A program made the translations under genes and the position numbers. Positions 1 through 42,505 of a stretch of DNA of 42,505 bases are shown here, piece by piece. Numbering within the stretch: position 1 is the first letter of the stretch; every line of letters begins with the position of its first letter. Under the pieces are notes generated by a model. That model saw nothing but the letters and a program-made list of their open reading frames with translations, ran no database searches and was not told the DNA's origin. This DNA is from Bacteroidota bacterium. Lineage in GTDB: Bacteria > Bacteroidota > Bacteroidia > 2-12-FULL-35-15. The stretch spans positions 1-42,505 of the forward strand of contig JAHEXZ010000026.1 of the NCBI GenBank assembly GCA_023251835.1. Direction: 5' to 3'.

Positions 1-2891
1 ACTACTGCTTCTTATACCGTTACCGGTACTACCAGTGGTTGTTCTTCTACTGCTGTTGCAACAGTTACTGTTACTCCTTTACCAACTGTTGCTGTTAACT
101 CTCCTACCATCTGTGAAGGACAAACGGCTAACTTAACTGCAACCGGAGCTACATCTTATACCTGGAGTGTTGGAGCTACTTCTACAGGAACCAACACCGC
201 TGATGCTACACCTGCTTCTACTACTTCTTATACCGTTACCGGTACTACCAATGGTTGCAGCAATACGGCTGTTGCAACAGTTACTGTTACTCCTTTACCA
301 ACTGTTGCTGTTAACTCTCCTACCATCTGTGAAGGACAAACGGCTAACTTAACTGCAACTGGGGCTACATCTTATACATGGAGCTCAGGAGCTACTTCTA
401 CAGGGGTTAACACCGCTGATGCTACACCTGCTTCTACTGCTTCTTATACCGTTACCGGTACTACCAATGGTTGTTCTTCTACTGCTGTTGCTACTGTAAC
501 CGTAACTCCTTTACCAACTGTTGCTGTTAACTCTCCTACCATCTGTGAAGGACAAACGGCTAACTTAACTGCAACCGGAGCTACATCTTGTACCTGGAGT
601 GTTGGAGCTACTTCTACCGGAACCAACACCGCTGGTGCTACACCTGCTTCTACTACTTCTTATACCGTTACCGGTACTACCAATGGTTGCAGCAATACGG
701 CTGTTGCTACTGTAACCGTAACTCCTTTACCAACTGTTGCTGTCAACTCTCCTACCATCTGTGAAGGGCAAACTGCCAACTTAACTGCAACCGGAGCTAC
801 ATCTTATACCTGGAGTGCTGGGGCTACTTCTACCGGAACCAACACTGCTGATGCTACACCTTCTACTACTGCTTCTTATACCGTTACCGGTACTACCAGT
901 GGTTGTTCTTCTACTGCTGTTGCAACAGTTACTGTTACTCCTTTACCAACTGTTGCTGTTAACTCCCCTACTATCTGTGCAGGACAAACTGCTAACTTAA
1001 CTGCAACCGGAGCTACATATTATATCTGGAGTGTTGGAGCTACTTCCACCGGAACCAACACCGCTGACGCTACACCTGCTTCTACTGCTTCTTATACCGT
1101 TACCGGTACTACCAATGGTTGTTCTTCTACTGCTGTTGCAACGGTTACTGTTACTCCTTTACCAACTGTTGCTGTTAACTCTCCTACTATATGTGCAGGA
1201 CAAACTGCTAACTTAACTGCAACCGGAGCTACATCTTATACCTGGGGTGTTGGAGCTACTTCTACAGGAAGTAGTACTGCTGTTGCCTCACCTTTAACGA
1301 CCACTAATTATAGTGTTACAGGTACTTCCAACGGTTGTTCTGACACTGTAATGTCTATTGTTACAGTAAATTCAGCACCAATTATAACTGTGAATTCTGA
1401 AACCATCTGTGCAGGACAAACCGCAAACTTAACTGCAAATGGCGCTACATCTTACACCTGGAGTGCTGGAGCAATATCTACAGGAATTAATACAGCGAAT
1501 GCCTCACCTGACACTACAACAAGCTATACCGTCACAGGAACAATAGAAGGAGGTTGTCCTGGAATGGCAGTATCTATTGTCACAGTTAACCCGGTTCCTG
1601 TTGTTATTGCTAATTCTCTTACAATTTGTAGCGGAAGTGTTGCAAATTTAAGTGCAAGTGGTGCAACAAGCTATACATGGAGTACCGGGGCAACGTCAAC
1701 AGGAACTAATACTGCAACTGCTTCACCTTACTCTACGGCATCTTATACTGTTACGGGAACGTCATCAGGCTGTAGTAATACGACAGTAGCAACAGTAACA
1801 GTTACACCTTTACCATCTGTTACAGTGAACTCTCCTATTATCTGCACCGGACAAACAGCTAATTTAATTGCAACTGGTGCTACAACCTATTCCTGGAGTA
1901 CCGGAGCTACATCTACAGGAACCAATACTGCAAATGCTACTCCTGTTTCCACTACTTCGTACACTGTAACCGGAATTACAAATGGTTGTTTTGGAACATC
2001 TGTAGCAACGATCACTGTAGTCCCTTCACCAATTATTACAGTAAACTCTCCGACTATCTGTGCAGGAGAAACAGCTAACTTGACTGCAAATGGCGGTACA
2101 ACATACACATGGAGCACAGGAGTCGTATCTACAGGAATTAACACGGCTGATGCTGCTCCTTCTATTACAAGTATATATACAGCTACCGGAACCACAAATG
2201 GTTGTTCTTCTACTGCTGTTGCAACGGTTACTGTTACTCCTTTACCGATTGTTACAGTAAACTCTCCTACTATATGTGCAGGAGAAACCGCTAACTTAAC
2301 TGCAAATGGTGCTACATCATATATCTGGTCGGTTGGAGTAACCCCTAATAGTATAAATACTGCCATAGCGTTACCACCAACTACTACAAGTTATGCTGTT
2401 ACAGGGATTACATCAGGATGCTCTAATATTATTATTTTAACTGTTTCAGTGAACCCGGCTCCGCTTGTTACTGTTAATTCTACTTCTATTTGTCCGGGAG
2501 AAACCGCTAATTTAGTTGCAAACGGAGCAGCAACTTATACCTGGAGCGCAGGCGCTATATCAACCGGCACCAATACTTCAGATGCGGCTCCTGACTCTAC
2601 GACTACCTATATAGTTACCGGAACTGCAAACGGATGTTCTGATACGGCTCTATCTACTGTTACTGTAAATCCTTTACCAATTGTTACAGTAAACTCTCCT
2701 GCTATTTGTTTGGGGGCAACCTCTAGCATAATTGCAAGTGGGGCTGCAACATACACCTGGAGTACCGGTATTGCTTCTACAGGAACTAATACGGCTGATG
2801 CTTCACCTGTAACAACCACCATTTATACTGTAACAGGTACATCCCTGGGTTGTTCAGATACTACAATTTTTACTGTTATTGTTAATCCGAT
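1..2891 (+). repeat. 216-bp in-frame tandem repeat array
   Basis: Units begin at 85, 301, 517, 733, 949, 1165, 1381, about 1600, about 1819, 2032, 2248, 2464 and 2680, with a partial unit before 85. The period is 216 bp (72 codons), with one unit 3 bp longer. Units up to about 1265 are nearly identical at DNA level, including synonymous sites. Later units keep the protein pattern but diverge in codons. The array continues past the left window edge. Confidence 0.95.
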
Positions 2892-3429
2892 ACCCGATGC
2901 CGATTTTACAGCACCACAATCAACCAGCATTTTCACTCCAATAATAAATTATACAGATCAATCAACTATTAGCTCCGGGATGATTACATCATGGAGTTGG
3001 AGTTTTGGTGATGATACTGATAGCATAAGTACATTACAGAATCCATCGCATCAGTTTTCTGAAGTAGGAACTTATTGTACACACCTTGTTGTAACAAGTG
3101 ATGCCGGCTGCACAGATTCCGCAGATTTATGTATTGTTATTGAGCCTGAATTTACATTCTTTATTCCAAATGCTTTTTCACCTAATGGAGATGGTATTAA
3201 TGACGAATTTTATGCGAAAGGAGAAGGCATTAAAAAATTCCAAATGTCAATTTATGATCGTTGGGGGATGGAAGTTTTTTTTGCTGATGATATTAATGAT
3301 CGTTGGGATGGCAAAGCAAATTATGGTGAAAAAGTAGCACAAATAGATGTATACATTTGGAAGGTTCTGCTTACAGATGCTTTTGACATTAAACATCGTT
3401 ATACCGGAACAGTATCGACTATAAGGTAA
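1..3429 (+). CDS. Giant T9SS type B adhesin with tandem Ig-like repeats, 5'-truncated by the window
   Basis: The frame is open from base 1 to the TAA at 3427-3429 (1142 codons), so the true start lies upstream. An internal ATG at 1351 is not the start, because the same repeats run through it in frame. Most of the protein is a tandem array of about 72-residue Ig-like/PKD-like modules, each with a conserved TVNSPTIC, an AGQTANLTATGATSYTW-like core and a second Cys near NGCS, which suggests one disulfide per module. After the array come one PKD domain (WSWSFGDD, near 2890-3150) and a gliding-motility-associated C-terminal domain (CHU_C type: IPNAFSPNGDGINDEF, YDRWG, WDGK) ending in VSTIR. That tail is the T9SS type B sorting signal, so the product is expected at the cell surface or secreted. 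No enzymatic domain is visible. An adhesin or gliding-surface role is inferred. Confidence 0.9.
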   Translation, partial: TTASYTVTGTTSGCSSTAVATVTVTPLPTVAVNSPTICEGQTANLTATGATSYTWSVGATSTGTNTADATPASTTSYTVTGTTNGCSNTAVATVTVTPLPTVAVNSPTICEGQTANLTATGATSYTWSSGATSTGVNTADATPASTASYTVTGTTNGCSSTAVATVTVTPLPTVAVNSPTICEGQTANLTATGATSCTWSVGATSTGTNTAGATPASTTSYTVTGTTNGCSNTAVATVTVTPLPTVAVNSPTICEGQTANLTATGATSYTWSAGATSTGTNTADATPSTTASYTVTGTTSGCSSTAVATVTVTPLPTVAVNSPTICAGQTANLTATGATYYIWSVGATSTGTNTADATPASTASYTVTGTTNGCSSTAVATVTVTPLPTVAVNSPTICAGQTANLTATGATSYTWGVGATSTGSSTAVASPLTTTNYSVTGTSNGCSDTVMSIVTVNSAPIITVNSETICAGQTANLTANGATSYTWSAGAISTGINTANASPDTTTSYTVTGTIEGGCPGMAVSIVTVNPVPVVIANSLTICSGSVANLSASGATSYTWSTGATSTGTNTATASPYSTASYTVTGTSSGCSNTTVATVTVTPLPSVTVNSPIICTGQTANLIATGATTYSWSTGATSTGTNTANATPVSTTSYTVTGITNGCFGTSVATITVVPSPIITVNSPTICAGETANLTANGGTTYTWSTGVVSTGINTADAAPSITSIYTATGTTNGCSSTAVATVTVTPLPIVTVNSPTICAGETANLTANGATSYIWSVGVTPNSINTAIALPPTTTSYAVTGITSGCSNIIILTVSVNPAPLVTVNSTSICPGETANLVANGAATYTWSAGAISTGTNTSDAAPDSTTTYIVTGTANGCSDTALSTVTVNPLPIVTVNSPAICLGATSSIIASGAATYTWSTGIASTGTNTADASPVTTTIYTVTGTSLGCSDTTIFTVIVNPIPDADFTAPQSTSIFTPIINYTDQSTISSGMITSWSWSFGDDTDSISTLQNPSHQFSEVGTYCTHLVVTSDAGCTDSADLCIVIEPEFTFFIPNAFSPNGDGINDEFYAKGEGIKKFQMSIYDRWGMEVFFADDINDRWDGKANYGEKVAQIDVYIWKVLLTDAFDIKHRYTGTVSTIR

Positions 3430-3462
3430 AAATTTTAAAACAATAAATATATCAGCTGGATG

Positions 3463-3487
3463 AGTTTGCACAAAGCAAACTTATTTC
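3463..3487 (+). terminator. Possible weak terminator after the T9SS adhesin
   Basis: AGTTTGC, a 5-nt loop and GCAAACT form a 7-bp stem 34 bp after the stop, followed by TTATTT. The U-tract is short, so this is tentative. Confidence 0.35.
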
Positions 3488-3689
3488 ACTCGGCATAAAT
3501 GAATCCACCCACATTGCACAGGCTTTATGAAGCCGGCAGATAAGCAGTTTTGTTTTTGCAAATTAACATTGTTATTTGTTTTTGCAAGACAAAATATTCT
3601 CTCTTTTCTATTTTACCTTATTAAATAATACCTAATTTAGCGTTTTATAATTCCTAATTATCATGATACAATCGAAATCTACTATAGAA

Positions 3690-4763
3690 ATGACAAAAGT
3701 TCATAATTTTAGTGCAGGACCAGGAATATTACCCGCGGAAGTGCTGCAACAGGCAGCTGAAGCCTGTATCAATTTTGATAATTTAAATCTTTCTTTGTTG
3801 GAAATTTCTCATCGAAGTAAAAATTTTGAGGCAGTAATAGCTGAAGCAAGAGCTCTTGTAAAAGAATTACTGGGTGTAAAAGATGGTTACGAGGTGCTAT
3901 TCCTTGGTGGCGGTGCCAGCCTTCAATTTGCGATGGTACCATATAATTTATTACGTACTGAAGGCACTGCCGGTTATGTAAATACAGGTGTATGGGCATC
4001 TAAAGCTATTAAAGAGGCAAAAATAATAGGCAATACTCAGGTAATCGCCTCTTCAGAAGATAAAAAGTTTACCTATATCCCTAAAAATTATGAAATACCT
4101 GCTAATCTTGACTATTTGCATATCACTTCAAACAATACCATTTATGGTACACAAATGAAAAGTTTTCCAAAAACTTCAGTACCATTAGTGTGTGATATGA
4201 GCAGCGATATTTTCAGTCGTAAAGTAAATGGCAATGATTTTGCCTTAATATATGCAGGAGCACAGAAAAACATGGGCCCTGCCGGGACCACAATGGTAGC
4301 TGTACGTGAAGATTGTTTAGGAAAAACAGGCCGAAAAATGCTTTCCATGCTGGATTATCAGGTACAAATAAAAGGCGGGAGCATGTATAATACTCCCCCT
4401 GTTTTTCCAATTTATGTGTCCTTGTTAACATTAAAATGGTTAAAGAAAAATGGCGGTATTGAATGGATTGAAAAAGTGAACCAGCAGAAAGCAGCCACTT
4501 TATACAATGAAATCGACCGCAATTCAATGTTTATAGGCACTACGGCTAAAGAAGATCGTTCTAACATGAATGTAACTTTTGTAATGCACAAACCTGAACT
4601 GGAACCGGAATTTGATAAACTGGCAAAAGAGGTCAATTTAAGTGGTATTCGAGGCCACCGTGATGTTGGTGGTTATCGTGCTTCCTTATACAATGCATTA
4701 CCATTAGAAAGTGTAAATGCACTTGTAGAAGTAATGCAGGCATTTGAGAAAAAATTTGCCTAA
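3690..4763 (+). CDS. serC: Phosphoserine aminotransferase
   Basis: SerC converts 3-phosphohydroxypyruvate and glutamate to O-phosphoserine and 2-oxoglutarate in serine synthesis, and also acts in the PLP pathway; it is cytosolic. It is a class V aminotransferase, recognised by HNFSAGPGILP at the N-terminus, the LFLGGGAS phosphate-binding region, AGAQKNMGPAG with the PLP lysine, and the C-terminal GIRGHRDVGGYRASLYNA. The ATG at 3690 gives 357 residues beginning MTKVHNFSAGP, the usual family start. An in-frame ATG at 3663 adds nine residues; neither start has a Shine-Dalgarno motif. A near-consensus -7 element (TAATTTAG, 3633-3640) leaves a more reasonable leader for the 3690 start. No serA lies beside it, and a strong hairpin follows, so it is probably monocistronic. 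Confidence 0.93.
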   Translation: MTKVHNFSAGPGILPAEVLQQAAEACINFDNLNLSLLEISHRSKNFEAVIAEARALVKELLGVKDGYEVLFLGGGASLQFAMVPYNLLRTEGTAGYVNTGVWASKAIKEAKIIGNTQVIASSEDKKFTYIPKNYEIPANLDYLHITSNNTIYGTQMKSFPKTSVPLVCDMSSDIFSRKVNGNDFALIYAGAQKNMGPAGTTMVAVREDCLGKTGRKMLSMLDYQVQIKGGSMYNTPPVFPIYVSLLTLKWLKKNGGIEWIEKVNQQKAATLYNEIDRNSMFIGTTAKEDRSNMNVTFVMHKPELEPEFDKLAKEVNLSGIRGHRDVGGYRASLYNALPLESVNALVEVMQAFEKKFA

Positions 4764-4816
4764 GAAAACTGCACTAAATTAAGAGAATTATCAACTATTA
4801 AACAAACTATGAAATA

Positions 4817-4862
4817 TAATCAAAGCAAAAGGCTCTCTTTCGAGAGCCTTTTGCTTTGATTA
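4817..4862. terminator. Long perfect hairpin after serC
   Basis: A perfect 21-bp stem (4817-4837 with 4842-4862; core AAAGGCTCTC / GAGAGCCTTT) has a 4-nt loop. Each arm has A- or T-rich outer parts, so it can act in both directions. It lies 54 bp after serC. The stem is unusually long for a simple terminator. Confidence 0.75.
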
Positions 4863-5089
4863 ACATTATTCACGCTACATTAATAATGCCAATCAATCTG
4901 GTGGTTAACCCCTTATAAAAATTAAATATATCCTCAATATATTTTAATTTAACAGATGCAATTTGTAAACCATTGGTTGCATTAGCCTTTATTTTTTCAA
5001 AAAATTATTTTTCTTAAACCCTGATTTTATATTTAAAAAATGCAAAATGCGCTGAAATTCCTGTAGAATAAGGGTTAATCCCGATTTAG

Positions 5090-5139
5090 TGTTTGTAAGA
5101 TTTTCTACTGACCAAACGCATTGGGAAATCTTACAAACA
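5090..5139. repeat. Inverted repeat, 14-bp arms
   Basis: TGTTTGTAAGATTT (5090-5103) is the exact reverse complement of 5126-5139, separated by 22 nt. It could fold as a hairpin in RNA from either strand or be a relic of a small mobile element. Confidence 0.7.
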
Positions 5140-5279
5140 TTTAATCGCTGCAAGCTGTCCCGGCAAAGTCGCCAGGATTCTGTTGAAAAATTTGGATTAA
5201 CCGAAATTATGCATTAGAAGTGCAACGCAGTAATTCATAGCGTGTTGGCCATAAGCACCAAATATATCATCTTTTTTTA

Positions 5280-5368
5280 AGCTCCGGAGGAGCAAAATAT
5301 TATGCTCCTCCGGAGCTATAGGAGATATCAGGGGACTCTATTCTACCAATATCTCGCCCCTCCGGGGC
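5280..5368. repeat. Palindromic intergenic repeat (AGCTCCGGAGGAGC type)
   Basis: AGCTCCGGAGGAGCA (5280-5294) pairs perfectly with 5303-5317 over an 8-nt loop. About 40 bp further on, GCCCCTCCGGGGC (5356-5368) forms a second GC-rich palindrome. Both are much richer in GC than their surroundings. The layout resembles REP-like dispersed palindromes of Bacteroidota; the family assignment is from memory, not from a search. Confidence 0.7.
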
Positions 5369-5572
5369 TTTTATACCACAATAAATAGGACTAACCAACT
5401 GCAAAAAATACTGACTCTAACTGCTTTGTCCTCCCTCAACTTCTTTGAGGACAGAAACAAACCCATTGGGAACCCGGCAAATTAACCATTAAATTAATTT
5501 GCGTAACAGGAGTTATAAGGTAAGTCTGTTTGACCATATTTGTGTAGTCTCAATACGTAATAAAAAAATTTA

Positions 5573-5580
5573 TATATTTG
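5573..5580 (+). promoter_or_regulatory. -7 promoter element TATATTTG
   Basis: An exact match to the Bacteroidota -7 consensus TAnnTTTG lies 55 bp before the ATG at 5635. No well-spaced TTTG -33 element is visible, so only the -7 half is supported. Confidence 0.5.
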
Positions 5581-5634
5581 CGTAATTAACATAAAGTTAA
5601 TTATTTATTCTGTTTATTCTTAAAATTCAACCGC

Positions 5635-8600
5635 ATGAAAAAAGCTATACCTATTTTCATTTTTACGCTCTTATTTGCATTACATTTCAAGAATGCCTTT
5701 GCTCAACCCAGCAATGATTATTGTTCAAATGCTATAACTCTCTATTCATCCACCACGTGTAGTTATGTTGCGGGATCAAGTTATGATGCAACAGAATCTA
5801 TTCCTGGTGAGATTGGTCTTGGTAATGCTGATGATGATGTATGGTATAAATTTACAGCCCAGGCTACAATTCATACATTTAATGTTCAGGGGTATGGCAA
5901 TTTCGATCCGGTAATTGACGTGAGATCCGGAAGTTGCACCGGCATTAATATTCTGGCTCAGGACTTAAGTGGCGTAGGTGCTTTGGAAACGATGACCGTA
6001 AATGGTTTAACAATTGGTAATGTTTATTTAGTCAGAGTATACCATTATGGAGTAGGCGATGGTGGTGGTGATTTTGATATTTGTATTACACATACTGCAC
6101 CAGCAGGCCCGGCAAATGATATTTGCAGCAATGCAACAATAATAAGTTCTTCAACAAGCTGCTCTTATATAGCAGGTACAACCTATGGAGCTACCCAATC
6201 AATTACAGGTTCTTGTTCCGGAACAGGGGATGATGATGTGTGGTATAGATTTGTAGCACAAGCCACCAGTCATACAGTTCAGGTACAAGGATATGGAGGA
6301 TTTGATCCGGTAATAGATATAAGAAATGCCCCTGCCTGTTCAGCAAGTAACATCATGTGTGTAGATAATACATTAACCAATGGACTGGAGACAGCCAATC
6401 TTACTAATTTAATTGTTGGAGCCACTTATGTGATAAGAGTTTACCATTATGGAACAGGGAGTAGCGGTGGAGATTTTGATATATGTGTTACTCATGCTGC
6501 TCCTCCACCAGGCCCGGCTAATGATGTTTGTGGAAATGCTATTTCTTTAACTTCGTCCCTAACATGTAATTATACTGCTGGTTCTACGATAGGAGCAACT
6601 CAATCTGTTACAGGAAGCTGTACCGGAACAGGAGATGATGATGTTTGGTATAGCTTTATAGCTCAAGCCAGCAATCATACGGTAAAAGTACAAGGCTATG
6701 GCGGATTTGATCCGGTTATTGATATACGTTCAAGCACATCGTGTACCGGCACCAATATATCCTGTACAGACGCTTCAGGTACTAATGGTTTAGAAACTGC
6801 TAACTTAACAGGTTTAACTGTTGGTACTACTTACCTTATAAGGGTTTACCATTATACAGCAGGTTCTGGAAGCGGTGATTTTGACATTTGCGTTACGCAT
6901 ACGGCTCCACCAGCTCCACCAAATGATTTCTGTTCATCTGCTACCTCTTTAACCTCTTCACTTTCATGCAATTACATTTGGGGCTCTACAACGGGCGCAA
7001 CTCAATCTATTATTGGAATATGTACAGGAACAGGAGACGATGATGTGTGGTATTCTTTTACAGCAGTGGCAACAGAACACACAATAAAGGTTCAAGGAGC
7101 AACAGGTTTTGATCCTGTTATTGACATCCGTTCAGGAGCATGTTCAGGAACAAATATTTCATGTACTGATGCTACAGGAATTTCCGGTCTTGAAACTGCA
7201 ACATTGACCGGATTGACTGTTGGTTCAACATATATGGTTAGGGTTTATCACTTTGGATCAGGTTCTGGCAGCGGTGATTTTCAGATTTGTGTTACCCATA
7301 CTGTTCCGCCTGCTCCGGCAAATGACTTTTGTTCTTCTGCAATATCATTAACATCAGCAACAAGCTGTAATTATATAAGTGGCAGTACTACCGGGGCTAC
7401 ACAGTCTATTCCCGGCACATGTACCGGCACAGGGGATGATGATGTTTGGTATTCGTTTGTTGCATCATCAACAAATCATACTGTTAAAGTTCAGGGTGCA
7501 ACAGGTTTTGACCCTGTTGTTGATATAAGAACTACCCCTTCATGCTCTGGTACTAACATTATGTGTACAGATAACAGCGGAGGAGCGGGGTTAGAAACAG
7601 CAAATCTGACAGGGCTTACCATTGGCTCAACATATATGATTCGAGTATACCATTACGGAACAGGTGCAGGTACTGGTAATTTCCAGATTTGTCTTACACA
7701 TACGGTTCAAACCTGTACCTACTCCATATCTCCAACCAATCTTTCTTATTCATCATCTGGTGGTTCAGGAACTGTAAACGTTACTTCGGGTAGCGGTTGT
7801 AGCTGGACGGCTGCAACCACTGACAATTGGATTACTATTACATCAGGCAGCAGTGGCACTGGTAATGGCACTGTAACATACACTGTTGCCAGCAACACAA
7901 GCACTTCTCAACGAACAGGTACTATAATTATAGGAGGTCAAACACATACAGTAGCTCAAAGTGGTAATACAACATGTACTTTTACAGTATCTCCGCTTAG
8001 CCAAACATTTACATCATCTGCTGCCACAGGAACAATCAGCATCACTACCAATAATACCTGTAATTGGGTAGCAACATCTAACGATAGCTGGATTACGATA
8101 ACTTCTGGAAGTTCAGGTACAGGTAACGGAACAATAACATACAGTATAACCAGCAACAGCTCAACATCAATCAGGGTAGGAACAATAACCATTGCAGGGC
8201 AGATTTACAGTGTAACCCAAAATGGTACAATACCATGTTCATACACTATTTCTCCAACAAATCTTTCATTTGCAGCTTCGGGAGGAAGTGGAACAGTAAG
8301 TGTTACTGCAGCTGCAGGTTGCAACTGGACAGCAAGTACAACGGATAACTGGATTAATATTACATCAGGTAGTTCAGGTTCCGGTAATGGAACTGTAACG
8401 TATACTGTTGCCAATAATTCAGGAACTTCACAACGAACAGGAACAATTACAATAGGAGGGCAAATCCATACCGTAGCACAAAGCGGAAATACCAGTTGTA
8501 CTTTTACTATTACTCCACTTAACCAAACTTTTACCTCCTCTGCCGGCACGGGAAGCGTAACAGTTAGCACAACCAACAATTGTAACTGGGCAGCTACATC

Positions 8601-10029
8601 TAATGATAGTTGGATTACGGTTACATCAGGCAGCAGTGGTTCAGGCAATGGAACGGTTAGCTATTCCGTTTCTGCCAATACAGGCTCATCTCAACGTGTT
8701 GGAACTATAACTATTGCAGGTCAGGTACATTCTGTGACACAAAGCGGAGTTGCACCATGTTCATATACAATTTCTCCTGCCTCCTTATCATTCAATGCTT
8801 CAGGTGGCCTTGGAAGTGTAAATATCAATGCCGCAGGCGGATGCAACTGGACAGCAACTTCAAATGATAGTTGGATTACTATTACATCCGGAGGAACAGG
8901 TTCCGGTAATGGAGCCGTAAACTACACGGTAGCAAATAATACCAGCTCTACCCAACGAACGGGTACAATTACAGTTGCAGGCCAAACTCATACTGTTACA
9001 CAAAGCGGATTGCAATGTACTTACACCATCTCACCTACCGCTCTTTCATACACAGCAGCAGCAGGAACAGGAACTATAAATGTAACATCTTCCAATGGCT
9101 GCAACTGGACAGCAACAACTACTACCAGTTGGATAACAATTACATCGGGTACTGGATCAGGAAGTGGTGCTGTCAGCTACTCTGTAAGTGCCAATACAAG
9201 CACAAGTCAAAGATTGGGTTCTATTTCTGTAGGCGGTCAAACCCATACGGTGGTGCAAAACGGAACATCATCCTGTTCATATACCTTAACGCCATCGAGC
9301 CAGACGTTTACAGCTATTGCCAGCACAGGAAGCTTTAATGTAACCAGCGGAAGTGGCTGTAACTGGACAGCCATATCAAATGACAGCTGGATATTTATAT
9401 CTTCAGGTAATACAGGTTCCGGTAATGGCACAGTGAACTTCAGTGTAAGCGCAAGTACAAGCACGGCACAAAGAGTAGGAACAATAACAGTAGGAGGTCA
9501 GATATATACCGTCACTCAATCAGGCATTACCTGCCCTCCTACGCCTGTTATGCAAAGTGCAGGATGCTCTCTTGCTACCAGCCTGATACTAAATGTAAAC
9601 TATCAATGGTATATATCAGGAACCCCTATCATTGGTGCAGTATCTCAATTCTATACAGCTAGCCAATCGGGTTTTTACTCTGTTTTTGTCACCGATAATA
9701 CAAATGGCTGTGTTGCCAGCTCACAACCTGCCTATGTTACATGTTCAGGTGTTGGAATTGAAGAATTTGATTTAGCTGATGCAATAGTTATTTATCCAAA
9801 CCCTTCATCCGGCAGTTTTAATATTCAGTCTTCCGGAATTTTTACGGATGAAAAAGTTAAAATAAGTATCATAAATGTTTATGGTCAGTCAATCTACTCA
9901 TCTTATGTAACACCACAAAATGGCGAGATCAAACATACCATAGATACTATTAATCCTGCGAAAGGAACATATACTGTTTTGTTTACTACTGGTAAAACCC
10001 AATTAGTAAAAAGGGTTATAGTAAATTAA
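5635..10029 (+). CDS. T9SS type A secreted protein with five PPC-like and seven BACON-type repeats
   Basis: 1464 residues. A signal peptide (about 1-23, ending in NAFAQ) leads into five modules of 134 residues (starts near 24, 158, 292, 427, 560), each with Px[18 protein letters not shown] and a RVYHYG-GDF-ICVTH end. This resembles the bacterial pre-peptidase C-terminal (PPC) fold. From about 693 to 1297 there are seven repeats of about 87 residues with CxYTISPxxLSF, [17 protein letters not shown] and [19 protein letters not shown], the BACON-domain pattern. A linker and a type A T9SS sorting tail follow ([22 protein letters not shown], about 1386-1464). No catalytic domain is visible; carbohydrate or mucin binding is inferred from BACON domains. 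The module period is 402 bp for the PPC-like part. The next gene is a related protein on the same strand. Confidence 0.92.
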
Positions 10030-10042
10030 AGAACGTATAAAT

Positions 10043-10070
10043 GAGCAATAGGAAAAAATTCCTATTGCTC
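10043..10070. terminator. Hairpin between the two PPC-repeat genes
   Basis: GAGCAATAGGAA, AAAA and TTCCTATTGCTC form a perfect 12-bp stem 13 bp after the stop codon. No U-tract follows on the plus strand (ACAAAAAAA), so it may be an RNA-stability or attenuation hairpin within a two-gene operon rather than a full terminator. Confidence 0.55.
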
Positions 10071-10116
10071 ACAAAAAAATTATTTCAAATAAAAAACTAA
10101 AAAACTAAAAAATAAT

Positions 10117-12561
10117 ATGATGAAGCCTTACCTAAAAGCAGGATTAATTATAGCCGGTATAGTTCTTTTTTTGGCATGTACTCCCAAAACAATTGAAGCA
10201 AACCCAAACCTTTTTATAGCACCACCACCGCCACCAGCGGCTCCTTCCAATGACGACTGCATTAATGCAACACTATTAACAGTAGACCCTGTATGTAATT
10301 TTACAGCAGGAACAGTAGATCAGGCTACCCAGTCTATTTCTCCCGCATCATGTAATGGTTTAACAAGTACAGCAGCATTTGACGTATGGTATAAATTTGT
10401 TGCCGTACCTGGTGGTCAAACAATAACAGTAAAGGGCTCATCTTCATTTGATGCTGTAGTGCTGCTTATGGATAGTTGCAGCAGTACTATTAATGATTGT
10501 TCCGATAATACAGGCCAGGGAGGAACAGAAGTAATAAACACCAATGGTTTAACTGTTGGTAATACTTATTATATAAGAGTGTATCATTATGGGAGCAATA
10601 TGCCAACAACAACAGATTTTGACATTTGTGTTGCTCTTCCTGCTCCGCCATTAGCAAATGATAACTGTGCAAATGCTACATTATTAACCGTTGATTCAAT
10701 ATGTACTCCTGTGTCAGGAACTGTTGCAGGAGCTACACAGTCTGTTCCGGCCGACAGTTGTGCAGGTTTTGCAAGTCCGGGCGCTTTTGATGTTTGGTAT
10801 AAATTTGTTGCAACAGCAACTAATACAGTAATTAAAGTGCAGGGAGCTTTATCTTTTGATGCAGTATTAATTTTAAAAGACAGTTGTAATGGTAATGTTA
10901 TTAATTGTTCTGACCATACCTACTCAGGGGGAGTTGAAGTAATAAATGACAGCAGTTTAGTTATTGGTAACACTTACTATATAAGAGTATATCACTACGG
11001 TTCAGCCATTCCTTCAACACCTGATTTTGATATATGTGTTTCATTGCCTGCCCCACCCCCACTTTATGATAACTGTGCTAATGCTCAGCTTCTCACAATT
11101 GATTCTGTATGTAATTATATTCAGGGAACCGTTGATGGATCAACACAATCGGGCCCGGCAGATTCCTGTAGTTCATTTGCCAGTCAAACAGCTTATGATG
11201 TATGGTATAAATTTGTTGCTGGTGTAAATGATGTTGATATCAAAGTAAAAGGCTCATCCTCTTTTGATCCGGTAGTAATACTAAAAGACAGTTGTGGTGG
11301 ATCCACAATAAATTGTGCTGACCTCACTGGTTCCGGAGGAACTGAAACAATAACAACAAATGGCTTAACTCCCGGAAATACATATTATATACGTGTTTAT
11401 GATTACGGTAATGCTATTCCGGAAACGCCTGAATTTGAGATATGTATAGCTCTGCCTCCGCCACCTCCTGTTAATGATGAATGTATAAATGCTATTGCAC
11501 TCGCTGTTGATTCGGTATGTAATTATACTCAGGGCTCCGTTTTAGGTGCTACTCAATCAGGGCCTGCTGATTCCTGTAATACCTATGCCAGCTCAAGCGC
11601 AAATGATGTGTGGTATAAGTTTATAGCAACAGCTACCAATAATACAATTTCAGTGCAAGGTTCTTCATCTTTTGACCCTGTAATTATTTTAAAAGATAGC
11701 TGTAACGGTTCGGTGATAGGTTGTGCAGATAATAATTACTCAGGAGGATTAGAGGTTATAACATCTAATGGCCTTACTATTGGAAATACTTATTATGTAA
11801 GGGTTTATCATTATGGAACGCTTCCTCCTGCCACAACTGATTTTGATATTTGTATATCCATCCCTCCCCTGCCACCAGCCAATGACGACTGTGCTAATGC
11901 TATCATTTTAACAGCTGATTCAAGTTGTAATTCTATTCCGGGAACTGTATTTGCCTCCACACAATCAGCCTCTGCTGACAGTTGCAATGGCTATTATAGT
12001 TCAGCAGCTTATGATGTGTGGTATAAATTTGTTGCTGTATCAAACAGTCAGATAATAAAAGTTAAAGGGTCTGAATCTTTTGATGCTATTGTGGTATTAA
12101 AAGACGGTTGTAACAGTAGTCCGCTTGATTGCTCAGACAACACAACCACTGGTGGAACTGAAATGATTGAATATGGAGGGTTAACACCTGGTAACACTTA
12201 CTATGTGAGAGTTTATGACTATGGCAATGCAATTGCAGAAACTCCGGAATTTGATATTTGCTTACAAACCGGAAGTTCAGTTTTCGTAGCGTCTCCTGAA
12301 AGCAAAAACAATATGGTAAGTATATATCCTAATCCGGCTACAAATAAAGTAACTATTAGAATTATATCGGGCAATAACAATACAACTACCTATTACAAAT
12401 TATTGAATGTAAATGGTCAAATTGTTAGCGAAGGAAAATTTGCATCAAATAGTCTGAAGGAAGATGTTGATTTAAGTTCATTTGTTTCCGGCATTTATAA
12501 TATACAAATCATTATTGGCGATAGCATTATCAATAGAAAAGTAGTTGTTATGAATAAATAA
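10117..12561 (+). CDS. T9SS type A secreted protein with five PPC-like repeats
   Basis: 814 residues. The hydrophobic N-terminus (about 7-21) ends in LFLAC, which resembles a lipobox but has Phe at -3, so ordinary signal peptidase cleavage near IEA/NPN is also possible. A proline-rich stretch is followed by five modules of about 136 residues (starts near 43, 177, 313, 451, 587) with ND-C-NA, FDVWYKFVA, SSFDAVVILKDSC and NTYYIRVYHYG-FDICV. They belong to the same family as the modules of the preceding gene, with DVWYKF kept. The end (about 734-814) is a T9SS type A tail (YPNPATNKVTI, LNVNGQ, GIYNIQI, RKVVVMNK). It lies 87 bp after the BACON-containing gene and is probably co-expressed or separately attenuated by the hairpin between them. 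Function beyond secretion and possible ligand binding is unknown. Confidence 0.9.
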   Translation: MMKPYLKAGLIIAGIVLFLACTPKTIEANPNLFIAPPPPPAAPSNDDCINATLLTVDPVCNFTAGTVDQATQSISPASCNGLTSTAAFDVWYKFVAVPGGQTITVKGSSSFDAVVLLMDSCSSTINDCSDNTGQGGTEVINTNGLTVGNTYYIRVYHYGSNMPTTTDFDICVALPAPPLANDNCANATLLTVDSICTPVSGTVAGATQSVPADSCAGFASPGAFDVWYKFVATATNTVIKVQGALSFDAVLILKDSCNGNVINCSDHTYSGGVEVINDSSLVIGNTYYIRVYHYGSAIPSTPDFDICVSLPAPPPLYDNCANAQLLTIDSVCNYIQGTVDGSTQSGPADSCSSFASQTAYDVWYKFVAGVNDVDIKVKGSSSFDPVVILKDSCGGSTINCADLTGSGGTETITTNGLTPGNTYYIRVYDYGNAIPETPEFEICIALPPPPPVNDECINAIALAVDSVCNYTQGSVLGATQSGPADSCNTYASSSANDVWYKFIATATNNTISVQGSSSFDPVIILKDSCNGSVIGCADNNYSGGLEVITSNGLTIGNTYYVRVYHYGTLPPATTDFDICISIPPLPPANDDCANAIILTADSSCNSIPGTVFASTQSASADSCNGYYSSAAYDVWYKFVAVSNSQIIKVKGSESFDAIVVLKDGCNSSPLDCSDNTTTGGTEMIEYGGLTPGNTYYVRVYDYGNAIAETPEFDICLQTGSSVFVASPESKNNMVSIYPNPATNKVTIRIISGNNNTTTYYKLLNVNGQIVSEGKFASNSLKEDVDLSSFVSGIYNIQIIIGDSIINRKVVVMNK

Positions 12562-12571
12562 TCTGAACAAT

Positions 12572-12605
12572 TTTGTTCATATATAGAATGTAATTCATAA
12601 CTTTG
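12572..12605 (+). promoter_or_regulatory. Promoter of the SAM riboswitch-metH unit
   Basis: TTTG (12572-12575) and TAACTTTG (12598-12605) match the Bacteroidota -33/-7 consensus with a 22-bp spacer. They sit about 40 bp before the riboswitch aptamer. A small dyad, TGAACAA/TTGTTCA, overlaps the -33 region. Confidence 0.7.
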
Positions 12606-12645
12606 TACTAGTTCTTTAAATCAATCTGCAAAAGCAGAATTTTAA

Positions 12646-12749
12646 ACTTATCAAGAAAGGTGGAGGGACTTGCCCTGTGAAACCTTAGCAACCATCCTAA
12701 ATGGAAAGGTGCTAATTCCTGTCTCGCAGAATTGCGGGAGCAGATAAGT
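12646..12749 (+). ncRNA. SAM-I (S-box) riboswitch aptamer
   Basis: The conserved S-box blocks are in order: ACTTATC-AAGA, GGAGGGACTTGCCCTGTGAAACC, TAGCAACC, AAGGTGCTAATTCC and closing GATAAGT. P1 pairs ACTTATC (12646-12652) with GATAAGT (12743-12749). It lies directly upstream of methionine synthase, the expected regulon. High SAM should stabilise P1, free the downstream terminator and switch metH off. The antiterminator AGTCAGAG (12747-12754) can pair with CTCTGACT (12794-12801), which overlaps the terminator's 5' arm. Confidence 0.95.
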
Positions 12750-12788
12750 CAGAGTAATTTTTTTGAATAACAGAAAACCAAAATAGTT

Positions 12789-12825
12789 AACTCCTCTGAC
12801 TGTAAAAAGTGAGAGGAGTTTTTTT
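12789..12825 (+). terminator. Riboswitch-controlled intrinsic terminator
   Basis: AACTCCTCT (12789-12797) pairs with AGAGGAGTT (12812-12820) and runs into a T-tract ending at 12825, just 10 bp before the metH ATG. Its 5' arm competes with the aptamer's 3' edge for pairing, a classic ON/OFF expression platform. Confidence 0.9.
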
Positions 12826-12835
12826 ATATCCGTTT

Positions 12836-15800
12836 ATGGCCGACATCAGAGAAGAATTAGAAAAGCGTATACTGGTAATTGATGGTGCGATGGGCACCAT
12901 GATTCAGCAATATTATCTTGAGGAAAAAGATTTCCGTGGAAAACGTTTTGCCGATTTTCACAAAGATTTGAAAGGCAACAATGACTTGCTTTCTATTACC
13001 AGACCTGAAATAATTAAGGCCATTCACCATGAATACTTAAAGGCCGGAACTGATATTATTGAAACCAATACCTTCAGTGCAACCTCAATTGCAATGGCAG
13101 ATTATGACATGCAGGATTTAGTATATGAGCTGAATTATGAATCTGCAAAAATTGCTAAAGAGGCAATAAATGAATTCTGCATTCCCCTAACAAAAGTCTC
13201 CCCTGAAGGGGTGAGTTTAGAGGGAACTCCGCGTTTTGTTGCCGGAGCAATAGGCCCAACCAATAAAACACTTTCTATCTCACCCAATGTAAACGATCCA
13301 GGATATCGTGCTGTAACATTTGATGAAATGGTAGAAGCATATACTGAACAAGTCCGGGGTTTGATTGATGGTGGTGTAGATTTGCTTTTAATCGAAACCA
13401 TTTTTGATACACTCAATGCAAAAGCAGCACTGTTTGCTATTCAGAATTATTGCCAAAAAATTGATAAAAAAATGCCGGTAATGATTTCCGGAACAATCAC
13501 TGATGCCAGTGGGAGAACACTATCCGGCCAAACAACTGAAGCATTTCTAAATTCAGTATCCCATGTTGATTTATTAAGTGTGGGATTAAATTGTGCTTTG
13601 GGAGCCAAAGACATGCGTCCATATCTTGAAGAGCTATCTGCAAAAGCACCATTTTACGTAAGTGCATATCCGAATGCAGGGTTGCCCAACCAGTTTGGGG
13701 AGTATGACCAGGATGCCCATGAAATGGGGCATCAGATAGAAGACTTTTTGAAATCAGGATTCTTAAATATTGTTGGTGGTTGCTGTGGCACTACACCTGC
13801 CCATATAAAACGTATTGCTGAGTTGGCAGCTACAGTATCTCCACGCAGGAAACCAAAACCGAAACATTTAATGCACTTGAGCGGCCTTGAACCTGTTACG
13901 TTATATCCTGAAAGTAATTTTATGAATGTGGGTGAACGTACTAATGTTACCGGTTCAAAAAAATTTCTGCGTTTAATTAAAGAAAACAAATACGATGAAG
14001 CTCTTTCTATTGCCCGTGAACAAGTAGAAGGAGGAGCACAGGTAATTGACATAAATATGGATGAAGGGATGCTGGATGCGGAGTTTGCTATGGCAAAATT
14101 TTTAAATCTCATTGCTTCTGAGCCTGATATTGCACGAGTTCCTATAATGATTGATTCTTCTAAATGGAATGTGATTGAAGCAGGATTAAAATGTGTACAG
14201 GGAAAATCTATTGTAAACTCCATTTCACTGAAAGAAGGCGAAGAAAAATTTATTGAACAGGCAAGAAAAATTAAACAGTATGGAGCTGCTGTTATTGTAA
14301 TGGCTTTTGATGAAGCAGGACAAGCTGATACTTTACAGCGCAGAATAGATATATGCAAACGTGCATATTATATATTAGTGGATAAGGTAAAATTTAATCC
14401 GGAAGATATAATTTTTGATCCAAATATTTTTCCTGTTGCAACAGGCATGGAAGAGCATCGCAAAAATGCCACGGACTTTTTTGAAGCGACAAAATGGATT
14501 AAAGACAATCTTCCATATTCTAAAGTGAGTGGCGGTGTGAGCAATGTATCTTTTTCATTTAGAGGAAATGATATAGTGCGCGAAGCTATTAACTCTGCTT
14601 TTTTATTTCATGCTGTAAAAGCAGGAATGGATATGGGAATTGTAAACCCTTCGCAATTACAAGTATACGATGATATCCCTAAAGACTTGTTACAACTGGT
14701 AGAAGATGTATTACTGGATAGAAACGATGAAGCAACAGAACGTTTAATTGCACATGCCGAAACCTTAAAAGGGATAACAAAAGATAAAACAGAAAAAGAT
14801 GAAGAGTGGCGTAAGCTCAGTGTAGAAGAGCGTTTGAGTCATGCATTAGTAAAAGGAATAATTGAATATATTGATGTAGATACTGAAGAAGCCCGGCAAA
14901 AATTAGGCCGTCCATTACATGTAATAGAAGGGCCTTTGATGGATGGGATGAATATAGTAGGCGATTTGTTTGGCAGTGGTAAAATGTTTTTACCGCAAGT
15001 TGTAAAGAGTGCACGTGTAATGAAAAAAGCAGTGGCCTATTTAGAACCCTTTTTACAAGCTGAAAAAGAAGCTAACAGAGCTAGTGGAGGTGCTGATAAT
15101 GATAGACAGAATGCAGGAAAAATATTAATGGCAACAGTAAAAGGTGATGTACATGATATTGGAAAAAACATTGTTGGAGTTGTATTGGCCTGTAACAATT
15201 ATGAGATTATTGATTTAGGTGTAATGGTACCGTGCGAAAAAATTCTGGCCGAAGCAAAAGCTCATAATGTGGATATTATTGGTTTAAGTGGCTTAATTAC
15301 TCCTTCATTGGACGAAATGGTACATGTGGCAAAAGAAATGGAACGCTTAAACTTTAAAATACCATTAATGATTGGTGGGGCCACTACATCAAAAGTGCAT
15401 ACAGCAGTAAAAATTGCACCTCATTATTCTCATGCAGCAATACATGTAAATGATGCAAGCAAATCAGTACCCGTTGCAGGAAATCTTATTTCAAAAGAGC
15501 TATATAGTGATTTTGTTAAAAACATCAATACTGACTATGAGCGGGTACGGGAGTTGAACAAAAATGCTCAATCACAAAATAAATTTATCTCAATAGAGGA
15601 AGCCAGAGCAAATAAATTTCCAATTGATTGGGATACTACCACCATAGTAACCCCTCGATTCATTGGTAACAAAGTATTTAATAACTATCCATTGGAGGAA
15701 CTTATTGAATATATTGATTGGACTCCATTTTTTATTAGTTGGGAGATGAAAGGCTCCTACCCTAAAATCATAGAAGATCCAATTAAAGGAGAAGAAGCAA

Positions 15801-16579
15801 AAAAACTGTTTTCCGATGCACAAAAAATGCTAAAAAAAATAATTGAAGAAAAATGGTTAACGGCAAATGCGGTGATTGGGATTTATCCGGCATACAGCAA
15901 AGATGATGACATATACCTCTCCCCGACCCTCTCCATAGGAAAGGGAGAAATGGTGTTTCATACTTTACGCCAACAAACTAAAAAGCCGGCAGGGCAGTAT
16001 AATGTTGCGTTGGCTGATTTTGTGAGACCCCTACCCCTCTCCCCTATGGGGAGAGCCGGAGAGGGGTGTGATTACATCGGTGCCTTTGCCCTAACAACCG
16101 GCATAGGTATTGATGCCCATGTTGCCCGCTTTGAAGCTGACCATGACGATTATTCTGCCATCATGTTAAAAGCACTGGCTGACAGGCTTGCAGAGGCTTT
16201 TGCGGAAGTGATGCACAAACGTGTACGCAAAGAATTCTGGGGATACGCTAAAGATGAAAAGTTAAACAATGTAGAATTGATAAAAGAAGAATATGCAGGC
16301 ATTCGTCCGGCACCGGGCTATCCGGCACAGCCTGACCATACTGAAAAAATTACACTATTTAAACTGTTAGAAGTAGAAAAAAATACCGGTATTACATTGA
16401 CAGATAGTATGGCCATGTTTCCAACGGCTGCTGTTAGCGGATTATATTTTGCTCACCCGCAATCACATTACTTTGGCATTGGAAAAATAAAACAAGACCA
16501 GGTAGCTGATTATGCGAAACGCAAAGGAATTACTATTGAAGAAGTGGAACGCTGGCTGGGGCCTAATTTAGCATATTAG
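12836..16579 (+). CDS. metH: Cobalamin-dependent methionine synthase
   Basis: MetH transfers the methyl group of 5-methyltetrahydrofolate to homocysteine through cobalamin. The ATG at 12836 ([20 protein letters not shown]) gives 1247 residues. An upstream GTG at 12809 lies inside the terminator and is rejected. Domains: homocysteine-binding (about 1-330) with zinc ligands C253 (GLNCALG) and C316-C317 (GGCCGT); pterin-binding (about 350-620); cobalamin cap and Rossmann domain with DVHDIGK (H773); C-terminal AdoMet reactivation domain with RPAPGYPA and a final VERWLGPNL. Three short palindromic DNA elements sit in frame at residues about 117-130, 1027-1038 and 1064-1078, in places where E. coli MetH has shorter or unrelated loops. 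Zinc and cobalamin ligands are intact, so the protein is probably functional. murQ follows after 2 bp. Confidence 0.97.
13184..13225. repeat. Palindromic element inside metH, copy A
   Basis: A C/G-rich stretch with a CCCCT-GA-AGGGG hairpin core (13199-13211 region) and outer CCCCTAA / TTTAGAGGG arms lies in frame. It encodes [15 protein letters not shown], just before the conserved [14 protein letters not shown] block. It looks like an intergenic repeat inserted into coding sequence. Confidence 0.55.
15916..15948. repeat. Palindromic element inside metH, copy B
   Basis: CCTCTCCCCGACCCTCTCC, a short loop and GGAAAGGGAGA form an imperfect hairpin (CCCTcTCC / GGAaAGGG). It encodes [11 protein letters not shown] in the reactivation domain, just before HTLRQQT. 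Confidence 0.55.
16026..16067. repeat. Palindromic element inside metH, copy C
   Basis: Two competing perfect hairpins are visible: CTCTCCCC-TAT-GGGGAGAG (16037-16055), and ACCCCTCTCC (16033-16042) with GGAGAGGGGT (16058-16067). It encodes [14 protein letters not shown] between ADFV and DYIGAF, where E. coli MetH has about seven fewer residues. Confidence 0.7.
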
Positions 16580-16581
16580 TC

Positions 16582-17394
16582 ATGCAAAAAACAACCGAAT
16601 CTGACTCAAAATACAATGCACTTGAAAAAATGAGTGTACGTGAACTACTTACCAACATTAATAATGAGGATAAGACGGTTCCTTATGCAATAGAAAAAGT
16701 AATTCCCAAAATTGAAAAATTGGTGAAAGTAATTGTAAAACAGATGCAGCAAGGGGGGCGTTTATTTTATATGGGTGCAGGTACCAGTGGTCGTTTAGGG
16801 ATTGTGGATGCTTCTGAATGTCCACCAACTTACGGTATTCCGCAAGGAATAGTTATCGGGTTGATTGCCGGTGGAGATAAGGCTATTCGTAAAGCAGTTG
16901 AGTTTGCCGAAGATGATGCAGAACAGGGTTGGAAAGACCTTCAGCTATATAAAATTACACAAAAGGATATTGTTATAGGAATTGCAGCATCAGGCTCCAC
17001 ACCTTATGTAGCAGGTGCTTTAGAAGCCTGTAATAAAAATAATATCACCACAGCCTGTATTGTGTGTAATAAAGGAAGCAAGGTCGCACAAGCTGCAAAA
17101 CATAAAATAGAAGTAATTGTGGGCCCGGAGTTTGTTACAGGGAGCACCCGAATGAAATCGGGCACAGCACAGAAGTTGGTATTAAACATGATTTCTACCT
17201 CGGTAATGATAAAACTCGGCCGTGTAAAAGGGAATAAAATGGTAGATATGCAACTCAGCAACAACAAGCTGGTTGACAGAGGAACACTGATGGTTGCAAA
17301 AGAATTAAAAATACCTTACAAAAAAGCAAATGAACTGCTACTAAAATATGGAAGCGTTCGGAAAGCTATTGAGGCTGGTAAAAAATCAAAGTAA
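16582..17394 (+). CDS. murQ: N-acetylmuramic acid 6-phosphate etherase
   Basis: MurQ cleaves the lactyl ether of MurNAc-6-phosphate to give GlcNAc-6-phosphate and D-lactate, a step in cell-wall recycling in the cytosol. The 270-residue protein has the SIS fold with GAGTSGRLGIVDASECPPTYG (E79 corresponds to the catalytic glutamate), GIAASGSTPYV and the signature GPEFVTGSTRMKSGTAQK. It is slightly shorter than the E. coli enzyme (about 298), missing part of the C-terminal extension. The ATG is 2 bp after the metH stop, so it is almost certainly co-transcribed and thus under the SAM riboswitch. No murNAc kinase or transporter gene is adjacent. Confidence 0.95.
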   Translation: MQKTTESDSKYNALEKMSVRELLTNINNEDKTVPYAIEKVIPKIEKLVKVIVKQMQQGGRLFYMGAGTSGRLGIVDASECPPTYGIPQGIVIGLIAGGDKAIRKAVEFAEDDAEQGWKDLQLYKITQKDIVIGIAASGSTPYVAGALEACNKNNITTACIVCNKGSKVAQAAKHKIEVIVGPEFVTGSTRMKSGTAQKLVLNMISTSVMIKLGRVKGNKMVDMQLSNNKLVDRGTLMVAKELKIPYKKANELLLKYGSVRKAIEAGKKSK

Positions 17395-17439
17395 ATTTTA
17401 CAAATGAGATGTTATACCAGATTTAAGAATACAAAGGAA

Positions 17440-17560
17440 GAATGGAATAGTGGAAAAGCGGGATTGGACTGTTTTCCCAACATTACAATATTACAATATT
17501 CCACAGTATCTCTTCGGAAACCAGATTTGTTCAGGTAAACTCCTTCTTTTGACTTTTGAC
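17440..17560. repeat. Low-complexity intergenic repeat between murQ and the PgeF-like gene
   Basis: The stretch holds GGAATAGTGGAA, then AACATTACAATATTACAATATTCCA and TTTTGACTTTTGACTT, short internally repeated units of the type often dispersed in Bacteroidota genomes. A GTG at 17450 reads through it in frame with the next gene, but the encoded residues (MEKRDWTVFPTLQYYN) are unlike the family and probably not translated. Confidence 0.45.
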
Positions 17561-17569
17561 TTACGGTTT

Positions 17570-18307
17570 ATGATTATTCGTCCCAAGATTTTTAAAGATT
17601 CCCCTATTATTGCAGCACAAAGCACACGCCTTGGTGGAGTGAGCCCCCTACCCTATTCTTCCATGAACACGGGAATGTCTGTAAATGATTCGAAAGAAAA
17701 TGTACAGAAAAACCGTAAACTTTTTTTTGGTGAATTAGGAATTGAATTGCACCAATTGGTTATAGGTAAACAGATTCATGGGAATAATGTATTTATTGCT
17801 AAAGAACCAGTTGTTACAGAAGGTTTTGATGCAATTATTACTAATAAAACAAATGTATTTCTTATCGTATCTATTGCCGATTGTACTCCAATCCTGATTT
17901 ATGATACCAAGCAAAAAGCTGTTGCAGCTATCCATGCAGGATGGAGAGGTACTGTTGCAGAAATAGTAAAACATACCTTACATAAAATGCAGCAAGAATA
18001 TGGTACTTCTGGTACAGATTGTCTGGCCTACATTGGCGCATGTATCAGCTATAACAGTTTTGAAGTAGACGAAGAAGTAGCAAAACAGTTTACTACTAAA
18101 TTTAAAAGGTTTGATGAACAGAAACAAAAATGGCTGGTAGATTTAAAATCCGTAAATAAACAGCAATTGCTTGATTTTGGCGTTAAAAATGACAATATAG
18201 AGCTTTCTCCCTTTTGTACTGTTAAAGATGAAAATTTATTTTTCTCTCATCGAAGAGATAAAGGAATTAGCGGAAGAATGATGGCGGTGATTGGAATCAA
18301 AGATTGA
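17570..18307 (+). CDS. pgeF: PgeF/YfiH (DUF152) family protein
   Basis: The family is known as polyphenol oxidase/laccase-domain protein, later linked to purine nucleoside cleavage and to peptidoglycan editing in E. coli. The ATG at 17570 gives 245 residues starting MIIRPKIFKDSP, the usual family length. Conserved zinc/active-site residues are visible: H70 (KQIHG), C105 (IADCTPILI) and H122 (AAIHAGWRGTV). The family fingerprints GGVSPLPYSSMN, YIGACIS, DLKSVNKQQL and FFSHRRDKGISGRMM are also present. It follows murQ by 175 bp in the same direction. A peptidoglycan-editing role would fit the neighbour murQ, but this is inference. Confidence 0.9.
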   Translation: MIIRPKIFKDSPIIAAQSTRLGGVSPLPYSSMNTGMSVNDSKENVQKNRKLFFGELGIELHQLVIGKQIHGNNVFIAKEPVVTEGFDAIITNKTNVFLIVSIADCTPILIYDTKQKAVAAIHAGWRGTVAEIVKHTLHKMQQEYGTSGTDCLAYIGACISYNSFEVDEEVAKQFTTKFKRFDEQKQKWLVDLKSVNKQQLLDFGVKNDNIELSPFCTVKDENLFFSHRRDKGISGRMMAVIGIKD

Positions 18308-18398
18308 GAAAATTCACCTTCAATTTACCTTCAATTAATTCTTACCTTTACAGAGGGCATATTTACTTACCACTCTTAATTCTATAATATATAAAGTT

Positions 18399-20039
18399 AT
18401 GTCAAAAGGATTTTATACAGTTCCAGTACCCATAAATGAGCCCATAAAAGGCTATGCACCAGGAAGCACTGAACGTATTGCTTTAAAAGCAATGCTTGCT
18501 GAATTACGTTCTAAAGAAACAGATATACCAATGTATATTGGAGGCAAAGAAGTCCATAGTAATGACAAAATAAGGCTTGCTCCGCCACATGATCATAAAC
18601 ATACATTGGGTTACTTTCATAAAAGTAATAAAGACCATGTAAAACAGGCTATTGATGCAGCATTAATGGCCAAACCAAAATGGGAAGCATTGGCGTGGGA
18701 ACACCGTGCAAGTATTTTTCTAAAGGCTGCTGAACTTATTGCCGGCCCTTATCGCTCAAAACTGAATGCAGCAACTATGCTGGGGCAATCAAAAAATGCC
18801 TTTCAGGCAGAAATTGATTCAGCATGTGAAATCATCGACTTTTTACGTTTTAATGTGTTGTATATGTCAGAAATATATAAACAACAGCCACCAGTTGCCG
18901 GTACAGGATTTGGTGTCTGGAACCGTGTAGAACAACGTCCGCTGGAAGGTTTTATTTATGCTTTAACACCATTCAATTTTACTGCTATAGCTGGTAACCT
19001 GCCTACATCCTGTGCTATGATGGGGAATGTAGTAGTTTGGAAACCATCTAATACACAGGTGTATGCTGCAAATGTATTGATGGAAATATTTATAAAAGCA
19101 GGAGTTCCAGATGGAGTTATTAACCTGATTTATCCTTCAGGCCCAGATGCTGCAGATGTTATTTTCTCACACACAGATTTTGCAGGTATTCATTTTACCG
19201 GCTCTACTGAAGTATTCCGGACTATCTGGCAAACCATTGGTAGCAATATACACAAATACAAAACTTACCCACGTATTGTTGGTGAAACAGGTGGTAAAGA
19301 TTTTATTCTGGCCCATAAATCTGCCGATCCTGCAGTTGTAGCCACTGCCATTAGTCGGGGAGCATTTGAATACCAGGGGCAAAAGTGCTCCGCTGCTTCA
19401 AGGGCTTATGTTCCTAATAATATTTGGGAAGAAGTAAAACAACAGGTTTTAGCCGATTTAAAATCCTTTAAAGTAGGACCAACCGAAGACTTTACTAATT
19501 TCATCAATGCTGTTATTGATGAAAAATCATTTGATAAGCTAGCTAAATATATTGATGTCGCTAAAAAAGATAAAGATGCCGAGATAATTGCCGGTGGTAA
19601 TTATGACAAATCAAAAGGTTATTTTATTGAACCTACTATTATTCTTACTAAAAATCCGAAGTATGTTACTATGTGCGAGGAGTTGTTTGGGCCTGTATTA
19701 ACTATATACGTATATGAAGCTGATAAATATGAAGAAACACTTCAACTAGTTGACTCCACTTCTATCTATGCATTAACAGGCTGTATCATTGCTCAGGATC
19801 GTTATGCTATTGAACAAGGAACGGCCGCATTGCGCAATGCGGCCGGGAATTTTTATATCAATGATAAGCCAACAGGTGCTGTTGTAGGCCAGCAACCATT
19901 TGGTGGAGCACGTAGCTCTGGAACAAATGATAAAGCAGGTGCAATGATAAACTTGCTACGCTGGGTTTCTCCACGTACAATTAAGGAAACATTTGTACCA
20001 CCAACAGATTACAGATACGCTTTTTTGCAGGCAGATTAG
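18399..20039 (+). CDS. pruA: L-glutamate gamma-semialdehyde (delta-1-pyrroline-5-carboxylate) dehydrogenase
   Basis: Oxidises glutamate semialdehyde to glutamate with NAD+, the second step of proline catabolism. 546 residues, the length of the stand-alone (mitochondrial-type) P5C dehydrogenase rather than the bifunctional PutA. Catalytic residues are visible: E296 (VGETGGKD) and C330 (GQKCSAASR). The cofactor region NFTAIAGNLP..VVWKPS and the C-terminal NFYINDKPTGAVVGQQPFGGARSSGTND are typical. ATG start, no Shine-Dalgarno. No proline dehydrogenase is adjacent. The gene runs convergently into the next gene with only 11 bp between stop codons. It contains a perfect 24-bp palindrome near its 3' end. 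Confidence 0.97.
   Translation: MSKGFYTVPVPINEPIKGYAPGSTERIALKAMLAELRSKETDIPMYIGGKEVHSNDKIRLAPPHDHKHTLGYFHKSNKDHVKQAIDAALMAKPKWEALAWEHRASIFLKAAELIAGPYRSKLNAATMLGQSKNAFQAEIDSACEIIDFLRFNVLYMSEIYKQQPPVAGTGFGVWNRVEQRPLEGFIYALTPFNFTAIAGNLPTSCAMMGNVVVWKPSNTQVYAANVLMEIFIKAGVPDGVINLIYPSGPDAADVIFSHTDFAGIHFTGSTEVFRTIWQTIGSNIHKYKTYPRIVGETGGKDFILAHKSADPAVVATAISRGAFEYQGQKCSAASRAYVPNNIWEEVKQQVLADLKSFKVGPTEDFTNFINAVIDEKSFDKLAKYIDVAKKDKDAEIIAGGNYDKSKGYFIEPTIILTKNPKYVTMCEELFGPVLTIYVYEADKYEETLQLVDSTSIYALTGCIIAQDRYAIEQGTAALRNAAGNFYINDKPTGAVVGQQPFGGARSSGTNDKAGAMINLLRWVSPRTIKETFVPPTDYRYAFLQAD
19822..19845. repeat. Perfect 24-bp GC-rich palindrome inside pruA
   Basis: CGGCCGCATTGC and its exact reverse complement abut with no loop. 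It encodes TAALRNAAG, a segment conserved in the enzyme family, in an otherwise AT-rich gene. Confidence 0.85.
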
Positions 20040-20050
20040 GAAAATATAAT

Positions 20051-22531
20051 TTATTTCAACAGCTCTAACGCTTCAGGAATAGAAATATATTCATTATTAA
20101 ACAATGCAACCACAAATGCGTCAGTGAGGCCGTATTTCTGTACAATTTCATTTTTAAATGCTTCTGCATCTTTATAGTTATTGAAGGAACCAACAACATA
20201 TTTTGTTAAACCGCTTTTTGTTTTTTCACCGGTAAGATCTTTTAATTTTGCATATACAGCCAGCCTGCTATCCGGGGGTTGGTTTTTAAATACTCCTACT
20301 TGTACTTTAAATTTTACAAGATTTTTGTTTGCACCACTAATTGTACTAGTTTCAGGCGTTTCAACAACTTTCTCTTTCTGAACAAGTGTAGCACCAGCTT
20401 CAGCTAAAGTAATACGCTTACCATCTTTATAAGCAGCTATAAATGCACCAGGATAGCCACTTGTAAGCATTTCTATCTTCCGTTTGGCAGCTTCATCCAT
20501 AGAAGTATAAGCACCGGTCATATATTTATACAAACCATCTTCTGTTTTAATCTCAATTAAATCATCAACCCCTCTAAATACGGCTTTAGAAAGCCTTCTT
20601 TTATATGCCCCCAATTGAACTCTGAGTATAACCCCTGGAACGTTAACAGAACCGCTAACATTTGTACCCGCATTAGCAGTTATTTTATTTGTAGTACCAT
20701 CATTACCCACTACCGCATATGTTTCACCAGCTAAGTTGTATTTAATTTTTGAAGGATATACCTCTTTGGCCTTTTTACCTTTATTATCGGTTAAGAATAC
20801 TTTTTTCAGTTTTTTAAGCTGGGGATCCTCATCATCAAGTACAATCATTACATATTGGTTAGCAGGCAGATAAGTAAAATGAAAAGCTCCAAATTCATCC
20901 GTTTGTCCGGTTTGTAATACTTCACCTTTTTCATTCACTACTTTTATTTTTGAATTAGTTAATGGAGTTTTATTATCTGCTCCAACAAAACGCCCTTCAA
21001 TAGCACCTTTCTGAACGGCATCCTGTTTGTTTGTAGTTTTAATTGTACTGCTGCCTGCCAGTTCAGGAGCAGCATCGTAATATTTAGAATTTAGCTTGTA
21101 AACAATAGTAAGATCATTTAATCCTTCTTTTATGAGTTGTTGTCTGCGTGCCTCAGCCTGCTCATAACTATCAAATTTGCCGGCAGTATAAATAGTTTCA
21201 GCATTATCAGTTGAAGCACTTGCTATATCTTTTATACTCAAAAATTTAGTCATCAATTCAGGAGGAAGTCCTTTTTTGAAACTTCCTAATTTAACAGCAT
21301 ATTCTTTTTGTCCTGCTCTGATTTCTTCAACATCCCTGTTTTCAATCAGGGCAAACATACCCGTTGAATCATTATAGAAATTGTACTGAGCAAGTATAAG
21401 TGAGTCGGTAAGCTCAACTCCTCTGGGAGTAACAATGGCATCTTTATGGGTATTCGGTTCATCATCTTTATAATTAGCAACTCCATCCTGGTCATCATCA
21501 AACGGACATCCATTTTCGTCTACTGGTACTCCCATGGGAGTACCCCCACAAAGGTCTTTAAAATCAATCACACCGTCTTTATCGTAATCATCGTTTTCAA
21601 GCGCTAGGAAATCAACGTTTTCGTAATTTCCACGTATTTCCTCTTCTGCTTTACTTTTCTCTCTTTTTCTGGTTCCAAGATTATACTGAAGTGCAAAAGA
21701 TGTCATCATGAAATTATCATTTTTACTATCTCCCTGACGGTTACCAACGCTTTTTTCAGTAACTCCATCTATATAGTCAGTAAAAGTAAAGTGCATGGTT
21801 GCTCCAATTTTAAAGTTCATGAAATCATTTAACTTAAAAATTGCACCAGCACTAACAGGCACAGCAAATGAACGTTCCGGATATTTTCCAAACCCGTCAA
21901 GATTCGATTCACGTACATCGGATTCGTAGGTATAATCACGGTGTAACTCAATAGAAGTTGCAGCGTCAGAAGCATTTTCATCTTTACTGCGCATACTTCC
22001 ATCAGACCAATAATAGTAAGTATTTCCATTTTGGTTTTTTAAGTCCGTTTTTGAAAGAAATTCAAAAGATTCTATTCCCAAACATACATAAGGTGTTGCA
22101 GTACGTTTGGCAGGCAAAAGATGATCAAAATTATACTGCACATTTAAGCCACCAACACGTATCTGGGATTCAAAATTGAGATTACGATTATTAGGGGCAA
22201 GTCGTTCATTAGCACCAAGTTTTCCGAACAGAACATAAAAATTCAACTGCAAATAATCCGTTAATGGCTGGGACAGGCTCAAATCAAAGGCCATACGACT
22301 GACCATTGGTGCCTGAAAATGTTTGTTGTATAAATCACCATAAAATGAGAACATTCCGGTACCCAAACCAATAGTAGGAGTAAATATAAGTTCCGAGGGT
22401 AGTTGTTGAGTAGAGTCGGTATTGGTATCTGATTTATCAGGCTTTACATCACCATACATTACATTTTCCTGTGAATAGGAAAAAACCGTTGCTACTAAAA
22501 AAAATAAGCCGACCAGAAATTTGTGAATCAT
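20051..22531 (-). CDS. Outer-membrane barrel protein with TSP3 repeats and three SPOR domains
   Basis: 826 residues from the ATG at 22531; a GTG two codons upstream is possible. Signal peptide about 1-21 (FLVGLFFLVATVFSYSQ). Residues about 45-290 look like an outer-membrane beta-barrel (GTGMFSFYGD, NRNLNFESQIR, SFALQYNLG). Then come thrombospondin type 3 calcium-binding repeats (DYDKDGVIDFKDLC, DDDQDGVANYKDDEP; about 315-370), SPOR domain 1 (YAVKLGSFKKG; about 410-500), a carboxypeptidase-regulatory-like Ig module (GAIEGRFVGAD..TDEFGAFHF; about 520-600), and SPOR domains 2 and 3 (LRVQLGAYKRR, FKVQVGVFKNQ; about 640-826). SPOR domains bind denuded peptidoglycan glycan strands, so the protein probably tethers the outer membrane to the wall. 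It is last in a run of three minus-strand genes and is a paralogue of the 439-residue protein at 24015-25334 over the barrel and TSP3 part. Confidence 0.88.
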   Translation of the reverse strand: MIHKFLVGLFFLVATVFSYSQENVMYGDVKPDKSDTNTDSTQQLPSELIFTPTIGLGTGMFSFYGDLYNKHFQAPMVSRMAFDLSLSQPLTDYLQLNFYVLFGKLGANERLAPNNRNLNFESQIRVGGLNVQYNFDHLLPAKRTATPYVCLGIESFEFLSKTDLKNQNGNTYYYWSDGSMRSKDENASDAATSIELHRDYTYESDVRESNLDGFGKYPERSFAVPVSAGAIFKLNDFMNFKIGATMHFTFTDYIDGVTEKSVGNRQGDSKNDNFMMTSFALQYNLGTRKREKSKAEEEIRGNYENVDFLALENDDYDKDGVIDFKDLCGGTPMGVPVDENGCPFDDDQDGVANYKDDEPNTHKDAIVTPRGVELTDSLILAQYNFYNDSTGMFALIENRDVEEIRAGQKEYAVKLGSFKKGLPPELMTKFLSIKDIASASTDNAETIYTAGKFDSYEQAEARRQQLIKEGLNDLTIVYKLNSKYYDAAPELAGSSTIKTTNKQDAVQKGAIEGRFVGADNKTPLTNSKIKVVNEKGEVLQTGQTDEFGAFHFTYLPANQYVMIVLDDEDPQLKKLKKVFLTDNKGKKAKEVYPSKIKYNLAGETYAVVGNDGTTNKITANAGTNVSGSVNVPGVILRVQLGAYKRRLSKAVFRGVDDLIEIKTEDGLYKYMTGAYTSMDEAAKRKIEMLTSGYPGAFIAAYKDGKRITLAEAGATLVQKEKVVETPETSTISGANKNLVKFKVQVGVFKNQPPDSRLAVYAKLKDLTGEKTKSGLTKYVVGSFNNYKDAEAFKNEIVQKYGLTDAFVVALFNNEYISIPEALELLK

Positions 22532-22651
22532 AAACACAAATATAATAAAAATCTATTTTTTAATCTGCTTCGGTTCGATAACAAATTTATGGGCAAATTT
22601 GGAGAATGTTCACTTTTTTATCTCTTCGTTAGAAAAAACAAGGATATGTGT

Positions 22652-23968
22652 TTATCTATACCATTTTTGGCTTGTAGCCATTAAAGCATCTTGCACAGTT
22701 ATTCTTCTTCCTTTATTATATGCTGTAACAAAGGGTCCTATTACACCTTTTGTTTTAACACCTTCACGGGCATCACGGGCTTCTTTGTATTCGTTGTGGG
22801 TTCCAACAAGATATTTTTTAAATCCTTCTTCCATTTTAGGCATTATTGCTGAAGCACTCATACCATAAAGATTAGCCACAATACTTGTACTTTTGGGCTT
22901 TTGTAAGGCAAGAATCTGAACGTGATAAACCACATTACCCTGCGGTGCTGAAATATTAGATGCCGTCAATTGAAGAGGTTCGGGTTCAGTAGTAGTTTTA
23001 GTAGTAGTTTTAGTTGTAGTTTTAGTTGTAGCTACAGCAGCGCCTCCTTTACCCACGGTAACAGTACTTGTAGGCATAGTATATTTCCGGGTTTCATCAT
23101 TTTCAATATAAGAAAACAATCCATCAATATTTTGAGTTCCGGTAGCACCTTTAACCTTTACATTATAAGATATTTTAAATTCGGGCTGAGACGGTAGTGA
23201 TACCCATATATATCTTACTTTCTGATCTGCAAAAGAAAAAGAAGCACCTGCTGACTCAATAGCAGATGCAGTGAAGCCTGCCGGTAAGCTTTCTACTAAT
23301 TTAGCAAAACCACCCAGGTTACCTTTGTTTACGGCAATTTCTACAACAAATTCCCCGGATACAGTACCTGGCACATTGCGCACACAGCTAAAAGAACCAT
23401 CACCGCCACCGGTAGTTGCAGAACTTGCAGTTGTAGGTTCTGTAGTAGCTGGTTCCGTGGTAGTAGGCTCTGCAGTGGTAGTAGTTGTTGGCTCTTCCGT
23501 AGTTGTTGTTTTGGTGCTGGCTGTTGTAGCTGCTCCTCCTTCACCTTCAATAGTGATGGTAGCTGGAGCAATTTCAGCCGTTTGCTTAGTATTATCTGTT
23601 ACATAAGAAAATTTACCAGCTATGGTTTGCTCACCACTGATCCCTCCAGCCACTTTTACTTTATATGAAACTTTAAATTCTTCTTCATTTGGTAATGACA
23701 TCCAGATAAATTTCACACTTTGATTATTAAATGTAAAAGAAGCACCATTGTTTTTATCTTCAACAGCAGTAAAACCATCTGGCAGGTCTTGTTGTAATTT
23801 TGCGAATCCTGCAGTAGAACCTTTTTTAATAGTTAATTCTACAGTAAATTCTGTCTCAGACTTGGCAGTTGAAGGAACCTTTTGAGTTACAGTAATTCCA
23901 TCAGCAAAGAAGAATTGATACATCAACAACGCAAGAGTGTTGAATAATAAAATTGCAGATTTTAGCAT
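22652..23968 (-). CDS. Secreted SPOR protein with two tandem Ig-like domains and Thr-rich linkers
   Basis: 438 residues. Signal peptide about 1-23. Two homologous domains (about 24-148 and 198-310) share VP-T..EF.VE..I.KG...GFAKL...LP.GFTA, GASF.F..Q.V.[FY]IW.SLP...EFK.SY.VKV and a FSY end. I do not recognise a named family with certainty. Linkers are mucin-like: TTTTEEPTTTTTAEPTT (about 155-185) and KTTTKTTTKTTTEPE (about 317-331). A C-terminal SPOR domain (VVYHVQILALQKP...FKKYLVGTHNEY; about 345-438) ends in GRRITVQDAL, a tail also seen in the SPOR domains of the next gene. Probably periplasmic or wall-associated, with a long flexible spacer between peptidoglycan anchor and the Ig-like head. 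It lies between the two barrel genes. Confidence 0.82.
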   Translation of the reverse strand: MLKSAILLFNTLALLMYQFFFADGITVTQKVPSTAKSETEFTVELTIKKGSTAGFAKLQQDLPDGFTAVEDKNNGASFTFNNQSVKFIWMSLPNEEEFKVSYKVKVAGGISGEQTIAGKFSYVTDNTKQTAEIAPATITIEGEGGAATTASTKTTTTEEPTTTTTAEPTTTEPATTEPTTASSATTGGGDGSFSCVRNVPGTVSGEFVVEIAVNKGNLGGFAKLVESLPAGFTASAIESAGASFSFADQKVRYIWVSLPSQPEFKISYNVKVKGATGTQNIDGLFSYIENDETRKYTMPTSTVTVGKGGAAVATTKTTTKTTTKTTTEPEPLQLTASNISAPQGNVVYHVQILALQKPKSTSIVANLYGMSASAIMPKMEEGFKKYLVGTHNEYKEARDAREGVKTKGVIGPFVTAYNKGRRITVQDALMATSQKWYR

Positions 23969-24014
23969 AGCTACGTAATTGTTTTATTATTTATTTATTT
24001 ATTTTGTTATTTTG

Positions 24015-25334
24015 TTACTGTTCAAAGAAGAAGTCAATCAAATCATTTAATTTTTCAACTGTAAATTCTGAATCGCCTTCAAAGAAAGAGTCTATAGCTT
24101 TTGATATTTCTTCAGTTGATATATAACCATCTGTGTTTAAATCAGCCGGACGTAATTGTACGGGTATTGAGCCAGAGCTTCTTTTGCCTCCTTTGCTCTT
24201 AAATTGGCTTTCTACATCTTTTAAATAGCCTAAATTCGGATTTTCATTAAATACATTACTGCGTTCTGTTGCCTGGGCGCTAAATTCTGCCTGACGGTCG
24301 GCTATCATTTTCTCTGTTACTGTTACACCTTTTTCATCCACAACCGCGCCTGCTTTGGTCAATGGCTCTTTATCCAGGTAATCCGGTACGCCATCCTGGT
24401 CATTATCCTCCGGACAGCCATCAAACGCTACTTTTACTTTCTTTGGAGTGCCCGGACATAAATCATCGCCATCTTTTACCCCATCTTCATCTGAATCTAA
24501 TTTATCCAACGAGGAAAAGTCTACCGTTTGGTACACCGGGTCGCTGTCGTCATAAGGTTTTCCAAAATTATACTGAAGAGCAAAATTTGCATAGATATAA
24601 CTGTCGTTTGTTCCCGATTGGTAATCGTCTATCCAGTCAGACATAGTCATATAATAAGTGGCTCCCAAATTCACATACAGGTTATCTACTATCTTCAGAT
24701 TCACACCTAAGCTCAGGGGTATTGAAAAGGTATTATCTGCATATTTGGCACTATCATTTAACTTGGTTTCATAGGTATAATCCCGATAAAGGATGCTTGC
24801 TCCCTGGGTGCTGTCCGGAAAATCTCGTATGGTGCCATCTGTCCAGTAATTGTATTTTTTTCCGTTTTTATCTGTTAAATCGCCATAGGAATCAAATTTT
24901 AAATAGCCAAAGCCGGCTGATAAATAGGGCGCAAATATGCTGCTGCGCTTAAATAAAAAATCATTATCTAAATGCAACAACAAATTAAAATCTGCCTGAA
25001 TAATTTTTGACTGAAAATTTAAATTGCGTTTAGCACCACGCTCGCTGTCGGCCAGCTTTCCGTATACTCCATTTAATGATATGCCTATTACACGGCCTAT
25101 GCGTTGTTCTACCGTTAAATTATAACCGCCTCGTACCCGGCTAAAAGATGTCAGATTAACGCCATCACCTATATCTCCGTTAAAGGTCAAAACACCTGTC
25201 CCTAAAGCTAAAGATGGCAACTGTTTGCTCTTTGTTTCCTTGGATTTTATGCTTGACTTGCTCCCCTTCTTACTCTGAGCATTAAGGCCGGATACAACAA
25301 ATAATAAAAATATGAGCAGGGTAATTTTTCTCAT
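24015..25334 (-). CDS. Outer-membrane barrel protein with TSP3 repeats and EF-hand end
   Basis: 439 residues. Signal peptide about 1-20 (ITLLIFLLFVVSGLNAQ). A basic Ser/Lys segment follows, then a barrel (about 38-255; GTGVLTFNGDIGDG, KRNLNFQSKI, NFALQYNFG) paralogous to that of the 826-residue protein. TSP3 repeats (DSDEDGVKDGDDLC, DNDQDGVPDYLDKEP; about 280-330) follow. Instead of SPOR domains, the C-terminus carries an EF-hand-like loop (DLNTDGYISTEE, about 397-408) and a helical acidic tail ending FFFEQ. Calcium binding at both sites is inferred from the DxDxDG pattern. It lies first in the three-gene minus-strand run (gaps 46 and 114-120 bp). Role unknown; probably an envelope structural protein. 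Confidence 0.85.
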   Translation of the reverse strand: MRKITLLIFLLFVVSGLNAQSKKGSKSSIKSKETKSKQLPSLALGTGVLTFNGDIGDGVNLTSFSRVRGGYNLTVEQRIGRVIGISLNGVYGKLADSERGAKRNLNFQSKIIQADFNLLLHLDNDFLFKRSSIFAPYLSAGFGYLKFDSYGDLTDKNGKKYNYWTDGTIRDFPDSTQGASILYRDYTYETKLNDSAKYADNTFSIPLSLGVNLKIVDNLYVNLGATYYMTMSDWIDDYQSGTNDSYIYANFALQYNFGKPYDDSDPVYQTVDFSSLDKLDSDEDGVKDGDDLCPGTPKKVKVAFDGCPEDNDQDGVPDYLDKEPLTKAGAVVDEKGVTVTEKMIADRQAEFSAQATERSNVFNENPNLGYLKDVESQFKSKGGKRSSGSIPVQLRPADLNTDGYISTEEISKAIDSFFEGDSEFTVEKLNDLIDFFFEQ

Positions 25335-25462
25335 CTTAAATTAGATTTAATCAATAATAGTTAACTATTTCCTTCCACTAAATTAATGAAAATTTTAATT
25401 TCTCTACCCGGAGAAGATACATATCAGCAAAATTTATCAGATATGTAACTGTTTTAGTCTTC

Positions 25463-26179
25463 TTAAAAGTTCGGTTTGAGCAAGTATTTGGAGTAGAATT
25501 CATTGATAATTATAACTGCTTCATCAGCAGTATCAACAATTTTAAAGAGGTCTAGGTCTTTTTCGCTGATATTATGTTCTACATGTAACATAGTATCCTT
25601 TACCCAGTTCATAAGACCTTCCCAGTATTTTTTACCCACCAGCACAATAGGAAAATGGGCTACTTTATTCGTTTGTATCAATGTAATAGATTCAAAAAGT
25701 TCATCAAGAGTACCAAATCCACCAGGCATAGCAACAAAACCTTGTGAATATTTTAAAAATATTGTTTTACGAACGAAGAAATAATCAAAATTGATATTTT
25801 TGTCATTATCAACAAAAGGATTAGCACTTTGCTCAAAGGGCAAAACAATGTTTAATCCTACCGACTTCCCTCCCCCGGCTTTAGCACCTTTGTTAGCAGC
25901 TTCCATAATACCAGGCCCACCTCCGGTAATTACTCCATAGCCTTCACGAGTAAGCTTAAACGCTATTTCTTCGGCCAGCTTGTAATAAGGATTTTCGGGT
26001 TTAGTACGGGCTGATCCAAAAACAGAAACACAAGGGCCTATACGGCTCATTTTCTCAAAGCCTTCTACAAACTCACTCATAATCTTAAAAATCTGCCAGG
26101 AGTCTGACGCTTTTATATCATTCCAGTCTTTTGACGCAAAGGCTTTGCGTATTTTATCTTCTTCCTGATTTGTCATCAT
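25463..26179 (-). CDS. LOG/TIGR00730-family Rossmann-fold protein
   Basis: 238 residues with the two family signatures: ITGGGPGIMEAANKGA (about 85-99) and MPGGFGTLDE (151-160), the nucleotide-binding and catalytic PGGxGTxxE motif. Plant LOG homologues hydrolyse cytokinin riboside 5'-monophosphates; bacterial members act as nucleotide 5'-monophosphate phosphoribohydrolases. The exact substrate here is unknown. Two adjacent ATGs (26179 and 26176) are equally possible starts. The N-terminal extension (about 1-45) before the Rossmann core is typical of the longer subfamily. It is upstream of the barrel/SPOR cluster on the same strand with 128 bp between, so it is probably a separate unit. Confidence 0.9.
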   Translation of the reverse strand: MMTNQEEDKIRKAFASKDWNDIKASDSWQIFKIMSEFVEGFEKMSRIGPCVSVFGSARTKPENPYYKLAEEIAFKLTREGYGVITGGGPGIMEAANKGAKAGGGKSVGLNIVLPFEQSANPFVDNDKNINFDYFFVRKTIFLKYSQGFVAMPGGFGTLDELFESITLIQTNKVAHFPIVLVGKKYWEGLMNWVKDTMLHVEHNISEKDLDLFKIVDTADEAVIIINEFYSKYLLKPNF

Positions 26180-26237
26180 TTAGTCACTAATTATATCCTT
26201 ATAAGGTTTTTTTTTGCGAATTTACGAATAGTTTTTA

Positions 26238-26520
26238 TTGTTAACTGATGTTACGCAAAGAAAAAGATTTAAAAATGATAGACTTTTATACTTGTAATGG
26301 ACAAAAGAATTGATAAAGGATAATTTTCTCAAAAAGACAATAAAAGTGACTGCTTTAAAAAATTCATACTCACTATCATTGTCATTTCGAATCCTGCTGA
26401 AAGCAGGAAGAGAAATCTTTGCAATTGATTGACAAGATTTCTCACTGCGCTCGAAATGACAGGTGGAAATATAGAGATATTCTGAATTAGATATAAATTT
26501 TGCGTAACATCAGTTGTTAA
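26238..26520. mobile_element. MITE-like element with 15-bp terminal inverted repeats and 7-bp target duplications
   Basis: The element proper is 26245-26513 (269 bp). CTGATGTTACGCAAA (26245-26259) is the exact reverse complement of 26499-26513. TTGTTAA flanks both ends (26238-26244 and 26514-26520), consistent with a 7-bp target-site duplication. No transposase frame is inside. The interior is AT-rich and contains a hairpin (26380-26461). The right end lies one base beyond the uvrA stop codon. I cannot assign the family without a search. Confidence 0.7.
26380..26461. repeat. Nested cruciform inside the MITE-like element
   Basis: TGTCATTTCGA (26380-26390) pairs with 26451-26461. Inside it GAGAAATCTT (26410-26419) pairs with AAGATTTCTC (26434-26443). 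The GTCATTTCGA..TCGAAATGAC pattern resembles a dispersed Bacteroidota repeat, from memory. It could have entered the MITE secondarily or be its core. Confidence 0.7.
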
Positions 26521-26521
26521 G

Positions 26522-29380
26522 TTAAACCAAATAATTTTTCAGATAGTTGGCAGTATAACTTACTTCATTTTTAATAATTTCTTCAGGAGTTCCTTTACAG
26601 ATAATGTTTCCTCCCCCATTTCCACCTTCAATACCCAAATCTATAATATAATCAGCAACTTTAATTATGTCCATGTTATGCTCAATTACCAATACTGTAT
26701 TACCACTGTTGACTAGTTTATCCAGCACTTCTAATAATATGCGAACATCTTCAAAATGAAGACCTGTTGTAGGCTCATCTAGAATGTAAAAAGTATTTCC
26801 TGTATCACGTTTTGATAATTCGGTAGCCAGTTTCACACGTTGTGCTTCTCCCCCCGACAATGTAGTGCTTTGCTGACCAAGTGTGATGTAGCCAAGACCT
26901 ACATCCTGCAAAGTCCTTATTTTTTGGATGATGGATGGTATACTTGAAAAAAATTCAACAGCATTATCAATAGTCATGTTTAATACATCACTGATTGATT
27001 TCCCTTTGTAACGTATTTCAAGTGTTTCCTTGTTATAACGTTTGCCATTACATGTTTCACAGTTAACATATACATCCGGTAAAAAGTTCATTTCAATAGT
27101 ACGTACTCCTGCCCCCTGGCAGGTTTCACAACGACCACCTTTTACGTTAAAAGAAAACCGTCCGGGTTTATATCCCCTTATTTTAGCCTCCGGAATCTCA
27201 GCAAACAGGTTTCTGATGTCAGAAAAAACACTTGTGTAAGTAGCCGGGTTGCTTCTTGGAGTGCGCCCTATAGGTGATTGATCTATATCTATTACTTTAT
27301 CAATATGTTCTATACCACTTATTGACTTATAGTTCAATGGCTTTTTCTCTGAACGGTAAAAATGTTTGCTCAATATCGGATATAATGTTTCATTGATTAG
27401 CGTGGATTTACCGCTGCCTGATACCCCGGTTACACAAATCAGTTTTCCCAAAGGAAATTCAACAGACACATTTTTTAAATTATTTCCGGTAGCGCCTTTC
27501 AACACAATCATTTTTCCATTACCCTTTCTTCGCTGTTCCGGAACTTTTATTTTTTTAACTCCATTGATGTATTGAGCAGTAAGCGTATTAATGTTTAACA
27601 GTTCTTTTGGAGTACCTTGTCCAATTATTTTACCACCATGTATACCAGCGTACGGGCCAATATCTATCACATGATCAGCCGCTAAAATCATTTCTTCATC
27701 GTGTTCTACAACAATCACCGAATTTCCTATATCTCTCAAACTTTTCAAAGCACTTATCAAACGCATGTTATCACGTTGATGGAGTCCTATGCTGGGTTCA
27801 TCCAGAATATAAAGCACTCCTACTAACTGTGAGCCTATCTGGGTTGCTAATCGTATTCTCTGAGCTTCCCCTCCCGAAAGGCTTCTGGAACTGCGATTAA
27901 GAGAAAGGTAATCAAGGCCGACATCCAAAAGAAAATGTATACGTGTACGAATCTCCTTTACTATTTCTTTGGCAATAATATTTTGTTTTGTGTTTAACCG
28001 GGATTCAATAGTATTAAACCACTCGCTCAATTCAACAATGCCTAATTCAGATAGTTCTGCAATATTTTTATTGTCGATTTTAAAATATAATGTCTCTTTT
28101 TTCAATCGTGCACCTTCACATTTAGGACAGGTTACTTTATTCATAAAACCCTGCACCCATTTTTCAGTGGCAGGTAAACGTTGTTCCTCATTTTGTTTGG
28201 CAATAAAATTAGCAATACCTTCAAATGCTATACTATAGGCAGTTGCAGCACTATCGGCAGCATGTTTCATTTTAAATATTTCTTCAGACCCAAACAAAAT
28301 AATGTTGATTGCTTCTTCTGAAATATCTTCAAGGGGAGTATCTAAGGTAAAATTATATCTATCACCAATTGCTTCCAGTTGCCGGAATATCCAGGTAGCT
28401 TTATAAGGACCGATTGGAATAATGCCGCCTTTTTTAATGCTATATTTTTTATTCGGAATAATTTTATTGATATCAATTTCAGAAATAACTCCTAAACCAT
28501 TGCATTTAGGACAAGCACCATAAGGTGAGTTAAAAGAAAATAAATTAGGTTGTGGCTCATCGTAAGAAATGCCCGAAGAAGGACACATTAAATGGCGGCT
28601 GTAATATTCCACTTTTCCATATTCATCTCCCAACTTTCCTTTTTCAAAAGGTTGTACCATAATAATACCCTTACCCTGCTTCATGGCTAATTGTAACGAG
28701 TCAGATATTCGCTGACGGGCTTCATTATTAACTTCTAACCTGTCAATTACTATTTCAATATCATGTACCTTATAACGGTCCAATTGAAAACGTTTGGAAA
28801 GTTCTACTACTTCACCATCTATCCGAACACGTAAGTAACCCCACTTTTTTATTTGTTCAAACAGTTCGCGATAATGACCTTTTCTGCCTTTAACAACAGG
28901 TGCCAGTATTAATATTCTTTGTGAATTGAATTTTTCTAATATAAGATGAAGTATCTGCCCATCAGAGTACCTGACCATTTTCTCGCCTGTTACATAAGAA
29001 TATGCATCTGAAGCACGCGCATAAAGAAGACGCATAAAATCATATATCTCAGTAATGGTTCCAACAGTAGAACGCGGGTTTTTATTGACTGTTTTTTGTT
29101 CAATTGAAATTACCGGACTTAAACCGGTTATTTTATCCACATCAGGACGTTCCATATTGCCAAGAAACTGTCTTGCATATGCTGAAAAACTCTCAATATA
29201 ACGTCTCTGTCCTTCTGCATAGATGGTGTCAAATGCAAGAGAAGATTTACCACTTCCGCTCAACCCCGTAATAACTACCAACTGGTTACGGGGTATTGTA
29301 ACATCTATATTTTTAAGATTATGTACCCGGGCACCAACTACTTCAAGGTATTCGACTTCACTTATTATATCTGTAGGCAT
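26522..29380 (-). CDS. uvrA: UvrABC excinuclease subunit A
   Basis: UvrA is the damage-recognition ATPase of nucleotide excision repair, acting as a dimer with UvrB. 952 residues, normal family length. Two ABC ATPase modules are visible: Walker A GLSGSGKS at 39-46 and GVSGSGKST near 651; signatures LSGGEAQRIRLA near 503 and LSGGEAQRVKLA near 841. Zinc modules include CPKCEGARLKKETL (about 418) and CETCQGAG...CETCNGKRYNKET (about 751). The UvrB-binding region (ISIEQKTVNKNPRSTVGTITEIYDF) is intact, while the short CxxC seen nearby in E. coli is replaced by ASDAYSY. ATG start in a normal context. A MITE-like element sits against its stop codon. Confidence 0.97.
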   Translation of the reverse strand: MPTDIISEVEYLEVVGARVHNLKNIDVTIPRNQLVVITGLSGSGKSSLAFDTIYAEGQRRYIESFSAYARQFLGNMERPDVDKITGLSPVISIEQKTVNKNPRSTVGTITEIYDFMRLLYARASDAYSYVTGEKMVRYSDGQILHLILEKFNSQRILILAPVVKGRKGHYRELFEQIKKWGYLRVRIDGEVVELSKRFQLDRYKVHDIEIVIDRLEVNNEARQRISDSLQLAMKQGKGIIMVQPFEKGKLGDEYGKVEYYSRHLMCPSSGISYDEPQPNLFSFNSPYGACPKCNGLGVISEIDINKIIPNKKYSIKKGGIIPIGPYKATWIFRQLEAIGDRYNFTLDTPLEDISEEAINIILFGSEEIFKMKHAADSAATAYSIAFEGIANFIAKQNEEQRLPATEKWVQGFMNKVTCPKCEGARLKKETLYFKIDNKNIAELSELGIVELSEWFNTIESRLNTKQNIIAKEIVKEIRTRIHFLLDVGLDYLSLNRSSRSLSGGEAQRIRLATQIGSQLVGVLYILDEPSIGLHQRDNMRLISALKSLRDIGNSVIVVEHDEEMILAADHVIDIGPYAGIHGGKIIGQGTPKELLNINTLTAQYINGVKKIKVPEQRRKGNGKMIVLKGATGNNLKNVSVEFPLGKLICVTGVSGSGKSTLINETLYPILSKHFYRSEKKPLNYKSISGIEHIDKVIDIDQSPIGRTPRSNPATYTSVFSDIRNLFAEIPEAKIRGYKPGRFSFNVKGGRCETCQGAGVRTIEMNFLPDVYVNCETCNGKRYNKETLEIRYKGKSISDVLNMTIDNAVEFFSSIPSIIQKIRTLQDVGLGYITLGQQSTTLSGGEAQRVKLATELSKRDTGNTFYILDEPTTGLHFEDVRILLEVLDKLVNSGNTVLVIEHNMDIIKVADYIIDLGIEGGNGGGNIICKGTPEEIIKNEVSYTANYLKNYLV

Positions 29381-29474
29381 ATTTTTTAGATTGCAGTTTT
29401 TTTCAGCTAATATATTTATTCAGTAAATCAGCATACCAGAAAACTGAAGTATTCAATCTTACTATTAGTTTCTA

Positions 29475-29981
29475 CTAACGGCCAAACGGAGAGAACGCAC
29501 CAAAAGGGTACATATCATTGGCAAAAGGACTGTTACCCGGCATAAAATTCATATTATAATTTGAATTTCCCTGACCAATGATGGTACTTATTCCAATTGA
29601 ACTCCGACTGGAAATTCTATACTCTAAACCCAATGCAGCAGCACTGAAATTATTCTGTAAAGAACCCGGAGTGTAATTTTTGTAGTCGGCTGGATTCTGT
29701 GTAAATATGTGTCCATAGGCAGTAGAATGTATCATTCCAATGTTTAGCTTAAACTCAGGCGAAAGCTTGTACCCGATTTGGGGGGCTATAAATGAACTAT
29801 AAATAGTGCTTTTTGAAGAATTAATAAAACCTAATGCAGTTCCTGCAGTTATAGAAACAGAAATCTTATCAGATACTGTTTCTTTGGGCTTTGGCAAAAA
29901 ATAATCATCATTGGCAGTTTGCGACTCTGCTATAAAGCACAAAACAATACTTGATAAAAGTGAAGTTATTAACTTTTTCAT
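29475..29981 (-). CDS. Small predicted outer-membrane or secreted protein
   Basis: 168 residues from the ATG at 29981 (MKKLITSLLSSIVLCFIAESQ), which begins a clear signal peptide; a longer frame upstream adds 24 residues that would hide it and is rejected. After cleavage, the sequence (KISVSITAGTALGFINSSKST..FIAPQIGYKLSPEFKLNIGMIHS...AALGLEYRISSRSSIGIS) alternates as in outer-membrane beta-strands. The C-terminus is Phe/Pro/Gly/Met-rich (NMNFMPGNSPFANDMYPFGAFSPFGR), unlike a typical barrel end. I do not recognise the family. It lies 94 bp upstream of uvrA on the same strand; the two functions are not obviously related. Confidence 0.7.
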   Translation of the reverse strand: MKKLITSLLSSIVLCFIAESQTANDDYFLPKPKETVSDKISVSITAGTALGFINSSKSTIYSSFIAPQIGYKLSPEFKLNIGMIHSTAYGHIFTQNPADYKNYTPGSLQNNFSAAALGLEYRISSRSSIGISTIIGQGNSNYNMNFMPGNSPFANDMYPFGAFSPFGR

Positions 29982-30124
29982 TCTGATAAATTGTTTATCA
30001 AAGTTAAGCAAAAAACATTTAAAGAAATATTTTTGCAGAAGATTTAACAACATGAAATAGCGATATATTCCCTGTCTGCCGACAGACTGGCATCTGACTA
30101 TTACAAAGTAAATTATATATATAG

Positions 30125-30373
30125 ATGAAACTATTTGTAAAGAATATCGACAAAGACATTAACGAAGCACAACTGGAAGGCATTTTTGCCCAGTTCGGAG
30201 AGGTGCTATCTACAAAAATAGCTTATGATACCATCACTTGGGAATCAAAAGGTTTTGCTTTTCTGGAAATGGCAAAAAAAACAGATGCACAAAAAGCTGT
30301 AGAAGCATTGAATGGAAAGGAATTAAGAGGCAGAGTACTGATTGTTCAGGAAGCCATTGACAAACGCAGGTAA
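30125..30373 (+). CDS. Single-RRM RNA-binding protein
   Basis: 82 residues that form one complete RNA-recognition motif: RNP2 LFVKNI (3-8) and RNP1 SKGFAFLEM (about 42-50), with the expected helix segments and RGRVLIVQEA end. It lacks the Gly/Arg-rich tail seen in some relatives. Small RRM proteins are widespread in Bacteroidota, where members in Bacteroides are linked to post-transcriptional control of polysaccharide-use genes; a similar role here is inference. No Shine-Dalgarno; the leader is AT-rich, and a small GTCTG/CAGAC hairpin lies just upstream (30070-30090). The next gene starts 2 bp after its stop, so the pair is probably co-transcribed. Confidence 0.92.
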   Translation: MKLFVKNIDKDINEAQLEGIFAQFGEVLSTKIAYDTITWESKGFAFLEMAKKTDAQKAVEALNGKELRGRVLIVQEAIDKRR

Positions 30374-30375
30374 AC

Positions 30376-31572
30376 ATGCAGCAGCGTACACTTTTTTATA
30401 CAATTTATTTTTTATTTTGCGTTATCGCATTTGTCATCTTACCTTCCTGTGAAACCGGTACTACAGTTTCATCCGCAACTGTAGCTTCAATTAACCAGGA
30501 TAGTATTCTTTTTATAAAGAAGAATAATACTAAAATAAAACAATTGGACGCTGTTTTAAAAAACAGGGTTAATGCTGACGGTTTTAATGGTTGTGTTTTA
30601 ATTGCTCAACATGGCCAGGTGATGTACAAAAACGTATTTGGCTTTTCTAACCTTAAAATGCAAGATTCACTAAAAATCAGCTCAGTATTTCAACTGGCTT
30701 CAACTTCAAAAACATTAACAGCGGCAGCCATTCTGCTATTAAGAGACCAAAACAAACTAAAGTTGACAGATTATATTCAACAATACTTTCCTACCTTTCC
30801 TTACAGCAAAATTACAATACAAATGCTGCTCACACATCGTTCCGGCTTAAGCAATTATATTTATTTCAGTGAGCCGTATTGTGATGCAAACAATTGTTAT
30901 AATGGAAAAATATTTGACAACAATTCTGTATTGGAGATCATGGAAAGCACCAAGCCTTCTCTTTATGCTGCTCCTAACCGAAAATTTGAATATTGTAACA
31001 CAAACTACGCATTACTCGCTTCTATTATTGAAAAAGTATCCGGACTCTCTTATGCTGATTTTATGGAACAACATATTTTTGAACCATTGGGCATGAACAA
31101 CACATGGGTTTGCGGTACAAAAAAGGATAGCTTATGTAAATTTAAAACCAAAGGCCATACGGCTGCCGGAACTTTGGAAAAAGATACGTATGCCGATAAT
31201 GTTATTGGCGACAAAGGTATTTATTCAACGGTTGAAGACCTTTATAAATGGAGCCAGGCATTATATGCAGGTAAAATCCTGAAAAAAGAAACTCTTGAAG
31301 AGGCTTATACAGGGTATAGCAATGAACATCCCGGCAAACGTAATTATGGTTATGGCTGGCGGTTAATTGATGAAGGACCTGATAATAAAGTTGTTTACCA
31401 CAATGGCTGGTGGCATGGCTACAGCAGCCTTTTTTACAGAAGAATAAGTGACCAGACTACAGTTATATTACTTTCTAATAAATTCAGCAGTAAGACCTAT
31501 CATATTGAAGATATTATAGCTGTTCTGGGCAACAGCTATTCCAGTATAGCCGAAATGAAAAAAAAGCCTTAA
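30376..31572 (+). CDS. Serine hydrolase of the beta-lactamase/penicillin-binding fold, lipoprotein
   Basis: 398 residues. A hydrophobic signal ends in the lipobox-like ILPSC (C25). Class C-type active-site motifs are present: S109-T-S-K112 (SxxK), Y206-C-N208 (YxN) and HNGWWHGY (replacing KTG, near 350-357). The fold is shared by AmpC-like enzymes, D-amino-acid peptidases and esterases; the substrate cannot be told from sequence. Domain features such as LLTHRSGLSNY and GIYSTVEDLYKW are typical of the family. Probably anchored in the outer or inner membrane facing the periplasm. It follows the RRM gene by 2 bp, an unusual pairing of RNA-binding protein and envelope hydrolase. Confidence 0.9.
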   Translation: MQQRTLFYTIYFLFCVIAFVILPSCETGTTVSSATVASINQDSILFIKKNNTKIKQLDAVLKNRVNADGFNGCVLIAQHGQVMYKNVFGFSNLKMQDSLKISSVFQLASTSKTLTAAAILLLRDQNKLKLTDYIQQYFPTFPYSKITIQMLLTHRSGLSNYIYFSEPYCDANNCYNGKIFDNNSVLEIMESTKPSLYAAPNRKFEYCNTNYALLASIIEKVSGLSYADFMEQHIFEPLGMNNTWVCGTKKDSLCKFKTKGHTAAGTLEKDTYADNVIGDKGIYSTVEDLYKWSQALYAGKILKKETLEEAYTGYSNEHPGKRNYGYGWRLIDEGPDNKVVYHNGWWHGYSSLFYRRISDQTTVILLSNKFSSKTYHIEDIIAVLGNSYSSIAEMKKKP

Positions 31573-31666
31573 ACAGGTTCTAAATTTACATTTTAACACT
31601 AAAAAAATAATAGTTCGTATTCCCTAATACTATATCTTCGCTTAAAATTTTAAAAATGAACTTAAA

Positions 31667-32518
31667 ATGAAAAAATTATTTTATTTAATTGCGCTGCTGC
31701 CTTTGGCATTTGGCTGCGGTGGTAACAAACAGGAAGGAGTTTTATCGACTGAAGACAGTTTAAGAGCTGTAAGCGGAGGCCGACAGGTACGTATACATGA
31801 TCAGGATTCAAGTATACAGGCCTTTATCAGGGGATTTAATGAAATTCAGGATAATCTTGACATCATCAAAGAAAAAGAAAAGATTGTGACAGCTTCCAGC
31901 AAAGACATGGAAACACGTAAGTCAAAAGAAGAACAGATTGTTGCTGATATTCAGGCGATTTATGATATAATGAACAAAAATAAACAACGTCTTGCATCTA
32001 TGAGAGCAAAGATGAAAGAATCAAATGCTCAAAATGCAGAACTTGAAAAGTTCATCACGCGCCTGACTGCCGATATTGAAGCCAAAGATCTGCAGATAGA
32101 AGACCTGAGAGTTCAGCTTGAACAATTGAATGTAGCTATGACCAATCTGAACATCAACTATCAGGAAGTAACACAGGAATCTGAAGTTAAAACCGAGAAA
32201 CTGAATACAGCATTTTATGCATATGGTACAGCAAAAGAATTGACAAAAAATGGGGTTCTCACCAAAGAAGGTGGTTTTATAGGAATTGGTAAAATTCAAA
32301 AAATGAAAGATGACTTTAATAAAAGTTATTTTACTAAAATTGACATTTCTACTACCAACACCATTGTTCTTGCTGCCAAGAAAGCCAAACTGATTACTTC
32401 TCATCCAACCAGTTCATATAAAATTGAAGGTGCAGATGGTAAAGCAGAAAAATTAGTTATTACAAATGCCGAAGAGTTCTGGGGAACATCAAAGTATTTG
32501 GTTGTTGTTATAGAATAA
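31667..32518 (+). CDS. Coiled-coil lipoprotein
   Basis: 283 residues. Signal peptide with lipidation Cys at 17 (PLAFGC), then a polar linker with GGRQVRIHDQDSS. Residues about 55-175 form a long coiled coil (IKEKEKIVTASSKDMETRKSKEE..., LEKFITRLTADIEAKDLQIEDLRVQLEQLN). A C-terminal globular part (about 185-283) includes FYAYGTAKELTKNGVLTKEGGFIGIGK and FWGTSKYLVVVIE. This architecture occurs in Bacteroidota lipoproteins of unknown function. A near-consensus -7 (TATCTTCG) about 30 bp before the ATG suggests its own promoter. I infer an envelope scaffold role only. Confidence 0.8.
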   Translation: MKKLFYLIALLPLAFGCGGNKQEGVLSTEDSLRAVSGGRQVRIHDQDSSIQAFIRGFNEIQDNLDIIKEKEKIVTASSKDMETRKSKEEQIVADIQAIYDIMNKNKQRLASMRAKMKESNAQNAELEKFITRLTADIEAKDLQIEDLRVQLEQLNVAMTNLNINYQEVTQESEVKTEKLNTAFYAYGTAKELTKNGVLTKEGGFIGIGKIQKMKDDFNKSYFTKIDISTTNTIVLAAKKAKLITSHPTSSYKIEGADGKAEKLVITNAEEFWGTSKYLVVVIE

Positions 32519-32542
32519 GAGAACATTTAGTGATCAACGAAA

Positions 32543-32653
32543 GAGGCTGTCTCAAAAGTCACAAATTAGAATCGTCATTGTAAACGAAGTAGAAACAATC
32601 TCACAATAAATGAGAAAATTGCTTCGACAGCCTGAGGCCGGCTCACAATGACG
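32543..32653. repeat. Degenerate palindromic element between lipoprotein and symporter genes
   Basis: CGTCATTGT (32573-32581) pairs with ACAATGACG (32645-32653); inner AATCTCA / TGAGAAAATT arms flank the centre. GAGGCTGTCTCAAAAGTC (32543-32560) lies on the left, and a degraded counterpart (AACTTTTGATATGCC) on the right overlaps the end of the symporter gene. This resembles a small transposon-like or REP-like element with one eroded end. Confidence 0.6.
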
Positions 32654-32656
32654 TTT

Positions 32657-34132
32657 TTAAACTTTTGATATGCCAAAAGTAAGAGACCAAAGGCCTATAA
32701 ACGTAATTGCACCATTTACAATCAGCAGTTCAAAACCAAACTTATATCCACCAAACCACTGCTGGGAATATTCATTTAACACATAACAAATAGCAGGTGA
32801 AAGCAAACATATAACCGGAACCAGCTTATCCTTAACCGCTTTTTTTGTAAATAACCCAAAAGAATATAAACCAAGTAAGGGGCCATAGGTATAACCTGCC
32901 ACAGTAAATAAATTATTGATTACCGCATCATTATTAATTAATTTAAAGACTACAATTACCAGTAATAAAAGCAAAGCAAAGGATATATGAACTGTATGCC
33001 TGGTCCTGGTTTTTTCTTTCTCTGACTTTTGGTTATTTTCTTTTAAACCTAAAAAGTCGAGACAAAACACACTGGTTAATGCGGTTAAAGCGCCATCTGC
33101 ACTGGGATAAGCAGCCGAAATTAAGCCTATAATAAAAAATATAGCTGAAAATATACCCAAATAATTTAATGCTATTGTAGGAAATACATTATCGGAAATT
33201 ATTTTGCCATTTGCATCCGGTTGCAATATGATGTTTGATTCGCCCACATAAATATATAGCAATGCCCCCAGCACTAAGAACAATATATTTACAATCAACA
33301 ATACAAATGTAAACGTAACCACGTTTTTCTGAGCATCGCCTAACGTCTTGCAACTTATATTTTTCTGCATCATTTCCTGGTCAAGCCCTGTCATGGCAAT
33401 GGCAATGAACATCCCGCCAAAAAATTGTTTTGGGAAAAAAGATTTTAGCTGCCAATCTCCAAAGAATACTTGTGAATAATTACTATCTGCCACTTTGTGA
33501 TACATTTCACTAATATTGAGATTAAGCTGATCGGCAATAAACACGATAGATAATATAACCGAAAGCAGCATAAAGGTTGTTTGCAACGTATCCGTATAAA
33601 CAATAGTTTTTACGCCTCCCTGGTAGGTATACAATAAAATCAAAGCAATAAAAACAGCTACCGTCACAAAAAAGGGAACATGCATACTGTCAAAAACAAA
33701 TACCTGTAAAACATTTACCACAATATACAAGCGGAAAGCTGCACCAATTACACGTGATAAAATAAAAAAGAATGCTCCCGTTTTATAGGAATAATTTCCA
33801 AAACGCTGCTGTAGATAGGAATAGATAGAAGTGAGATTTAACCTATAATACAATGGCAGCAATATATAAGCAATTACCATATAGCCCAATAAATATCCCA
33901 GTACTACCTGTAAATAACCAAATTGTGATACCCCTACAGCTCCAGGAACAGATATAAAAGTAACACCTGACAACGATGCCCCAATCATACCATAGGCTAC
34001 AAGGTACCATTTAGAGGAACGGTTCCCCACATAAAAACTTTCATTATTTGCACCACGGGATGTATACCAGGTAACACCAAATAACAGAATGGAATAAGCT
34101 GCTACACAGGCTAATATTAAAAAAGAAGACAT
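32657..34132 (-). CDS. Sodium:solute symporter (SSS family)
   Basis: 491 residues with about 13 hydrophobic segments, the usual SSS count. Family features: YxVGNRSSKWYLVAYGMIGASLSGVTFISVPG near the N-terminus (the sodium-site region), YTYQGGVKTIVYTDTLQT in the middle, and ISAAYPSADGALTALTSVFCLDF with its conserved ALT.. element. The substrate is not predictable; candidates in this subgroup include sugars, amino acids and sialic acid. ATG start at 34132; the region to rfbC is divergent (150 bp) and holds promoters for both. The last codons (ISKV) coincide with the degraded end of the repeat element beyond the stop. Confidence 0.92.
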   Translation of the reverse strand: MSSFLILACVAAYSILLFGVTWYTSRGANNESFYVGNRSSKWYLVAYGMIGASLSGVTFISVPGAVGVSQFGYLQVVLGYLLGYMVIAYILLPLYYRLNLTSIYSYLQQRFGNYSYKTGAFFFILSRVIGAAFRLYIVVNVLQVFVFDSMHVPFFVTVAVFIALILLYTYQGGVKTIVYTDTLQTTFMLLSVILSIVFIADQLNLNISEMYHKVADSNYSQVFFGDWQLKSFFPKQFFGGMFIAIAMTGLDQEMMQKNISCKTLGDAQKNVVTFTFVLLIVNILFLVLGALLYIYVGESNIILQPDANGKIISDNVFPTIALNYLGIFSAIFFIIGLISAAYPSADGALTALTSVFCLDFLGLKENNQKSEKEKTRTRHTVHISFALLLLLVIVVFKLINNDAVINNLFTVAGYTYGPLLGLYSFGLFTKKAVKDKLVPVICLLSPAICYVLNEYSQQWFGGYKFGFELLIVNGAITFIGLWSLTFGISKV

Positions 34133-34230
34133 AGGTGGTATTAAGTTTCACTAACAAAGTAAAACAATAAACGTATGTTAAACACCCAGCCCATTTCCTG
34201 TATATCAACAAAGTTTTTGACAATTATTTC

Positions 34231-34238
34231 TATATTTG
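34231..34238 (+). promoter_or_regulatory. -7 promoter element of rfbC
   Basis: TATATTTG matches TAnnTTTG exactly, 45 bp before the rfbC ATG. A TTTG -33 match at the right spacing is not visible. Confidence 0.5.
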
Positions 34239-34282
34239 TAGGTAATGCACCTCATAAAACAGGTATAAACAGATAATATTAT

Positions 34283-34849
34283 ATGCAAATCAGCCCTACC
34301 CCTATTCCGGATCTATTAATTGTGCAACCTAAAGTATTTGAAGATGCCCGTGGATATTTCTACGAATCATATAGCAAAGCCCTTTTTCAACAACATGGCA
34401 TTAATGAAGACTTTGTTCAGGATAACCAATCCATGTCCCAGGCAGGGGTTTTGCGAGGATTGCATTTCCAAAATCCGCCTTATGCACAGGGAAAATTAGT
34501 AAGAGTGATTAAAGGCGCCATATTGGATGTAGCCGTTGATATCAGAAAAAATTCACCTACCTACGGACAACATTATAGCCTTGAGCTGAATGAAACAAAT
34601 AAAACCATGTTATGGATACCAGTGGGCTTTGCACATGGTTTTCTGACATTAGAAAATGAAACTATTTTCGCATACAAATGTACCAACTACTACTACAAAA
34701 CATCTGAAGGTTGTATTATGTGGAATGATAAAGATTTAGCAATCAATTGGGGAATTGAAGCACCTAATTTATCCGAAAAGGATAAAGCGGGTACAGCTTT
34801 TAGAGATTTTGTAAGTCTTTTTCTATACCCCGCACCCGTGTTTAAATAA
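34283..34849 (+). CDS. rfbC: dTDP-4-dehydrorhamnose 3,5-epimerase
   Basis: RfbC/RmlC epimerises dTDP-4-keto-6-deoxyglucose on the way to dTDP-L-rhamnose for surface polysaccharide. 188 residues, a single cupin domain. Motifs: FEDARGYFYESY, VQDNQSMSQAGVLRGLHFQ with the catalytic base H61, VRVIKGAILDVAVDIRKNSPTYG, WIPVGFAHGFLTL, and the tyrosine cluster Y136-Y138 before SEG that carries the catalytic Tyr. The rest of the rhamnose pathway (rfbA, rfbB, rfbD) is not in the window, so the gene is orphaned here or the pathway is dispersed. Confidence 0.95.
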   Translation: MQISPTPIPDLLIVQPKVFEDARGYFYESYSKALFQQHGINEDFVQDNQSMSQAGVLRGLHFQNPPYAQGKLVRVIKGAILDVAVDIRKNSPTYGQHYSLELNETNKTMLWIPVGFAHGFLTLENETIFAYKCTNYYYKTSEGCIMWNDKDLAINWGIEAPNLSEKDKAGTAFRDFVSLFLYPAPVFK

Positions 34850-34864
34850 TCATTTTTAATATTT

Positions 34865-34888
34865 TTCTGCTTTTGGGCAGAACTTTTT
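34865..34888 (+). terminator. Probable intrinsic terminator of rfbC
   Basis: TTCTGC-TTTTGG-GCAGAA gives a 6-bp stem, followed by CTTTTTC, 15 bp after the rfbC stop. The stem is short, so it is only probable. Confidence 0.5.
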
Positions 34889-34907
34889 CATCATATAATC
34901 GGTATTA

Positions 34908-35990
34908 ATGCTAAGACCAGATTCAAATAAGCTTATACAGATGTTTATTTCATCTAAAAAATACCTGTTTGGTGTTGGGGCAGTTTTAGCTTTACTGAGT
35001 ATTGTTAAACTATTCAACTATTCATTATCTGATAACCTGTCGGATAGTGATTATGAAGATTATTTTAACGCCAATTACAAAGTATTCAGCATTCGCATAC
35101 CTAAAAATCTGAATTTTGCCGGAGAAAAAGTGCCGATAACTGACTTTAGTGTTCGTGAAGCGATGGAGCGTGAATTGGTTGTAAATACCTATTGGCAGTC
35201 GCAGTCATTATTACTTCACAAACGGGCCAACAGGTGGTTTCCGGTAATAGAGCCTATACTCAAAAAAAATAACATCCCCGAAGATTTCAAATACATCGCA
35301 TTGATTGAGAGCCAGTTAACCAATGTGGTATCGCCACAGGGCGCAACTGGTTTCTGGCAGTTTATTGAATCTACAGCAACTGGCTATGGAATGGAAATAA
35401 ATGAGGAGGTAGATGAACGCTACCATGTGGAAAAATCAACTGAAGCAGCATGCAAATATTTTAAGGAAGCCTATAAAATATTCAACAACTGGACATTGGT
35501 TGCTGCTTCTTATAATCTTGGAATGGGTGGAATTCAGGGGCAATTGAATAAACAAAAGGTAGGTAATTATTATGATTTGCTGCTGAATGAAGAAACTGCC
35601 CGTTATGTTTACAGAATATTAGCAATGAAAGAAATTATAGGAAGACCAAAAGTATACGGTTATATGTTGCGTAAAAAAGATTTATATCCCTTTATTCCAA
35701 CAAAAAAGATTACTGTTGATTCTGCCATACATGACTTGGCTGATTTTGCTATTTCCCAAAACATAAATTATAAGGTTTTAAAACTATTTAATCCCTGGTT
35801 GAGAGCCAACTCCCTTTCCAATGCCGATAAGAAGAAATACGTAATAGAAATTCCCAAAAATGGGGTTCAGATTTATGACATGGACGGTAATTATGAGGAT
35901 AGTGATACAACAGCAACAGATACTTCAAAATTCATTACTGCTTCATCCATTGAACAAGATTCTGTGAAAGAGAATATGGAGAGGAATTAG
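34908..35990 (+). CDS. Membrane-anchored lytic transglycosylase (GH23, MltD-like)
   Basis: Cleaves the MurNAc-GlcNAc bond of peptidoglycan with formation of 1,6-anhydro ends. 360 residues: an N-terminal hydrophobic segment (about 19-36) serves as a signal anchor, and a periplasmic SLT domain spans about 110-260. The catalytic glutamate is E134 in ALIESQL, followed by the family block SPQGATGFWQFIESTATGYGM and AASYNLGMGGI, then YVYRILAMKEI. The C-terminal part (about 265-360) shows no LysM repeats, unlike E. coli MltD. A second ATG at 34941 would shorten the cytoplasmic tail by 11 residues. It follows rfbC by 58 bp with a possible terminator between. Its stop faces the next gene end 44 bp away. 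Confidence 0.93.
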   Translation: MLRPDSNKLIQMFISSKKYLFGVGAVLALLSIVKLFNYSLSDNLSDSDYEDYFNANYKVFSIRIPKNLNFAGEKVPITDFSVREAMERELVVNTYWQSQSLLLHKRANRWFPVIEPILKKNNIPEDFKYIALIESQLTNVVSPQGATGFWQFIESTATGYGMEINEEVDERYHVEKSTEAACKYFKEAYKIFNNWTLVAASYNLGMGGIQGQLNKQKVGNYYDLLLNEETARYVYRILAMKEIIGRPKVYGYMLRKKDLYPFIPTKKITVDSAIHDLADFAISQNINYKVLKLFNPWLRANSLSNADKKKYVIEIPKNGVQIYDMDGNYEDSDTTATDTSKFITASSIEQDSVKENMERN

Positions 35991-36034
35991 GCAATTATGA
36001 GTAAAAAATGCCGCCATAAAAACAAGAAGCCCCC

Positions 36035-39000
36035 CTACCTTGTCAACTGAAAAGCACCATGCTGCTCATACGATTTATTATCATAAGCCTCTGCTTTGAG
36101 CATGAAATAATACGTTCCGTCTGATGCCGGTTCACCACTCCTGGTTTTTCCATCCCATGAACTATTTGGCCCATTCAACTCGTACATTTTTAAGCCCCAG
36201 CGGTCATAAATATCAGCATGTAGCGTTTTTATAGAGGTTCCTATAACTGTATATACATCATTTACCCCATCCCCATTAGGAGTAAAAATATTCGGGATAA
36301 TCAATTCTGAACCATTTTCAAAAACTACATGAATAAATGCTGTATCAAAACAGCCACTGGAGGTTTCTGTTACAACAAGAATTACGTTATAATCTCCTCC
36401 TTCGGTATAAGTATGAGAAGCATTATAGGTATTGGCCGTGTTTTCGTCATCAAAAATCCATAAAAAGCTATCTAAGGTATCTACTCCGGTGCTTAAATTC
36501 GTAAAATTCACATTTATTGGAGTAAAACCGGTGCTAACACTTGCTACCCCATTTGCATAAACATTATAATTGCTCACCGTGGCGGAGGCCGCAGTGCTTT
36601 CACAACCGTTGCTGGTGGCTGTAACATAATAAGTAGCTGCAGTACCTGTTGGAATAGAAGAAGAATAGGTACTGCTATTACTTTGCACCAGGTTAGTTAA
36701 GCCGGAATCACTGTACCAGTTAATAGTTCCGAATCCATTTGCTACCAATACCAATGAATCGCCAGTGCAGGTGGATACATCAGAAACCGTCACAGCCTGT
36801 GGTGTCTGATATACTATAAAGGAGGTAGAGCCTATATCCACACAGCCATTGGAATCTGTTACTGTTACTACATAAGTACCGCTTATAGCTGTGGTGGCAT
36901 CTATAAACACTTCATTTTGCTGGTTAGAGGTAAAACCATTAGGCCCTGTCCAGGAATAGGAAGTACCGCCCGATGAAACTAAGTAAAAGGTATTTCCATC
37001 ACAGTTTGGTCCTATGTATGTACTCTGAGCCACAACAGCAGGCAAAGAGTTCACAGTTATATTAGTAGCAGCAGTATCTTTACAACCATTACTATTCGTG
37101 CCAATTACAGTATAGATGGTATCTGAAGGCGGACTAACATTAATTGAAGAAGAGGTAGAACCATTGCTCCAGGAATAGGTAGTAGCTCCTGTTGCCTGCA
37201 GGTTTGTAACAGAGCCCCAGCAAATAGTAGAAGGAGTACCTGAGTTAATAGTAACTATCGGCAATGAATCAACAACAATTGTTTTGGTCAATGTTTGTTT
37301 ATATCCACAAACACCGCTTGCGATACAGGTATAAGTAATAGTTGTTGATGGAGTAATTGTCATATTCTGGGAAGTTGATCCGCTTGGAGTCCATTCATAA
37401 GATGTTGCTCCGGCAGGGCCAGATAGCGTAGTGCTTTCTCCAAAGCAGAGCGAGCTTGCTGTAGCCGTAACAGCAGGAAACTGCACTCCTGTATTGGCAG
37501 AAATGGTATAATTACAAATATCACCGGCAAAGCCATCTATCATCAGATAATAATCATTGCCGATAGTGAGGTTATTGGCAGTTATGGTAAAACCTGTTGA
37601 ATTCTCTTCAAAATTAGAAACCGGAGTAAAATTACAACAACCACTTGCTGAAAATATCTGCATTTGAACCCCCCCCTGAGGGTAGTTCCCTTTCCAGCAG
37701 TCACCTATTGTTACATTTAAAACAGCCGTATTTGCACCTGCAGTAAAACGTATCCATGAATTATTATTAATATTTACATCATAATATGGAGCTCCTGTTC
37801 CCCAGGAACCACCCTGTCCAAAAATGCCCCCTGTATTTACTCCATCAGCCTGATCTACCCCATTAACATCTTCATTGTTCCCTCGCATATTACATGGCCT
37901 GTCAGGAACATAAGCAGCACTTGTAGAAGCACTATAGCCATTCAGGTCACAGATATATAACGAACTGGAGCAGAGGTCATTAGCAGGCGATGAAGCACAA
38001 ATACCAAAATTTCCGGAAGTAGTTCCATAGCCAAAATAACGTATGTAATAAGTTGCACCCGGAGTTAAACCTGATTGACTAATGTATGGTTTTGTATCAT
38101 TTGATGTTCCCGGGTAATTGTGATCATCAGAGCACCCAATTTGTGTTAATGAACCACAAGTTCCGTTGTATAATACCATAACAGCATCAGTTATACCGTA
38201 TCCCGGCTCAGGAGTGATTGTAATTTTTCCGTTTGAAGGGGCAACAACAGTAAACCAAATATCTTTACTGCCGGATGAAAACCCTCCCTGTTGAGCTCCG
38301 CTTCCACCAACACATGAAGAAGGAGTAGGCGCACCGGTAGATGCTGTAGCACCTGTTGTTGTAAAGCGTGAATAATTACAATCAGAGGTAACAGTTGGCA
38401 AAGCTATTGCAGTACATGGACTATCATTTGTAGGAATGGATGAAGAGGGTGGCCCGGTTACACAAATATCAAAGGTTCCACCACCATTTTGGCTGTAATA
38501 ATCGTACACCCTCACATAATAGGTATTTCCAACCACTAAACCAATTGCATCAATTGCCTCATTACTATTATACAATCCATTGTCAGCACATTCAATTGAA
38601 ACAGGAAAGCTGCAAGAACCTGAATATAGCTGAACTACAGCATCCATTGTGCTTGATGGGTCAACAGTTATGGTTGCAGTAGAGCTGGTGGCAACAAACT
38701 TAAACCAAACATCATCATCAGCAGTTCCCACACAACCGGCATACGATTGTGAAGCACCAGCGGTTGAACCTGCAGTATTAGTGCACAATGCATTAACCGA
38801 AAGAACAATAGCATTTCCACAAATATCATTGGCTGGTGTCACAGAGGGGTCTGTAACACAAATGGTAAAATTACCACTTCCGGAGCCGGTACCGTAGTCG
38901 TATACCCTTATTATGTATGTATTTCCGATAGTAAGCCCTGCAGGGTATATCGTTTCTGATTGCCCTGACAAACCCACATCCTGGCAACTCAATGTTACCA

Positions 39001-39292
39001 AGTTACCACACGCACCGGAAAACAATTGCACTACAGGATCCATTCCCGGTGACGGGGCTACAGTAATGACATGGCTTGTTGCTGTAGCAGTAAACTGATA
39101 CCATACATCATCATCGGCATTACCCACGCAACCCGAAAAAATGCCGGGAGTAGCTCCTGTTGTTGTACCATTAGTTGGTGAAGAACAGTTGGGCAAAATA
39201 GTCAACAAAGTTGGAGTAGCACAATCATCTGATTGTGCTGCTAACCTTGTTATCAATAAAATAAAAAATGTAAGACAGTAAAATTTTCTCAT
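36035..39292 (-). CDS. T9SS type B multidomain surface protein with PPC-like, Ig-like and PKD modules
   Basis: 1085 residues. Signal peptide about 1-19 (FFILLITRLAAQ). Four N-terminal modules follow: two canonical PPC-like (about 22-150, 152-285) with [20 protein letters not shown] and RVYDYG..FTICVT; one variant (KDIWFTVVAP; about 288-430); and one divergent (NNSWIRFTAG; about 435-600). Then come Ig-like modules (about 605-905), including one of the same 72-residue type as in the protein at the window start (VTINSGTPSTICWG..TYSWSNGSTS), an Ig_7-like module (INWYSDSGLT), a PKD domain (FLWIFDDENT; about 910-985) and a CHU_C type B T9SS tail (IPNIFTPNGDGVNDVY, YDRWGLKMYE, SSWDGK). No catalytic site is visible. 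It is 21 bp downstream of a small secreted-protein gene, likely an operon. Confidence 0.92.
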   Translation of the reverse strand: MRKFYCLTFFILLITRLAAQSDDCATPTLLTILPNCSSPTNGTTTGATPGIFSGCVGNADDDVWYQFTATATSHVITVAPSPGMDPVVQLFSGACGNLVTLSCQDVGLSGQSETIYPAGLTIGNTYIIRVYDYGTGSGSGNFTICVTDPSVTPANDICGNAIVLSVNALCTNTAGSTAGASQSYAGCVGTADDDVWFKFVATSSTATITVDPSSTMDAVVQLYSGSCSFPVSIECADNGLYNSNEAIDAIGLVVGNTYYVRVYDYYSQNGGGTFDICVTGPPSSSIPTNDSPCTAIALPTVTSDCNYSRFTTTGATASTGAPTPSSCVGGSGAQQGGFSSGSKDIWFTVVAPSNGKITITPEPGYGITDAVMVLYNGTCGSLTQIGCSDDHNYPGTSNDTKPYISQSGLTPGATYYIRYFGYGTTSGNFGICASSPANDLCSSSLYICDLNGYSASTSAAYVPDRPCNMRGNNEDVNGVDQADGVNTGGIFGQGGSWGTGAPYYDVNINNNSWIRFTAGANTAVLNVTIGDCWKGNYPQGGVQMQIFSASGCCNFTPVSNFEENSTGFTITANNLTIGNDYYLMIDGFAGDICNYTISANTGVQFPAVTATASSLCFGESTTLSGPAGATSYEWTPSGSTSQNMTITPSTTITYTCIASGVCGYKQTLTKTIVVDSLPIVTINSGTPSTICWGSVTNLQATGATTYSWSNGSTSSSINVSPPSDTIYTVIGTNSNGCKDTAATNITVNSLPAVVAQSTYIGPNCDGNTFYLVSSGGTSYSWTGPNGFTSNQQNEVFIDATTAISGTYVVTVTDSNGCVDIGSTSFIVYQTPQAVTVSDVSTCTGDSLVLVANGFGTINWYSDSGLTNLVQSNSSTYSSSIPTGTAATYYVTATSNGCESTAASATVSNYNVYANGVASVSTGFTPINVNFTNLSTGVDTLDSFLWIFDDENTANTYNASHTYTEGGDYNVILVVTETSSGCFDTAFIHVVFENGSELIIPNIFTPNGDGVNDVYTVIGTSIKTLHADIYDRWGLKMYELNGPNSSWDGKTRSGEPASDGTYYFMLKAEAYDNKSYEQHGAFQLTR

Positions 39293-39313
39293 GTTCCAAA
39301 AACTTTTTATAGT

Positions 39314-39685
39314 TTACTCCACAGGCAGCTCTTCAAATGTATACTCAAGGTTACTGTACCCTTTCTTTTCAAGGATTTGTTTGAGATTTGTTATTTCAAA
39401 CAACACATCACTTTCCGATGTCCTTGTTTTTTCAGTAACAACAACAATTATCTGAGCAGAATTTTTTTCAGGTTTAAACACAGGCTTGAACTCAGTAACA
39501 CCTTTCAGGGCATATACTTCGGTACTGAGTGCATTTACCTCATCTAAGGATTTGGCACCATCAAACTGGTAATAATAGACTGTTTTAACGGTTCTTCCTT
39601 CCGGTCTTTTTGTGGTTTGGGCGGCAACGTCAACTATAAGTGCAATGAATAGGAAGGCAGTAATAAACGCTTTTGTGCGACTCAT
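39314..39685 (-). CDS. Small secreted protein upstream of a T9SS cargo gene
   Basis: 123 residues with a signal peptide (about 1-22, LFIALIVDVAAQ). The mature part (YYYQFDGAKSLDEVNALSTEVYALKGVTEFKPVFKPEKNSAQIIVVVTEKTRTSESDVLFEITNLKQILEKKGYSN) has the beta-alpha-beta-beta-alpha-beta rhythm of a ferredoxin-like or HMA-like fold but lacks a CxxC metal site. I do not recognise a family. Only 21 bp separate it from the large T9SS protein, so the two are probably co-transcribed. A near-consensus -7 (TAACTTCG) lies within an inverted repeat upstream. It could assist the large partner; this is inference. Confidence 0.75.
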   Translation of the reverse strand: MSRTKAFITAFLFIALIVDVAAQTTKRPEGRTVKTVYYYQFDGAKSLDEVNALSTEVYALKGVTEFKPVFKPEKNSAQIIVVVTEKTRTSESDVLFEITNLKQILEKKGYSNLEYTFEELPVE

Positions 39686-39700
39686 CTTAAAAAAGGTTTG

Positions 39701-39724
39701 ATATTAACATCACGAAGTTAATAT
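39701..39724. promoter_or_regulatory. Inverted repeat overlapping the promoter of the small secreted-protein gene
   Basis: ATATTAAC and GTTAATAT (perfect 8-bp arms) flank an 8-bp spacer. The minus-strand -7-like element TAACTTCG (39720-39713) lies within it, 16-39 bp before the ATG at 39685. This is the layout of an operator, though no binding protein is known. Confidence 0.45.
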
Positions 39725-39854
39725 TTTTTATCAATTCGCTGTATTTATACCACTTTTTTTAGATGAAGACCAATAAATTACCTTCATTTTTTATATTCCG
39801 CAAGGCAACAAAAGATGCAAGACTTGCCTAATTTGGAAGTTGATAAGGCTAAAG

Positions 39855-42505
39855 CTATCTAATAATTGTAATTGTACCTTTGTAAGTGCGTTTTTGTCTT
39901 TTATTATTCCGTAAATGAATAGAATAAACGTAAACATCTTGTTGAGCAATTGGGCTTTCATAATTTACTTTGCCATCCCAGGGTTCGTTAATATCTGTAG
40001 AATAAAAAATCAAATTTCCCCACCTGTCAAAAATCATCATTTCAAAATCTTCTGCATAAACTCCTTTTGTTGAGAAAACATCGTTTATTCCATCATTATT
40101 AGGTGAGAAAGTGTTGGGTATGTAAAATGCAAAATCCGGTTCAATAACAATATAGTTATATGCTGTATCATAACAGCTATTGGTAGTTGAAACAATCAAA
40201 GTAATTTGGAAACTACCAGTATCATTGTAATTATGAGTTTTTGGGGTTTTTGATGTATCACTTTCAGTGTCACCAAAATTCCAATTCCAGTAATCTGCAC
40301 CTGATGAACTATTAATCACATCTACTGTAGGTGTAACAATTGTTGTTGTTACAGAAGAAACTGTAAAGTTTGCTTGTGGCTTTGGATATACTGTAATAAG
40401 ACTATCAATGTTTTTTGATGAAGTACATCCGCTATCTGAAGTTACACTTAAAGTGACATTGTACAACAAAGGATTGGTTATTGAATCATTGAAATAACAA
40501 TGCAAGGGATTTTGAGTGGTGTCTGTTAGAGAGCTATCACCAAAGTTCCATAAATAGCTTGTTCCAGGCGATATTGTTGACAGATTATTGAAGGAAACAC
40601 ATAATGGTTCACAACCAATGGAATCAGTAGCCATGAAATTTACGGATGGCAATGGGTTTATAGTACAGGTTTTAGTGATGGAATTGATACATCCAAAACC
40701 AGATGCAACTGTTAATGTAACATTGTATGAGCCGGAACTGCTGTATAAGTGTGATGTTTCATGGCTTGTGCTATTACTGCTGTTATCTCCAAAATTCCAG
40801 TTGTAAGAACTGATGGTGTCGCCATTTGTGATTGATGAACTGTTATTGAAAAAAGTTGTTGTTCCATCACAAACATTTGATGAGGAAAACATCACAGTTG
40901 GTAATGGATGTATAGTTATGGTTTTTAATACCGTATCAATACACCCATGATTTGTTGTGACTTTTAATACAACATTAAAAAATTGAGCAGTTGAGTAAAG
41001 GTGTGTTGAATTTTGATTGGTATCTAATATTGTATTATCTCCAAAATTCCATATCCATGAGATGATGCTGTCATCTGTTACAACAGACGAATCAAAAAAT
41101 AAGCTGTTGTTGTATAGACATACATCTGCAGAATTAAAATTGGCGGTTGGTTTTGGAAATACCAGTATGGTATCCTGAACCGTATCTGCGCATCCTAAAT
41201 TAGATGAACGGACAATTAAACTCATTGTGTAACTTTCGGTTGGGCCGTACAAATGATTTGGAGACCAATTACTACTATCATTAGCAGTGCTATCACCAAA
41301 AGTCCATCGCCACGAGGCTATGGTTCCGTCTGCCGGAGGGATAGAGGTGTTTTGTATACTTGCAGAGTCGTGTAAACAAGCATTGGTAAAGGTAAATGCT
41401 GCTACCGGAGGAGCAAAAGTGCTAACGGGAGTACTTACCACTCCTGTACACCCCTCAATGGATGTGACAATTAAAGCAACATTGTACGTGTTTGCACTTG
41501 AATAATAATGAACGGGGTTTGTTGTGCTACCTGGTATGCTGCCATCGCCAAAAACCCATAAATAGCCGGATATGGAAGTTGTTGTATCAATATAGGAAGT
41601 GTTGATAAAATGAATGCTATCGCCAAGGCAAACATTATTATGTGTAAAACCGGCAGTTGGGTTGGGGTAAATTTTAATTATTTTGCTTGTGCTATCACTG
41701 CATGACAAACTATTATTAACGGTTAGTTTAACGGTATAAGTTCCGGCAGTTGCATAAGCATGCGAAGGATTTTGTGATGTGTTTGCCGGGCTATTGTCAC
41801 CAAAGTTCCAATTCCTGCCAGTAATAGTACCTGCAGCAGTAGAAGAGCTATCAGTGAATTGAATGGCGGTTCCCAAACAAACATTTGTGCAGGTAAAAGC
41901 AGCTTTGGGTTTGGGTTTTACAGTAATAGTGGCTGAACCACCTTGCGTCTGAATACATGCCGTTGTACTTGCTTCTTGTACACTTACTAAAGAATATGTA
42001 AAAATTCCTGAGGAATCAGTTGGTGCAGATATAGCGATACTATCGCCTGCCTGCGTTGTTAAAATGGGTTGATTAACCCCATTAACAGAGTATACAATAG
42101 AATATGGTGAAGTTCCCCCAGCACCTTTTAAAATTATTTGAGGTGGAGAATCATTCATACAAACAGTGTTGCTGCCGAAAATAGTTGCTGTTGGAAGTGA
42201 GTTTATTGTGATCACAGCAGTTCCACTTTGCGATTGAGAACAGGAATCCGGACTATAATCTTTTACACTTACCAAGTTAAATGTAAAAATTCCGGGAACT
42301 GTTGTTGTAAGGGGGACAAATGCTGTATCGCCAATGCTGATGGTTGTCAGGTTAGCACCGTTGTTCACATTATAAGTGAATATGTATGGTGATATTCCTC
42401 CGGCACCTGTAAAAATAATATTCGGAGAAGGGGCATTTTGGCAAACTACAGTTGTACCGGATATACTTGCAGCAGGAAGAATGACTTTAATGGTTGCGCT
42501 GCCAT
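39855..42505 (-). CDS. T9SS type B multi-PKD surface protein, 5'-truncated by the window
   Basis: The frame is open from the right edge to the TAG at 39855-39857 (883 codons seen). A GTG at 42368 is not a real start, because homologous repeat sequence (GAGGISPYIFTYNVN) continues upstream of it. The N-terminal visible part has two or more roughly 85-residue modules (GAGGTSPYSIVYSVNGV..., ending SATITV), similar to repeats in SprB-like proteins. Seven PKD domains follow, each marked by a W.FGD motif (WNFGDNS, WVFGDGS, WTFGDST, WNFGDNT, WNFGDNS, WNFGDSS, WNFGDTE) and an H.Y..[AS]..Y.V.L.V end. The CHU_C tail (IPNTFSPNNDGINDVF, FDRWGNLIFYS, EPWDGK, GTITIIR) is a type B T9SS sorting signal. PKD arrays usually serve as spacers or adhesion stalks. 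No enzymatic domain is visible. Confidence 0.92.
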   Translation of the reverse strand, partial: GSATIKVILPAASISGTTVVCQNAPSPNIIFTGAGGISPYIFTYNVNNGANLTTISIGDTAFVPLTTTVPGIFTFNLVSVKDYSPDSCSQSQSGTAVITINSLPTATIFGSNTVCMNDSPPQIILKGAGGTSPYSIVYSVNGVNQPILTTQAGDSIAISAPTDSSGIFTYSLVSVQEASTTACIQTQGGSATITVKPKPKAAFTCTNVCLGTAIQFTDSSSTAAGTITGRNWNFGDNSPANTSQNPSHAYATAGTYTVKLTVNNSLSCSDSTSKIIKIYPNPTAGFTHNNVCLGDSIHFINTSYIDTTTSISGYLWVFGDGSIPGSTTNPVHYYSSANTYNVALIVTSIEGCTGVVSTPVSTFAPPVAAFTFTNACLHDSASIQNTSIPPADGTIASWRWTFGDSTANDSSNWSPNHLYGPTESYTMSLIVRSSNLGCADTVQDTILVFPKPTANFNSADVCLYNNSLFFDSSVVTDDSIISWIWNFGDNTILDTNQNSTHLYSTAQFFNVVLKVTTNHGCIDTVLKTITIHPLPTVMFSSSNVCDGTTTFFNNSSSITNGDTISSYNWNFGDNSSNSTSHETSHLYSSSGSYNVTLTVASGFGCINSITKTCTINPLPSVNFMATDSIGCEPLCVSFNNLSTISPGTSYLWNFGDSSLTDTTQNPLHCYFNDSITNPLLYNVTLSVTSDSGCTSSKNIDSLITVYPKPQANFTVSSVTTTIVTPTVDVINSSSGADYWNWNFGDTESDTSKTPKTHNYNDTGSFQITLIVSTTNSCYDTAYNYIVIEPDFAFYIPNTFSPNNDGINDVFSTKGVYAEDFEMMIFDRWGNLIFYSTDINEPWDGKVNYESPIAQQDVYVYSIHLRNNKRQKRTYKGTITIIR

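Follow-up and report, generated by a model that had tools for sequence, protein, structure and literature searches.

A repeat with perfect inverted ends lies between uvrA and a LOG-type gene

The window, that is, the whole 42,505-nucleotide stretch of DNA that we analysed, contains an intact uvrA (26522–29380, minus strand, an ORF of 952 amino acids) and, downstream of it, a LOG-type (lysine decarboxylase-like) gene (25463–26179, minus strand, 238 amino acids), named from the initial annotation and from its sequence. Because both genes are on the minus strand they are co-directional, and the initial annotation was mistaken in calling them facing. Between them, with uvrA as its upstream neighbour, lies a repeat whose 269-bp body (26245–26513) reads as non-coding. 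Its left end, CTGATGTTACGCAAA (26245–26259, plus strand), recurs as an exact inverse, TTTGCGTAACATCAG (26499–26513, minus strand), giving a 15-bp terminal inverted repeat (TIR); when the palindromic AA/TT of the target is included, complementarity between the two arms is 100% across 17 nt. The body is flanked by direct copies of TTGTTAA at 26238–26244 and 26514–26520; the uvrA stop codon lies 1 bp past the second of these and 8 bp from the element, and the LOG start codon is about 65 bp from the other end. An ORF scan of the window found no frame of at least 80 amino acids inside the element. Read directly, the sequence thus bears out the earlier description of perfect ends, matching flanks and no coding sequence. 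The interior contains a palindrome, TGTCATTTCGA...TCGAAATGACA (26380–26461), with two inner hairpins.

The element belongs to a multicopy family inserted in 7-bp duplicated targets

To place the element in its genome (G000; 4.1 Mb in 171 contigs, 96.6% complete), we searched for the TIR, allowing at most two mismatches, and found 125 sites compared with 7 for a reversed control pattern. Roughly 40 whole-element copies are present, with identities of 89–100%, and 37 of them have both ends and were extracted for analysis of flanks and lengths. These complete copies are mostly 269 or 274–276 bp long, differ chiefly by one gap of 5–7 bp, and share a mean pairwise identity of 95.6%, reaching 100%. 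A perfect 7-bp target duplication borders 25 of the 37, whereas shuffling the flanks among copies 2000 times gave a mean of 2.6 such matches and a maximum of 10; six further copies have duplications of 6 bp only, and a few have none. The duplication beside uvrA, which the initial annotation had read from a single copy, is therefore a consistent feature genome-wide. The targets have the nearly palindromic consensus TTANTAA. With ORFs of at least 90 amino acids as a rough proxy for genes, 21 copies have co-directional ORFs on either side, 9 have divergent and 5 have convergent ones; 2 sites are undetermined, and none is inside an ORF. All six frames of the family consensus are closed and contain no remnant of a transposase ORF. 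A short (269 bp), non-coding sequence with perfect 15-bp TIRs, present in about 40 copies with a duplication of fixed length, has the defining features of a MITE.

Congeners lack the element in the same spacer

The uvrA/LOG stretch could be matched in 34 of the 36 genomes of the genus that were searched, and the spacer between the two genes was readable in 27 relatives. In these, the adjacency of uvrA and LOG is kept, the spacer measures 42–264 bp with one exception of 862 bp, and the element is absent from all 27. The spacer in the window is 369 bp long, or 93 bp once the element and one duplication are subtracted. The coding parts on either side are 75–85% identical to those of congeners (about 80% in the nearest genomes; 75–82% for the stretch orthologous to uvrA), and the spacers cannot be aligned at the base level; what the relatives document is therefore absence of the element at the syntenic place. 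The exact empty allele with a single TTGTTAA, for which the initial annotation had proposed a comparison with relatives, was not seen among these unalignable spacers.

Full-length insertion sequences in other Bacteroidia have the same ends

Among 395 genomes of the class, 8 contain the 15-mer AACTGATGTTACGCA. In one of them (G371) it leads to insertion sequences of 1119 bp whose 13-bp ends, CTGATGTTACGCA, are identical to the first 13 bp of the MITE end and enclose one ORF of 355 amino acids encoding a DDE transposase; these elements are bordered by the 7-bp duplications TTACTAA and TTACTTA. The same ends surround a protein 47% identical to this transposase in a second genome (G340), and Pontibacter beigongshangensis has a 1140-bp relative with ends of the same kind and a duplicated TTTTTAA. 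More distantly, Piscirickettsia plasmids contain 1148-bp relatives with the ends CTCACCTTACGCA and perfect 7-bp duplications, TTATTAA or CTTATAA. In some other relatives of the transposase group the flanks are imperfect or unreadable; where the flanks can be read, the occurrence of 7 bp in G371, Pontibacter and Piscirickettsia indicates that this length is a property of the transposase group.

The MITE thus has the ends of a known transposon, with 13-bp identity to the elements of G371, G340 and Pontibacter, but no such partner was found in the same genome. The full-length elements of Bacteroidia have the same ends and 7-bp AT-rich duplications as the MITE; the full-length elements, including those of Piscirickettsia, differ in their length of 1119–1148 bp and in possessing a transposase gene. 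Beyond the terminal 13–15 bp no sequence common to the MITE and the known full-length elements is evident, so nothing identifies the MITE as one of these elements with its interior deleted.

The proteins match the NCBIfam model NF049921 (transpos_IS701_2) at 270.5 and 295.1 bits, above its cutoff of 250, as well as Pfam DDE_Tnp_1 and DDE_5, and score below the cutoff of the original IS701 model, NF033540. Assignment to IS701 by sequence model, which NF049921 provides, is at odds with the definition of that family, in which the duplication is 4 bp and the tyrosine of the YREK motif is mostly lost (De Palmenaer et al., PMC2266710); here the duplication is 7 bp in G371, Pontibacter and Piscirickettsia, and the motif is complete (Y269-R272-E276-K283). 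The 1101-bp ISAba11 of Acinetobacter encodes a DDE transposase homologous to that of G371, at about 25% identity, and has an end, TAGGACTTACGCA, that has TTACGCA at positions 7–13 in common with this group. ISAba11 is filed in IS701 with HHEK in place of YREK, according to Rieck et al. (2012); the aligned columns read Y-R-E-K in our group compared with H-H-E-K in the Acinetobacter element, and two ISAba11-type copies that we read have duplications of 5 bp rather than 7. ISPepr1, a subgroup of IS4, is defined by AT-rich duplications of 7–8 bp, CT ends, a complete YREK and a length of 1500–1600 bp (PMC2266710). Our group resembles it in its 7-bp AT-rich duplication, 5′-CT ends and complete YREK, but is shorter (1119–1148 bp) and falls below the cutoff of all IS4-family models. 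The group is thus homologous to the ISAba11/IS701_2 transposases and lies outside the stated definitions of IS701, ISAba11 and ISPepr1.

Two MITEs of Bacteroidetes offer a comparison. MITECca01 of Cardinium is likewise of modest length (about 240 bp), present in many copies and mostly intergenic, but derives from an IS982 element that is still in its genome (PMC9769881). BrickBuilt of Porphyromonas gingivalis is also intergenic and multicopy and also has another repeat inside, which is a 23-bp minisatellite where the present element has a palindrome (PMC4596501).

The genome itself has no detectable partner transposase

Searches of this genome and of 35 congeners with the G371 transposase gave no match, and the family model NF049921 gave nothing above its cutoff; a weak match at C4:308–628 reaches 20 bits, far under that threshold. 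The viral contigs that we searched contained no relative. The initial annotation had proposed a search of the genome for a full-length insertion sequence that shares the ends and makes a 7-bp duplication; such elements exist, as described above, in other Bacteroidia and were not found in this assembly or the 35 congeners. A number of contigs break off within a MITE copy, so an insertion sequence present in many copies could have escaped assembly. A solo TIR at C149:38325 at first seemed a fitting end of an autonomous element, since the C-terminus of a transposase lies just inside it; the same C-terminus occurs at the ends of three more contigs, where this TIR is lacking, which points to a different multicopy insertion sequence that had landed nearby. 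The four contig ends, on C149, C20, C166 and C137, all stop inside this C-terminus (...NQIRRLKRQAKNLGLQVVEV*), the mark of a multicopy insertion sequence that was left unassembled and has no relation to the MITE.

Two other Bacteroidia genomes contain repeats with these ends, at 26 sites (G101) and 11 sites (G093). Those of G101 are 211–232 bp long, some with perfect 7-bp duplications, and no matching transposase was detected in either genome. Orphan MITEs like these may therefore be widespread.

The interior palindrome also occurs outside the MITE

As RNA, the palindrome at 26380–26461 folds into an outer stem and two hairpins (z −5.8). Its exact arms recur in 41 palindromes of the genome, most of them within MITEs. 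Others, at C53:2640, C73:8841, C114:5264 and C144:39138, lie outside every MITE copy identified and keep the stem with differing inner sequences; free-standing versions are also found in three further genomes (G019, G113, G118), and in G219 a palindrome repeat has the same arms between different constant flanks, CATTATTCA...TGAATAATG. The likeliest history is that the MITE captured one copy of a palindromic repeat that exists independently of it.

The cruciform had been proposed as a terminator for uvrA or the LOG region. This proposal is not supported: our scan of the palindrome found no terminator-like site or U-tract terminator, and the element that bears this cruciform occupies about 40 unrelated, mostly intergenic places. 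An Rfam search returned no family above its gathering score, and a literature text search for the TIR and the palindrome arms retrieved matches that, by title, concern unrelated subjects.

Two minor observations concern palindromes elsewhere. The congener G010 (L225) has a free-standing GTCATTTCGAG... palindrome-like repeat in its uvrA–LOG spacer, where the window has the MITE. G219 has 13 copies of the GTCATTTCGA...TCGAAATGAC palindrome, with constant flanks in the copies read; these may represent another mobile repeat that incorporates the palindrome.

A recently amplified MITE, probably mobilised in trans

A multicopy family, 7-bp duplications and element-free congeners together argue that this is a recently amplified MITE, moved by an IS701_2/ISAba11-like DDE transposase given in trans; we put the probability of this reading at about 0.9. 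The initial proposal of a recent non-autonomous transposition thus holds, with full-length elements that have the same ends as added support. As a MITE, the repeat is a parasitic sequence without genes of its own, and though the kind of mobile element is ordinary, this case of it is well documented; we infer from the copies a recent burst, and from the shared ends a likely mobilisation of the family by a transposase of the IS701_2 type. In the mechanism we propose, a full-length insertion sequence would supply the transposase in trans, and the enzyme would recognise the CTGATGTTACGCA ends and move the 269–276-bp element. AT-rich TTANTAA targets would be cut with a 7-bp stagger, and fill-in would produce the 7-bp duplication. 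The source of the transposase would since have been lost, or would be absent from the assembly only, and the interior cruciform would be dispensable for transposition.

The strong interior fold, and the recurrence of the palindromic core outside the MITE and in other genomes, might instead suggest a conserved regulatory or RNA-coding module of the uvrA–LOG region (a terminator, a REP-like sequence or a small RNA) with a coincidental match of its flanks. This is already contradicted by the scatter of some 40 copies over unrelated loci, where most are flanked by a target duplication of their own; moreover, none of the congeneric spacers read contains the element, and neither the Rfam search nor the scan for terminator-like sites in the palindrome gave any support, so we regard such a module as extremely improbable. 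Somewhat less remote, yet still very unlikely, is that a different transposase, present in this genome, uses these ends, and that the likeness to IS701_2-type elements is a convergence over 13 bp. An assembly whose only trace of an IS701_2 transposase is the 20-bit match on C4 would fit that idea, but 13 identical terminal bases, the 7-bp duplication and a TTANTAA-type target are found alike in unrelated genomes.

The MITE could also be real and now act locally by separating uvrA from LOG, adding a structured RNA and altering LOG expression. Its place directly after the uvrA stop codon and shortly ahead of the LOG start, between co-directional genes, and its strong fold are consistent with such an effect, and the Porphyromonas MITE BrickBuilt has promoter elements (PMC4596501). 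However, no terminator-like site was found in the element. The promoter-like matches are to the sigma-70 consensus, from which Bacteroidetes promoters depart. We consider a local effect unlikely, and the earlier suggestion that the element has become part of gene regulation finds no support beyond its location.

Returning to the amplified MITE, a recent burst and a target rule tied to a type of transposase bear on the proper annotation of genomes of this group, and in this assembly several contig breaks fall in MITE copies. The transposases filed as IS701 include a branch with 7-bp duplications and YREK kept, a difference in mechanism that is concealed when names follow the sequence model alone. 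Were the palindromic core functional, its roughly 40 intergenic copies would become relevant to gene regulation. More speculatively, and with rather low probability, a distinct, apparently undescribed group of insertion sequences (ends CTGATGTTACGCA, 7-bp TTANTAA targets, YREK transposase) may seed MITEs in a number of Bacteroidia families without the transposase. Such MITEs may repeatedly take up the same host palindrome (GTCATTTCGA...TCGAAATGAC) as core, which would suggest that it gives them an advantage open to selection, for instance in stability, in replication or in the insulation of neighbouring genes.

Tandem copies and a second family with the same ends

The genome also contains another MITE family, unrelated to the first but sharing its ends (CTGATGTTACGCATTAAAAAATATAGCTG...), at C43:5320–5573, C53:4845–4960, C86:5976, C10:7828 and C5:71909. 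TTATTTA is perfectly duplicated around the copy on C43, a 7-bp duplication, and a repeat of the CCCC-AGA-GGGGC type lies inside some copies.

In several cases a copy adjoins a further element with ends of the same kind, separated from it by the 7-bp target alone. At C168:75082–75644, two elements are surrounded by three copies of ATAATAA, and further abutting cases occur at C118:34281 and C148:13263 and in other genomes (G021:C453, G101:C67). A simple explanation would be that every insertion, through its duplication, provides a new target of the preferred kind on both sides of the inserted copy. Elements with these ends often follow one another head-to-tail, separated by exactly one 7-bp target (loci L087, L006, L020, L100 and L145).
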